A stretch of DNA of 64,000 nucleotides from Lasiosphaeria ovina (taxonomy: Eukaryota; Ascomycota; Sordariomycetes; Sordariales; Lasiosphaeriaceae), in the NCBI GenBank assembly GCA_033439765.1, contig JAULSN010000011.1, positions 310,001 to 374,000 of the forward strand. The letters are read 5' to 3'. Both the position numbers and the translations under genes were made by a program. Shown one piece after another: positions 1 through 64,000 of the stretch; position 1 is the first letter of the stretch; each line of letters starts with the position of its first letter. The notes beneath the pieces are model-generated. The model ran no database searches, was not told the DNA's origin, and saw nothing but the letters and a program-made list of their open reading frames with translations.

Positions 1-1380
1 GTTGTATGTGGTAACTTCGAAACCACAGGCTGGAATGGTCAGGACGTATATGCCGCAGTTACGAATAGCGTTTCTGTCAAAACCTTCATGACGATCACAG
101 CAGTCCGGAACTCTGAATACAGGCAGTACGACTTCGACACAGTATTCCTTAATGCCCTCGTGCCTCCCGGGCACCTATACTATGTGCAACAACCATCTGG
201 CCTAGAGAGAGGAAAAGGCAAATGCTGGCTCTTGAAGAAAGCTCTCTACGGCCTACGAAGAAGCCCTCTCTACTGGTATTTGACGATCATACTAATTATG
301 AAGTCTTTAGGCTTCATTCCTTTCGATGCCGACACATGCCTCTTCAGGCATGAATCCAACGGGTCGATGATTCTACTATATGTAGATGACCTCCTTATCT
401 CGGCACCTACTCTTGAAATCATCAATAACGTCGCTAAGGAGCTTTAGAAGTACTATAAAATGAAGGAGCTCGGCGATGTGAAGAGGTTCCTCGGCTTTGA
501 TGTCGTTAGGGATAGGGAAAATAGGACGGTCTTTCTTACTTAGGAAGCGTATACCAAGTCGATACTGAAGAAGTATGACTACGAGAACGTCAACCCCGCC
601 AAAACGCCGTGGCCCTCGAGGTTTGAGCTACCAAAGAAGGAATCGTTAGACTGGGTAGTTGATTAGGATGAACAAAAGACCTATATAAAGAAGACGGGCG
701 CCCTGAATTACCTCTCAACTGGAACACGACCTGACATCATATACACGGTCTCACGACTTTGTGAAGCCAACGGAGGGCCTACGCAGAAGCATCTTGAGCT
801 TTTGAAACACCTTTTTCGCTACCTCAAGGGCACCAAGTCTTTGGGCTTAGTCTTCGGCGGAAGAGATGCAACTATTCAGGACCTAGGCTTACTCACGTAT
901 GCAGATGCTTCACTCGTAGATGACCTGCATACCCGGTATTCAACAGGCGCACATATGGTCTTTCTCGCAGGTGGCCCTATATACTGGAAGTCAAAGAAGC
1001 AGACCTATGTTGCATTGAGCACCATAGAGGCGATATTCACGAACCTTACGCCTGCAGGTCGCTCGGCTATATGGATCAACAACCTTTATGACGAATACGG
1101 AGTTAAGCAGGGCACGCCACTGGTGTTGTTTACTGACAGCGAGAATGCCCTCGCAACGGTCCTCAACCCTATAAACAAGGCACGCACGAGATGCATAGAC
1201 ATTCGGTACAAATAGATCATTGACGAAGTAGTCAACAAGAAGGAAATCACCCTCATTCACGTATCGGGAAAGGAGATGCCGGCGGACGGACTCACCAAGC
1301 CATTAGCACTGGATTTACATATTAAATTCGTCAAAATGCTGGGAATGCAGTCCATGAAGGTCCCCTGGTATAAGGACTGA
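1..1380 (+). mobile_element. Ty1/copia retrotransposon relic: reverse transcriptase and RNase H
   Basis: One frame runs from base 1 to the TGA at 1378-1380 and is broken only by four TAG codons (445, 541, 664, 1213); no frameshift is seen. The reading carries copia-type reverse transcriptase signatures (KALYGLRRSPLYW at about 238-276 and the polymerase box YVDDLLI at about 379-399). RNase H follows (YADASLVDD, KSKKQTYVALST, FTDSENAL), then the family C-terminal motif MPADGLTKPL near 1276. Gag, protease, integrase and the 5' LTR lie beyond the left edge. The element is not functional, because reverse transcriptase and RNase H are cut by stops. Each stop can come from one C-to-T or G-to-A change in a CpA/TpG context, as expected of repeat-induced point mutation. 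The Ty1/copia class is certain; the family within it is not. Confidence 0.93.
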
Positions 1381-2987
1381 CTGAACGGAGGATATTTATA
1401 TACTAGATAGATTACACACTTTTGACCACACTTGGCGCCTGGTTTGTTTACTTTCTGGGAATAGCCTCATATTGGGTGTGGCCGAAGGGGGTGTGTAGCG
1501 GGGACTAGCCCTGGCTTAGCTGAGCAGTGCATGGGCCAGTTGCCCGCACTAGGGTTTTCGCCCACACATTTGGTAGGGAGCTTTGCCCCTCCTTGTCTTA
1601 GCTAGCCAATGCACCTTTTCTACACATTGTCTACCCAACAGATGACCTTGCCAAGCGCGGCCCTCTGTTTATCAAGGAAGTCTCCCAGGTTTTAATTCGT
1701 AGTATACTGCATAGTATCCTGGCACTAAAACTGGGACGGTATTTGATGTACTAGCACTTGATATGGCATAGTACATAGCATCCTGGCATTTAAAATATAC
1801 CAGTACATAATAGCTAGTCCCAAATCAGGTTACGGCCCACATTACCTTACCATCTTACAAAGCCGTTAAGTTTGCGTAGATCTCTCATAGGACAAGTTTA
1901 GGGCCTTCCTCCCTTATAAGGCGAAAACGGGGCTAGATGATAACGAGGGTGCCAGAAACGGGACCTCCCAATACGAACTAAACGAATTCTCCACCCATAA
2001 CAGGGGCCGAGTAATGGGCTCGGTAGCTAGCATATTCGTTCTCTGTTTAAGGGGCTTCTTGGTGTCAGAAGAGGTTAAGCCTGTGCAGCGCTCGCGTACG
2101 GGATCACGCTAGCTCAGGGAAGAATCAGGGAAAACTCAGGATAAATCAGCCACAGCTCACCCCAGCTCAGTAATACAAACGAAAAAGGAAATTTCATGTG
2201 CCCAGATTCGTCGCAGATAACCAGGCTGTTTCATAGTCCAGATAAAGCTGTCCCCCAGAAGACTGGCGGAAGGCAACGGCCCGCAGGAATGGCATAAGCG
2301 TGACAAGGGCCGGGATTTGCATATACCATTTTGGGGTTGAGCAAGGTGTTTCGACAAGGTTATCTCCTAATAATCTATGAATTGTTAATAATGACTCGCG
2401 GGTGATTGAAAATGTGCCCTGCGTCACAGGTTTTCCCAGGTCGTCGATGTCCACGACAGAGGTGAGGGCGTCACGACGAGGCTCTCGCGCAGGAAACTAA
2501 ATTTGGACGACGGGTCGGACGCCAAGCCCGACGTCTGCGAGTGTCTTGGGGACGCTCATTTGACAGCAAATAGTGTAGATAACAAGGGAGGCCCGAGAAC
2601 AGACCAGGGTTCGATTTATCGATCGGTGCCGAACGCCGATTGCTCCAATCCGATTCAGAAGCGAGCGATGCCAAGACGGCGGGGCTGAAGCGATATTGGG
2701 TGGCTAGACCACATTCATGCTGCCAAGATATTCTGTCAACAAATACGGAATCGTAGTGCGGAATGATTGACCGCAGATGCGGCTCTGCGTCTCCGGGTGA
2801 GGCGCTCTGGGCAGAAAGCTGCGATGCCCGTCTCTTTGGGACGGGGGTTGCTTGGCGTGGCGCAGGGGCAGCAAGATTGACGATAAAAGCCTTGGCACCC
2901 ACTCCATTGCCCCTTTCCACTATCCATACGACCTCTCATCATCTTGTCAACTCGGAACTCGGAATCCCTTTTGTCTGCGTTCTCAAA
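1381..2987. other. Retroelement 3' flank and upstream region of the next gene
   Basis: No supported gene. The first few hundred bases after the copia stop probably hold the polypurine tract (GGAGGATATTTA near 1387) and a decayed 3' LTR, but I could not find a matching 5' copy or clear LTR ends. Two imperfect copies of a CATAGYATCCTGGCAYTWAAA unit lie near 1710 and 1776. From about 2450 the DNA becomes GC-richer with long overlapping open frames on both strands, none resembling a protein. The last 100 bases are pyrimidine-rich promoter-like sequence of the gene at 2988. Confidence 0.5.
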
Positions 2988-3757
2988 ATGCGCTGCAGCT
3001 ACGCCGTCTCGGCTGCCTTCGTTGGGCTCTTTGTTCAAGGCTCTGTGCGTACACAGGGTATCACGTTCCTACCTTCCAGCCGAGGTGTACTAACTCAGCT
3101 ATCTTCCAGACAGCAGCGTCCTGCACGCCCGACAATGCCACGCCGGTAGAGCAATACATCAGTAGCGGTTCTGGAGGAGGTGGCGGCGGCGGTGGTCCGG
3201 ATCCCGGCGTCTTCCTCTCCTACGACATCTTCCAAATCGTCAGCAATGCCGTCAAGAAGCGAATGACTCCCAACGCCCAGCTCGCCAACATCGCCTACAT
3301 TGTGCGTCCCCGAGTGTCGCCCTCACTCTCATGCACAGCGACCGAGATGTGCTTCTCCGTCTCCAAGGCACCCTTTTGCCTCGACATCACGACCGGCGCC
3401 TTCCGCGACGGCGCCGGCACCACGGGCAACGCCCTCAGCGGCGACTACACGCTGTCTGACGGCCGGAAGGGCAACCTGTACAATGGGCCATACCCGCTCC
3501 CGTCCGGTATGGAGACAGCCGCTGCCACGACAACACCGGCCGCGACAAATGGAGGACCGACGTCCAGCCCAGGGACAGGTAGTGCGGCAGCCAACCCAGG
3601 GTCCGGCACTACACCAGCCGCCCAAGGATCGCCGACAGCAACCGGTGGAGGGGGCCCTGCTCCAACGACAACCAACGGAGCGGTAAACGGGCTCAAGGCA
3701 CAGGGTGGCGCGGCTGTAGCAGGCGTTGTCGCTCTCGTCGGCGCTGTTTTGCTCTGA
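2988..3757 (+). CDS. Secreted GPI-anchored cysteine-containing protein
   Basis: Two exons, 2988-3044 and 3110-3757, give 234 residues. The intron has a GTGCGT donor, a TACTAAC branch point and a TTCCAG acceptor. Exon 1 encodes a signal peptide (MRCSYAVSAAFVGLFVQGS). The mature part begins TAASCTPDN, has an eight-glycine run, then a folded region of about 90 residues with cysteines (SCTAT, EMCFSV, PFCLD). A threonine/serine/proline/glycine-rich stalk follows from about residue 150, and the C-terminus is hydrophobic (VAGVVALVGAVLL), typical of a GPI-attachment signal. It is probably a cell-wall or plasma-membrane surface protein. The same layout (signal peptide, cysteine domain, Ser/Thr-rich stalk, hydrophobic tail) is common in fungi, and no enzymatic motif is seen. 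Confidence 0.82.
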
Positions 3758-4041
3758 GATGTGAGATTGTGTGGCTGCGAGTGCATCAAGACAGCTGCAT
3801 CGGGGCCATCAGCATGTAATCAAGAACCGCTAGAGTGAAATACACAAACCAAGCATGGCTTGCGAGTTGCAATTGCACGAGTGCCAGCGTCTCCGTTTAT
3901 TGTCTTCTGTCGTTTGCAATCCACCCCCCTCCACCCTCCCCCCTCAACCTGCTGTGACAGTGACACTCCCACGCCCTGACTCCCCCACCTCCACATAGGT
4001 CACAGTCTAGAACGAGGAGCAGGCGCCCTCATCTCATTTGC
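3758..4041. other. Convergent intergenic region
   Basis: This is the 3' region between two converging genes. It contains a C-rich tract near 3922-3950 and no open frame worth calling. Confidence 0.6.
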
Positions 4042-4443
4042 TCAGAGATTCCCACACCACGAGGCCGCGGCGCCGTCAAAGCCATACGTCTTCTTCCACG
4101 CGGGCTCATACCACCACCCGCCGCCAATTATGCCGTCAGCAGCAGCCTCACCGCCGCGGCACCGCGCGTCGATCGCCTTCTGCACCGCCATGAGCTCGCC
4201 GAAGGAGCACGGGTTAGCGCCGCTCCCCGCGTAGTTACACGCGTACGCGCGCGTCCCCCCCACCCTCCACGATACCTTCGCTGCGGCCGAAATCGGTCCA
4301 TTGTCGGCGCAGAAGGCGCCCAGCTGTCGCGCGGCCTCGTCGGCCTCGCTCGTGTTGACGGGGCGCGTGCATCCGATTCGCGGCGTTGCGGCGGCGGGGC
4401 GAAGGAGGAGGGCGAGGGAGAGGAGGACGACATGGCGCGGCAT
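4042..4443 (-). CDS. Small secreted cysteine-rich protein
   Basis: A single exon of 133 residues beginning with a signal peptide (MPRHVVLLSLALLLRPAAA, cleavage likely before TPRIGC). The mature protein of about 114 residues has six cysteines (IGC, AFC, YAC, NPC, ARC, SWC), compatible with three disulfides, and a glycine/tryptophan-rich stretch GGGWWYEP near residue 105. Small size, secretion signal and an even number of cysteines fit an apoplastic effector-like or cell-surface protein. I do not recognise a named family. The start is the first ATG of the frame and gives the signal peptide directly. Confidence 0.72.
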   Translation of the reverse strand: MPRHVVLLSLALLLRPAAATPRIGCTRPVNTSEADEAARQLGAFCADNGPISAAAKVSWRVGGTRAYACNYAGSGANPCSFGELMAVQKAIDARCRGGEAAADGIIGGGWWYEPAWKKTYGFDGAAASWCGNL

Positions 4444-5247
4444 GGTAGTCGCTGGTATGGGCGGGTGAGGAGGGTTTTCTCGAGGCTTGGGGCGAGTTCT
4501 GAGCTTGGGATTGCGTGTTTGTATCGTCGGCTGTTGAAAAAGCTTGGTGCCTCCTCGTCGGAGGTTGGGTGTCGGGCAGGTTTTGTTCGTTTCTGTCGGG
4601 TGGGCGTGGTCTTGAGTGTGCGTCGTCTGACCGGTCAGGTAAGTTCAAGGCGAAGGACTGTCCTCGCACCGTGTTCAACTTCAGGTGTTCCAGCACTTGC
4701 TGGGGCAAGAACCCGCCAGAAGCGGGCAGGAGCTAACCAGGCTGTTACTCAATTGTGTACAGGCAACTGCCCGTGTACATACAACATGTAGTACAAGGAC
4801 CGAACTCGAGTGAGGAAGGAACGTCCCAGTCGACACATGCAACCCACCAACATTTCTTTCCTAGAGGAAAATGGGGTTTCCATTTTTCCCTTTCCTTTCC
4901 CACACAGCTTTTGCCACACACCCCCGGAGCACATCTGAACCCAAAGATTTGAGACGCTGCAAAGGTTGCCAATTCGATAGCAAGTCAAGCACCGGCGTTT
5001 TCATCCGGTCAAACGTTGCACGCTTCCCGCCACCGCCGCAGGTGTCTTACACAGTGTCGTATCGCCCACTGCTCTCCGTGGGCATGTTCTCGACCCGTCT
5101 TTCGGTAGGCTGCAGTGGGTAGCACGCCATGGCTCGTTCGCGTCGCGGGAGGAATGGCCTCCCAAACTCAAATACTACCCAGGAAACATCCACAGCCCCC
5201 CAAAACAAAGGCTATAAAATAATATTCGTCATCATGGTGTCAGCCTG
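4444..5247. other. Intergenic region
   Basis: Upstream region of the small secreted protein (read leftwards) and 3' region of the zinc-finger-like gene. The overlapping open frames on both strands have no recognisable protein content. Confidence 0.55.
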
Positions 5248-8200
5248 TTATATCCATCTTAACCAGTCATTCTCTGCCTCCTTCTCTAGTGAGCAAACGC
5301 AAAAGTCGCCGTTGCAGATACTGCAAATCAGACCACTCGTATACCCTGAATCCGTTTCCGTACTGTCGCTTGTTGTGATTCGGAGTTCGGGGAACGACAT
5401 CGCGACGGTGTCTTCTTCCAGAGATGGCGGCGCGCCGTACAGGGCATCGAGAAAGTCCAGCGACAACGGCATCGGCATGGCACCCTCACCTGTGGCAGAC
5501 AACTCCGCATTGTTATCCATCGCTCCTGCAGTCAGCTGTGGAACGGCGACATCCCCAGCAACAGGAGCAACGTCATTGCCTAGTTCGCTTTCTAGTCCAT
5601 CTCTGCTGGACAGATGTTGCTGTATCTGTTCTGGACCATCCCGGGCCGCGTCTTGCCTTGTTTCCCTGTACTGGGTGAAGGCTGTAGCAACGCAATCTTG
5701 AATTATGCCCGGAAGACTGTTGAGCAGGTGCTCCTCGATCCGCTGCATGTCGAGGCGCGCCATCTCGAGAATTGTGTCGTGGACCAGGAGCGGTACTTGT
5801 CGGCGTACAAAGCCCTCGCACTCTTGGAAGCTATGCGACTTGGGGGATATGCTGCCGGTAGTCTCAACGGGCTCGAAATCTGCGATAATTCATCAGCGTT
5901 GTCCGGTTATTGAGCAGACAATTTCTGACAAATAGGAGCAGTTCCTACATGGGGACGGGATGGCCTCGTTAGGAAACAACAGGACATAGACGTTGCACCA
6001 TTTGTCCTCCTCCGTCTGGGCGCGCGACATCCTCTTTTTGGACCGCAATTGAGTCTCTTGCTCATTGGTCATGCCCTCGGGCAGGCAGTCTTGCGCCTGG
6101 CATATAGCGGCCGCTTCGACATTGAGGTGGTTGTCGCGGGCTGTCTTGGTCTTGAAAACGGCCTTGCATCTCGGACAGTAAATTGGCAGGTGACAGCGGT
6201 AGAGGTGTTCCCTGAAACGGCAGCACCTGTTAGTACGGGGCTACACAAAAGGGTCGTTGGTCCACATCGCACTTCACTCTATGAACGGATCCCCAGCTGG
6301 ACGCTGCACATGACCTGTGGGCTGCCAGAGAATAAGTGACCTGGTCGTGCTTGCGAAAGGGACAAGCAAGTTTTTTGCCCCGGGGAAGCAGTAGCCTGGA
6401 CACTGGCGCTCTTGATGGCGCTCGTGTCGGTCTCTCGCCGTCACTATCTTCATCGCTCGGAAGATCACCGCCACTTCTTCTTCTCTTCGTCTCAGTGCGA
6501 ATATCCGAATTATGCTGGAAAGGGCCGGTGGTGACAGAGCCTTCTTGGATACGTCCAGCTTGGTCGCGTCTTTCTCGGTTGGCTAGTTCATCGCCAGCGG
6601 GCTGCTCGTGAAACGGCATTTTCCATCCTTGATTCCATCTCACCCAGAACTCGTCCATGACGCGATCGATCGTGGCCTGCAGAGCGCTTCCCAGCACTCT
6701 CGTGGCTAGCCCGCCCCCGCTGCCTTCCATTGGATCATCGTCGGCCGAAGGGAGCCCTCCAACAGACATCCCCACACTGTCCACAGATATGTGGTCGCTC
6801 TCAGATTTATCGTCCGGCTCCTCCTCGCGACCCTGTTCAGCTGCAAGGTCCTGGCTGAGCCGTTGGGTTGAGCTGGCGTCCATCTCAACTGTATTTTCTC
6901 TAACTGGCAAGTGGATAGTTTCTGGGCCGCGAGAAACAGGAGAAGTGGCATGATCCATGCCAGCATTTTCGGTTTCCCTTGCAGGTAGGCTCCCTTCATG
7001 CGCCACCTTTGCCGTTGCCGAAGTACCAATCGGAGGAAGTGGTTTTGCAAGATAATACTCTTTCAGTCCTTGGGACGGTTTCATGTCATCACCGGTCCGC
7101 CTTGCAAGCTGTATCACCAATTCCTTTTTTAGACTCGGACTGACATTGGCCCTCGCCGGAAAGAAATTCGAAAGCGAAAAGGCAAGTCGAGCCAGGCGTA
7201 TTCCATCTTCCCAAGTTCCGCAAAAGCGCTCCAAGGAGTCCTGCAGCTTCCCAGGTTTGCCGTAGTTAGATTCCCAGACGCAACACCGTCCCGTTGCCGA
7301 CTCGTCCCATGAGTAGCTGGCGATGTCTTTGCCGCTGGTGAACCCGCTCCACGCCTCTCGAACATGAACCTGCTGCAGGAGACCGAGGATTACCAGCGAA
7401 TGGTTCCAGTTCTCCGACAGGAGTGGCGTAACCAGTCTGTGGCCGTTCACGTGGTTCTTGTAGCCTTCACTGGAGTCGTGAAGGGAACCACAGAATCCGC
7501 AGGCCCAATATTTTCTGCTCCCCATGTATTTGATCTCGAGGCTTGAGTGGGAGCGCACTGTGCAGGTATGTGCCGTGCAATGGTGCTCGTTGAACTCATC
7601 GTCTTCCCAGAATACCTTGCAGCAGCCCGGTTCCGGACACATGGGCGGTTCCGACCAGGAGCTGCACTCGTTCTCAGCGTGCGGTTCGCTGCAGCCCGGG
7701 CAGAACGAATAAAGAGGGCCGCGAGGCGAATATTCTGTCCCATCTAGTCGCACAGGCGTCTCAACGACAGCAACATCACAAGCGGCATTCCAGCCCAGGG
7801 TGCCATCGACCTGAATCCCGGGCTCGGCGGACTTGCGAACTTCGGTCCGCTTGCGGTTCCGGCGTGCGTCTGCGGAGAAGATAGAAGAGGCGTTGGACAT
7901 CCTGGAACTGGTCCGTGATAGGAAGCTGCTCACTTTCGAACTCCTGGACATGATCGACAGCCCGCTGGAAACACGTGAGCTCGCGAACGAGTAGATGCTG
8001 CCATTGTCAGATCGCGGGCCGGGGGCTTTGGCGGCGATGTGACCTGACGCGAGTGCCTCACGCTGCAGGTCATCGCGAGCTTTCCGCAAGACACCGCCGG
8101 GAGAATGGGGGCCGGCTGACGCTGGTGCTGATGCTGACGCCGAGCTCGGGCCATAATAGGGAGCTGAGTAGTGGCCCGTGGCGGTGGAGCTCAAATCATC

Positions 8201-8428
8201 TTGGTTGAATTGCTGCCAAGACTCCGCGTACGGGGTGTCGAATGAGCCCTGCCAGGGGTCATGTTGTTCGAATGCGTCGTCAGGATAGCTTGGAGTGTGA
8301 TGGTAGTTGGTGGTATTGGGGTCGGGGGCATAGTCAAATTGGCTGGCGGGGTCATCCCAGCGAGGCGGCCCGGTCTCGCTGTCGTCAGGGAGCCCCGCAA
8401 CGCCTGGACCTAGATTGGGTCCGTCCAT
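5248..8428 (-). CDS. Large zinc-finger-like protein (CPFxK/GW-SVHRVK fungal family), copy 1
   Basis: Three exons, 8428-6273, 6211-5949 and 5879-5248, give 1016 residues. Both introns (61 and 69 nt) have GT/AG ends, the first with an ACTAAC branch, and both joins restore motifs shared with the gene at 31709-34378. The N-terminal third is serine-rich and disordered. Two finger-like segments follow: CPEPGCCKVFWEDDEFNEHHC and a classic C-X2-C-X12-H-X3-H finger (CGFCGSLHDSSEGYKNHVNGH, about residues 320-342). The family block starts at ACPFRK (about residue 690) and continues SWGSVHRVK/EHLYRCH, then CPRCKAVFKTKTARDNH. A C-terminal CSICNGDFCVC motif lies near residue 1000. A nuclear or nucleic-acid-binding role is plausible from the fingers, but function is unknown. 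Confidence 0.85.
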
Positions 8429-9678
8429 ATTAACCCCTCGTACAGTACGAAAGGCGTAGGAGCAAGATAAAGATGCTGCTTGAATGAGTCGTGTCTGGTT
8501 CCAGTAGTGGAAACCGAAACTGCGCGAGTAATACCTAATTACTTTGTAGGACGGGAAGTCAATGGCATGCGGCGATTTGGTGGGACCGCGAGGTTATCGC
8601 GGGCCCTGAAACGCGCAATTGCGCAGGAAAGAGATTGCAGCGCCCCTTGTGGTTAAACCAATCAGACGTAAATAAAAGGCAGCAAGGCTCGGGCTGCCTC
8701 CCAATTAGGTCTGTCTGCTCACCGCATGTCACGGGATAGGTAGCCATGGCTGAACACTGCGAGAGAGAACTCGCTAGAGTCACGTCCGAATTACTCAGAG
8801 TCCCAGATTGGTGCGGAAGACTCTTGATTGATGTTGCCGACCAGAAATTAGGCTTGAGCCGGAGGCCACAGTTTGCCTGGTGGTTAGGGGTTATGGTATT
8901 CAAGCAACGTCAGGGGCGTTTCGCCCCTTCTGCATTTTAACCAAATTAATACCATGGCTGCAGCTGACGACAGGAACGTGCGACACGCATGTACCATCAT
9001 GCCTATATATGGAGTATCTTCTCTCTTGATATAATTATAGTTCCAGGGCATGAAACAGAGGCCCAAAGAAAGAGTACGGACTCGACAACATTTGTTTGCT
9101 CCGTGCTTGGAAACCAACACGTAGTTCTAGTCTGAATGCTGTATGCGTAGTGATAGGTAGAACCGAGGGACGCCTCAGAAATTTCGCAGCCTCTTCGTCC
9201 GGTCAGAGTTACAGCTCGGAAACGGAGAACGCGGATGACAAGGCGTATTATATACGCGTTGCCCTCGTGATTTGGGATCCGCCACCCTGGTCAATACTCT
9301 GTACGTCAATTCCAAATCTGTGGTGGGCATGTAGGTGGCAAAGAGACGTTCGTCTTGCAGGGCACGGTCGCGATTCGCTGAGAACAAAGTCGGATCCAGC
9401 TGTCGACGCGTATTTGGCCAGGGTTACGATTCGAGATCGGCGCCATCTCATTCTCTGACCAACACCAGAATTCTGCATGACAATGTGGGGAGAAGAACAT
9501 AGCGCATCGGCGCGGGTTCCTGTACAGCTCGGAGGGGAATAAAAGGCGTCTCGTGCCTCCTCTTCCCCTCACCGAAGTGGCAGGAAATCTCGCCAAGGAA
9601 GCAAACATCTCAACAACCTGCGAGATTTGCTCAAGATAGCGGGATATCCCGTCAGACAGTTACTCCCAGCAACAGACC
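8429..9678. other. Divergent intergenic/promoter region
   Basis: Shared upstream region of the zinc-finger-like gene (leftward) and the NmrA-like gene (rightward), 1.25 kb. I see no supported gene. Open frames near 8559-8903 and 9096-9608 are short, overlap on opposite strands and lack domain signatures. CAATT/CCAAT-like and AATAAAAGG (near 9538) elements lie just upstream of the rightward gene. Confidence 0.55.
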
Positions 9679-10626
9679 ATGCCTAATTCCTCCAAAATGG
9701 TCCAGCAGAGAAACGTCCTCGTCACCGGCGCAACCGGCAACCAAGGCCAGGGCGTCGTCCGGCGATGCCTCGAAGCCGGCCACCAAGTGTGGGCTCTGTC
9801 GCGGGACCCGTCGTCGGCGTCCGCGCATGCCCTCGCGCAGCTCGGCGCGAAGCTCGTGCGAGGCGAATTTGACGACGCCGCGTCACTGCAGGCGGCCTTC
9901 ACCCACAACCCCTCAATCGACGCCGTGTTCCACGTGCAGCCGCAGACAGGGAACCTCGCCAAAGACACGACGCGCGCGCGCAACGTCATATCAGCGGCCC
10001 GCTCCTCCGCCAGCGTGACGCTGATGGTTGCGTCGACGTCGCTGAAAGTCGGACAGCACGAGACGTTCCCCGGCTGGGGCCCGGACTACCCGACGTACGT
10101 CAGCTGGCTGGCGCGGCACAGCGTCGAGGAGCTCGTGCGCGGCGCCGGGTTCGCGCAGTGGGCGATGGTAAGGCCGGCGCATTTTCTGCAGCTGCTCACC
10201 AAGCCCGGCAGCCAGTTCTTCTTCCCCGGGGTGTGGGAGGACGACAGGACGCTGCGCGTGGCGTGGAAGCCGGACACCAAGCTGGGGTGGATCGACGGGG
10301 CGGACGTGGGGGTTGTTGTTGCGGCGGTGCTGGGCGAGCCGGGCAGGTATGCTGGGAGGGAGATCGATTTGGGGGTTGAGGCGTTGACGATCGGCGAGGT
10401 GGCGGATAAGCTGAGTGGTGCCCTTGGCGGTGCAGAGGTCAAGGTGCACTACTACTCGGACGAGGAGCTGGCGCAGGGGAAGGCGAAGCAGGACTACCGC
10501 GTGCTGGCGGCGATGCACTGGGGCAACGCGGTGGAGACGGCGAGTTCTGCGGCGGCGGCTGAGGAGTTTGCTGGGCTGACGTCTGTCAGTGAGTTTTTGG
10601 CACGGAACAGGGATAATCTGCTTTGA
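9679..10626 (+). CDS. NmrA-like NAD(P)-binding oxidoreductase/regulator
   Basis: Single exon, 315 residues. A Rossmann NAD(P)-binding motif GATGNQGQG lies at about residues 17-25, followed by the RDP segment of the atypical short-chain dehydrogenase family and HVQPQTG and STSLKVG segments. The active-site Y-x3-K of true reductases is not apparent at the expected place. The length fits NmrA/HSCARG proteins, which act as NADP-dependent redox sensors, transcriptional regulators or isoflavone-reductase-like enzymes. A second ATG at codon 7 (MVQQRNVLVTGATG) is an equally good start and would sit nearer the Rossmann fold. A second NmrA-like gene lies at 15196-16140 on the opposite strand, but the two are not close in sequence. 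Confidence 0.88.
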   Translation: MPNSSKMVQQRNVLVTGATGNQGQGVVRRCLEAGHQVWALSRDPSSASAHALAQLGAKLVRGEFDDAASLQAAFTHNPSIDAVFHVQPQTGNLAKDTTRARNVISAARSSASVTLMVASTSLKVGQHETFPGWGPDYPTYVSWLARHSVEELVRGAGFAQWAMVRPAHFLQLLTKPGSQFFFPGVWEDDRTLRVAWKPDTKLGWIDGADVGVVVAAVLGEPGRYAGREIDLGVEALTIGEVADKLSGALGGAEVKVHYYSDEELAQGKAKQDYRVLAAMHWGNAVETASSAAAAEEFAGLTSVSEFLARNRDNLL

Positions 10627-10923
10627 GAGGCACGAGTCATTGATAAGAAAGCAAGTTAAGATATTGGTGAGGTGGTTTATCTAATAATATATGAAGGGCA
10701 TGGGTATATAACAACAAAGTCAAGGGCAAAACAAACTCCAGCCAGCCAGCCAGCCAGACACAGATCGGCAGCCCCCTTACACGCCTAAGAATTTATATTG
10801 CAGGCCTTCGTGATAGCTCTACACGCCTAGTCAAGGCCTTTCAGATAGCCCTGCACGCCTAATCGATTCTGTTGTAGGCCTTGGCGCTGGCCGTGTAGGC
10901 CTAATCAATTCTCCTGCACGCCC
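10627..10923. repeat. Convergent 3' region with degenerate tandem repeat
   Basis: Between about 10780 and 10923 there are roughly four imperfect copies, about 35-45 bases apart, of a unit built on CACGCCTA...TTGTAGGCCTT with inverted pairs (AGGCCTT against CACGCCT). They end at the stop codon of the leftward gene. A (CCAG)n microsatellite lies at 10738-10756. The function is unknown; it could act as a convergent terminator or be a replication-slippage product. Confidence 0.55.
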
Positions 10924-12504
10924 TTAGGCCGCCATCTCGACGTCCTCAATCGCCTTCTCCTTGCCCTTGCCCTTGCCCTCGGCAGCGGCATCGGCCTCGG
11001 CCATCTCAACGTCGGTCACCTCCTTCTCCTTGCCTTGGCCCTCAACGACGGCATCAGCATCGGCCATCTCGACGTCCTTCTCGGCCGCCTTCTTCTTGGC
11101 CTTCTCCGCCGCTCTCTTCGCCGCCTGTCTCTTTTCCCGCGCCTTCTTGGTCGCGATCTTCTTCTCCGCGCGTGCCTTCGCGACCTTGAGCTTTTTCGCC
11201 GCGCGCTTGCGCTGGTTCTTGGCCAGCTTCCTCAGCCGCTTCTCCTCTTCCTTGCCGGCCGCCTTCTCCTTAGCCGCCTTCTCGGCTGTCTTCTTGCGCT
11301 TCTGGCGCTCGCGCTCGCGCTTGCGGGCCAGCTGGGTCTTGTTGGGGCGCGGGCCGGATGGCCGGAAAAACGCCCAGTGGTAGATCTGGTGCGTCGGGTC
11401 GCGGTTGTCGTCGGTGTGGTGCTCGGGGAGATACTGGTGTGTCTCCCACCAGTCGCCGGGGCGGCGCACGCGCATCTCGGCCGCCACCACCTCGCACATG
11501 ACGATCTCGGCCAGCTTCGAGTACAGGTCGCGCTGGAAGCGCCAGCCCCACTTGTTGAGCGCCAACGACGGGGGGCGGAACCACTGGTCGAGCGTGTTGT
11601 AGTAGTAGCGCTCGGGGTCGGCCATGTCGATCTCCAGCATCTCCAGCTTGCGGAACCCACCCATCGCCGCCCGGATCGGCTCGTACTTGACCAGCCACTC
11701 CATGAAGGTCTGCGTGTCGAGGCCCAGCATCGGCCAGCCGACGCGGAAGGTCAGCGTCTTGAGCGTCATGCCGCAGCGCTTGCGCAGCGTGTTGAGCAGG
11801 AAGGACATGTTCGTCTTGGCGTGCTTGACGCGGTTAGAGCACTCGATGATGATGTGCTCGACGGCGGCGGCATTGGGGCGGCCGATGAGGTTGATCCAGG
11901 CGCGGCCCTGCGTGACCGCGACCTTGAACGTGTTGTTGCGGTAGACAAAGTCTGCCACCTCGTTGCAAAGCTTCTTGTTGCCTAGCATCATGGACATCAT
12001 AGTGCGGCCGGTGTTGCCGAACCCAACCGTGCGGCTGTCGGTCACATGCTTGGCGCGCGGGGACACGATCGCCGTCGCGCGGCGGTCGAAGAGCAGCTCG
12101 TAGATGCGGAGCCGGATCTCGGCCGGCAGCTGCAGGAAGGGGAAGAGGGTGCGGCGGTATGCCGCGACGCGCTCGCGCGGGGTGTGCGCTGGCTCGGGCT
12201 TGGTCAGGGCCCAGGCGGCCGGGTCGTGCTTGACTAAGGCCCAGATGGCCGGGTCGTACACCTCGTCGGTGTCGTTGTTGCTGCTGCTGCTGTCATTGGC
12301 AGCGCTGGCGGGGGGGAGGTCGGAACGCTTGCTGCGGTCCGGGTGGTCGAGATCCTGCGCCGCCGGGCGCTTCCTCAACACTGGGGTGTCAGCCCAGGTC
12401 CTGAAGCGCTTCCCGGCGTGCTCGTCGTCGCTGGCAGAGTCATCTAACTTCCGCTTGGTGGCGGCCAGCGCGGGGCCGGCGATGACGGGGACAAGACGCT
12501 CCAT
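10924..12504 (-). CDS. 2EXR/F-box-like protein with highly basic coiled-coil tail
   Basis: Single exon of 526 residues from the ATG at 12504 (MERLVPVIAG). A longer in-frame start at 12585 adds a phenylalanine-rich stretch encoded by promoter-like poly-T and is rejected. Near residues 120-150 is the fungal segment FLQLPAEIRLRIYELLFDRR, typical of F-box/2EXR proteins. The conserved middle domain ends in WETHQYLPEHH and YHWAFFRP. The last 150 residues are dominated by Lys, Arg, Ala and Glu (many KAKKKAAEK-like repeats), a predicted long charged helix likely to be nuclear. They end in two copies of a DVEMAxADA...EGxGKEKE unit. Possibly a ubiquitin-ligase adaptor; substrate unknown. Confidence 0.8.
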   Translation of the reverse strand: MERLVPVIAGPALAATKRKLDDSASDDEHAGKRFRTWADTPVLRKRPAAQDLDHPDRSKRSDLPPASAANDSSSSNNDTDEVYDPAIWALVKHDPAAWALTKPEPAHTPRERVAAYRRTLFPFLQLPAEIRLRIYELLFDRRATAIVSPRAKHVTDSRTVGFGNTGRTMMSMMLGNKKLCNEVADFVYRNNTFKVAVTQGRAWINLIGRPNAAAVEHIIIECSNRVKHAKTNMSFLLNTLRKRCGMTLKTLTFRVGWPMLGLDTQTFMEWLVKYEPIRAAMGGFRKLEMLEIDMADPERYYYNTLDQWFRPPSLALNKWGWRFQRDLYSKLAEIVMCEVVAAEMRVRRPGDWWETHQYLPEHHTDDNRDPTHQIYHWAFFRPSGPRPNKTQLARKRERERQKRKKTAEKAAKEKAAGKEEEKRLRKLAKNQRKRAAKKLKVAKARAEKKIATKKAREKRQAAKRAAEKAKKKAAEKDVEMADADAVVEGQGKEKEVTDVEMAEADAAAEGKGKGKEKAIEDVEMAA

Positions 12505-13366
12505 CGCGACTTTTTCTTTTATAAAAAAAAAGCAAAAGAGAGAGGAAGGGGGGAAAGAAACGATCTTCTCTGTGTCGTGTGCCAATTAATTAGCTTGGTT
12601 GTGATGTCAAGTGTCAAAGCAGAGTGCCTGAAAAGGTTGGAGTGGGACGGAGAAGAAGTCAGGCTCGGTGCAGGTGAAGAACTGCAAATGCTGTGCACAG
12701 GGCACTGGGGAAGCCCAAGGAAGCGGGGCAAGTCAGGCACGCAGGAAGGAAATTATTTCATGGCGGGGTATGTGAGTAGATTCAGATGATGGATCGCCTC
12801 TGAGCAACTTGCGTCAAAGTGAGAATGGGGTGAAAGGCCAGGCTGAGAGATGAAGTTCGGGACGAACATACGCACCGAGATTTGGCGCCTTTGCGCGGGT
12901 TGTGACGAGGGGGGGCAGGGAGCTGGTATCGTGACTCGAGGTCAAGCTGGGACAGACGAAAAAGGCGGCGACGAAAAAAACACCAGAAAAGTCCGACTTG
13001 GTTGTCGAGGGAAGAAAATAGGTTCGAAGGAGAGGGCGAGGATGGAAATGTTTTAACCTCACTCACAGGCCCGGCCGATGAACAATAGCAACACCACGCA
13101 GAATAGAAAGAGTTCAAGGAACAGGCACAAGTGGGTCCCCGAAGCTGGTATTGTGAATTTGATATGTACAGACAATAGGAACACCAGATGAAACCCAAGA
13201 GAGAACATATGTCGTAGACGTGAAGTCCTGGACAGAGGTAGTTGAGCCGATCCAACCAATCAGAGCTCAGCAATCCGTTTGCAAGTCGGACAAGACAGTG
13301 CAAACAGTGCCAACAATCCAACCACTCCCTCACAACCTCAACTCTGTCAACCACCAGATTGTTGAC
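12505..13366. other. Intergenic region
   Basis: Upstream region of the 2EXR/F-box-like gene (T/A-tract TTTTATAAAAAAAAAGC near 12517-12533) and 3' flank of the small secreted protein gene. Open frames between 12782 and 13354 lack domain signatures. Confidence 0.55.
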
Positions 13367-13830
13367 TCATTTAGGCCGGCACAGGGGCCTTCCGTTCTCA
13401 AGGACGTTGTTATTGCATGTGAGCGCGGCGTTCGTGATGCAGGTCAACTGGGCGTTGCCTAGATGGATCAAAGAAAGGTTGTCACATTCAGTTCCCAGTT
13501 CGTTAACCAGACTCAACCCAGTGACAGTCTTGGAAAAGAAAGGCAGTTGGATATGAGACAAAGGACAAGAGTAGAGAAAGCAGACGTACAGCCAGCCGTG
13601 TTCGCAGGCACACACTTGCCCTGCTGGCCGTTGACAGTGCAGACGTCCTGCTTCTTGCTGGCGTTGGCGATGCAGCAGGCACCGTTGGACACGGGGCGGC
13701 CGTTGTTTGCGTTCTGCCGCTCCAGAAGCAGCACGTCGCGGCGGACTAATGTCATGTGCGGGTCCTCGATGACGAGGGCGTTGCCCACGGCGAGGACGGA
13801 AAAGAGGACGGCGGCGATGGAGAACTTCAT
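13367..13830 (-). CDS. Small secreted eight-cysteine protein
   Basis: Two exons, 13830-13590 and 13458-13367, give 110 residues. The 131-nt intron starts GTACGT and ends CATCTAG; splicing joins AG-C to NAQLTC and restores the cysteine pattern. The signal peptide is MKFSIAAVLFSVLAVGNA. A dibasic/Arg site (LVRRD, LLERQ) then suggests propeptide processing. The mature domain carries eight cysteines in the order CC-C-C-C-C-C-C (GACC, DVC, GKC, AGC, LTC, LTC, PLC). Eight cysteines and small size recall hydrophobins, but the doublet is first rather than second, so it is not a canonical hydrophobin. Possibly an effector-like or surface protein. The ATG at 13830 is chosen because it begins the signal peptide; the upstream in-frame ATG would bury it. 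Confidence 0.8.
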
Positions 13831-15195
13831 CTTGGCTGTGGTCGGTGGACGGAGGACGGGTGGTAGTTGAAATAGGGTATCGATGAAAACAAGTAAATGG
13901 ATCGTCAATAAAACCGACCGGCGGCAGCAAAGAAAAAAAAGAATTAATGAAAGTTAGTTGCGGTCGACTAGGAATAGCTGATCAAAAGAGAGCACTGGGA
14001 AACGCACACCGACGGTCTTTATATGTCTACCTGCCTACCTGCCTACCTGCCTACCTGCCTGCCTACCTGTCCATCCTCTTTTGTCTTGCAGGTGCTAGCG
14101 AGCCTCAAACCGAGTTACAGACCTCACGATGTCCAGTCCCCTTTGGGCACTAGCTAGGTACAGTACCATCCGCCCCAGCTTTGTAAAGTACTCCACCTCG
14201 GCAAGGCCTGCCGTGCGGCGCAGGCTGGCGGATGGATGCACGCTGCACGGACAGGGACCAGGGGTGTTTTGGTGTGTGCGATCCCCCAGATTCGACCAGA
14301 TTTGCCAGATGCACCACGTTTTTTTTTTTAATCCCGGAGTCGACGCTAAAATCGGGAGTGGCTTCCCTGTCTGGGGGAACTGAGTGGTGTGACTCGCCTG
14401 GTTTCACCTTCACCTTGACCTTTGTTCTGCTCCTTTCGCAGTACTACGTACCTCCCTGGTTGAGACGAACACGATGCGACGCCCATCGCCATGCGCCCCG
14501 ACCTCTCTGCTTCATGCCCGGCGATGTACTGTGTACGGCGCGCTAAGCGTGCCGCTACCCGGGCTGCCATCCTTTGTTGAGGTTTCGATGCGCGCGATCT
14601 TATTCCCACCCATTCCCCCCAAGAAAAAGAAATTTGTCGCTGGCGCCGAGGCGGCTCTCCCGTGTCCATTGGCGCGTCTCAGACGACACGCGCAGCATCC
14701 ATCCCCGAGAGTCTCAACTCCTTGGCGCATGAAACGCGCTCGGGGACCCGCTTAAAAGGGGCCAGACACTCGCATGGGCTCCCCTCATTCCCTCGGCGGG
14801 GCCGTTGGGAATTCTCTGCGCGCGAGCGAGTGTCTTGATGGCCCACCCGCGCAGCATGCATACATGGAAAGACGTGCCGAGTCTTTTCTCACTTGTATGT
14901 AGGCAGGGTGGAGAGTTGGGACGGACATGGGATGAACGGCTGGGGCGATGCGGACAGGGAGCCACGGCACCAGTGATTCGCGGTTAATTTAGGTAATCCT
15001 TTCACTGCACGGATGTGCTGCGACGGGTTATTGATGACGAGTAGAGCTAGCCCCTGGTGGTCAACTCCACAAGCGTGGGACCGCTGTCATTGATATCTAG
15101 CTAATTCTCACCACCACACACGCAATAACAAAACAACACAAAAGGTGATGTACACGGCACCTGCCCTTCCAAGACTTGCTCTCGACATCTAAAAA
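13831..15195. other. Intergenic region with CCTACCTG microsatellite
   Basis: No supported gene in 1.36 kb. A run of about six CCTAC/CTGC units lies at 14026-14070. A T9 tract is near 14321. Several open frames cross 14140-14980 on both strands without protein similarity. Confidence 0.55.
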
Positions 15196-16140
15196 CTACT
15201 TGGTGGCAAACCCGCTCTTCTCCTTCAGCCACTGCTCCATGGTGAGCAGGCCCGGGTAGTCCTTGCGGCGGGCAGCAATGTCGGCGCCGTAGCCGTTGCT
15301 GGCGAACCAGGCGATCATGGTGCCCATCTCCTTGACGGCGAAGGTGAGGGCGGAGCCCAGCAGCGAATACGTGATGGGCGCCGGGCTGCCCGTGGCGCGG
15401 GTAAAGGCGCGGCTGAGCTGCTCTATGGTTAGCTCGTCGCCGGCCAGGCCGACGGCGCGGTGGTTCCACTCGGCCGGGTTGGCAAAGGCCTTGGCCGCGA
15501 AGACGCCAATGTCGGACGTGGCGATCCACTGCAGCGGCTTGTCGTTCTCGCCGAGGTGGTTGCGCAGCGAGGCCAGGAACACCTTGGTGGGGAAGCCGGG
15601 GGCCAGGTTGTCCATGAAGGCGACGGGCCGCAGGATGGTCCAGCCCATGGCGGCGCCGGGGGTGCCGGGGGCGGTGGCGTCGCGCAAGTGCAGCTCGATC
15701 TGGTGCTTGGTCTGGAAGTGCGGGATGGGGGTCGGGTTGTCCCACGAGGCGTCGTCGCCGCCGCGCTCGACGCTGCTGTAGACAAAGTGCTTGACGCCGG
15801 CCTCGATGGCGCTGTCGATGAGGGCAGTACCCTGCTTGACCTCGCCGTCGACGGTGGCGCCGGGGCCCATGGACACCTGCACCGAGTAGACGCCCCAGAT
15901 GGGCTGGTCGTGGGCGCGCTTGGCCGCCTCGAACAGGGCCGGCACGTCGTTGAGGTCGCCCTCGACCAGCTTAATGTCGGGCGACTTGTCCGCCAGCCGC
16001 TGGGCGCTGGGCGACGACGGTTTGCGCGTGACGGCGAGGATGGTGAACTGCTCGCCCTTCTTATTGAGGTCTAGCACTGCGTCGACGACGGCGCCACCCT
16101 GCTTGCCCGTGGCGCCCGTGATCAGCAGCGTCTTGGCCAT
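15196..16140 (-). CDS. NmrA-like family NAD(P)-binding protein
   Basis: Single exon of 314 residues from the ATG at 16140 (MAKTLLITGATGKQGG). The in-frame upstream extension has no conserved content. The Rossmann glycine motif GATGKQGG lies at residues 8-15, VTRKPSS follows the second strand, and VEGDLND marks the family aspartate loop. FVYSSVERGG and GWTILRPVAFMDN are characteristic NmrA/HSCARG segments. It probably binds NADP(H) and acts as a redox-sensing regulator or a reductase-like enzyme. It is divergent from the NTF2-like gene at 17051, with which it shares a 0.9 kb upstream region. Confidence 0.9.
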   Translation of the reverse strand: MAKTLLITGATGKQGGAVVDAVLDLNKKGEQFTILAVTRKPSSPSAQRLADKSPDIKLVEGDLNDVPALFEAAKRAHDQPIWGVYSVQVSMGPGATVDGEVKQGTALIDSAIEAGVKHFVYSSVERGGDDASWDNPTPIPHFQTKHQIELHLRDATAPGTPGAAMGWTILRPVAFMDNLAPGFPTKVFLASLRNHLGENDKPLQWIATSDIGVFAAKAFANPAEWNHRAVGLAGDELTIEQLSRAFTRATGSPAPITYSLLGSALTFAVKEMGTMIAWFASNGYGADIAARRKDYPGLLTMEQWLKEKSGFATK

Positions 16141-17050
16141 GGTGTACTTGTTATCTGTCGGTTGTTCTTCTGCGAATTTCGGAATCTGGAGTGGATCGAG
16201 AATTGAAAGCGACGCGATGCTGTTGCCGCAAATTTGCGGTGGGTGGGTCAAGACGGAGCAGAACAGCGGCAGCGGGACGAGTTCAGGCTGTGTGCGCGGC
16301 AGGTCGCTCGTGGGGATTGCTGGCGAGGTCGGACGACATGATGCCAGATCCAATGGGTCGCTATCGGACTACCCCGCGACTGACGACAGGCAAGGCAATC
16401 GTGACGTAACGGACGGGCCGTGCTGCACCTGCGCACATTTTCCCCTATCGCGGGACGTGAATACTAATGTGGTAGTGGGTTACTAATTGAGACGGCTGCT
16501 GGGGAAGCTTCGAAGCATTATTAGGAGGTTGGAGCGGCCAAACACGTGCAATAGACTTCACTGGAAGGCGCGGACGCAAGAAATATGAACTCCAGTCAGG
16601 AAACAGAACAGGAACCCTCCCTCCTAGGAGAGAAGGCACGAGTGGCCGGGCTTTCCTGCTTCCTCCAGCCGACCCCAAATGAGCGGCGAGGTCCGGAAAT
16701 GGTAGCTAACTACAGTGGATTCAGGCTGCCTTGAGCCAGAGGCGCGGGGCCCTTTTAGCGCATGGCACCTAGAATGCGGCTGCGACCGAGTTCCTCGACG
16801 CGATTCAAGCAATTGGACCGAAGCACCAGACGAGAGCAAGGGAACATGTGTGCGAGTGGTGAAAATGGGAGGCCAATCCGTGTCAGTGAGCGACAACGAA
16901 GCCTCACCTCGATCTAATTAACGAGAGATTCACAATCGCAAACCCATCACGCGCAAGTGCCACGACAAGAGCTCGTCTGTCTCAGTCCACCTCAGTTCAG
17001 CTCAATCCCATCTCAGTTCGAGTCACCCTACTCTCCTCAGCTTAGCTCCA
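16141..17050. other. Divergent promoter region
   Basis: Upstream sequence shared by the NmrA-like gene (leftward) and the NTF2-like gene (rightward). A run of CTCAGTTCAGCTCAATCC-type pyrimidine-rich sequence just before 17051 looks like a fungal 5' leader. I see no gene in the 0.9 kb. Confidence 0.55.
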
Positions 17051-17710
17051 ATGGCCGACTCTCCGTCTGGAATAGAAATCCCGCCGTCGTCGGCACGCAT
17101 GCGCACGGTGCGGGCGCTCTTAGACGGGTACTCGAGCCTGTCAGTCGAGCAGCTGCTGGCGCCGCTGTCGGACGACTTTGGGCACTGGGTGCTGCCGGCC
17201 AGCCTGGGCATGCCCGCGCGCACCAAGGACGACTTCGCCCTGCACGCCTGTGGCATCTTCTCCATCTTTGACGAGTTCCGCATGGTGCCCCAGGCCATCT
17301 TCGAGGACGTAGCCCAGGGCGTCGTCGTCGTCCACGCCCGCATGGAGGGCGCCCTGAAGGGCCGCCGCCGCCAAAACGACCGACGACGGAAGGCCGCAGA
17401 CGCTGCTGCCAGGGCCAAGGCCAAGGGAAGGGAGCAGGAGCAGGAGGCCAAGACGAGTGGCGGTGGCGACGGGGACTGGACCAACGAGTGCGTCATAATG
17501 GTGCGTCTCTCGCCTGACGGCGAAAAGATCGTCGAAATCCAGGAGTTTGTCGACAGCGTCAAGGCCACCGAGATGCGCCGCCGCCACGCCCCCAAACACT
17601 TCTTCCCCGGCGGCGACAGGCTCGGGAGCGCTGCTGTGGTGGGGAACGTCCTCCTCTTCAGCTGCCTTGCCGCGGGCACCTTTTACGGCGTGCGGCGGAT
17701 GCTGCAGTAG
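17051..17710 (+). CDS. NTF2/SnoaL-like domain protein with C-terminal membrane helix
   Basis: Single exon, 219 residues. The core resembles the cone-shaped NTF2/SnoaL fold: helical start RTVRALLDGYSSLSVEQLLAPLSDDF, the segment WVLPASLGMPARTKDDF, and final strands ECVIMVRLSPDGEKIVEIQEFVDS. The fold is interrupted at about residues 105-140 by a Lys/Arg/Ala/Glu-rich insertion. A hydrophobic helix near the C-terminus (SAAVVGNVLLFSCLAAGTFY, about 193-212) suggests tail anchoring. In fungi such proteins are often polyketide cyclase-like or of unknown function. No catalytic residues can be assigned from sequence alone. It converges with the DUF1772 gene. Confidence 0.75.
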   Translation: MADSPSGIEIPPSSARMRTVRALLDGYSSLSVEQLLAPLSDDFGHWVLPASLGMPARTKDDFALHACGIFSIFDEFRMVPQAIFEDVAQGVVVVHARMEGALKGRRRQNDRRRKAADAAARAKAKGREQEQEAKTSGGGDGDWTNECVIMVRLSPDGEKIVEIQEFVDSVKATEMRRRHAPKHFFPGGDRLGSAAVVGNVLLFSCLAAGTFYGVRRMLQ

Positions 17711-18103
17711 CGGCCGGCCTCAGGCCGTGTGCGTGTTGGTTGCAAGTTCGAGGGGAGTGTTTGGTTTAGCAATCATCCACTGGCCTCGTGTATGTTGTTC
17801 GTTTCTTGGATCTTGCCATTTGTTTTATAATTAACGCAAATTTCTATCCCAACATGAACACCCTGGTGTTAGTGCTAATTAAATACATCGATATTAATTA
17901 ACTTGTGCCAATCTATTCCAATGTTATGGGTCAGCCTCTTCTTACGCAGCAAATTCCTGTGAGAACTAAGAAGTGAATTAATTTCGCGGATTAATCACAT
18001 CCAACAACCCGCCAGCCGCGTTATTGTCGTCGGCCATCTCGGAATCCAGGCGGAAACCTCTACCATGCCCACCCACTCATGTACAAGACTATCTACACCC
18101 GGC
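17711..18103. other. Convergent 3' region
   Basis: AT-rich sequence between the stop codons of the NTF2-like and DUF1772 genes, with runs of TTAATTAA and AATTAAATAC near 17827-17900. No gene seen. Confidence 0.6.
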
Positions 18104-18764
18104 CTACAGCGACGTACGAGAGCGCAGCGTCTGCCACAGCGCCACGCTGCCGGCGACAAACGGCATGACGACGCGCACCGAGTTGAGCTTGATCCAGCGG
18201 CGGGCGTAGTACTCGGCGAGGCTCTCGTCGACGCCGCTGGTCTTGGGCGAGCGCAGCCCGTCGAGTTTGTTGTTGAGCGGCTGCATGTTGAGCGCCGAGT
18301 GCAGCACCGTGACGAGGTGGCACGCCGCCGACAGCGCGTACAGCCGCCAGTCGCCCGCCAGACCGAGCGGCGCGGTGCTGCCGCTCACCAGGCCCGAGAA
18401 GCTGGTGCCGGTGCCGTGGCTGCTTCCGGGACTGGCCCCCCGCGCCGCCCAGCTCGCGTACGCGTACCCGAAAATCCCCAGCGTGCTGATGGGACGGAAG
18501 AACACGTTGCCCACGTTCCAGAACACGGACCACTGCCTGCCTAGGTGACGCGCCGCCGCCGCGTGCTCGGGTGACGACGGCTGCGGGAAGTCGACTAGTA
18601 GCGCCGGCACGCCCATGAACGACTGCGTGATGGCATTGCCTTTGGTGTGGGGTTCGTGTTCAGTTCTAGCTCCCTGTTGGGATCCGACGGGAGCACTCAC
18701 CGAGCAGGATGAAGGAAAAGGCAATGGTGGTACCAACCACGGCTTCTGTTGGCGAGGTAGGCAT
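18104..18764 (-). CDS. DUF1772 (anthrone-oxygenase-like) membrane protein
   Basis: Two exons, 18764-18701 and 18639-18104, give 199 residues. The 61-nt intron has a GTGAGT donor, and splicing restores the first transmembrane helix (VVGTTIAFSFILLGNAITQSF). The family layout is present: helix 1, the segment GVPALLVDFP, QWSVFWNVGNVFFRPIS, two middle helices, and then the diagnostic N-terminal-to-last-helix stretch LNMQPLNNKLD...RRWIKLNSVRVVMPFVAG. Characterised DUF1772 members act with polyketide pathways as anthrone oxygenases, but many are uncharacterised. No polyketide synthase is visible in the window, so the substrate is unknown. Confidence 0.83.
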
Positions 18765-20121
18765 GGTTTGAGGCTGGGGTCGTGAATCTGCGGCAGGTTT
18801 GCACGGGGCTGTGTGTGAGAATGCAAGGATGGATGAGGACGAGGGAGAGAAAAAGGGGCTAATTGCGGGAGTGTCACAGTCGGGTCGTTTACGTCGCGCT
18901 GCACAGCACAAAGTGACGAAGCGGCCCTCACTCTTCTACTGACCCTTCCAACCCATTCGCAATGGCCAAATCCCTGCTCATACCGTAATGGTTTCTCACA
19001 TCTTGTGGATACCGATGCGATGGCTTGTGGGTGTTTGTGTCATGGCACTCTTACTATTTTGCTCAACCCCATCGGATCAGTGATCAGCAGGAACGTGCCC
19101 AAGTCAACAGATCGTCACATGCCCGCCGAATGCACGTCCAAGGCAGGGTGTTTGCCAAACACACGCTTGTGCGCGTGGTACCACTCCCTTCCCTGGCAGC
19201 TCCCCCGGATCAAAATATCGCACGGCCAAAAGCTTAGCAAGCCAGCCAAACCCCCGCCGAGCCGGTGGTGTTTAGGTTTAGACCGCGTCCATGCAAATCT
19301 TGGTAAGGGACTGGGTTCAGAGTGCGGAGACCCTAAACAACGAAAACATGTGAGGTATATGGTCAAAATGACCCTAGGAGTTTGGAATATGCATACCTCA
19401 GGCCGAGCCAGTTGGGACGTGTCGTAATAAAACAACAAGTGGTTTCTAGAATACCGCCCAGTCATGGTGAAACAATTCATGGTGTTGTTCGGCCAATGCT
19501 GCACATGTTCACAAGACGCGTGTCACCGATCATCTTAAGGATAAATGAACAACCAGGGAAGTAGTGGGAAATTACCTGATGTTAGTTTCTACTTTCTAGC
19601 AAGAACTATGAAGTGAAATGTGCATTAATATTGTTGTGGAAGAAAGACTTTGTTCACGAGCCTTGTTGGTATTTGTACAGGAACTGGAAGAGAAGGTCCA
19701 AATGTTAGAGCTGTGCGCGACATTCTGGATACTCTCACAAGAAAACAAGAGAAATGCGCTGAAGGGCTTTCAACCTGTAAAAGGAAACCTGAAAACCCGG
19801 CTTGAGAGGTGGATATGGTTACAAGCGTATCAAGGAACATTCGAACTCATATTTCCATGACAATTGACTCAAGAGTCTGCCTCGGAGCAACCATGGTATC
19901 TTCAGTCTAAGAGCAAACCTCAAAGACAAGGGAAGCAGTCTAGGCACCCCTAGAGTCTAATAGAAAGAGCAAACCCCCTTTCTGTCTGATATTATATGCA
20001 ACTCTCGCTACCGCCGTAGATAGCGGACATAAATAAAGAAAAAAAAGATAACACCGCACTCCTCTAATTACCCACCGCCCATCAGGACTCAAAACCCAGA
20101 ATAGGAATTCCTCCTACTCAC
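18765..20121. other. Intergenic region
   Basis: Region of 1.36 kb between the DUF1772 gene and the 3' end of the P450 gene. Short AT-rich open frames only. A poly-A tract (GAAAAAAAAAGA near 20038) and a short TCAGACAGAAAG-like direct repeat lie near the P450 end. No supported gene. Confidence 0.55.
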
Positions 20122-22026
20122 CTAGGTCAGCATATCCTGCTTCTTGACATCGAGCATAGAAATCGGCACGCCGGGCGACGGCAGCTCCTGCTCGACGACG
20201 GGCCGCTTGCCATCCCTCGCCCCGCGCACAAACGCCTCGCGCTCCGCGACGTCCTTGGCGTTGGCGTCGGCCCACAGGCGCAGGGCTTCGGCGCGGCGGG
20301 CGTTACTGCGCGGCTCGAACGCCATCTCGAACGGGTCCGGCTTGATGATCAGCAGTGAGTTGGACTTGTCGATCGGCACCGGCAGATACCCGCCGGCCGG
20401 CCCCGCCGACGCGTCGCGCAGCTTGCGCTTGAGCGTGAACGTCCACGCGAGCGTGCCGCAGGCGACGAGCAGCTCGTCCTGTGTGAGCGACATGCCCAGG
20501 CACTGCCGCTGGCCCCAGCCGAAGGACGTCATGCCTTTGATGGTGGGGAATTGCGTCAGGGGCGCCTGGTAGGTCGGCCACCCTGGCTCCAGCCAGCGCT
20601 CCGGCCGGAAGTTGTCCGGGTCGGGGTATTTCTCGGGGTTGCGGAGGAAGGCCCTGTGGCGCTGGTTAGTCGTGGGTTGGTTGGGGGCCGTGGCTTGCAC
20701 GAGAGATGGTAGAAAAAGCCACTTACCAGTCCAGAGGCAGGATGCGGGTCCCCTTGGGGATGAAGTAGCCGTCGTACACGTCATCGGCCTCGGTCTCGTG
20801 GGCGACGCCTGTAGAACTTGCACATCAGTACAAACATGTGACTTGACTCGGGTACTATTTGGGCGAGGACGGCCACTCACCAGTCGGCACGTTGGGCTTC
20901 CAGCGCATCGTCTCCTTGATACACGCGCGCAGGACGGGCAGCTTGGGGGAGTCCTCGAGGGTGGGCATGCGGCCGTCGCACACGTCGTCGATCTCGCGCT
21001 GCACGGCGGCCTGCCACTCGGGGTGGTGGACCATGGACACGAGCCAGTACGACAGCGGGCCGGCGACGGTGAAGATGCCGACGATCGCGAGCATACCGAG
21101 CACCGACGACGCCTCGTAGTCGCCCGAGATGGACGTCTTGAGCGACGTCTTCTCGAGGAACTGCCGCGTGAAGCACGGCCGCATCTCGCCCTTGCCTATG
21201 CGCTCGCGGACGGTTAGGAGCTGGTTCATCCACCACGCCTGCTGCTCGTCGTGGCGCTTGCGCTCGGCTCGCTTCCACGGGTTAAGGTGCCACGGCAGGT
21301 GCCACAGCGGGGTGAGCACGTTGGTGATGGGCCCCGCCGGCGACATCTGCGTCAGCAGGCCCCACGCGCTCTTGGTGCAGTACTCGCTGACGCTCGGGTC
21401 GTCCCACATCAGCTGGCACATAACCTTGGACGCCATGTCCTCGAGCGAGGCTTGGAAGTTGTCGGGGTTCTCGATCAGTCGCGCCATCCACCGCTTGGCC
21501 TCGTGGTACATGACGCCGTTGTACCGCGTGTTGGCCGCCTCGGTGATGTACGCGTGCGTGAGCCGGCGCTGCCGGGACCAGTATTCTTTACGCCGTCGTC
21601 ACGTCAGATGCTGTTCTGTAGAAAGGGAGGGATCTGCTCACGGTTCCTGCCCATCAGCGGGAGGTACTCCATCGAGCCCTCGCTGCTCTTGGAGTCAAAC
21701 AGCGACCGGATGACGGGCCGGTCCGAGTTGTACTTGGCGCGCTTTACCAGCAGGTCCTCGGCCACCTTCTCGTCCGTGATGATGATGAAATTGGCCCCCA
21801 GCATCTCGGTTCGGAAGAAGCCTCCCGACCCGTACTTGTCTGCCCATTCCTTGAACTTGAGCCACATGTGCTGGATGGGTAGGTCGTGTATCCGTCCAAT
21901 GTAGGGGATCTGGGTCGGGCCCGGCGGGTGCTGCGGGCCGTTGATGTCGCGGAAGGCTTTGATGAAGTACAGCACGGCCGCCGCCACCAGGACGAGGGCC
22001 AACAGGCCGATTGTGACAAGCTGCAT
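20122..22026 (-). CDS. Cytochrome P450 monooxygenase, membrane anchored
   Basis: Four exons, 22026-21642, 21585-20881, 20808-20727 and 20653-20122, give 567 residues. All joins keep the frame and restore conserved segments, including MGRN/QYWSRQRRLTH across intron 1. An N-terminal membrane anchor (residues 2-22) is followed by the proline hinge PPGPTQIPYIG. The K-helix ExxR is E353-R356 (KETMRW), the meander is PDNFRPERWL, and the haem-binding loop FGWGQRQCLG has Cys442 as iron ligand. It resembles fungal CYP groups related to O-methylsterigmatocystin oxidoreductase and phenylacetate hydroxylase. The I-helix reads VAGPLSY at about 302-308 instead of the usual A/G-G-x-D/E-T-T, so oxygen activation may differ. 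It is divergent from the FAD monooxygenase at 24374, with 2.3 kb between. Confidence 0.93.
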
Positions 22027-24373
22027 TTTTGGTTGAGGGGAGCAACGAGAATGTCACGATGGGAGTGAAGAAAGCTTAGAAGAGAAAGGACTGAACGGCT
22101 CTTGGCAAGGAACCCAGTGGACACATAGAGATGAGGAAGAGAAGACGAGATCCAAACACAAGAACAGCCGAGGCCGCAAATATATCAAAACACGGCGTTG
22201 ACCACTCTCTTTTCTTTGTATCGTATTCCTATCGCCCGAGCACCTGGTACGGGGCGGGAGCACGTTTCCTCGACGGTAAACCCAGCGGTCGACAGACTAC
22301 CGCCCGACCGGGGCCCAGCTGGGCCGTTCAACTGATTCGAGTCCGAGCGGGATCGACGCCAGCCCGGCCCTGCACCCTCCTGCAAGTAGCCTGCTCCGGC
22401 GGCAGGTCCCTGCGCGAGCCCGCGTCCCTCCAGCAGACGAGTGAGCGAATCAAGACTCGGGTTGTGGAACGGCTGAGTTGTGCGTAACTGCAGTTGTCAT
22501 AGGTGGGCTGGAAGCAACATCCCCAGTGTTGGTGGGTGGCCCACACTGGTCCAAGTAGTTTACAAGGCCAAGCCAAATAGGAAAGATGCACAGCAATCCG
22601 AAATAATACTCTGTCTCTTCTCTCTTTCTAATCTACGAACGGGTCTTCGACTCGAATGCACTCTCTATACGCTTGTTCTGTTTATGTTGTTAATTAATCA
22701 TCAAAATACAACCTCTCTCCCCATCTCCCTCACTAATTCGGATGTCCGAGTCCTGTGGCCCCTAAGCCGGGCCGCCGCCGGCCCAAACTATATCGACGAT
22801 AAGCTCTCGCCACTTCGCGCAATTGCCACACGATCGTCTCTCCAAGCTCGCCAACTAGGCCTTGTATGAATTGCCGCCCGAGAATCGCGTGGGGCCGCCG
22901 GTCCCTTTCGTGGGGGGAGACTCCAGATCAGGGGTAAGGCAAGGTGGGATTTTGTCAACATTGAGAAGATTTGGAATTCATTACTCCTACCTTGCCTACT
23001 AGGGGAGTAGCCATTTTGGAGCAATTGTGGATGGCAAGCCCCAAGTTCGTCTCGCGTTCAGACCTCTTTCCCTTTTTCGGGTCCAGACCCGGGTCTAGCC
23101 CGCGGGTCCAAGTGATGTTGACTGCCTTAATGCATGTACATTGCTAGGAACAGAGGCGGGACAGATAAACATGGGATCGAGCTGACACACACATGCCACC
23201 TTGGCGCATCACTCCCATTCGCAGCCAAAATCCACAAATGGGACGCTTGTTTGAGACTGCAAGATTGTTCTCGTTAAAGAAAGAAAGAAAGAAACCCATG
23301 CAATGCCCCGCATCGCATTCATCGACTGCGTACCACACGCCTCTCCGACGAGTATAAACCCCCACACGTCCGTAATGGTCGTACATCGTCATCGATTCTG
23401 TAGGACGGCGGCTAGACGAAAGTATGCGCCGGCGCGCACGTGGGGTGTCGATGGATCAAAGAGCCAGCGCCTTAATAGTGGGCAGCCCGACACATAAGAC
23501 GGCCCCGGCTGGCCGGGCTTTACTCGGCACACCACGTCTCGGTATCTTTCGTCTTCGGCTTCCTGACTCGCTTGTCGATGCCACTCCAACTTGGAAGCCA
23601 CCGCCAACACTTGTCCAAACTGCCGCATTTTCCAGCACTAGTATTGACGGCGATTCGCGAAGCGAAATTATTGGGCCAGCCACCTTTTAATCGTCTTGAA
23701 ACTGCGTAGCTGCATCCCATGGCAGGATTTTCAGGAGGCGCAAATTCGCTCACCCATGCGTGTCTTGGACCCCTATTATGGGGCCCCCTTTCCATTTGTT
23801 GTGCGCACGGTCGCCATACAAACAACAACATGTCTACGTGAACACTGCATCCAGCTACCGCCGTCTGCTGGCAATGTGCATCACGCATACGTCAAACTTG
23901 TTGTTGTACACATACAAATATGGCGATGTTGGGATGTCAGTCACCTCATCTCGGGTCCCCTGTGACAGCTATCTCGTTTAGGCCGGCCCGTCCTCGCTTT
24001 TGCCCCCTCTCTCCTCCCAACCCATCCGTCAGATGTCTGCTCATCACCAGCACCACCAGCCAGCATCATCTGAGTCGTGTAGGCACGCCGCCTCCCAGTA
24101 TGACGTAGCCCCGTGAATAGACGCGCTGGGGGGTCCCTGGAGTTGGGCACGAGGCGCATCCCGACTGCGTTAGCCCTCCGCCCCCTAGATTAGCCCTTCC
24201 TTGATAGTCTACCAGTGATATGAACAATCTTCCACTTCTACAGTAGCACAGTCCAGAGTGATCCCCTCTTCATGCTCTCTATCTACCGTACTGGCAGCGT
24301 CACCGCATACATCCCCTGCCGCAATCGTAACCACCCACCACCCTCTCAGAGAATTTACTAGCCATCCACCATC
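22027..24373. promoter_or_regulatory. Divergent region between P450 and FAD monooxygenase
   Basis: Bidirectional upstream region of 2.35 kb. I found no supported gene; the open frames are short, out of codon bias and overlap on both strands. An (AAAG)n run lies at about 23276-23293. No inverted CGG or other zinc-cluster site stood out convincingly. Confidence 0.5.
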
Positions 24374-25969
24374 ATGCCCTTCATCGAAGACTCGGAGTCG
24401 AAGCCGGTGGGCTCGTACCCCAGCACGGGGATCGAGGTGCTCATTGTCGGCACGGGGCTGGCCGGGCTGACGGCGGCCATCGAGTGCGTGCGCAAGGGCC
24501 ACAGCGTGCGGGTGCTGGAGCGCAACGACGACATCAACACGGCGGGCGACATGTACTTTATGGGACTGTCGGCGACCAAGTTCTTCAAGCACTGGCCCGA
24601 CATGGCGGCCGAGTTCGACGCCATCTCGCTGCACAATGCCTGGATCGAGACGTTCAAGCACGACGGCGCCCGCATGATCCCCCCGCTCAAGGTGTCGGAC
24701 CGCCTGCGCGACGCCGGCCTCAACCCCGACACCCCGCCCGGCACCTTCCAGATGCGGCCCCTCGTCTACAAGATGTACGTCCACCAGGTCGAGCGCCTCG
24801 GCGTCGAGATCCAGTTCGGCAAGCGCGTCGTCGACTACTTTGAGGACAAGCAGTCGGGCAAGGGCGGCGTCGTGACCGACCGGGGCGAGCGCTTCGAGGC
24901 CGATGTTGTTATTGCGGCCGACGGCGTCGGCTCCAAGAGCCAGAAGTTGGTTGGTGGCCAGGTCCGCGCCATGAAGTCGGGCCGCGCCATGTGGCGCGCC
25001 GCCTTCCCTCGCCACCACGTCGACAAGAACCCCGAGGTCAAGGAGTTCTTCAAGATGCAGCCCGGCGAGAACGGCGCCGAGGAGCCCATCATCCGCACCT
25101 GGCTGGGGTAGGTTGTGCCTGACACAACTTTCACGGAATCAACATGGCTGACCAGACACAAACAGACCAGGCACCTATGCCATGACGCTGACCCGGCCCG
25201 ATACCATGATCTGGATTATGAATCACGACGTACGTTGCCCCTCCCCCATATCTCCCCCAGCGACTAACAACAACCGCAGGTGACGGGCTCCGAGAAGGAG
25301 TCGTGGAATCACACGATCGAGGCCGACGAGGTGCTGGCCAACATGGACAAGGGCGTGGGGCCGCAGCCGTGGGCGCCCATATTCAAAGAGCTCATCAAGC
25401 TCACCCCGCCCAACACCATCGTCAACTTCGAACTCTTCTGGCGCAACCCGCAGCCCAAGTGGGCATCCCCACTGGGCCGGGTCGTCAACATCGGCGACGC
25501 GGCGCACTCGTTCCTGCCGGCGTCGGGCAACGGCGCGACGCAAGCCATCGAAGACGCCGTGTCGCTGGCGTCGTGCCTGCAGATCGGCGGGAGCCGCGAC
25601 AGCGTGCCGACGGCGGTGCGCGCGCACGTGCGCATGCGCTTCGTGCGCAACGCCTGCGCGCAGAAGCTCGGCTTCAGCAACGCCGAGCTGCTGCAGGACA
25701 CGGACTGGAGCAAGGTCAAGCTCGACCCGCGCCGCGCCCAGCCCAAGCTGCCGTCGTGGGTCTGGGGCCACGATCCCGAGAAGTATGCGTATGAGGTGTA
25801 TGATAGGGTCGTCGAGAGCATGCGCAAGGGCGTGCCGTTTGGCCAGGATGATTCGGTGCCGCCGAATTACCCGCCGGGATATCGCTATGAGCCCTGGAGC
25901 ATTGAGGAGATTATGGCGGACATGCGTAGCGGCAAGCCGGTCAATCTCGGGTCGGGCAACTGGGACTGA
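24374..25969 (+). CDS. FAD-dependent aromatic-type monooxygenase
   Basis: Three exons, 24374-25107, 25166-25229 and 25280-25969, give 495 residues. The 58- and 50-nt introns have GTAGGT and GTACGT donors. The FAD dinucleotide fold GTGLAG is at residues 26-31, with the ribose-binding E near LERN. The second FAD/NADPH signature is DVVIAADGVGSK (around 177-188), and the GD motif VVNIGDAAHSFLP has GDAAH at 338-342. The length fits salicylate-hydroxylase-like group A flavin monooxygenases, which hydroxylate or epoxidise aromatic or polyketide substrates using NAD(P)H and O2. Its neighbour is the divergent P450, which suggests a shared pathway. The substrate cannot be told from sequence. Confidence 0.93.
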
Positions 25970-26542
25970 TTGTTTTTGGGTGGATTAGGTTGTGGTGTTG
26001 GGAATCACAATTACAATCTGTGCTCGGGCAGCCAGGGACCAGGGTTTGCACAGTGGTTGGAAAGGAATGGGGCGATATCTAGTATCTGCGATACGTTATA
26101 CTTGTTTACTATGTTAGCATTTCGTCAGACAGCCAGTGCAGAATATCATCTCCTTTATATGACAAGAATGGCAATACTGCACGAACTGTGAACTTTGAAA
26201 TATGTGCGGCCATGATGCGTCCCCGTTCCCCATCTGAGGGGAGAGGGAACTGAAGGGGGTTTGTCATGGTATCGGCGTATTCAAGGCGTATTAATTAGCT
26301 ATTCGGATGTGCCGGAAACGCGTAAGCGGCCTGAGGCTGTGTCGATGCACATTCCTGCGGGAAAGTGCGGGACCGCAATAGCCTGCATGGTCTGACGTGC
26401 AGCATAAGGGGGGTGAAACGGGGATGGTGGCAGATATCTCTTGGAACCATTTCTCTTTCCTTGCAAACTGGAATTAAAGAACGACAAAGACCCCGACTTA
26501 CGGATTCAGAAAGACCCTCACGCGCCGTAACAGAACCCAAAT
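25970..26542. other. Intergenic region
   Basis: 3' region of the FAD monooxygenase and upstream region of the small membrane protein gene. No supported gene in the 0.57 kb. Confidence 0.6.
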
Positions 26543-27072
26543 ATGACCCAGTCCAACGATGTCATTGCCATCGTCGTCGTCGTCCTCACCGTCGTGTTGC
26601 TTGTGGGTGGATATGTCATCTGGCGATGGCGGAGATCGGTCTTGCTGCGGCGATCCGTTCAATATGATTCCGAGTCCTCTAGGAGTTGTACGTTTTCTCT
26701 CACGTTCCAGGCTAGCAGGAGCCACTGACCCAACTACGTCGTTTCATCTTTCCACCTGGCTTCGTAAATGACCAGTTCTCTAACCCCCCATGCCCAGCAT
26801 CGCCCGCGGTAATCATCGAAGACGAACACGTGCTCAGAGTCCCTGAACGGGTCGTCGTCTCTGAGCGGCGCAGGGTCCGGCAGGTGTCTGGATACCACGG
26901 CGTCGGGCGACCGGGAATGCAGGAGGCGCCACAGTTTCGTAGACCCTTCGTCGTCGACGCTGGTCCAGGTGATTCGGATGGGCCGGCGCTTGGGAGTCAG
27001 GCGATTCGAGGGGGAGAATACCCCGGCCGGGCAAGAAAGGGGGGCGGAAAGAAGCGGAGGAGACGGTACTAA
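26543..27072 (+). CDS. Small single-pass membrane protein with basic tail
   Basis: Two exons, 26543-26687 and 26798-27072, give 139 residues. The 110-nt intron has a GTACGT donor and a CCCAG acceptor, and the frame is kept. After a seven-residue N-terminus there is one strong transmembrane segment (about residues 8-28, DVIAIVVVVLTVVLLVGGYV) followed at once by IWRWRRS, giving an N-out, C-in orientation. The tail is rich in Arg/Val/Glu, then Pro/Gly, and ends in KKRRRRY. I do not recognise a family. It converges with the large membrane protein gene, their 3' ends lying about 210 bases apart. The first exon is convincing; the splice model is inferred. Confidence 0.62.
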
Positions 27073-27284
27073 TTAGTGATGTCACAGTTGGAGAGGCATG
27101 AGATTTGGGCCGCTTGTGGGACGATTAGGTAGCAGGAAGCACCGTGATTTCATTGGCAACCAAGTGAGAAATGTTGAATGATCTACCAACCAGACATTAT
27201 TATACCCTCGCGTCTGGATTCGCAAAGGAAGTTGACAACAAGGTTGAGCAGTCGCCGCAGACACTGAATTAATTACCCCATTAA

Positions 27285-30200
27285 TCAGACACTCGAGCCC
27301 ATGAAAACACCTAGATAACGACATGTCAGTCAGTCTCTCTCCGACATGCAAGTTTTCGGCTGCTCGGGCAGACTCACCAAAGACAGAAAAGACAATCCAG
27401 TTGACAGCCAAAGTCCCAAGCCTGGGCGGGCAGTACCTAATCCGTGTCACAACGTCAGCAAAGCTCTCTCCCAACACTGCACACAAGCAAATCCACTCAC
27501 CCCTGGTCCGAATACAACTTCAGAAACCCAACCCAGAACACCCACTGCGCGATCCAGCACCCGAGCATCCCAACAAACGCAAACGTAATGGCACGCTGGA
27601 TCCGGGCATCCTGCTCCTTGCGGTGTGTCTCCGTGAGCTCGTAGCGGCCACGGCCGAGGCGCGTGGCGTTGGCGTCCCAGGCCTTCTGCACGGCCGCCCA
27701 CTGCGCCTTCAGATCCTCCAAGGCCTGGCGCCGCCGCTCCGTGGCCTCGTCACGCTCCGGCTTGCCGGCCCGGTACGTCTCCCACCAGTTGCGCTCCCAC
27801 GGCGCCCAGTAGCCGCCCGGCCGCGGCAGGAAGCGGTTCGGCGGCCCCGGGCCGGGGCGTGGGATGGAGCGGAGCCGTGAACCCGCTTCTATTGTGTAGT
27901 TGCAGGCATCCTGGAGGTTGCGGTTCGCTGTTCTCGCGAGTGCTATCTCGAGCTCTAACCGCTCGGAGTTGACTTTGGAGAGGTCGCTCGTTGAGAGGAT
28001 TTTGATTTTTGTGCTGGCGGGCGGTGGGCTGTTGCTGTTGGCTTTGATAGCGAAGAGGGCTTTGAGTCTGCTCTGCCAGGTTGCGGGAGCTGGGGCCACT
28101 GCCGCGGTCTCGGCGGTGGCGGTCTGGTCGGGCGATGCTGCTGTCGCCGGAGGTGGGCTGGGTTTTTTGGTGGACTTTTTGGCTGGGGTCAAATAGGGGA
28201 GCGACTTGCCACGTGCCCTGGCTTCGGCTTTGAACAGCTTGTCGCACCGCACCTTGTCAGTGCTTACCCACTGCACCATGTCCTCGAGAGACTTGACCAG
28301 GGCGTCGTATGACTTGCTGACATGTTCCTCTTCAGTCTCGACCACCCGGGGAGGTAGCGTAGGGGCGGCTGGAGGGACGGTCGATGCATATGGTGTTAGA
28401 GACGAATATGGTGGAAACGAATAGGGCGCATGCTGCGGTGGAAACGAATATTGCACAGGTCGTGGTGGATAATACTGCCCACGATGTGATGGATCCCGAG
28501 ATGTCCGCAAAATTGGGCGATATCCATTGATCTGCGGGTCGTAGTACCTATCAATGTCCGGTGCTGCCTCCACGGCGGCGGCAGGTGCTTCTTCAACAGC
28601 GGGTGTGGCGGGAGCGGCTTCTTCAACGGCCGGTGCTTCAGCAGAAGGGGTTACAAGAGCAGTAGAACTGTTTGTCTCGTCTGTGCTGGTCTTGCTCTTC
28701 TCGTCCTCTGAGTCCTTCTCGGCCGGATTTGCCTTGCGAAGTCTTTCTCGGGCTGCCTTGGCCTGCCACAGCCGCCGCTTCTCGCGCATGATGTTGAGGC
28801 TTGTAAACCCAAGGAGCGACTCGAGCGCGCTTTCGACACGCGCCACGGATAAGTACAACATGCAAAGACAGAGCACAATGACGAGCAGCCACAGCAGCGC
28901 GCCGCCGTACATCATCTGAACAGCACGGCCAAAGGCGACTCGGCCAAGGCGGTCGGACGAGTCGGTGTTGTAGAAGCCCTGCCACCGTGCGTGGTTGGCG
29001 ACGGTGCCGAACGTGTAGCTCGAGATGAGCTGTAGGATGACCTCGACGCTCAGACTCGTGGCCGCGCACGAGAAGTACATGGCGTCCTCTCGTTGGTAGG
29101 GCACCAGCAGGATAGCCAGCCACGCCATGCGCGGCCGCGTTGTCCACAACATCACCAGCGTCTTGGTGTCGGCGCCCCCGTAGCCCGGGACCGCGCGGAT
29201 GATGAGCGCGTTGGCCGTGTTGGCCAGCAGCTGCAGCAGCGCCATGGCCGGGCCCATGTACATCCAGCTGCGGCGGTGCGGCTCGCCGAGCCACCCAAAC
29301 GTCAGCCACTCGACCACCTTGCGCCGGCCGAGGATTGGCGTGAATAGCAGCATGGCGATGTTGGCAGCCGCAAAGACGGCGATGTTGGCCTCGGCCGTGG
29401 GGCACGTCTCGGCGGGGCCGCCGAGACCGTGGCTGATGGCAATGTCGCCCCACGGCTTGACGTCGGCCAGCTGCACCTCGAGCAGGTCGGCCCAGCCGGC
29501 CGCCAGCCCGGCCCAGCCCGGCACCGCGCCGCACGTGCTGTTGATGAACCACAGCCAGTCGTGGCGGCCGTACGAGCCGGTGCAGAACCCGGCGCACGTT
29601 GCCGGGTAGCTGATATTGGCGCAGAACTGGGCGTACGACACCAAGGTCCGATTGCCGCTGCAGTACTGGCCCGTGGCGTTGAGGACGCAGAACACGTCTG
29701 ATGCCGCCGCCTTCCACGCCGCCAGCGACTCGCCGCACGCGCCCTGGTTCGCGCACTCGGGGAACACGAGGTCGCCCGGCAGGTGATCGTACGTACTGTC
29801 CGACACGCCGGCGCTGATATCGGCCGGCGCGTTGGCCGGCAGGCCCTTGAAGGAAGGCGCGCCGTGGCACGTGTCGTTGAGCCACAGCAGGCTCTGCGTC
29901 TTTTCGAAGCGCGACGGGCACATCTGGCTGCAGTCCTTCTGCGCTTTCTGGTAAACCGAGCCGCAGACGTCGGACCGGCCGAGGAACACGCCGCACGAAT
30001 CATTAAACGTACTGCCCGGCTGGCCGACACTATAATTCGCCCACGCGGCGTCGCGGCCGTCGTACATTGCCTGCCGCCACCCTTGCTCCAGCGCCGGGCA
30101 CCCGTCCCTCATGCAGCTGGGCATGTTGTACTGCGGCGTATCCCAGCCGTCCGTGAAGTCCACTTCCGCGGACGCGTTGCACTTTGAGACGGCCCAGGTG

Positions 30201-30733
30201 CCAGTGCGGCTCTGTCCCCGGTCGATCTGGACGAGCTCGAGCGACGTGAAGCCGGCGGTCCAGTTTTGGGGGAGGCCCTTCCACGCGGGAAGCACGCCGC
30301 ACGTCAGGTTGAGCCAGTGGTCGTAGCCGGCGCGCTCGATGGGCGAAGTGCAGGTGCCGCAGTTGTCGCTCTCGAGCGTCGTGCACAGGCACGACAGGTC
30401 GACGCGCTTAGCCCGCTCCATGCACACGCCCTCGAAGGCTGTGATGCACTTGGTCGCCGAGCAGTCGTCGAGCCGCGACGGCGTCCACATGCACGGGATG
30501 CTGTTGTTGGCTACGCATGTCGGCGGTGTTTGCAGCAGTGCCGGGTCGACCCAAGGTGGCGACGGCGCGGCTGTCTCGTTGGACTGCCGTGGCTGTAGGT
30601 CTGTGGTTTTGACGGTAGTCGGGATGTGGAGGGATTGTGTGAGGGTGACGAGGCTGGCGAGCCAGATGAGAGTCGTGATGAGAAACAAGCGAAAGGGAAC
30701 AGGCGCACGGTGGTAGTGAGAAGCCATCTTCAT
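27285..30733 (-). CDS. Large membrane protein with three repeated extracellular cysteine modules
   Basis: Three exons, 30733-27501, 27436-27378 and 27310-27285, give 1105 residues. The two small 3' exons are joined through GTGAGT donors and extend a C-terminal membrane helix (LGTLAVNWIVFSVF). A signal peptide lies at about residues 14-34. Residues 70-418 hold three modules of about 90-100 residues, each closing with W-L/F-x-N-x-TC-x2-P-x-W/F-K/A-GL (positions about 140, 284 and 395). About five transmembrane helices follow (450-690), then a long cytoplasmic Glu/Ala/Pro-rich region with Tyr/Pro repeats (YSFPP) and two C-terminal helices. Possibly a surface sensor or cell-wall-linked protein; no named family recognised. 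The ATG at 30733 is chosen; the frame runs two codons further to a GTG. Confidence 0.8.
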
Positions 30734-31708
30734 CTTCACATTGACATGAGATTAAAAGACATAAGTCACATAATTGGAAAGAAAAGGATTCATTGAAGTT
30801 ACTGGCATGTAAATCGCGAGTCTCTTGACTCTCTTGACATTATGAACAACAGCATAGAGTCACATGCTGCCGCTCTGTGTACGTCGAGATGCAGCAGCTG
30901 AACTATGAATACGACATCTCGGCAGTCGTTATCAGTCGTTATCAGTCGTGAGGTCTTGGCTCTGGCTCTTGGCACGAACCAAATCAAGGACGCAGCGGCA
31001 AGACCTGCAGTTTCAACGCCCCTAACTGGCCCAGACACACGGCTCGCAGGAATATCGACTCAGCCCCAAGCCACAAGGCATACTTCTGAAACGGAATTCC
31101 AGAATCCCATTCCGGCATGGTCAAGTCCTCTGCAGTTATGCGTTGTCCTGTGCCGAGGCTTCTATCACCATTCTTCCCCGCCTTTGTTTTCGGGGGGCAA
31201 ACTCTCGCCGCCGCTTTGCATTCTAAGTCTACACCAAATGGGCTTCGTCCGGACGAGGCCTTCTGCGATGGCAAATCATCTCATTGGCGATCAACTAACG
31301 AAGAACTGTACGTAGATGGCCAGTTAATGACTTGACTGTTTCCCAAAGCCGTCACCTAGCAGATGATATCACGCCGCATCGATTCGACTACAACAACACG
31401 TGAGAAGTTACCCGGTTTGTCGGTTATTGTGTGCTATTTACGGTTCCTTCAGTGTCCAATTGAAACGACGCCTCTTCGCGGGGCATTCCGGAGTGCATAA
31501 TGCGCACCGCGCAAAGCTGCACGGCATCCGACTTCTTGATTGGGTACCTTTGGCGCCAAGGCGGCGAGGGAAGCGGGGTGAAGACCGAGGTGCCATGAGT
31601 GAGATTCAGAGACCTGGGCCGAGAATTGGATAATTGCCTCTCGAGAAGCCATCGACATCTCACGATTCAACTGCATCATCCCCTGCTGGCCGCTCATTCA
31701 TTCTTGCG
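30734..31708. promoter_or_regulatory. Divergent upstream region
   Basis: Upstream sequence shared by the large membrane protein (leftward) and the second zinc-finger-like gene (rightward). It contains three direct copies of CAGTCGTTAT (last copy diverged) at about 30923-30950. No supported gene. Confidence 0.5.
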
Positions 31709-34378
31709 ATGTATTTACCTGTGACAACGGGTCAAATCGGCAGCGAGCCGGCAACGGCGGGTAAGCCGTCATCCAAGCTGCCAAGGATGGCCAAATCTCG
31801 CCGTCTGACCAGGCTCTGGCGGACTCTCACTAAACCCAAACCGGAGGACCACATCCAAAAGTTGCCCGGAACCCTGAAACGCATCGCTATCAGCCTGAGG
31901 CAAACCCTCGACCCCAATTCAAAGACAGACCAGCAGTTCTCGGACATGCCAGAGCCTCCGCCCGGTCAACACAAACAGAAACCTTCCGGTGAGCCCGAAG
32001 GTGCGCTTTCAGAGGCCAGGGTCGCTGCGATGCCACCGGGCGCATCTCAAACCTCACTCGACAGCAGCACTTCCATGGAGATAACAGGGCAGGAAACACG
32101 ACAGAAGGAGAAAAGTATGTTCCCGCTCTGGCCATCAACCCCATTATACTGTAACATGCTGACCCAAGGCAGTACGGTTACGTCGAAAAGCGTTCAAATC
32201 TCAACACCGTGGCATCTACGCGCTTCAAATGCCTTCAACGGTATCAATTACGGACGACTTGTGCCCGTCGAAGAAACACTCGCAGGCGACAGTTGATTTT
32301 GATGTCGCTATGTGTGAGACTGCCGCTTATGCCACATTCGCTAGGCGTATGCAGATTCCACCCACCCTCAAGCTCAAGACTCGCTCCTATCAGTCAAAGT
32401 CTATTCCATCTGTTCGCTTGTCCTCGACGCCGTCGGCTGCTCGTGCGCGGCGACTTAAGGCTCTATCACTCTTGCCACTGGAAGACACCTCGAGCTCTGA
32501 TGAGGCACAGGCGTCAATTCCCGTGGTCCCGCCGAGTGCCTTGTCTAGCGAAGAAATCACGGATCACCTGTCAATGCCTTCTTCTCCCGATGGGTCGGAT
32601 GCCCGTTCGGCAGTGGCCGCCCCATGCCGTCCATCCGTTGATCTTCAGTCGGGAACCAACGAGTTTCCAACCGACAGTCAGAGTTCGGATGGGTGCCAAT
32701 CGTCGGAGATAGGCTCGATTTTCTCGACAGAGGAATCGCCCCTCGAGTCCAGTGTGTCGGCCACGTCACTAGCCGACTTGTTGGAGCCTGGGCTCAATCA
32801 ACCATCCTCAGATGCTAGCGACACCGAGGATACAATGTCAGACGTCACAGACCACACAGACCCGTCATTGATTGACGCTTTTGAGGCATCACCGACGCCA
32901 TTCAACCCAGTCTTGCTCTCCCTCCTCGTGTCACTCAGGGAGGAAATCGTCGACCGCATCAAGCAAAGGCTGCAAGCCATCTTGCTCCACTCACACGGGG
33001 GACAGGAGCGTCCAGCGCAACCCGGTAATTCCGGATCTTCTCCGCCCAACCCGCCGGCGGCAAGCACAGAAAGAGCCCCCTTTGTTAATATCCTGCCGAA
33101 TTGGAGAAAGGGGGCGCCGGACGAGGACGACCCCGATAACCTCGGGCGAGGGAATGGCGGCGACGACGATAGGGGAAAGCCAACGGACGCCACATCAAGG
33201 ACGCAACTGGAGGATCGCCTCAGAAGGTTTGCATGTCCGTTCTACAAGATGTATCCAAAGAGCGAGGGTCTGCACAAGTCGTGTCAGGGGCCAGGCTGGG
33301 GCTCTGTGCACAGGGTGAAGTGAGTTGACTTCTGGTACCACGGCATTTTCTGCTACATGAAGAACTAACAATGAACAATTGCAGGGAGCACATTTATCGA
33401 CGCCACCAGCGGCCGACCTTCCACTGCACCCGGTGCCTGGTCTCGTTCGCCAACGAAGAGAATCTCGCCGAACACATCAGGGGGGAAGTGCGGTGTGAGA
33501 ACAGGACGGCACCACCGGACGAAGAGACGCTCTTCATCAGCCAGTCCCAGGGACAGGCGCTGAGGAAGAGGAAGAAGGACGTCCCTGAGGAAGAGCGCTG
33601 GACCACGGTCTTCCAGATCATCTTTCCTGACGTCCCAGCAGACCATATTCCGTCACCGTGTAAGCGAAATAGCTGTTTCTTTTATCCTTTTCATTTCTTC
33701 TCACAACAACAGCACCATCACTCGCAGTTGACCACTTACTTCAACAGCAGTCTCGCATTCTGACACACAAACTCCCCAGATCACGAATCATGCCAGGATT
33801 CACTGCCCAGCTCCGCGATTCTGAGCGAGTTCTGTGAGTTCCTCGCGCAGCAGCTGCCGTCGCGCATCGCTGCCGACGTGAACAACCACCTTCGTGTCCA
33901 TCAACCACCCCTGGCCCCCCACGGAATCCACGGCGACATGACTGAGATTTTCCGGAGCACGGTCCGAGAGGTCATCAACGAGTTCTTGCCCGCGCTGCAG
34001 GCTGCGTCCCCGGGTCCCGGGGAAAATGGGAGCCCGACTTCGAGTATTTCGGCACGTCAACCCCTGCTTCCGGACGACTTCCACCGTATCATGCGCACAC
34101 CCCCACTGCGAGAGCCACCACCTCCTCCCGTTGGCTGGGGTCGCCATCCGCTCTTGGGCTCAGCGGCTTTCTTTGACGCTTCGGCGTTGGATTTTGGGTT
34201 TGCAACCCCAAACGCAGCACCCAGCACCATCACTTCAGCGATGGCATCAATTGATGACCCATCCTTTAGCCCAGGACTGGGATATTGGACCACGAGTTGT
34301 GATGATTCGGAGACAAGTGATCCCCTGTTGTTGTCGTTCATGGAGGATTACGAAGGCACACAGTTGCGAATGGCATAA
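31709..34378 (+). CDS. Zinc-finger-like protein (CPFxK/GW-SVHRVK fungal family), copy 2
   Basis: Four exons, 31709-32114, 32173-33319, 33385-33659 and 33780-34378, give 808 residues. Introns have GTATGT, GTGAGT and GTAAGC donors and clear branch points (GCTGACC, ACTAACA). The N-terminal half is Ser/Pro/Asp-rich and disordered. The family block is FACPFYKMYPK...HKSCQGPGWGSVHRVK/EHIYRRHQRP, followed by a finger CTRCLVSFANEENLAEH and C, then WTTVFQIIFP...IPSP/YHESC. The introns after HRVK and after IPSP fall at exactly the same codons and phases as in the gene at 5248-8428, so the two are paralogues by descent. This copy lacks the extra N-terminal C2H2 finger and has an additional 5' intron. Function unknown; nucleic-acid or protein binding is inferred. 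Confidence 0.85.
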
Positions 34379-35542
34379 TTAGCGGCCTGGAGTGTTTGCG
34401 AGTGACAGGTAATTAGACAGAAAATATATGGGGTGGATAGATGTGGGATGGGAAGCAAAGTGATCGGTAATAATCCATCTAACAATGCTAGAACATGTTA
34501 TTTTAGACAAACGCCCCTTTGTCCCTAGCCAAACCTCTGCAGAAATGCAAGCGAGTTGTTATAAGCCGAGACACTGGTTGGAGTCTAAATTCTTTTGGCC
34601 CCGACCTCCGTAGTTGCTAGCTAACAAGTGAATTCGTCAAGCTGTTTCCAGGCTTTTTTCACCGTTCGTGGAAATGCAATGCACAGCATTTGCCGCGGCG
34701 CAATGTTCCTTACTCAGCCAGTGTATGCACGAATTACATACCTACTAATACATATCGGGTTCAACGTGATTCATTCTGACTCTCTTCTTGTGCGTTCATT
34801 GGTTGGCCGTGAAATAGTTGTGGGGCTTACATGGAATTCTGGTACATCAACGGCTTGTAGTCGTATTGTACGGAGTGCACAAAATTACATCCATGCACAA
34901 ATCCTTGCAACCGTGGTATCCGCCGCCACGCCATTAGGTGTCGCTTTCGATCCCAACAAGACTTACGTAGCATTTTCCATACCAAAGACTGATATAAAAA
35001 ATAACTCTTTATACCTCTTTCTATTCTATCCTTTTACATCCTGTTTTCTGAATTGTCGTTGCAGGCCGTCCGTAAATGGCAATGTTTAACCCCTTGACCT
35101 GCGCTAACGAGCCAAATGTGGGTCTGGACTTTCCTTCATGCTCCAGTAAGACCACCTACAAAAAAGCGCAGCACTCAATTGCGGCTGAGACCTAAGACTG
35201 CCTGCACTGCTGCAGTGATGGCAACTTGGCAAGGCTTTCGGAGCCTTCGGCGGGAAACGTAGGAGCTAAGCAAGGAGGGGATGATTTTTGTTCCGGTGGG
35301 GTAAAGCGATGCCCCGCAGTCACTTCTTGGGCTTTTGGGGCCAGCCGAACGCTGGGAAGGAGCGATTTTCGGTTCCTCACAGACTCTCACCACCATTCAT
35401 TCTGTCGCCCACGTGGCGTATTCTTTCTCCATCCCCTCAATCCGCATAATAAGCTGGGACGACCTTCAATTACTTGGATTGAGATTGTTGCACTCGGGAC
35501 CAAGGCGGCGGGCGTTGCCTGCCCGCCACCGCCCCGGCAATC
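34379..35542. other. AT-rich intergenic region
   Basis: 1.16 kb with AT-rich stretches (34480-35050). A 153-codon open frame at 34628-35089 has no domain signature and no fungal codon bias. Upstream promoter of the fusion gene from about 35150. Confidence 0.55.
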
Positions 35543-38500
35543 ATGGTGGACGCGGCCCCCAATACTGGCAATGGCACGGGCACGGCAGTCGCCCCCGGGG
35601 AAGTGGAGCTCGAAACAGCCAGAGGCCCACATCCACACTTGACGTTGTCGGAACACAGGCCGGGAAAGTTCCACTGCGTAACCGAGCACGTCAAGGCCGC
35701 ACACATTCATTCGGCGCGCATTGGAGGCGAGCAGAAACGCTTCTCGCGATGGAAGCCCGGATCAGTCGTCACATATACCGTCATCAACGCAAGCTTCCCT
35801 TCCCCCAGATGGGCGAGGTTTGCCCAACGCGCGCTCGCCGAAGCGGCCGACGCCTGGAACGCCAAGGACGTGGGCATTCGCTTCCGCCAGGTCGACCACG
35901 GCGATGGCGATGGCAATGGCGCTGTCTTCGCCCTCAAGTATTTCCGCGCCCCGACCAAATTTCTCGCCGACGCCTTCGCCCCCGACTCCAAGAACAGGAC
36001 TCTGTATGTCTTTGACATGCCTCTCCGCCGCGAGAACCGCCAGCACCTGCCCAACCTCTTCCGCCACGAGCTCGGCCACGTTCTAGGCCTCCGCCACGAT
36101 GATGCCGCGACCAAAGAGCCCGAGGTGCCGTCGGTCGAGCTGACACCCGCGAATACCATGTCCATCATGAATCTGTTCACCGATTTCGACCATCTGGCCC
36201 GGCTTTCCATCCAAGAGTCCGATGTTGCGGCGGTGCGAAGGCTGTGCTCGCTGGACCAGGACACGTTTGAAGGGTTCGACCTTGTCACTGTCGACCCCGA
36301 CACCCTGGACCAAGCCAACTTTGACGACTCGGACCGCCTCAGCTCCTCAATCGATTCCGAACCCGTGAGCATCTGCGACTCGGACTGTGCCAGCGACGAC
36401 GGGCTGCCTGATGATGATGCCGAGGAGCCACCCGCGACTGAGCTGGAAGGGACGGTTCAGGCCAATCCAGATGAGCCAGCACTCGCGGATTCGGCGGGGA
36501 CCATCCGCGCTCTTTCTGACGACGCAGCCTCTGTCAATGCCAAAGAGGTCTCTGGTCCTATTGCCAGCCCGACCGAGACTGTTGATGGCAGCTCTGGCAA
36601 AATAGACAATGTGACTTCCTACACGCGACGTCGAGCTCCTGTCATTGAGCTTGATACCCTTGCTGATGAATCGGCGCAGGTCAGCGAGGAAGCGACAACC
36701 GTTGTGCTCAACGAATCGGCTGAATCCAGCCCTGAGGAGAAACGCTCACCCATTCCCAGTGAACCATCAGACGTCAAATGGAAGACCGACACCAAAGACA
36801 GAGATGAAGTGGATGCCTACAGGCTGGACGTCGATTTGGAAGATGCCCTGACTCCGGACCGCGGAAGAGAAAACATGTTCCTGGTGCAAGACAACCCGTT
36901 TGCCTTCTCGCCCGGCCAGCTCTCCAAGCTGTTCAACCCCAAGAGCCACGGTGCCTTCTACGCGCTCGGCGGCCTCGGCGGCCTGGAGAAGGGCCTGCGC
37001 ACCGACCGGAAGGCTGGACTGAGCCTCGACGAGGCCCAACTTGAGGGCGCCGTCTCATTCGAGGATGCGGCGACCTACGGCACGTCACAATACGGTGAAC
37101 TTGACGACAAGGAAGCCGAACTACACCGCAACCGGACACCAGCAGAGCCCGTTTCCACTGCGATGGGCGACGAAAGCTTTGCGGACCGCAAGCGCATCTT
37201 TAGCGATAATCGAATCCCGGAAACTATGCACAAGCCCATTCTGAGGCTTGCCTGGGAGGTCTACTGTAGCAAGAAATCCTCGATCGTGCTTACGCTTGCG
37301 GCCGTGGTATCGTTCACCCTAGGCATGCGTCGCGATCTCCTGGCGTCGCAGGTGGGCGACAAGCCCATGCAGGGTTGGGCAGAAGGGGCTGCCATTCTCG
37401 TGTGCATTGCAGTCTCTGTTGTTGCGGGGACAGCCAACCAGTGTGAGACTCCATTTTGAAATAGTAAGATAATGCTGATAACACGGTTATTAACATTGAA
37501 AAATAGGGAAAACACTACGACTACTCGCTCGACTGGACAGTTACGAGAACGACCGCATTGTCAAAGTCGTTCGGTCGGGCAAGACAATGGAGGCGTCCGT
37601 GTTCGACCTTCTGGTCGGCGACGTGGTTTGTGTCTCGGCCGGCGACATTGTGCCCGTCGATGGCATCCTCATCGAGGGCCACGGCCTCAAGTGTGATGAG
37701 TCCAGTTGCACGGGCGAGTCAGACCTCTTGACCAAGGTTTCGGCAGATCAGGTGTACACGATTCTGCACGACGTGTCCAACGGAAAAAAGATTACCGCCC
37801 GGCTAGTCGACCGAATGGATCCATTCCTCATCTCGGGCGCCAAGGTCCAGGAAGGATCCGGCACGTTTCTTGCTACAGCTGTTGGCGTCAACTCGACAGA
37901 CGGCCAAATAGCAATGGCAATGAGACGCTATCCTGAAGGACCGGCCCCCCAGACCCAAAGAATCATCAACTTGTCCTCGCGCGCTTCCAAGCTCGGGATC
38001 GCCATGGGCCTTATGCTCTTCGTTGTCTGCCTCATCAAGTTCCTGTCAACACTTCCCCAAAGCCCCCTAACGCCAGAGGGGAAAAGCCAGGTCTTTCTGG
38101 CGCTGCTCCTGGTCTCCGGCGCGGTTGTCTCGCTGCTCTTCGTCTCGAATATTGGCTCGCCGCTCACGGCCTGGACACTGACAAGGATGCTGCGAGACAA
38201 CAACCTGGTGCGCGACAGAAGAGCCTGGGAAAAGGTAGCCAGTGTCACGACAATCTGCACAGGAAAGACTAGCATCTTGACCCAAAACAAGATGAGTGTC
38301 GCCGCCGCCACCTTCGGAAGATCGATGGGGTTCGGAAATCCCAGACCATCCCTAGATGGCGCTAATGATGGCGCGCTCGATGACGGCATGGCCGACTCTG
38401 TCTCCGAGGCTCACGCTGTCGAAAGCCTCAGTGACGAGACCAAAACCATACTGGCGCAGTCTGCCGTTGTTAACGCGACTGCGTTCGAGGGCTATTTCGA

Positions 38501-40278
38501 CGGAGAGCGCGCCTTTGTCGGCTGTGAGACTGAAGCCGTGCTCATGAGCTTCAGCCGCGACCACTTGGCTTACTTTGACAACTCCTCTGTCTCGAGGCAC
38601 AACGTGTCCATAGTACGCCAGGTCGCGTTCTCGGCCGGGACAAAGCTCATGTCGACGACGATCCGCCTGCCCTACGGCGGATTCCGCGTCTACGTCAAGG
38701 GCGGCGCCGAAATTGTCCTTGCGCTCTGCACCCGCGTGCTCAACGACCCGGCGAGCCCCAGCCTGTCGGCAACTGGCCTGACCGGCGACGACAGCGACCT
38801 GTTGCAGCAGAGGATCGCGTCGTACGGCCAGAGAGGCCTGCGTCCGATCGCCCTTGCGTATCGCGACTTCAGCTACCTCCCAGGCGAAGACGACCCCAGC
38901 GCCGTACTCCGCAACATGACGCAGCTCGCCCTGTTTGGCATCCGGGACCCCATCCGCCCCGGCATCACCGAAGCCGTCAGGGACTGTCGGCGAGCGGGGG
39001 TCGCTGTTCGCATCGTCACGGGAGAGCACATCGAGACGGCACGCTGGATTGCCCGGGAGACGGGCATCTGGGCGCCAGACTCGATTGCGTTGGAAGGCCC
39101 TGTCTTCCGCCGCATGGACCCCGAAACACAACGACATGTTGCGCCGCGCCTAGCGGTCCTCGCGCGTGCTTCCCCGGGAGATAAGTGCGTCTTGGTGAGA
39201 ATTCTCAAGGAGGCCGGCGAAGTTGTCGCTGCTACCGGTGGCAACGTCGATGACCCCCCTGCCCTGAAGATCGCCGACGTTGGCTTCGCCAAGGGCATTA
39301 GCGGCACCAATGCCGCGAAGACGGCTGCGCCGGTCGTCTTGATGAATGATAGTTTCTGCTCAATCGTGCACTGCATCCGCTGGGGACGGACTTTCGGCGA
39401 TGCCGCCGGGAAGTTTCTCCAGGTATGTAATCACGTCACCCCGGCTGCAGCCGGTTGTTTAATCGTCACCGTGTTCCGCTGCAAAGCGCTGCGTCCGACT
39501 ATGTATGCTAACACACCCGCTGCAGTTCAAGCTGACCGCGGCAACAACGGCCGCCGTTTTGACATTCGTCCTAGCTGCGGCATCGGATGTCAACGATAGC
39601 ATCGTCCTCGGAGTCGTCCAGCTGCTCTGGGTCGGCATGATCACGGATTTCGCGGTCCTCGCGCTGGCCACGGATACACCGACGGAGAGAATAATGGACC
39701 GCAAACCGGACCGGCGGTCGTCGCCCGTCTTTCCGCTGCGCATGGCCAAGATGGTGCTCGGCCAGAGTCTTTGCCACCTGGCCATCTCTCTGGTGCTCTA
39801 CTTTGGTTGGTTTGGTTTTGCGGGCGGCCACCGAGATGTGTCGGACAAGACGCGACGCAACACGTTTGTTTTCAACACGTTTGTGTGGCTGCAAATCTTC
39901 AACAAGCTCAACAGCCGGCGGCTCGACAACCGGTTCAACGTCTTTGAGGGCATCCGCAACAAATTCTTTGTCTTAGTCGGTGTGCTTATCATAGGCGGGC
40001 AAGTGCTCGTCATGTTTGTGGGCGGAACGGCGTTTAAGATCGTGCCGCTCGGCGCGAGAGACTGGGGGGTTTCTATCGGTATCGGCGCGCTGTCTCTTCC
40101 ATGCGGCGCTTTGCTGCGTCTCGTTCCGGACCGTTGCGTCCAGGGCCCGTATGAGTCGGTGCGTTCGCTGGCTGAGAGGCTTAGACGGGCTGTCGAGCGC
40201 AGGGTTAACTATGACTCGGACTTGGATGTCCTGCCCTGGGAGGTGCGATTGGACGGAACTCGGGAGCGAGGTGAGTGA
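35543..40278 (+). CDS. Matrixin-like metalloprotease fused to a degenerate PMCA-type P-type ATPase
   Basis: Three exons, 35543-37442, 37507-39422 and 39526-40278, give 1522 residues. The first 638-codon frame is uninterrupted through both domains. Residues 65-240 are a zinc protease: HELGHVLGLRH (175-185) gives the three zinc histidines and Glu176, with a Met-turn SIMN at 207-210. No signal peptide is seen. An acidic linker (240-440) follows, then the fungal Ca-ATPase N-terminus (NPFAFSPGQLSKLF, 451 on). TGES is kept at 702-705 and KGGAE is kept in the N-domain. The phosphorylation motif DKTGT reads GKTSI (Gly886 for Asp), TGDGxND reads TGGNVDD (1210-1216), M4 PEGLP reads NIGSP (848-852), and M5/M6 asparagines are Ala1278 and Gly1309. 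Ten membrane helices remain. A GTGAGT at 40271 may lead to a different last exon ending near 40345. Confidence 0.88.
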
Positions 40279-41047
40279 CGTACATACGAAGCATAGCTGA
40301 TGAGACACAGGTATCTTTTATGGAGATCGGATTAAATGTAGATGATCGCTCGGCTTTGAGCGAGGCGTTGGATGGACTCTTGGCCGGCGTATCAGAGGAG
40401 CGCTTTTATCTTGCATCTTTTGTTTGGGCTGTGCATGGATACGTATGCTAGATTATATTGTGGAATTATACATGTTCCTCAATTCCTGCGCGCCCATGAA
40501 GTGATGGCACCACTTAACCCTGCTGAAAACTTTTCACACAACCTCACCCTATTGTACTATTTCTGCGTCCCGAGCAGTTTCCCTGTCAAGATTGCGTGAC
40601 CTATTCGATCTTCGGGCATTCCGCAAGCCCGACGGTATCTTTGGCGGATCCCGGCACGCGCGCACAACATCGTGGCCCCCGATCATTCCTCCGGGGCGGA
40701 AACGGCTAGTTGCGCAACGTCTTTCCAGGCTCCTCAGGTGCCAAGGTAGCAGTATTGATCTGCTCGAAAAGTCCAGACGCAACCGATCCGAGTCTGTGTC
40801 ACTCGGTTCTTCCCGGAGCCACCATTTTGGGAACAATTCCCGTGCCCAGCTGCAGTCGTTTTCGTTGGTAACAATTGAAAAACGAGTGGCAATTATTGAT
40901 TACGACTCTCGGCCCTAACATATTCGGAAGCTGGGTACAGATAAAGCGCTAAAACTGCCACATGATCAACATTGATATTTCCTCCTTGAAGCTGTTAAGA
41001 AAGACTGAAGAAAGCACTGAGCAGTCATCACTCACAAGCCACCCAAG
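40279..41047. other. Intergenic region
   Basis: 3' flank of the fusion gene and promoter of the tyrosinase gene. An ACACAG acceptor near 40310, followed by a short open stretch, could be an alternative terminal exon of the fusion gene. No other gene seen. Confidence 0.5.
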
Positions 41048-42336
41048 ATGAAGCCCCCCTCCTGCCTCATCCGACTGCTATCGCTAGCTTCCCTAGTCGA
41101 CCTAGCTCTTGGCGGTCACAGCCCGGATCCCGAAGCCCTCGCCTACATACGAGTCAAGGAGCTGCAGGTGCAGTACCAAAAGCACATCGTCGACACCATC
41201 AGGCCACGCAAGACGGGATGCACCACCAAGACAATCCTGCGACGGAGAGAGTGGTCTGTGTCTCCTTCTTCCCAGGTCCATGCCAGCAGCAATCAGGTAC
41301 TGACACAGGACCAGGGGCTCGCTGCCCAAGCACGAGCGCCTCGCGTACATCGACGCCGTGTACTGCCTGGCCAACAAAACCGCGCAGACGCCGCCGTCGC
41401 AGGTCCCCGGCGCGCGCTCCCGCTACGACGACTTCGTCGGCCTGCACATCCAACAAACCCTCTTTGTGCACTCGGACGGCCTGTTCCTGCCCTTCCATCG
41501 CCACCTCGTACACCTGTACGAGCGCGCGCTGCGCGACGAGTGCGGCTTCCGCGGCGCCCAGCCCTATTGGGACTGGACGCTCTCGTACAAGGACCCGCGC
41601 AACTCGTCCGTGCTCGACGGCGCGCCGTGGTCGCTCGGCAGCAACGGGGACTATATCCCGAAGCGCGCCCCAACGGCCGTCGTGTTCCCCGGCAGGCCCG
41701 GCTTTGCGTTCCCGCCGGCGACCGGCGGCGGCTGTGTCCAGTCGGGCCCGTTCACCGAGGACAAGTTCCAGGTCAACCTCGGCCCCGTGGGGTTTCTCCC
41801 CGTGGGCCCTGATGGTGGGTATGGCTACAACCCGCGCTGTCTGGCGAGGGATCTCAACCCGGCGTTCAGCACGTGTCTGCGCCCGACGAATGTCACGAAG
41901 CTGATCGATGGCTGTGGCGGCGACCTCGGCTGCTTCAATGTCGAGCTGGATATCCCCGGTGGCCTGCACAGTTCGGGCCATTTCCAGATGGGCGGTATTA
42001 GCCTCGACATCTTTGCCAGCCCGGCGGATCCGGTGTTTTGGCTGCACCACGCCCAGATTGATCGTCTATGGGCGATCTGGCAGGGCCAGGCTCTGCGCGC
42101 AAGGAGGGATTTGGTCTGGGGGACTAGTACGAGTAATAATTGTGCGTGTTTGCTCCGGATTCATCTTCCTTTTTCTCGTTTTCCCCCCTTTTTGGCTAAC
42201 TTTAGCTGGGATAGACCCCCCGAGCGACAACATCACGCTCGACTACCCTGTCACGTTTGGCGTGTTTGGGCCATCCAAGCCTGTCAGGGAGCTGGTCTCG
42301 TCGATTGACGGGCCGCATTGCTACATATACGAGTGA
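41048..42336 (+). CDS. Secreted short tyrosinase / catechol oxidase
   Basis: Three exons, 41048-41253, 41309-42141 and 42206-42336, give 389 residues. The first donor is the weak GTCTGT, but the join (REW/TRGSLPKHERLAYIDAVYCL) restores the family's conserved start. A signal peptide covers about residues 1-22. CuA ligands lie in GLHIQQTLFVHSDGLFLPFHRH, followed by PYWDWTLSYKDP. CuB ligands lie in GLHSSGHFQMGG and in the hallmark SPADPVFWLHHAQIDRLWAIWQ. The C-terminus ends soon after the Cu domain (YPVTFGVFGP), with no cap or pro-domain, as in short secreted fungal tyrosinases. It oxidises phenols or catechols to quinones; involvement in melanin or a secondary metabolite is inferred. Confidence 0.92.
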
Positions 42337-42475
42337 ACTGTCTGGCGAGTCAATGCGGTATCCGTATTACCAGGATGTATTTGGTGGTGACGAACAGGTG
42401 AAGAAAACGGCGGCTATTAGCTAGCCCTCGGTCCGTTGAGATGTCAAAGTTGTGGGCGTGTATTCAATAATAAGC

Positions 42476-42772
42476 ATGCACATGCTCCTGCTCGCTCCGC
42501 CGGTTCCGACGGCCGCAAGCGCTTCCGTGACGCATAACCGCTTCGACCTGGAGCGTAAGTGCGAGCTCGTCGAGAAGAAGATTCTCCGCACGGTGAACAA
42601 GGCCCAGATCCTCATCGCGAACCTGGGCGCTCTGCTCGATGCCATAGACAAGTACCTCGAGCTCCTGGAGGAGCTGCGGAACGACATCCTGTTTCTAGCC
42701 AAGCTCGCCGAGCTGCTCCAGGTCCTGCTCAAGGACGGCGGCGTGGTGGCTGCGCTTGCTACTTCTGACTAG
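42476..42772 (+). CDS. Small predicted secreted helical protein
   Basis: A 98-residue frame starting MHMLLLAPPVPTAASA, which reads as a short signal peptide, 140 bases after the tyrosinase stop. The rest is strongly amphipathic helix with Leu/Glu/Lys heptad-like spacing (two helices, KCELVEKKILRTVNKAQIL and LLDAIDKYLELLEELRNDI). Codon third positions are strongly C/G as in neighbouring genes, which supports coding. No family recognised. Proximity to tyrosinase is noted, but no caddie function can be claimed. It could also be the last exon of an unseen longer gene. Confidence 0.5.
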   Translation: MHMLLLAPPVPTAASASVTHNRFDLERKCELVEKKILRTVNKAQILIANLGALLDAIDKYLELLEELRNDILFLAKLAELLQVLLKDGGVVAALATSD

Positions 42773-43235
42773 AATATTCAAGGCAGGCAACTGTTTATTT
42801 CGTCTTATATTTTATATTTCTTCTTATGTAGCTACAGGTGGGAATAAAGCGCACTGGCCGGGACGAAAAGGAAAGCGTACTGTAATGCGGCATACGCTAG
42901 GCACTGGATCTGATTATCGTTCATTATCGAGATAGAACTCAGCACAATGGTTTCGATCATCAAGGAGACACGGGGCCACAGAACACGCATGTAGGCTATA
43001 GATAAATACAAGAGAAATAGACGGTAATTGTCCCGGTGAAGCAATAAGATAAAACGGGCGGCTGAAAAGACACGTATAGTTCAAGTCTAGTGTATTCGAA
43101 AGAAAAACGGAAAAGAGACAGAGGTGCAAGGAAATATACATGGCAACGAAGCCAACGAGAATGAGTCTTCGCTCCATCGTCTTCATATCTAACCAGCCCA
43201 ACCAAGCCCATAACACCGCTATGCACCACAGCAGC
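42773..43235. other. Convergent 3' region
   Basis: AT-rich sequence between the small helical protein and the MFS transporter stop codons. No gene seen. Confidence 0.6.
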
Positions 43236-44798
43236 TCAGGGCATGGCGTTCTTGCTCAGCGCGCGGATCCTGGCGCCGTAGACATACAGCAGATACGGCA
43301 CCGGGGCCAGGACGGTGGCGAGGGCGGCGGGGATGGTGAGGGCGCGGTGGGGGCCGAGGTTCTCGTACATGGGCACTGAGGCGGGCAGGATGGCGCCCGA
43401 TACGACGTAGCGGGTGCAGGTGATGAAGGCGAGAGCCGACGCCGAGTGCAGCCCGTACACGAAGCACGTGTACAGCAGAATGGTCGAGAAGACGGTGAGC
43501 AGGCCGTAGCCGAAGAAGACGGAGCCCACGAGAGGCACCCAGATGCTGACGTCGGGCTGGAACCCGTTAGCAGCCAATAACAGACAAAAAGGGGGAGAGA
43601 AGCTCACGTAGCACGACCAGGCCATCCACCACAGCGACGCCGGCAGCAGCACAGACCCGCCCAGCATGCTGAACCACAGGCACATCTCAGGCGTCAGCGT
43701 GCCGGCGGCGGCAGCCTTCTTGGCCCAGCCGTAGATGAGCGGCACGAGCGGCGCCATGAGCAAGTCACCCACCAGCAGCGCGGCCCACAGGATGTACGTC
43801 AGCGACCCCGAGATGCCGTACGTCTGCTCGAAGATGAACGGGTAGCCGTTGAGAAACGTGAACAGCACAATGTAGATGACCGTCAAGTAGAACGCAAACA
43901 CGAGGATAATCGGCTCCGAGTACGTCATCACAAACGGCCGGTACAGGTTGACCAGCAATCGCCTGGCCAGCGTGCGCGCAGCAGCATGGTGCTCGGATGC
44001 CTGGAAGCGCGCGTCGCCGGTCAACTGGCGCAGGTGGCTGGCGCGCCACTCGAGCAGCACGGCCGGGTATGTCTCTGGCTGGCAGAGGAGCATGTAGGCA
44101 AGCACGGCGCCGGCAATGATCAGAGCCGTCCAGTCGGCCCAGCGGAAGCCGACACCGGGCAGGTAGGCACCAATAATAGGCCCGGTCAGCGGGCCGGCGT
44201 ACGCGGTGATACCCACCACAGGGATGACGAAAATCATCTCGAGCGGCGTGAACAGGTCCGCCACGCTGCCGCCCGACGCCGTCAGCGGCGTCGACCCGAA
44301 GAAGCCGGTGAGGAAGCGGAACGCGAGGGCCGCGCCAAAGCTCGGCGCGAGCGCCTTGCCGAGGATGAACGCCATGAAGGCGACGAACGTGGTTATGTAG
44401 ACCACGTTGCGCCCGAACGTCTCCGACACGGTCCCCGCGACCAGCGCGCCGAGCCCCGTGCCGATCAGGTACAGGCCTGTGGTGAGGGACCCCGCGACGG
44501 GCCCGACGTTGAAGTGCGCGTTGAAGGCCAGAGACACGGGCGCGTCGATCGACGACGGCACGCTGACGGCGAACGCGAGCAGGCACGCGCCGAGGGCGGC
44601 GAAGAACCGCTTGGCGTTCGGCCAGTTCTGTGGGTTCATGGGGTCGCTGGCCGAGCGCCAGCCGACTAGGAATGTTACGCTGCCGTCGTGTTCCGAGGGG
44701 CGTGTTACGGTGATGCCGGGCAGTTTCCATAGGCGCGCTTCTGAGTCGCTGTCTTGGACGGCGGCGGCTTGGGTTTGGTTATTGGTTGTTGTTGTTGC

Positions 44799-44836
<38 letters not shown>

Positions 44837-44948
44837 GTGGTGGCAGTGCTGTCTTGGGCTCGACGGCGTCTGTGGACGGGGGATGGCGCTGGGCGAGATC
44901 TGCTTCGACCTCCCTGCGTATGCGACGGTACTGGATCAGGGACTGCAT
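43236..44948 (-). CDS. MFS drug:H+ antiporter (DHA1-type) transporter
   Basis: Two exons, 44948-43608 and 43556-43236, give 553 residues. The 51-nt intron (GTGAGC donor, GCTAAC branch, CCAG acceptor) is a multiple of three, so reading through it adds only 17 residues; splicing gives the uninterrupted helix SCYPDVSIWVPLVG. The N-terminal cytosolic region has a polythreonine tract from a GTT/ACA microsatellite (about 44782-44835). Twelve membrane helices are recognisable. The motif A-like segment SETFGRNVVY and the motif C-like segment ASGGSVADLF match fungal polyamine/drug exporters. Likely a plasma-membrane exporter of a toxic or self-made compound. Divergent from the Myb-type regulator at 45627. 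Confidence 0.92.
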
Positions 44949-45626
44949 GGTGGTGGTTGTTGGAGTCTTGCTCGGGTGGCCAGAGACATGCCAGGCCGGC
45001 CAGGAAGAGGCCGCAGACTAAATAGACAGCACGACATGTTGAAGGGGAATACGATAAGCTGCAATACGAAGTGTTGGTAATTAGCTGGATTTCAAAAGTC
45101 AGGGTGCGAGTACTGACTACTGTGGTGGGAAGATTGGAGTTGGAGTTGAGAGTTGTAAGGTGTGAGATGTGGCGTCCGAATCCGCAACAGTCCAGAACTG
45201 TGACGCAAGATTCTCGCCCAGATCACTGCAGCCCTGCCAATGAACCTGGCCCATCGGCAGCGAGGGAAAAATCGAGGCCTGTACCCAGCCAAAGTGCGTA
45301 CCGAGCCAAGGTGCGTATTCGGCTACGCTCAGCTCGGCTCCGCCCCCTGGTCCGGCCCCACCGGAGTCAGCTTCGGACCCACCGGAGTTGGTTTTTGGCT
45401 CGTTGCTTATTAACGCTGCTTGGCTGTTGGTGTTAGGGGTGTTTCTTATTGGCCACTCGGTTCGTTCGGTCAGGGGTTTGGCCAGAGTGGCAGTCACACT
45501 CCCCCCCTCTTTGCTGGAAGCGACCTTTGTGATGTCTATCCTGTGAATCTGTCGCCGTAAACTTACTCCTGTTTCTGCTTTGCTAATGCCGAGTTCAACA
45601 GTTGTCCTTAACTGTTAACAGTTCCA
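44949..45626. promoter_or_regulatory. Divergent promoter between MFS transporter and Myb regulator
   Basis: 0.68 kb with repeated ACCGGAGT (45359 and 45379) and two AGCCAAGGTGCGTA/AGCCAAAGTGCGTA copies (about 45291 and 45305). No gene; a short-repeat-rich region that could bind a regulator. Confidence 0.45.
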
Positions 45627-46113
45627 ATGTCGCTCGCCTCCATATCTCACGGCGACCTGCCAGTCGCGCACTCCTGGATCGAGCAGGCCCTCGCGCCGAA
45701 TGTGACCGTCAAGACGGGCTCGTGGTCGTCCGCTGAGGACGAGCGGCTGCGCAAGGCCGTGTCCGAGGCCGGCACGCGCTGGGTCGCCGTGGCCTCCGCC
45801 GTCGCCACCCGCAACGCCGAGCAGTGCGCCAAACGGTGGAATGACAAGCTCAACCCCGAACTTGACCACAGCCCCTGGTCGGCCGACGAGGTGTGGTTTC
45901 TGTTTCTGCAGCGATTCAAGTTCTGAGGGGCCTGGCTAATTAATCTGGTGCTCGCTCTGCCAAACAGGACAAGCTCCTCCTGACCCTCGTCGCCGCCGGC
46001 GGCCACAACTGGAAGCTCATGTCAAAGGACTTTCTCCCTGCGCGTGCGCCCCTCGCCATAAAGAACCGCCACTCGCTGCTGGTGCGCCGCCAGAAGCGCA
46101 ACGTCAAGCACCT

Positions 46114-46150
<37 letters not shown>

Positions 46151-46879
46151 CAACAACAACAACAGCAACGTCGCGGCCCTCTGCCTGCTCTGCCCTCGCC
46201 CATGCCCACGCCGCCATGGGAGAGCAACCCCCCTTGCTGCGGCCTGCAAGTCACTGGCGTCAGCACGCCACCAACGATAGAAAGTGTCAACCCCAACGGT
46301 GCCGTGTCCGCGACTGCTGCTGGCAGTGCCGAGCCAGCCACGACGGCCGCCAACACACCACCAGCAGCAAATGGGCCCCTGGTAAAAAGCCCAGACTTCA
46401 CCTTTGACCTGTCCGAGTTCCTTTCCATGGACGATATCAATATGGACGTCAGCAGCAACACGGCGTGGAACACACAGCAGCAGCAGCAACGCCAGGAAGG
46501 CATTGACCTCATCAACACCCTCTTTGGCAACAGCGTCGCCGTCAACAGCCTCCCCACGCCGCCCGAGTCCATCAGCAGCGCTCAGATCCAACAGCAGCAC
46601 GCCGAGTCTGCGCCCGACAACCTGAGTAGCGAACGCGACGGGTTGGAGATGTCGGTGACGTGCTCGCGGTCGCGGCTCAAGGCCATGGTGAGTTATCCCA
46701 CTTGTAATTGTTGTCTGCTATTCCCAGATGCTATGAAATACAAGTCCCTTTACACTCAGCCATACTAATTTGCTGTTCCATTGACCTAGGTCTGCCACAT
46801 CTTCGAGGGCGTGCTGGCCGAGACGGCCGGCCTGTCCGAGGACGAGCCGTTGACTGTGTCGCTGCGGCTCATGAAGTAA
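45627..46879 (+). CDS. R2R3-like Myb DNA-binding protein with polyglutamine tract
   Basis: Three exons, 45627-45890, 45968-46687 and 46790-46879, give 357 residues. Two SANT/Myb repeats lie at about 30-135. The first is GSWSSAEDERL...WVAVASAVATRNAEQCAKRW; the second is HSPWSADE/DKLLLTLVAAGGHNWKLMSKDF...KNRHSLLVRRQ, with the intron falling between them. An uninterrupted 18-glutamine run (CAG/CAA, 46115-46168) follows directly, then Pro/Thr/Ser-rich and acidic segments typical of an activation region. The short third exon encodes a conserved-looking VCHIFEGVLAETAGL tail. Probably a nuclear transcription factor. It sits beside, and divergent from, the MFS transporter, which could be a target; this is inferred only from position. 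Confidence 0.88.
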
Positions 46880-47061
46880 TAGGCAAGAGAAGAGAGAAGG
46901 GCTCTGGGGCGTAATAGTTAAGGCGTTTGGAGTTCAGTCCTTTAGAGCGAGAAATTATTGGTCGAACAACCTTTTGGGTTGCTGTTATTGACTTTATATT
47001 TCTAGGTATATATTTCGCTTACATAGACAAGGATTAGAGGGCCAGAGAACCTGTCAAATGA

Positions 47062-47510
47062 TTATTTTGCCCTCCTTGATAGTCTAGCGATCAAGCTTGC
47101 AGGATCGACTCCTCTTTTGCAGCAGCCCGCCAGAAAACGCAAGTAATCTACACAACTGTCCCAAAGCGCAGCCTCAACCCTACGCTGAAGCCACCGATCA
47201 AGGCTCGTCCACGTGTAGTGCTCGCCCGTGTAGTCAAGCGTCCACAGGTACGCGCTCTGCGAGGGCGACTGGCGCTTTTCGGTGAGGGACGCCGCTGTGT
47301 CGTTGGACACGCTGTGTTGTGCGGTGTGTTAGTTTCTGAGCTGTTGTGAGGGCGGGGCAGGAAGACTTGCAGCGCATACGGCACAAGGACAATCGTGCCG
47401 TCGTCTAGGATCTGGACTAGGCCATCTGGGATTTTGCTTGCGGCTGTCGGGACGGCCACAGAAAGGGAGCAGACCGATAAGAGGGCTGAGAGCACAGCAA
47501 AGAGACGCAT
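47062..47510 (-). CDS. Small secreted protein
   Basis: Two exons, 47510-47380 and 47311-47062, give 126 residues. The 68-nt intron has a GTATGC donor and a GAAACTAAC branch; of the nearby GT sites only this one keeps the frame. The signal peptide is MRLFAVLSALLSVCSLSVA. The mature part begins VPTAASKIPDGLVQILDDG and holds three cysteines late in the protein (WDSCVDY, GCCKRG), plus a Trp/Tyr-rich segment (LWTLDYTGEHYTW). The family is not recognised. The odd cysteine number and the splice choice leave some doubt about the exact C-terminal part. Confidence 0.65.
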
Positions 47511-49819
47511 TTTGGTGTTTGGGTGGCTGATGCCCGCGACAAGAAGTGCATTGTGAATGGCCTTCTGCAGAGAAAAAGGGAACTTGGTGGGATAGCAAAG
47601 AGGCGACATGTCTCTTTATCCATTTTTACTGACGCGGTCAACAATCTGCTTTACGAGCCGGGGCCTGAAATAGGGCGGGCAGATCAAGTCACCGGCAACA
47701 CGGCATTGCGATAGCGGCGGTTGTAATGTTAGACGCAGCTCGAAAAAACCTCTGCCTATTCAACGAGCCACAAGTCAGGCGATTCTGGGTCCGGTAAACT
47801 GTCACTTTTCATGATCATGTATAGTCGACGACTCACACAGAGTATCACGCGTCTATTCATGCGGCCTTGAGACTGATGCAACGCTGTTGTATCAAGTACC
47901 GGCAGGATGGATACCACTAGTAAGAACAAGTATCAATCATACCCCCTATTATACCAACCTGTTGCCAACTGAATTCGTAGAGTTGATGAGGAGAAAGTGA
48001 GAATCGACTATCGATCCGTTTCATAAGTGGTAGACCCACCAAATGGGGTCCGTCTAGCAAAGAACGTCGGGGTTTGATCATTCTCAGCTACCATAGAGCA
48101 TATGGAGCGTGCAGTCTTTTGCACGCGTACCTGGTGCGTGGTGTTTATACATGACCTGAGCGGCCAGGAAGACTTCGATATAATTACTAATTAGTGAGCC
48201 GGCGACAAAGTTGATTTTCCGGGTAGTCGACCTGTCAGTTGCAAAACATTCTTGGTAAGCAGCAAACCTGCCATGGTTAATTATCATTGAACGAACTGAG
48301 AAACCAAATCCTGTGTCTCACAACGCTTTTGGACGCCGAATGCAAGGTTTTATTTACCTAGCTGTGCTTCAGTCGCCGGGGAGAAAGTTAAGGGGCCTTT
48401 CGACAAATTAGACCTAGTGCCAAGCAACAGCGGGATCTCGCCGACGCCAAGGCGGGAGCGTCGACAGCTAGCTTAGTCGGTGTGCGCTAAACGTCGACGT
48501 TTATGCTCGTGTGCGGTGCGGCGACATCGTCGTAGTATGCGGCTCTGCTAGAAGGGACTGGAAGCTGCGCCGAATCCTCTAAGGCTATATAATTACACGT
48601 GGCAAACCCGTGATAGTCTTAAAGCTCTATGCTATTGACTCTGTCGTTTTTCGGTCAAGCCGCTAGAATTGAACGGGGTTAATCCAACTGCTCAGTTCAA
48701 GAGCTTTTCCGTACAGTATGGTTACTCTCAAAGTACGAACACCTAGGTCCGAGTCCTTTCGCTATTACCATTCAGTCACACAGTACAGTCACATATACCT
48801 GCTTAAAATGGCCGTCCAGGGCCCCAATGAAGCCTCCAGTACCCCCTGAAAGCTACACATTATGCTGTATGTTCTTAATTACCCACCGCCGCCGGTCAAC
48901 CCGGGCTCGAGTGCAATGGGGTACGCGGCGTTCCTCTCGTGGCCGAACCTCGACTCATGGGCCGTCAAGCCCGCGGTTCCGAAGGCAGCCGGCTGTGTCT
49001 TACGAAGGATCTCTAGGAGTGCGAGGATGAGAGCGATTGTGTGGGTCTGTGGAGCAAGAAGTTCGTGTCAATTTCCCGGACCGAGCACGACGACGTGGGT
49101 CAAGTTTGCAGTCTGGCGGTGAACAAGCAAGAAATCCATTTCCGCCATTTATCTAATACCTCCTGATTATTGAAGATATTCAGAAGCCGATTAATTCGGA
49201 CATCAAATTTCTATCCAATCATCCATGTTCCCTTAACCCAGCTCGTGACTCTCAAGTTCATGCGTGATTAATAAACATTAGTCCTCGAATACCACTCTGA
49301 CCATGACCAATCCGTAGGAATGCTGACAGCCCAGCCGAGTGCGAGACGCGTGATATTGATACTATTCTGCTGTGGGCGGTGCCGGACTGGCGGGAGCGGC
49401 CGGGGTTCTCATCGGGGGAGTCGACCAAATTCGTCGACCGCAGCGCGTCGCGGCTTGGCTGTGCAGGTTAGGTAGCATCAGGGTCGAAATGCGCTGGCTT
49501 TATTAAGCCACATGCACACCGCGCGCATGGTGGTATCCCAGCGCAGCTGCGTTGGGATAGCCGTCCGCGGTTACACACATGCGCCCATGTGCCCAGACCG
49601 TCAGACTATCGAATAATCAACCACCGATGGGCGTACCATGGTCAACGAAGTACGTAAGAAAGTGAGACGCACGACCGCATTCCGGGGTTGTCTAGTCCAT
49701 TTCGAATTATTATCTGCTAAGCTATGGCGAGATAGAAAATACTTAACTATCGTGCAGCTCACCACAAGCATCCGCCACCTCGACAGACCCGATCGCCTCG
49801 AACTAGAATCGTAGTAATC
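47511..49819. other. Long gene-poor AT-rich interval
   Basis: 2.3 kb without a supported gene. AT-rich blocks (47920-48060, 48140-48370, 49130-49330) and only short open frames. No tRNA fold or transposon signature recognised. The last 100 bases are the promoter of the GMC gene. Confidence 0.55.
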
Positions 49820-51889
49820 ATGCGGCGACTCATCATCTCGATCCTGGCCGCGCTGGCCGCCCTCCCAGACAACGTCCTAGCAGGCGCGCGGCAGAAGCCC
49901 AAGGACAATGTCTACGACTACATCGTCGTCGGGAGCGGGCCTGGTGGCGGGCCTATCGCGAGCAAGCTGGCGCGGGCCGGGCACTCGGTGCTGCTGATCG
50001 AGGCGGGCGACGACCAGAGCGCCAACGTCAACTCGGAAATCGTCACCTTCTTCCCGGTAGCCTACCAGGACCCGCTGCTGAGGTGGGACTTTTTCGCGCG
50101 CAACTTTGACAACACAACGCGTAACCTCCAGCACAACTACAACGTCTGGCGCCGCACCGACGGCTCCTTCTACGTCGGCCGTAACCCGCCGCCCGGCGCC
50201 ACCCTGCTGGGTCTCTACTACCCACGCGGCGGCACGCTCGGGGGCAGCACCGCCATCAACGCCATGACGGCCATCCTGCCCAGCGACAGCGACTGGACGA
50301 ATGTCGCCGCCTTGACGGGGGACACCACCTGGAAGTAAGTGGAGACCCATTGGCTAGGACGACATGACCAGGAGACTGACGTTGCCGTACACAGCGCCGC
50401 GCACATGCGCGACATCTTCGTGCGCGTCGAAAACAACCACTACCTCCCACCGGGCACGCCGGGGCACGGCTTCGCGGGCTACCTCGACACGACGGCGAAC
50501 AACAAGGCGGCACTGGCCGGACAGGACGACCTGGTCAGCGTGCTGCGGGTCGTGTCGACTAGCCTGGGGCAGGACGGCGCCGCCATCCTCGACAACCTAT
50601 CCGCCGACGTCAACTACCTCTCCGCCGCGCGCGACCAGGCGCAGGGCGTGTGGGCCGACACGCTGCACGCGACGGCCAAGATGCGCCGCTCCAGCTCGCG
50701 CGACTACATCCTCAACACGACCAACGCCGTCGACGCCCGCGGCAACCAAAAGTACCCGCTATTCGTGCAGCTCAACACGCTCGCCACCAAGATCCTCTTC
50801 AACTCCCCTTCAGGGCGCCAGCAGCAGCCCAAGGCCACCGGCGTCGAGTTCCTGCAGGGCGCGCACCTGTACGGCGCCGACCCCAACTTCAACGCCTCGG
50901 CGCGCGGGACACCAGGGCGCGCCTACGCACGCAAGGAAGTCGTCATCTCAGCGGGCGCGTTCAACTCACCCCAACTCCTGAAACTGTCCGGCATCGGGCC
51001 CGCGGCCGAACTGGCCCGCTTCAAGATCCCGCTCGTCGCCAACCTGCCCGGCGTCGGCGCGCGCCTGCAGGACAACCACGAAGTGCCCATCGTCGCGCAG
51101 GCCGCGCGGCCATTCGCCTCGCCGCCGCCTCCCCCCGGAACCCCCGTGTGCACGTTCGGCGCGCCGGGCGACCCGTGCGTGGCGCTGTGGCGCAACGGGA
51201 CGGGGCCGTACGCGACGCAGGGCGCGCTGAACGCCATCTTCCGCAAGTCGTCGGCGGCGGCGGCGGCGCTCAACGAGCGGGATTTTTTCTTGGTGGGCGG
51301 TAACTTCGCGCTGCGCGGGTTCTGGCCGCCGACGGACTCGATCGCGCCCGACCCGCCGACCATGTTCGCGCTGTCGACCGTCAAGCTGCACCCGCGCAAC
51401 ACGGCCGGCAGCGTGCGGCTGCGCAGCGCCAGCCCGCGCGACGTGCCGGATATCGACTTCAACCTGTTCTCGGCGTCGGACCCGGAGACGGCGGCGGATA
51501 TCGCCGCGGCGCTGGACACGGTCAAGTGGGCGCGGCGCGTGTACGCGGCGGTGCCGCCGCCGATCGGGCCGCTGGTGGCGACGGAGCCGCCGTGCACGGC
51601 TGCGAGCGGGGTGGCCGCCGCCGACGGGTCGTGCGTCGATGCTGATGATGTGGCCTGGCTGACGGACCAGGCGTGGGGCCATCACCCAACGAGCACGTGC
51701 GCGATCGGGAGCGATAGGGACGCGCTGGCGGTGCTCGACTCCAAGTTCCGCGTGCGCGGCGTGCGCGGGCTGCGCGTGGTCGATGCGAGCGCGTTCCCGC
51801 GCGTGCCCGGGCCGTTTCCGGCGCTGCCGACGTTTATGCTTAGTGAGAAGGCTGCCGAGAGTGTGCTTGCGGATGCGGGGAGCTGGTGA
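49820..51889 (+). CDS. Secreted GMC-family FAD oxidoreductase
   Basis: Two exons, 49820-50334 and 50395-51889, give 669 residues. The intron has a GTAAGT donor and an ACACAG acceptor. The signal peptide is about residues 1-21 (MRRLIISILAALAALPDNVLA). The FAD-binding motif GSGPGG is at residues 38-43, the flavin-attachment-like GGTLGGSTAIN box precedes the intron, and the second GMC signature is EVVISAGAFNSPQLLKLSGIGP. The catalytic histidine is in GHHPTSTCAIG, and the C-terminal LPTFMLSEKAAESV matches the fungal glucose-methanol-choline family. Likely oxidises an extracellular alcohol or sugar and makes H2O2; substrate unassigned. A second GMC enzyme lies at 59003-61158. Confidence 0.92.
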
Positions 51890-52622
51890 ACTGCACATCA
51901 GAGGGGATGTGTGTGTGGTTGAACGCGGCCGTAGATAATTGATCTTTATGCAACAGCTAATTGCTTTACGCAGAAGTTGCCCTCCGCGATTTCCCTGTCT
52001 ATGCGTAGTCCTGAGCTGCCGCTACTTTAAGCTGAGCCTATAGGTGAGCCTGACTTGAGTCCGCTCCAAGTGAAGTAGTAACCTTCCAGGAAAAGACACC
52101 AAGCCGACACACGCGCCATGCAACCACCATGACAGAGATTCCCATGAGTAGCCCATTCCATTAGGCCATGAGACTATGATGTTAGTTCAACAAGTGCCCT
52201 CGAGTTGCAAAGGCTAATATTGTCTCTATTCCTTAACAATGAAGCATTGACCTCGCTGCGAGCAATTTGTTCGCAACATTAATCAATACGTGATGAAACA
52301 TGATTGCTCTTTGAAGTTATATTCTTATATGGCTTCGTATTCTATTAAATTAGTACACAACTATTACACAGGCTTAGAAGCGTTAACTTAATCCTGCCCC
52401 CTCTCCATGGGACTCCTGGAACCAACCCCTGATTAAGTACGTTTGAAACAACACCGTTTGTCTGGCCAGCTACCCATGCTCCTAGTCATAAAATCAAATA
52501 AGCCAGCGTCTTGCGGCCGTCTCTCAGAGAGGCGTGTGCGGGTATTGAAGCTTTTGCATGAAATCACCGCAGTATCTCTCTACGCCCACCTAAACCACAC
52601 CCGTACGCACCGCTGGTCAAAG
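51890..52622. other. Convergent AT-rich region
   Basis: Between the GMC gene and the 3' end of the alpha/beta hydrolase. AT-rich around 51930-52380. No gene seen. Confidence 0.6.
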
Positions 52623-53759
52623 TCACTCAGCAGCAAATATCTCTTTCAGCGCCTCGCAGCACTCCAGGTACAGCTTTTCGGAATCCGCCGCCGGCTTCAC
52701 GGGGTCCGGCGATTTATCCCAGCCGTGCGGGACTCCCGGAATCATCTTGTAGCGGACGTTCTTGTTGATGGGCTCCTCCCCGAGCCGCTTGGCAAACTCA
52801 TCCCCCTCGCGCAGCAGCATGTCCCACTCGCATGTGTAAAAGATGACATTTGGGGGGATGCCTTCCATCAACAGCTCGTCGCTCGCTTTGCTCGGGGAGA
52901 GGAAGGGGTCGTTCAGTTTCAGATCGGGCGGGTACAGGTAGGACGAGTCGAAGAGTGTCGTCAGCGTGGGGGGGAGTGTCTGGTCGGGTCGGATCGACGA
53001 TGCGCGGCGCTCGGCGCGAGATAACGTGTAATCGGTAATGGGGTACCATGTCGCGATGGCACGGAGACGGTGGTCGGGGACGGCCGCCGCAGACGACGAG
53101 CTAGACGTCCTTGCTAAGGACTTGACATGCTCAGAGAAGCGGAGCGCCGAAGTCATGGCAATGTTTCCTCCCGCAGAGAACCCCGAAGTCGCCAATTTGC
53201 TCGGATCAATGCGCAACTCGGCCGCATTTTGAATCACGTAGAGAATGGCGTCCGCGCCGTCGTCTACTGCAACTGGGAAAGGGTGCTCAGGGCTCAGCCG
53301 ATAGTCGACTGACACAAATACGGCTTGGCACGTCTCGAGAACGAATCGGGCGAATCTGGCATCGTCGGTGGCGTTGCCGATGGTAAAGCCGCCGCCGTGG
53401 AAGTTCACGACAGCGGGGAAAGTCCTGCCGCTCTTCTTTGCCTCTTTGTATCCCTTGGGCGTGTAGAACTGGAGATCGAAATGGCCCTTCACTTTGGACA
53501 CGGTGGACCGAACGGATCGGGAAAAGGCGGGATTCGGGGGGCGCGGAGATGCGAGAAAGTGCAGCGACATGCCAATGTATTGCAGCGACCGCCACCAGCC
53601 CGCCGACATGCGCAGAGAGAAGCGCGACGGCGCCGAGACAGTGATCTCCTTGGCCTTTTCCAGCTTCTTGCCATCACTCATCCTGTCCAGCGGAGGGTCC
53701 TCGGATCCGAGGTTGATGGGGGGGATGGGAATCCCATCGACCGTCGGTAGCTTCGACAT
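52623..53759 (-). CDS. erdH: Alpha/beta hydrolase (HSL type), putative ergosteryl-aspartate hydrolase
   Basis: Single exon, 378 residues. The oxyanion motif HGGG is at 121-124, the nucleophile serine in GFSAG is Ser195, the likely acid is Asp313 (CEWDML) and the base is His345 (GVPHGW). It is therefore a complete hormone-sensitive-lipase-type hydrolase. No signal peptide is seen; a weakly hydrophobic segment lies near residues 55-70. It is divergently transcribed from the AspRS-DUF2156 fusion across a 1.26 kb shared upstream region. In fungi the hydrolase ErdH removes aspartate from ergosteryl-aspartate and its gene is often beside erdS. The erdH call rests on this neighbourhood plus the hydrolase family; the protein alone would be called only a hydrolase. 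Confidence 0.75.
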   Translation of the reverse strand: MSKLPTVDGIPIPPINLGSEDPPLDRMSDGKKLEKAKEITVSAPSRFSLRMSAGWWRSLQYIGMSLHFLASPRPPNPAFSRSVRSTVSKVKGHFDLQFYTPKGYKEAKKSGRTFPAVVNFHGGGFTIGNATDDARFARFVLETCQAVFVSVDYRLSPEHPFPVAVDDGADAILYVIQNAAELRIDPSKLATSGFSAGGNIAMTSALRFSEHVKSLARTSSSSSAAAVPDHRLRAIATWYPITDYTLSRAERRASSIRPDQTLPPTLTTLFDSSYLYPPDLKLNDPFLSPSKASDELLMEGIPPNVIFYTCEWDMLLREGDEFAKRLGEEPINKNVRYKMIPGVPHGWDKSPDPVKPAADSEKLYLECCEALKEIFAAE

Positions 53760-55021
53760 GGTGCTGCGCGACTTATGACTCGTTCGTTGCGGGAAACTTG
53801 ACGCTAATTAGGTATGTAGGTGAAGCTAGCTTAGCCCGTTCGATGCACAGCGTAAAGGGGGTGAGGACGCGATCACGAACGATATCTCAAGTTGACGAGA
53901 AGCAATGTCAAAACTCAATTGGAGACAAAGGCCTGATTGCTTCGAATTCGGACTCCAACACCCCCAAATCGAAGGCACAACCTGGCCTCGCCACTGTCTC
54001 TCCACGCAGCCTTTGATGTCATGGAAGGTGGGGGACGAAGATCGGACGATAGTCTGCTTTAGTTGCATAATTGGAGAGGCATTGAATGCAGGGGAAAGTT
54101 GGACTTGGTAGATATGCATATAGAGGGGCAGTATTTCCGTAAATGTAAATACGAGCTTGATCCCTGCAGGCGCCCCGTCAGCGCCCCGCGTGCGCCGTGC
54201 GGCGGAAAAAAAATTGACGTCACAGGTCTTATGACGTCGCGGGCGCCGACCAGGCCGGCCCTTGGCGGTGGGGGAAAGCGCCAGGCACCGGCCGGACAAA
54301 GTTCTCCGCCGCCTTGGTCGCAGCAAACTGAGCAGTAGCACTGATAACATACGTGACTGATTGACACAGTGCAAGTGACGACACTCGTGCCTACGTGTCC
54401 TAGTGCCTAACACCCAGTGCCTACAGTGTACACTCTTACCGTGGTTGGTCGGCCAAAGTGTGCGGTTCATGATGCGGAAGGAACGGCCCAAAACCAGCCA
54501 CAAACCCTGTCTCGCTGTCCCATTTGGTCTGAAGGCTTTTGTGGGCGCCTTCTTCACTGGACAGCGGCCTCGCCTTTCCTCATCAGTCAGGGGCAGCAGG
54601 TCATTTGCCGGGCTCGGATTGGGAACAGGGTTGGGCTTGATGCAAGTTCGACGCCGTGCAGGGCGGCTGTTCTTAATTCGGCCAGCTCGCATCGTCGCGG
54701 TTCGGGAATCTTCGGCAGCGCCCGTGACTGTCAGGATTTATAATTCTGCGTTACAATTTTGTTGCACCTTAACGCCTTTCCCCGACGTTCTGAGTAATCG
54801 CCTTGCACTTGCACTTATTCTTTTTCTGTTTCATTTTCCCGCCCATTTGCAAAACACTCATATTGCCCCTCTCCGTTGTTCCCCCAAGTCGGGCTTTTAG
54901 GCCAGACGACAGCCACCTTTGTGTCCACTTCCATCCCCCCTGCACGTTGCCCAGCCGTCTTGAGTCGCAACAACATCGTGATCTGCGCCGACCCAGCATC
55001 CACGGCCCATCTTCATCCACC
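53760..55021. promoter_or_regulatory. erdH/erdS divergent promoter with paired CRE-like sites
   Basis: 1.26 kb shared upstream region. It contains a perfect palindromic CRE TGACGTCA (54215-54222) and, 17 bases further on, TGACGTCG (54232-54239), a pair of ATF/CREB-type sites. An A8 tract precedes them. The frame upstream of erdS stays open to a TTG at 54803 but has no ATG before 55022, so the start is not ambiguous. Confidence 0.6.
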
Positions 55022-57772
55022 ATGTCGCCAGCCGGACTCAAGAAGCCCCTTTTGGCGCTCAACCGCATCATCGGTCATTCGTCGGCCAAAAACCACATCA
55101 CCAAGATAAAGATCGGGAACATCGAGGCCCTTAATGAGGAGCGCCAGAAGAAGCAGTTGAAGAAGGCCCAGGAGCTGCTGGCCAAGGTGGACGAACGTGA
55201 GAATGAGCGCCGTTCCATCCAGCAGCGGCGCGTCGACGAGGAGGCGAAGGCGCTCGCCACTGACCCGCCAGACATTGCGGCAAGATACGGTACTAAGCAT
55301 AGCAAGGTCCTTGCCGCCAGCTCGACGTCGTTGGAGCACATGGCCGCTAGCACCGCCGATGTTGGCAAGACGATTAGCTTCACGGCTCGCATACACCACG
55401 TGCGCCCCCTGAGCTCCAAGCTGGCCTTCATCATCTTCCGCGACAAGGTCGAGACCATCCAAGGCGTTCTCGCCTACCGCGAAGGCGCCATCTCGGAGAA
55501 CTTTGTCCGCTGGGCCGAGCACTTGAACGCCGAAGGCATCGTCCACGTCGAGGGCAAGCTGCAGGCCCCTCCGGAGCCCATCAAGGGCTGCTCAATCAGC
55601 AACCTCGAAGTGCTTGTCGAGACCATGCACCTAGTGGTACCGGTGGACGATCATCTACCCGTCGACGCCTTCGCCATCGACCATGTTGAGGAGGACGAGA
55701 GCACGCATCAGCTCGAGTCTCTGGCGTCCACCCGAGTTCGGGTTGCCAATCGCATCGCCTTCCTCAGGACCCCAACCGCGCAGTCCATATTCCGCATCAG
55801 CGCCGCAATCAGCAGCATCTTCCGGAACTTCCTCGAGAGCCAGGACTTCATTGAGATCCACACCCCCAAGTTGCAGCCGGCCGCTACCGAGTCAGGTGCT
55901 GAGGTCTTCAAAGCTAATTACTTTGGGCGGACCGCCTTTCTCGCGCAGAGTCCACAGCTGGCCAAGCAGTTGAGCATCTCGGCCGACTTTGGCCGCGTCT
56001 TCGAGATTGGCCCCGTGTTTCGAGCAGAGGACAGCAACACACATCGGCATCTCACCGAATACACGGGACTGGACCTGGAGATGGCCATTGATAAGGACTA
56101 CCACGAGGCGCTTTCCCTGATCGATACCATGATGAAGGCCATCTTCAAGGGCATCTACGAGCGATACCGAAAGGAGCTCGACATTGTCAAGACGCGGTTC
56201 CCACACGAGGATCTCGTCTGGCTAGAGGAGACGCCTATTTTGACATTTAAGGACGCCGTGGGTTTGCTCAATGCCTCTGGCTGGACCGACGAGCACGGCC
56301 ATAAGGCTTCCGAGTTTGAGGACCTTAGCACACGCGCAGAGATACGCCTGGGAGAAGTGATGAAGGAGAAGTACAAGACGGATTACTACATCATTGACAA
56401 GTTCCCCACCTCTGCACGACCATTTTATGCCCATCTCGATCCTGAAGACGAGAGGTTCACCAACTCGTTCGACATTTTTCTCCGAGGGCAGGAGATTACG
56501 ACGGGCGGCCAGAGGATCCACAACCCGAACGCACTCAAGGCCAGGATGCAAAAGGCCGGCATCGAGCCTAGCGGCATGCAAGAATACATGCAGGGATTCG
56601 AGTACGGCGTTCTGCCTCACGCCGGGTGCGGAATCGGCTTGGAGAGGATGGTGTTCCTCATGCTGAACTTGGGCGACATCCGCAACGCTTCTCTCTTCCC
56701 CCGCGATCCAAAGTCTCTCCCAGAAACAAAGGATGACGAGGTTAAGCTCCCGCATCCTGATGCCGACACGATCCGATACGCCTACGAGTTCGAGAGGGGC
56801 CGCAAGGATCTGGTGCTTCCGCCGGTCGAGAAACTCATCGCCAACTACGGCGACGCCACAAACACTTCGTGGCTCGACGACCGCTACCAAATCTGGCGGC
56901 ACGAGGAAAACGGGGCGGCTGTTGGCTATGCCGAGGAGAACGGCTACGCGCTCGTCATGGGCAACCCGCTGTGCGACGCGCGGCAGTACCAGATTGTCAT
57001 CCTGGCCTTCTTGAAGCACATGCAAAAGACGATGGACCTGCGTCCCCTCTGGCTGTTGGTCTCTCACGAGGTCGAAGACATACTCGGGTCCAAGCTCGGC
57101 TGGCGCAGCCTCAGCTGCGTGGCAGAGGAGCGGGTGCAGGTCGACAGCGCCAAGAAGGTGGCCAAGAAGGAGCGGCAGGCGCAAGACGCCGGCGTCAGCA
57201 TCCACGAGCTGCCCACCGACGAGCCGGTGCCCGACGACTTCCGCGCCAGGTGCGACAAGCGCATCGAGGACTGGAAGTCCAACCGTAAGGGGCGCACGCA
57301 GGTGCACATCACCGAGGTGCGGCCGTGGGTCGACACGGCGCACCGGCGGTACCTGTGGGCCGAGACGCGCGACGGCGAGATCGCCGCGCTGTGCGTGCTG
57401 CACCGCCTGTCGCCGGCCAACGGCTACCAGATCAAGTTCGCGCTCGACTTCCCCGGCTCGCCCAACGGCACCATCGAGGCCCTCATCTCGGCCGCCATCC
57501 AGGCGCTGGCCAAGGCCGGCGTCAAGAACGTCACCTTCGGCGCCGGCGCCTTGCCCGAGATGGTCACGGGCGGCCACATGGACGGCATCCGCGCAAAGAT
57601 CCTCTCGCGCACCTACCGCACCGTCGCCCAGCAGCTCAAGCTCGTGCAGAAGAGCGAGTTCCGCGAGAAGTTTGGCACCCAGAACGACCTTGTCTACATC
57701 TGCTACCCCTTTATGGGGCTCGGCGTGTCGGGCGCGCGCACCCTGATCAAGTTCTTTGAAGACGAGATGTGA
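55022..57772 (+). CDS. erdS: Ergosteryl-3-beta-O-L-aspartate synthase: AspRS fused to DUF2156 transferase
   Basis: Single exon, 916 residues, ATG in a good context (CACCATGTC). Residues 25-75 are a charged helix, followed by an OB-fold anticodon-binding domain. The class IIb catalytic core has the AspRS flipping-loop segment ATESGAEVF, motif 2 FRAEDSNTHRHLTEYTGLD (333-351) and motif 3 GCGIGLER (535-542). From about residue 595 a DUF2156/MprF-type GNAT-fold domain begins (LVLPPVEKLIANYGD, TSWLDDRYQIWR) and runs to the end (VGYAEENGYALVMGNPLCD, YICYPFMGLG). This exact fusion is ErdS, which charges tRNA-Asp and transfers the aspartyl group to ergosterol, giving ergosteryl-aspartate in membranes. 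No frameshift or missing signature residue is seen. The hydrolase partner is divergent on the left. Confidence 0.94.
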   Translation: MSPAGLKKPLLALNRIIGHSSAKNHITKIKIGNIEALNEERQKKQLKKAQELLAKVDERENERRSIQQRRVDEEAKALATDPPDIAARYGTKHSKVLAASSTSLEHMAASTADVGKTISFTARIHHVRPLSSKLAFIIFRDKVETIQGVLAYREGAISENFVRWAEHLNAEGIVHVEGKLQAPPEPIKGCSISNLEVLVETMHLVVPVDDHLPVDAFAIDHVEEDESTHQLESLASTRVRVANRIAFLRTPTAQSIFRISAAISSIFRNFLESQDFIEIHTPKLQPAATESGAEVFKANYFGRTAFLAQSPQLAKQLSISADFGRVFEIGPVFRAEDSNTHRHLTEYTGLDLEMAIDKDYHEALSLIDTMMKAIFKGIYERYRKELDIVKTRFPHEDLVWLEETPILTFKDAVGLLNASGWTDEHGHKASEFEDLSTRAEIRLGEVMKEKYKTDYYIIDKFPTSARPFYAHLDPEDERFTNSFDIFLRGQEITTGGQRIHNPNALKARMQKAGIEPSGMQEYMQGFEYGVLPHAGCGIGLERMVFLMLNLGDIRNASLFPRDPKSLPETKDDEVKLPHPDADTIRYAYEFERGRKDLVLPPVEKLIANYGDATNTSWLDDRYQIWRHEENGAAVGYAEENGYALVMGNPLCDARQYQIVILAFLKHMQKTMDLRPLWLLVSHEVEDILGSKLGWRSLSCVAEERVQVDSAKKVAKKERQAQDAGVSIHELPTDEPVPDDFRARCDKRIEDWKSNRKGRTQVHITEVRPWVDTAHRRYLWAETRDGEIAALCVLHRLSPANGYQIKFALDFPGSPNGTIEALISAAIQALAKAGVKNVTFGAGALPEMVTGGHMDGIRAKILSRTYRTVAQQLKLVQKSEFREKFGTQNDLVYICYPFMGLGVSGARTLIKFFEDEM

Positions 57773-59002
57773 GGGCCTGGCTGCTGGAAGTGAAATAATT
57801 ATCCACCACGAGCTGTTTTCGTTTCTTCATTATGTTTTCCTTTATTACAGACTCTCGCTCGACGCGGTGATACCAAGCGTGCTTGGGCAATTACTGAGTG
57901 TGGGATGCATTTAGAGCGCTCTTCTTTGGTCGATACACTGGAGCCTGTTTGTCGTCCTGTTTTTGTTATTTTGTTTTGGTTTCCTTTTGCTATGATACCC
58001 CTGGTCAGTCATACAACTTTGATACCTGGGTCGAAACGCGGTTGTTTTGAAGCACAGCACAGCACAGCACAGCACAGCACAGCACAGCACAGCACAGCAC
58101 AGCACAGCACAGAACTAGAATAATTGACTTGGTTCGACCTAGATCCAATTACAGAAGAATAATAACACCGCACTGTTCAATGTCCAGCCTATCATGTCAC
58201 TTGGGGTTGCAGTACATTGTTTGTCTTGCTCGTTGTTTGTCTTCGCGACTTGACTGCGTCGTTCCCAGGCCCGTTGAAATTCCAACTTGTCATTGTCCTC
58301 TCCTTCCACGGATCTAATTAGTAATTACTGTGAGAGTAGCCCTGACGCCTTTCGTGTCTTGGAAATTCTCCCGCTAATAATCATGCCGGGATTATAATGA
58401 TATGTCAGGTCTGGTCACCCCTAACGGGACCTACCGAGATGTTGCAGATCGAGGCGCGAGATCGGCATCCCCATGGTGTGGTGCCGTCCTTGCCCTCGGT
58501 ATAGTTGCCCGACGCGGCTGTGGGCTCGATAGTACGCCGGCAAGGGACTTCCGAGTTAATATGGTGCCCCGCATTACGCGGCCATTCAGGGGCGGGTATG
58601 GCTAAATTTCCGACCGTCAGGTCAGGAACATGTGTCTTCCCCAGATTTTGTCTATGCACCCCCTCCCGCGCCCCTGTCAGCCTGTGACTAAAGCAAAGTA
58701 GTAATGGGCTCAGAAACGCCTAGGTTCAGTGGCAGAATGCCATGCTGACGCTTCACAGTTCTGAGAAAGCGCTGTCGGCTTTTGGCCCGTGGAAGGCTTT
58801 TGCAATGGTAACGCAGCAAGATTTTGTTTCAGCCTATTCAGGACAGTTCAGGCCACGGGAATCCGAGCTCGGCACTTAGCCCGTAGAATGATCAGCATTA
58901 TGTCTTTCGAAGCCATAAGATCAGGGCTTCCACGTGGAATTCACCATTAAATGGGGGCGTGAAGGGTGACAGTCGCTGTTTGTGGACAACAGATTGCTAA
59001 AG
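57773..59002. other. Intergenic region with minisatellite
   Basis: No supported gene in 1.23 kb. Contains the AGCAC repeat described separately and, toward 58980, the promoter of the second GMC gene. Confidence 0.55.
58051..58112. repeat. AGCAC tandem repeat
   Basis: Twelve perfect copies of AGCAC from 58051 to 58110, then AG, 280 bases downstream of erdS. Perfect identity suggests a recent expansion and likely length polymorphism. Confidence 0.97.
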
Positions 59003-61158
59003 ATGAACCGCTGCCTTGCTGTCGCCGTCGCGGCGCTGGCGCTGACCAGCCAGGTCTGCTACGCATATCCCCGCGGCCTGTCCACCGCGAGAGTTCTTGC
59101 CCGCGCTCAAGATGTAGAAGACACGTACGACTATGTCATTGTCGGCGGCGGGACGGCCGGCCTCACTGTCGCCGACCGGCTGACCGAAGACGGCAAGACG
59201 ACGGTGCTGGTCGTCGAGTATGGCGAGCTCAGTAAGCCCACCCACCCCCTTGTCGAAGAATGGCTGCTGACATCCCCACAGGTAGCTCTCCGCTCATCCA
59301 AACCGTGCAGGGGGGCTTCATGGGCATGTCGAGTCCGCAGTTCATGTACGACATCACGTCGGTGCCGCAGGTCAACCTGCGCAACCGCACGACGCCGGTT
59401 CTGGCGGGCAAGGTTGTCGGCGGTGGGTCCGCGGTCAACGCCATGATGACAGTTCGTGGCACGGCCGAGGACTACGACCGCTGGGGCCGCTTCTTCAGCA
59501 ACCACTCCGAGTGGAGCTGGGACGGGCTGCTGCCCTACTTCAAGCGCGCGCTGCACTTTGCGCCGCCCGACGCGGCCGTCGCGCGCGCCGCCAACATCAC
59601 CTACGACGCCGCCTTCTGGGGCAACACGTCGGGCGTCTACGCCGGCTGGCCCTCGTTCCAGTTCCCCGCCACCGCCCTCCACGTCGCCGCCTTCCACGGC
59701 GTGCCCGGCGTCGAGTTCCCCCCCGACAGCGGCGCCGGCGAGCCCGGCGTCTACTGGTTTCCCACCTTCATGGACCCGCACACCGTCGCCCGGTCCTACG
59801 CCCGGACGGGCCACTACGACCCCGCCGCCAACCGCTCAAACTACCACCTGCTGACGGGCGCCAAGGTGACGCGCATCCTACTGGAAGGGACGACGGCGAC
59901 GGGCGTGGCGTTCGTTCAGACGCCGGCGAATGCTAATAGTAGTAACTTCACCGCGACGGCGCTGCCAACCGTCGTCCGCGCGCGTAAGGAGGTCATCCTG
60001 TCGGCCGGCGGCATCCACAGCCCGCAGATCCTCCAGCTCAGCGGCATCGGCCCGCGCAAGCTGCTCGCCGCGGCCAACATCACCGCCATCGTCGACCTGC
60101 CGGGCGTGGGCATGAACTTCCAGGACCACCCCATGCTGACGGCCGCGTTCATGTGTACGCTTCCCGTTTTTGCAAGTAGCTAATTAGGCAAGATGGTTCA
60201 CGATGAGCTCTGCTGACCAGTGATTGTTGTTGTTATGGCAGACCAAAACTTCTCGGTCCACCCGTCGGGCGACGACATGTTCTTCAACGCGACGTTCCAG
60301 ACGTGGGCTGCAGAGGTGTGGGCGGCGAACCGGACGGGGCCCTTCTCGATCGCGACGGGCAACGCGGCAGCGTGGCTGCCGTTCCCTGTAGTGTCGCCGC
60401 AGCGCCACGCCGACGTAGCCGCAGCACTAGCAACACAAGACCACGCAGCACAGCTACCGGCAGGTACCGACGCGACGGTGGCGGCCGGGTACCGGGCGCA
60501 GATGCTGGCGTACGCAACAGCCCTTGCAAACAACGGCACGGCCTTCTACAACTCGGTGCTGTCGGGCGGCGCGACCAGCGGCGTGCTCGTCGACCTGCAC
60601 CCGCTGTCGCGCGGCACCGTGCACATCGACCCGGCCGACCCGCTCGGCGCCGAGCCCGTCGTCGACTACCGCGCGCTGAGCAACCCGCTCGACGTAGCCG
60701 TCATCACCGAGCTGCTGCGCTTCGCCCGCAGCTCCGTCATGGACAACCCGCTCACGGCCGGTTTCGCGCCTGTCGAGCTCGTCCCCGGCGCCAATGTTAC
60801 CAGTGATGCCGACTGGGCAGAGTACATTGCCGACACCGTCTCGCCCACCGAGTTCCACCCCGCTGGCACCTGCGCCATGATGCCGCGCGAGCTGGGCGGT
60901 GTCGTCGATGAGCAGCTCAGGGTGTATGGCGTGAGCAATCTGCGTGTGGTCGATGCGAGCATCATCCCAACTCTGCCCGGCGCGAATACCTGCCAGACTG
61001 TCTATGCTATTGCTGAGAAGGTAAGTTTTTCTTTCTTTTCCCCTTTATTTTCTCTTCTCTTCTCGTTCTATCCTGGGCAGCAAGAGAATGTGTGTGTGCT
61101 AACTCGGATTCACAAGGCGGCGGATCTCATTCGCTACGGTCCAAAGAACGGAGTGTAA
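59003..61158 (+). CDS. Secreted GMC-family FAD oxidoreductase (aryl-alcohol oxidase-like)
   Basis: Four exons, 59003-59231, 59282-60154, 60242-61020 and 61117-61158, give 640 residues. Donors are GTAAGC, GTACGC and GTAAGT, with a GCTAAC branch in the last intron. The signal peptide is about residues 1-21. The FAD motif GGGTAG is at 48-53, the flavin box [14 protein letters not shown] follows, and the second GMC signature is [23 protein letters not shown]-terminal FHPAGTCAM carries the catalytic His and [20 protein letters not shown] the catalytic Asn. A potential N-glycosylated secreted oxidase. Compared with the GMC at 49820 it has a complete His/Asn pair and different introns, so the two are distant members rather than a recent duplication. 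Confidence 0.93.
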
Positions 61159-61552
61159 TTGCTGCAACGGCAGCCTGTCAGTGCTGCACAGGTCGCTTTG
61201 TTCTGGCCCTCTGGGTTGGTTCGAGGTGGACAAGGAGGAGGCCCTTGGTCTGTATCATACACCAGTCCGGCTAGCTGTGCATCAACAAATATCATTTGTC
61301 AGCTGCTGGGTTCTGAACGTATTGCTTTCTTTGTCGACATAAACAAGGTACAATGACATTATCTGCCTGGGGCTGTTTCCCGTTTGATGTCTCGAGAGAC
61401 TTGCATTTAACGTGAGCCATCGGAGCCACTGCAATTCCTGTAGTATCTCTTCACTGTCATCAGCTACTTCCCTCGAGCCATTGCCTAGTACTTGAATAAC
61501 TAAGACAAGACTCGGGTGTGTTTGAAGCTCTTCCACTGAATATAGGATAATT
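61159..61552. other. Intergenic region
   Basis: 3' flank of the GMC gene and upstream region of the hypothetical gene. No gene seen. Confidence 0.6.
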
Positions 61553-62275
61553 ATGTCTTCTGGTACAAACAGCACCAACAGCGACAGCGACTCTGACGCC
61601 GGCAGAACCTCCCCGACAATGCAGATCATTTCGCGCATCGGCACTGCCCTCGCCCACATGGAGTACGAGCGCATCCTCGAGGACAGCTTCCACATCACGT
61701 CGGACGGCAACAAGCTGATCATCCAGATCCGGCTGCTGCAGACTGACACATGGGACACGCCGGCTGAGGTGCGGCGGCCTGACGTGGTCGAGGCCGAGGA
61801 GGAGCACACCGTCACGCTCAGCAACACACTCCCATACGTAGCCACGGTGACGGCCAGCCGCGACGGCATCATGGCGTCCGAGGAGATTGTGCTGGCCGCA
61901 AACGGCGGCGTCGTGCTGGTCGACTTCATCCCGCGTGTTTTTGATCGTGTTGAGGTCCACTACGCCGTCGCCCGCCACTGCGTTGTTGTGTTTATCAACG
62001 GCTACTACCCCGGCCAGAGCAATAGCCTGTGCGTCTACTTTGCCGACGGCAAGTTCTCGACGCACCGTGATAGTGAGGCTGGCGGCGCTGATGGCGGACC
62101 CTCGCTTGATGTCACCTACTCGCGCACTGTAGTCCCTGATGAGGACACGCGCGACCTTGCTCATCTTCGTGAGGCTCTGATCCACATCTTTGGGTCTTCG
62201 GCGCTGGTGATGCTGGCGTCGACCCAGGTTGTTGATCTGGATGTTGTTGATGAGAAGCGCAAAAAGTGGTATTAA
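61553..62275 (+). CDS. Hypothetical protein, cytosolic beta-rich
   Basis: Single exon, 240 residues. N-terminal Ser/Asp-rich tail (residues 1-20). The remainder alternates hydrophobic strand-like segments (LIIQIRLLQTDTWDT, HTVTLSNTLPYVATVTASRDG, VVLVDFIPRVFDRVEVHYAV). It has no signal peptide, no membrane helix and only one cysteine (LCVYF). Codon use is GC-rich like its neighbours and the frame is uninterrupted, which supports a real gene. No family or catalytic motif recognised. Confidence 0.7.
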   Translation: MSSGTNSTNSDSDSDAGRTSPTMQIISRIGTALAHMEYERILEDSFHITSDGNKLIIQIRLLQTDTWDTPAEVRRPDVVEAEEEHTVTLSNTLPYVATVTASRDGIMASEEIVLAANGGVVLVDFIPRVFDRVEVHYAVARHCVVVFINGYYPGQSNSLCVYFADGKFSTHRDSEAGGADGGPSLDVTYSRTVVPDEDTRDLAHLREALIHIFGSSALVMLASTQVVDLDVVDEKRKKWY

Positions 62276-63160
62276 TACCGTCTAGTTTTAGACTTTAACT
62301 TTCCTCTTTAAATGGGGGAAAGAGTTTCCTGCCTTGTCTCACGAAATTGGCCAATTCTATACCCCTGAAATATATTCCCGATGATACCCAGACCAATGTG
62401 CCCGCTTTTTTCGCCTTGATAATTATATCACCCCCCGACCTTCAGAAGTATACCCTTAATGTACGGAAAACAGTCTATCCAGATAAACTTTGTTAATATT
62501 TGTAAGTACCTATCTTTTGCCTTCCCTCGACGTATACCCAGGTCCGGGAATTTGCCCGCTTCCCCATGTTGTGTAGTATTAGACTTGCGGCTGGCATTGC
62601 TTCTCCCGCATATTCTCGTTCGTTTACGAATCAAACCAGCTAGCCCATGGATTAAAAGCCACAAAAATTTGCGATGGGCAGACCAGTCGTTTTGGCTGTG
62701 AATGCCACAGCCTTGTGTTTTCTCATTGGTGGCCCTTGCAACCACCACTGCCAAAGGTTGGTTACACCACTCCTCCCACCACCTTTCAGCACCTCGGCAT
62801 CTAGTTAGGTCTGGCTAAGGCCTGGGTTGGCCCAGAGCCCGGGTTGGTCCAGATCAGGGATCCGGAACGCCGCCTCAGTCCCGAACCATGGCCCTGCCAA
62901 TAGCAGGTCAGCTATGCAGCTTCTCTGCATTAAATATTGGCAACATGCTGGAGCTGAAAGTCGCGGCTCTGCTGCACAAAGAAAAACACATGATCGGGCT
63001 CTGGAACTTTTGAGGGTAATCTCTGAATGCCCATGCATGTCAGTAACAGCCAAGAGATAAAACTACCACATGTCCACCCAATCCACAAAGCAAATTCCTT
63101 GTGTGATATGTTCCTCCCAAGAGACACTGGCTCCAAGACCTGCCCATTCATCCCAAAAAT
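62276..63160. other. Intergenic region
   Basis: 0.88 kb without a supported gene; short AT-rich open frames only. Confidence 0.6.
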
Positions 63161-64000
63161 ATGGCCACGACGGCCATCCAGATCCTCCTGGCCATGGGCT
63201 CGCTGGCCGCAGCGGTACCGTCACGAGAGCTGGCGGCGCAATCCGACGCGAACCCCATCGGCCAGCCTTTTATCGGCGCAAGCCTGCCCACCCGACGACA
63301 GCCGGGCTTTTCATCGTCGCCGTTCAGTCTCGTGCGCCGCCAGGGATGCGATCTGCAGACAAAGCTCTGCCCGTTCAATATTTGCTGCGGGTATGACCAG
63401 TCGTGCTGTGGCAACACCTGCTGCGATTCCGGCTACCTGTGCACTGGCGGAACACCCGCAGCTCCGTGCTGTGTTTCCATGTTTGCATCGGATGCCACCG
63501 ATTGCGGCGGGGGCAGTGATAGTAATGTAAGAAGAAATGGTCTTGCGCAGTTAATTAATAGGTAACATGCGACTGACCTTGACCCCTTTTTCTTACCTTA
63601 CAGCCATGCCGCGACCCTGGCTACGAGCCATGCCCTGGACTCAACTTCTGCTGCCCTCCGGCAAACCAATGCTACTACGACTCTGCCGGCACCCCACGTT
63701 GTTCGGATTTATCACCACCTTCTCCGTCGCCAAGTCCCGACCCTGACCCAGACCCGATTCCCACTCCCAGTCCCGACCCGATTCCTCCCAGTCCCAGTCC
63801 CAGTCCGAGTCCCAGTCCGAGTCCCAGTCCCCGTCCGCGCCCGAACCCCGACCCCGAACCCGTGATACACACCACCAACAACAGCCCCGAGTTCTGGACC
63901 CCTGCCAAGATCGGGGGAGTAGCCGGCGGCTCCATCGGCGGCCTGATCGTGCTTATAATCCTCGTCTGCTGGATCCGCTCCTGCTGTTGCGGCGGCGGCG
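63161..64000 (+). CDS. Cysteine-rich surface protein with proline-serine stalk and membrane helix (3' end cut)
   Basis: Exons 63161-63526 and 63604 to the window edge. The intron has a GTAAGA donor and a CTTACAG acceptor. The signal peptide is about residues 1-18. Residues 58-105 are dense in cysteines (GCDLQTKLCPFNICCGYDQS, then CCGNTCC and APCC), continued in exon 2 (PCRDPGYEPC, NFCCPPANQC, RCSDL). A proline-rich stalk follows, with PSPSPS and DPDPDP repeats (63710-63850). Then NNSPEFWTPAKIGG leads into one transmembrane helix (VAGGSIGGLIVLIILVCWI) and a cytosolic cysteine/glycine start. Likely a plasma-membrane glycoprotein or cell-wall-associated sensor. Its C-terminus lies beyond the window. 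A later GTAACA donor, 35 bases downstream, is a weaker alternative. Confidence 0.8.

Follow-up and report, generated by a model that had tools for sequence, protein, structure and literature searches.

A single gene of the wood-inhabiting fungus Lasiosphaeria ovina appears to encode a membrane-tethered cytosolic metalloprotease that is anchored by a catalytically dead PMCA-type ATPase, which probably positions or gates the protease. We give this reading, which is drawn from sequence comparison and predicted structure, a probability of roughly two in three. From N- to C-terminus, the encoded protein of 1522 aa comprises a matrixin-fold metzincin domain (HELGHVLGLRH/SIM), an acidic linker, and a fungal PMCA-type ATPase with ten helices. 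In the proposed mechanism, the N-terminal metzincin, which is predicted to be active, would face the cytosol, and the former pump would hold it at a membrane. The largely preserved nucleotide-binding N domain and the N-terminal region of the pump would probably position or gate the protease, with no movement of ions.

Gene structure and motif positions

The gene spans positions 35543-40278 (+) of the window (the whole stretch of 64,000 nucleotides of L. ovina DNA that was analysed) and has three exons (Table 1). The first-pass annotation described one continuous frame; protease and pump do belong to one gene, as they do in six fused relatives, but two GT-AG introns have to be removed. Protease and ATPase N-terminus lie together within exon 1, and both intron junctions are identical in P0007, a protein deposited for the same locus. 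The motifs were all found at the residues first assigned to them: HELGHVLGLRH at 175-185, SIMN, TGES at 702, NIGSP at 848, Gly886, KGGAE at 1031, and TGGNVDD at 1210; TGES and KGGAE had been correctly described as persisting. A Pfam search of ten ORFs of the window gave no functional link.

Table 1. Features of the fusion gene, in positions of the window
Feature	Position	Strand	Remarks
Exon 1: protease, linker, ATPase N-terminal region, M1, part of M2	35543..37442	+	ATG at 35543; Pfam Peptidase_M10 27 bits, residues 75-188
Metzincin catalytic domain with conserved N-terminal stretch, approx. residues 27-261	35621..36325	+	Motifs, alignment, predicted fold
Cys45 codon, possible cysteine-switch-like latch	35675..35677	+	Cys invariant in 19/19 aligned relatives; low-confidence model region
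HELGHVLGLRH, residues 175-185	36065-36097	+	
Met-turn SIMN	36161-36172	+	
Acidic, Ser/Thr-rich linker, residues 262-428	36326..36826	+	No in-frame Met
PMCA-type N-terminal region, residues 429-555, DVDLEDALTPD...NPFAFSPGQLSKLF...GLEKGLRTDR	36827..37207	+	Conserved with intact pumps
Internal ATG (Met445)	36875..36877	+	Start of public NCA-3 model P0007
Intron 1, 64 nt, GT-AG	37443..37506	+	Same junction in deposited P0007
Exon 2: remainder of M2, A domain (TGES), M3-M4, P domain, N domain	37507..39422	+	Pfam E1-E2_ATPase, Cation_ATPase, Hydrolase
CTGKTS replacing CSDKTG	38256..38273	+	Gly886 (GGA at 38262) at phosphorylated-Asp position of pumps
TGGNVDD replacing TGDGTND	39234..39254	+	
Intron 2, 103 nt, GT-AG	39423..39525	+	Frame of intact paralogue (contig C23) broken at same place
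Exon 3: M5-M10 and C-terminal tail	39526..40278	+	Stop 40276-40278; Pfam Cation_ATPase_C 127.6 bits

The protease half and its stand-alone relatives

The HExxHxxGxxH motif and the Met-turn, which define the metzincin clan, are present in all seven fused proteins (that of L. ovina and six relatives; P0007 was excluded as the same locus). In the predicted structure, residues 57-237 adopt the MMP catalytic-domain fold and match karilysin and MMPs. The matrixin rule places Ser or Thr after the third zinc-binding His. The fused proteins have Asp (2/7) or Glu (5/7) at this position and differ in this from matrixins of family M10A, karilysin and MMPs included, so that the initial label "matrixin-like" fits the predicted fold but not this residue. 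Six of the seven also score below the Pfam matrixin cut-off (PF00413): the L. ovina protein reaches 27 bits against the 24 required and none of its six relatives does, while P0003 exceeds the Reprolysin_4 cut-off (27.1 against 22 bits). A further difference from matrixins is the absence of a signal-peptide-like start; from this, together with the topology of P-type ATPases, we infer the cytosolic orientation.

Cys45 is a possible cysteine-switch-like latch. The distance from this Cys to RW ranges from 20 to 31; the aligned range of proMMP-9 could put Cys45 at residue 99, which we take to be the switch cysteine of that protein, and the range of proMMP-2 is one residue off the presumed equivalent, but the pLDDT of the model around Cys45 is 31-39.

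Twelve stand-alone fungal zincins (P0122-P0133; 189-486 aa), some of them named "Peptidase metallopeptidase", have a catalytic domain homologous to that of the fused proteins, with invariant Cys and His ligands, and differ from the fusion by the absence of an ATPase. P0125 (189 aa) was excluded from the protease tree. A C-terminal hydrophobic segment is found in nine of the twelve and is missing from P0125, which is short, P0131, and P0133. Because most of the stand-alone relatives end in such a segment, a membrane-tethered cytosolic protease, originally proposed here as one tethered by a pseudo-pump, gains independent support.

Motifs lost and kept in the ATPase half

In the exon frames, Pfam E1-E2_ATPase, Cation_ATPase, Hydrolase, and Cation_ATPase_C all score above their cut-offs, and this homology across the A, N, P, and M domains places the ATPase half in the P-type superfamily by descent. 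Within the PDB, PMCA is closest to the ATPase half in both sequence and fold (PMCA2, E 1.1e-129). The suggestion that the pump is dead is supported by alignment of the DKTGT column, in which the seven fused proteins have Gly, Gly, Glu, Ser, Gly, Gly, and Ser (Asp in 0/7). Among the best 120 of 2857 rows, all 114 unfused relatives keep both this Asp and the first Asp of TGDG, and thus no unfused dead pump was found among these 114; P0006 lies outside those 120 rows. A sequencing error or a single odd genome is an unlikely source of the missing Asp because all six other fused proteins lack it as well.

The first Asp of TGDGxND is Gly or Lys in all seven fused proteins, and the last Asp is kept in all seven. 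PEGLP in M4 is absent from 7/7; the M4 alignment columns are gappy, and this loss was read from the sequences outside that alignment. The Asn residues of M5 and M6 are likewise lost in every fused protein, and the M6 Asp is kept in every one; the M6 Thr column is misaligned for the fused rows and was left unused. The view that the ion ligands of M4, M5, and M6 are gone therefore holds for PEGLP and both Asn, but not for the M6 Asp. With PEGLP and both Asn missing, the transport site is unlikely to sense calcium.

Other parts of the machinery remain. TGES in the A domain is kept in six of the seven fused proteins, including that of L. ovina, several P-domain residues are kept in all seven, and nucleotide-pocket residues are largely kept; the N and A domains retain their fold in the predicted model. 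P0006 has lost both TGES and the KGA lysine, and the deposited model of P0004 misses part of the N domain; nucleotide binding may therefore not be general.

Fused relatives and phylogeny

The six further fused proteins come from Sordariales, Hypocreales, and one JGI metagenome. They have the same domain order and are each deposited as a single protein, in agreement with the architecture first described for L. ovina. P0001 reads through both intron places, and its contig is 4914 bases long.

In trees, the fused proteins form one group, on long branches. Its point of attachment lies between the rows that resemble NCA-3 and a smaller set that includes the C1 paralogue; descent from NCA-3 and descent from NCA-2 were both considered. 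A mixture-model tree of 21 of the 39 rows retains the group, which argues against long-branch attraction as its sole cause; in the other tree, however, long branches meet and the L. ovina row has an odd letter composition, and the order within the group differs between the two trees. Mean identities by domain, computed over two sets of seven without taxonomic matching, are lower for the core ATPase parts than for the protease in the fused proteins, and conservation of the PMCA-type N-terminal region is nearly that of intact pumps. That the ATPase half diverges fast may mean that little is demanded of it beyond folding in a membrane.

Alternative explanations

In a more elaborate form of the main reading, these proteins would be a conserved pseudo-pump family in which the dead Ca2+-ATPase serves as a receptor-like module that senses nucleotide or membrane and gates the cytosolic metalloprotease joined to it, perhaps by means of a cysteine-switch latch that works in the reducing cytosol; we put this forward tentatively, as having rather less than an even chance.

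The ATPase half might instead be a passive anchor without regulatory input, doing in elaborate form what one C-terminal helix does in the stand-alone proteases. The hydrophobic segments of nine of those proteases and the lower conservation of the core ATPase parts agree with this; yet a mere anchor would have no need of N and A domains, which keep their predicted fold and many nucleotide-pocket residues, or of an N-terminal region conserved nearly as in intact pumps. We regard this explanation as unlikely, although it deserves serious weight. Less probable still is a decoy or subunit-like partner, a dead pump that would mimic intact NCA pumps and bring the protease to pumps or their partners for cleavage. 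The L. ovina genome does contain at least three PMCA-type loci in which DKTGT, PEGLP, and TGDGTND are present, and known pseudoenzymes work by binding partners, as the available parts of reports on iRhoms and ADAM17 describe; dimerisation and any substrate would be hypothetical.

It is very improbable that the fusion is an annotation artefact, in which two neighbouring genes, one for a protease and one for an NCA-3 pump with its start at Met445, share one frame by chance. The public model of the locus (P0007, "NCA-3") does begin at Met445 and so omits the protease, but the sequence speaks against this start. The DVDLEDALTPD block just upstream of Met445 is common to the intact paralogue (IDVNDALTPDPRTEDMF), and the 235 codons from Met209 to Met445 contain no in-frame stop and no in-frame Met between the two; when this stretch was simulated 20000 times with a first-order Markov model, it stayed open in 8 runs. 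Moreover, the linkers of P0002 and P0006 are devoid of Met, six further entries are deposited in fused form, and P0001 reads through both intron places.

A decaying pseudogene, that is, a duplicated pump drifting after loss of function, would explain the missing catalytic residues and the long ATPase branches, but it is strongly disfavoured by seven long fused proteins in two orders and by the conserved protease motifs and PMCA N-terminal region; damage by RIP is countered by the open frames and the dinucleotide indices, the TpA/ApT value of 0.44 carrying no RIP signature on the usual reading. Residual transport by a route without aspartyl phosphate could draw on the retained TGES (6/7) and P-domain residues (7/7), but is hardly credible given the joint loss of the phosphorylated Asp, the first TGDG Asp, PEGLP, and the M5/M6 Asn in 7/7.

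Comparison with known systems

The fused proteins resemble NCA-2/NCA-3, the fungal PMCA-type pumps of class P2B, in their ten-helix architecture and in the N-terminal block NPFAFSPGQL...GLEKGLRTD; among the matches listed, the best unfused ones are about 50% identical to them. They differ in the N-terminal protease and in the motifs lost from the pump half in all seven.

The alveolate guanylate cyclases (TgATPaseP-GC, PfGC-alpha, PfGC-beta) likewise combine a P-type ATPase domain and an effector enzyme in one chain, but their ATPase domain is of the P4 class and N-terminal, and the effector is a cyclase. An excerpt of one report describes the ATPase domain of PfGC-beta as degenerated (PMC6592433), and the accessible part of another states that the conserved Asp of PfGC-alpha could not be replaced (PMC7858053). 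According to portions of two further reports, iRhom, a dead multi-pass membrane enzyme, controls the metalloprotease ADAM17 (PMC6451368, PMC13277793); unlike the fusion, this system consists of two separate proteins and belongs to the rhomboid family. Matrixin-like proteins are already on record from fungi: the available part of PMC7804941 lists, for Aspergillus niger, one putative enzyme of M10A whose motif is HQxxH.

Implications

Among the matches listed in a search of the open literature, we found neither a protease-pump fusion nor a conserved P2-type pump without the phosphorylated Asp. Existing annotation conceals proteins of this kind: five of the six relatives are named as calcium pumps by at least one source, and no peptidase appears among the precomputed Pfam domains of the six. 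Our analysis suggests that a former pump now keeps a protease at a membrane and perhaps controls it. If this is true, a transport machine can be made to serve proteolysis as a scaffold or sensor, and the family would be a natural experiment for telling the regulatory parts of P-type ATPases from those that serve pumping. Fungi would then also have cytosolic membrane-bound proteases of the matrixin fold.

Structure of the fusion gene

The fusion gene lies on contig C3 of the 51.7-Mb genome of L. ovina, a sordariomycete of the order Sordariales. Its first exon encodes the protease domain, the linker and the first part of the ATPase, and is followed by introns of 64 and 103 nt, the second of which is located at the same place as a frame break in the paralogue on contig C23 (KFLQ/FKLTA versus KFLQ/FQLTV). 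The motifs and coordinates reported in the first-pass annotation were correct; its single continuous frame is obtained after splicing only, and not in the unspliced DNA.

For this locus the deposited protein is P0007, annotated as a putative calcium P-type ATPase NCA-3; its first residue is Met445 of the fusion protein. Met209 sits inside the Met-turn of the protease, and no in-frame Met occurs between it and Met445; these 235 codons contain no stop, and only 8 of 20000 simulated stretches were equally open. The block DVDLEDALTPD, directly upstream of Met445, is shared with the C23 paralogue and is thus part of the pump's N-terminus. A search with residues 30-270, restricted by length to large proteins and hence blind to split or shortened models such as P0007, matched six proteins (from Immersiella caudata, Ilyonectria destructans, Staphylotrichum longicolle, Fusarium avenaceum and Fusarium mundagurra, plus one JGI protein), all of which carry both halves, in agreement with a single-gene fusion. 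Together, these observations argue against the Met445 start. The fused relatives span Sordariales and Hypocreales (the latter via Ilyonectria and Fusarium). The JGI protein (1487 aa; contig of 4914 bases) continues uninterrupted across both intron positions and may therefore derive from a cDNA or from a gene without introns.

Coordinates of the fusion gene, neighbouring ORFs and protease paralogues
Feature	Position	Strand	Remark
Fusion gene	35543-40278	+	three exons, 1522 aa
Segment omitted from P0007	40204-40242		13 in-frame codons near the C-terminus, spliced out in that model as a putative GT-AG intron of 39 nt, an atypically small size
Tyrosinase ORF	41358-42308	+	downstream of fusion gene
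MFS transporter ORF	43236-44948	-	next after tyrosinase ORF
GMC oxidoreductase ORF	50339-51889
Synthetase ORF	54803-57772	+	class II aminoacyl-tRNA synthetase (D, K, N) joined to LPG_synthase_C domain; resembles fungal tRNA-dependent lipid-aminoacylating synthases
GMC oxidoreductase ORF	59260-60183
L020	G000:C12:3453633-3454322		locus of P0122
L021	G000:C31:456871-457434		a further stand-alone metzincin paralogue, more divergent (33% identity)

Loss and retention of pump features

With Neurospora NCA-3 as reference, the seven fused proteins were compared with 114 unfused ones from the best 120 of 2857 matches. The phosphorylated Asp is replaced in all seven (Gly, Gly, Glu, Ser, Gly, Gly and Ser), and the first Asp of TGDGxND, the M5 Asn and the M6 Asn are also gone from every one, whereas all four residues are intact in 114/114 of these unfused matches. 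PEGLP is absent from 7/7 fused and 1/114 unfused proteins. The alignment of the DKTGT column supports the earlier claim of a dead pump, and a functional P-type ATPase is excluded by the features tested. At least three other PMCA-type loci in L. ovina (on C23, C1 and C29) have DKTGT, PEGLP and TGDGTND.

All seven fused proteins retain Thr353, Asp601, Arg604, Thr625, Lys684 and Asp707 (SERCA numbering) as well as the M6 Asp, and TGES is present in six. The nucleotide pocket is mostly retained (Phe in 6/7, Lys in 5/7, and Arg in 6/6 with a residue present). The model of the ATPase half, of middling quality (pLDDT 70.5, pTM 0.52), is still PMCA-like, its best match being mouse PMCA in the E1-ATP state (E 1.6e-51).

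Evolution and constraint

A branch with SH-aLRT 100 sets the seven fused ATPases apart from all other rows, both in the 39-row tree and in the mixture-model tree of 21 rows; as these trees are unrooted, calling them one clade presumes a root among the unfused pumps. Their protease domains also cluster (82/94). Branches within the fused ATPase group are long and their order is unsure, and neither tree separates an NCA-3-side from an NCA-2-side origin. An RIP signature was absent from the fusion gene. In our reading of the identities below, constraint has moved off the transport parts and onto the protease domain and also the PMCA N-terminal region.

Mean pairwise identity by domain in the fused set and in seven intact pumps
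Domain	Fused	Intact	Remark
Protease	0.59
N-terminal region	0.57	0.63	hardly any drop
M1-M2	0.41	0.81
A domain	0.53	0.75
M3-M4	0.44	0.79
P1	0.61	0.95
N domain	0.47	0.61	drop smaller
P2	0.55	0.85
M5-M10	0.53	0.80

Known systems and proposed function

In the closest known layout, that of alveolates, a guanylate cyclase is fused with a P4-ATPase domain. The ATPase domain of PfGC-beta is described as degenerated (PMC6592433), and selection of PfGC-alpha parasites with a replaced Asp was unsuccessful (PMC7858053). A word search of a review on P-type ATPase enigmas from 2023 (PMC10654040) gave no hit for 'inactive', 'fused' or 'metalloprotease'. Among the open-literature matches listed, no title indicated a protease-pump fusion or a dead P-type ATPase.

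We favour, at a probability of roughly two in three, a cytosolic tethered protease that the pseudo-pump anchors and probably regulates. The ten helices of the dead pump would anchor the protease domain at the cytosolic face of a membrane; regulation might involve nucleotide binding without hydrolysis or partner binding as for iRhoms, or there might be none.

The stand-alone protease relatives offer an independent clue, from sequence, to membrane tethering of the catalytic domain. Nine of the 12 have a hydrophobic C-terminal segment, with Kyte-Doolittle means of 1.67 to 2.87 over 19 residues, and none reaches 1.6 within its first 60 residues. One of the nine is P0122, the L. ovina paralogue on C12; the genomic ORF differs from it at the C-terminus and also ends hydrophobic (2.25). 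The fused proteins have no comparable segment upstream of the ATPase (best 0.49 to 1.02). With a simple tail in the stand-alone proteins and a ten-helix dead pump in the fusions, both designs appear to bring this shared catalytic domain to the cytosolic side of a membrane.
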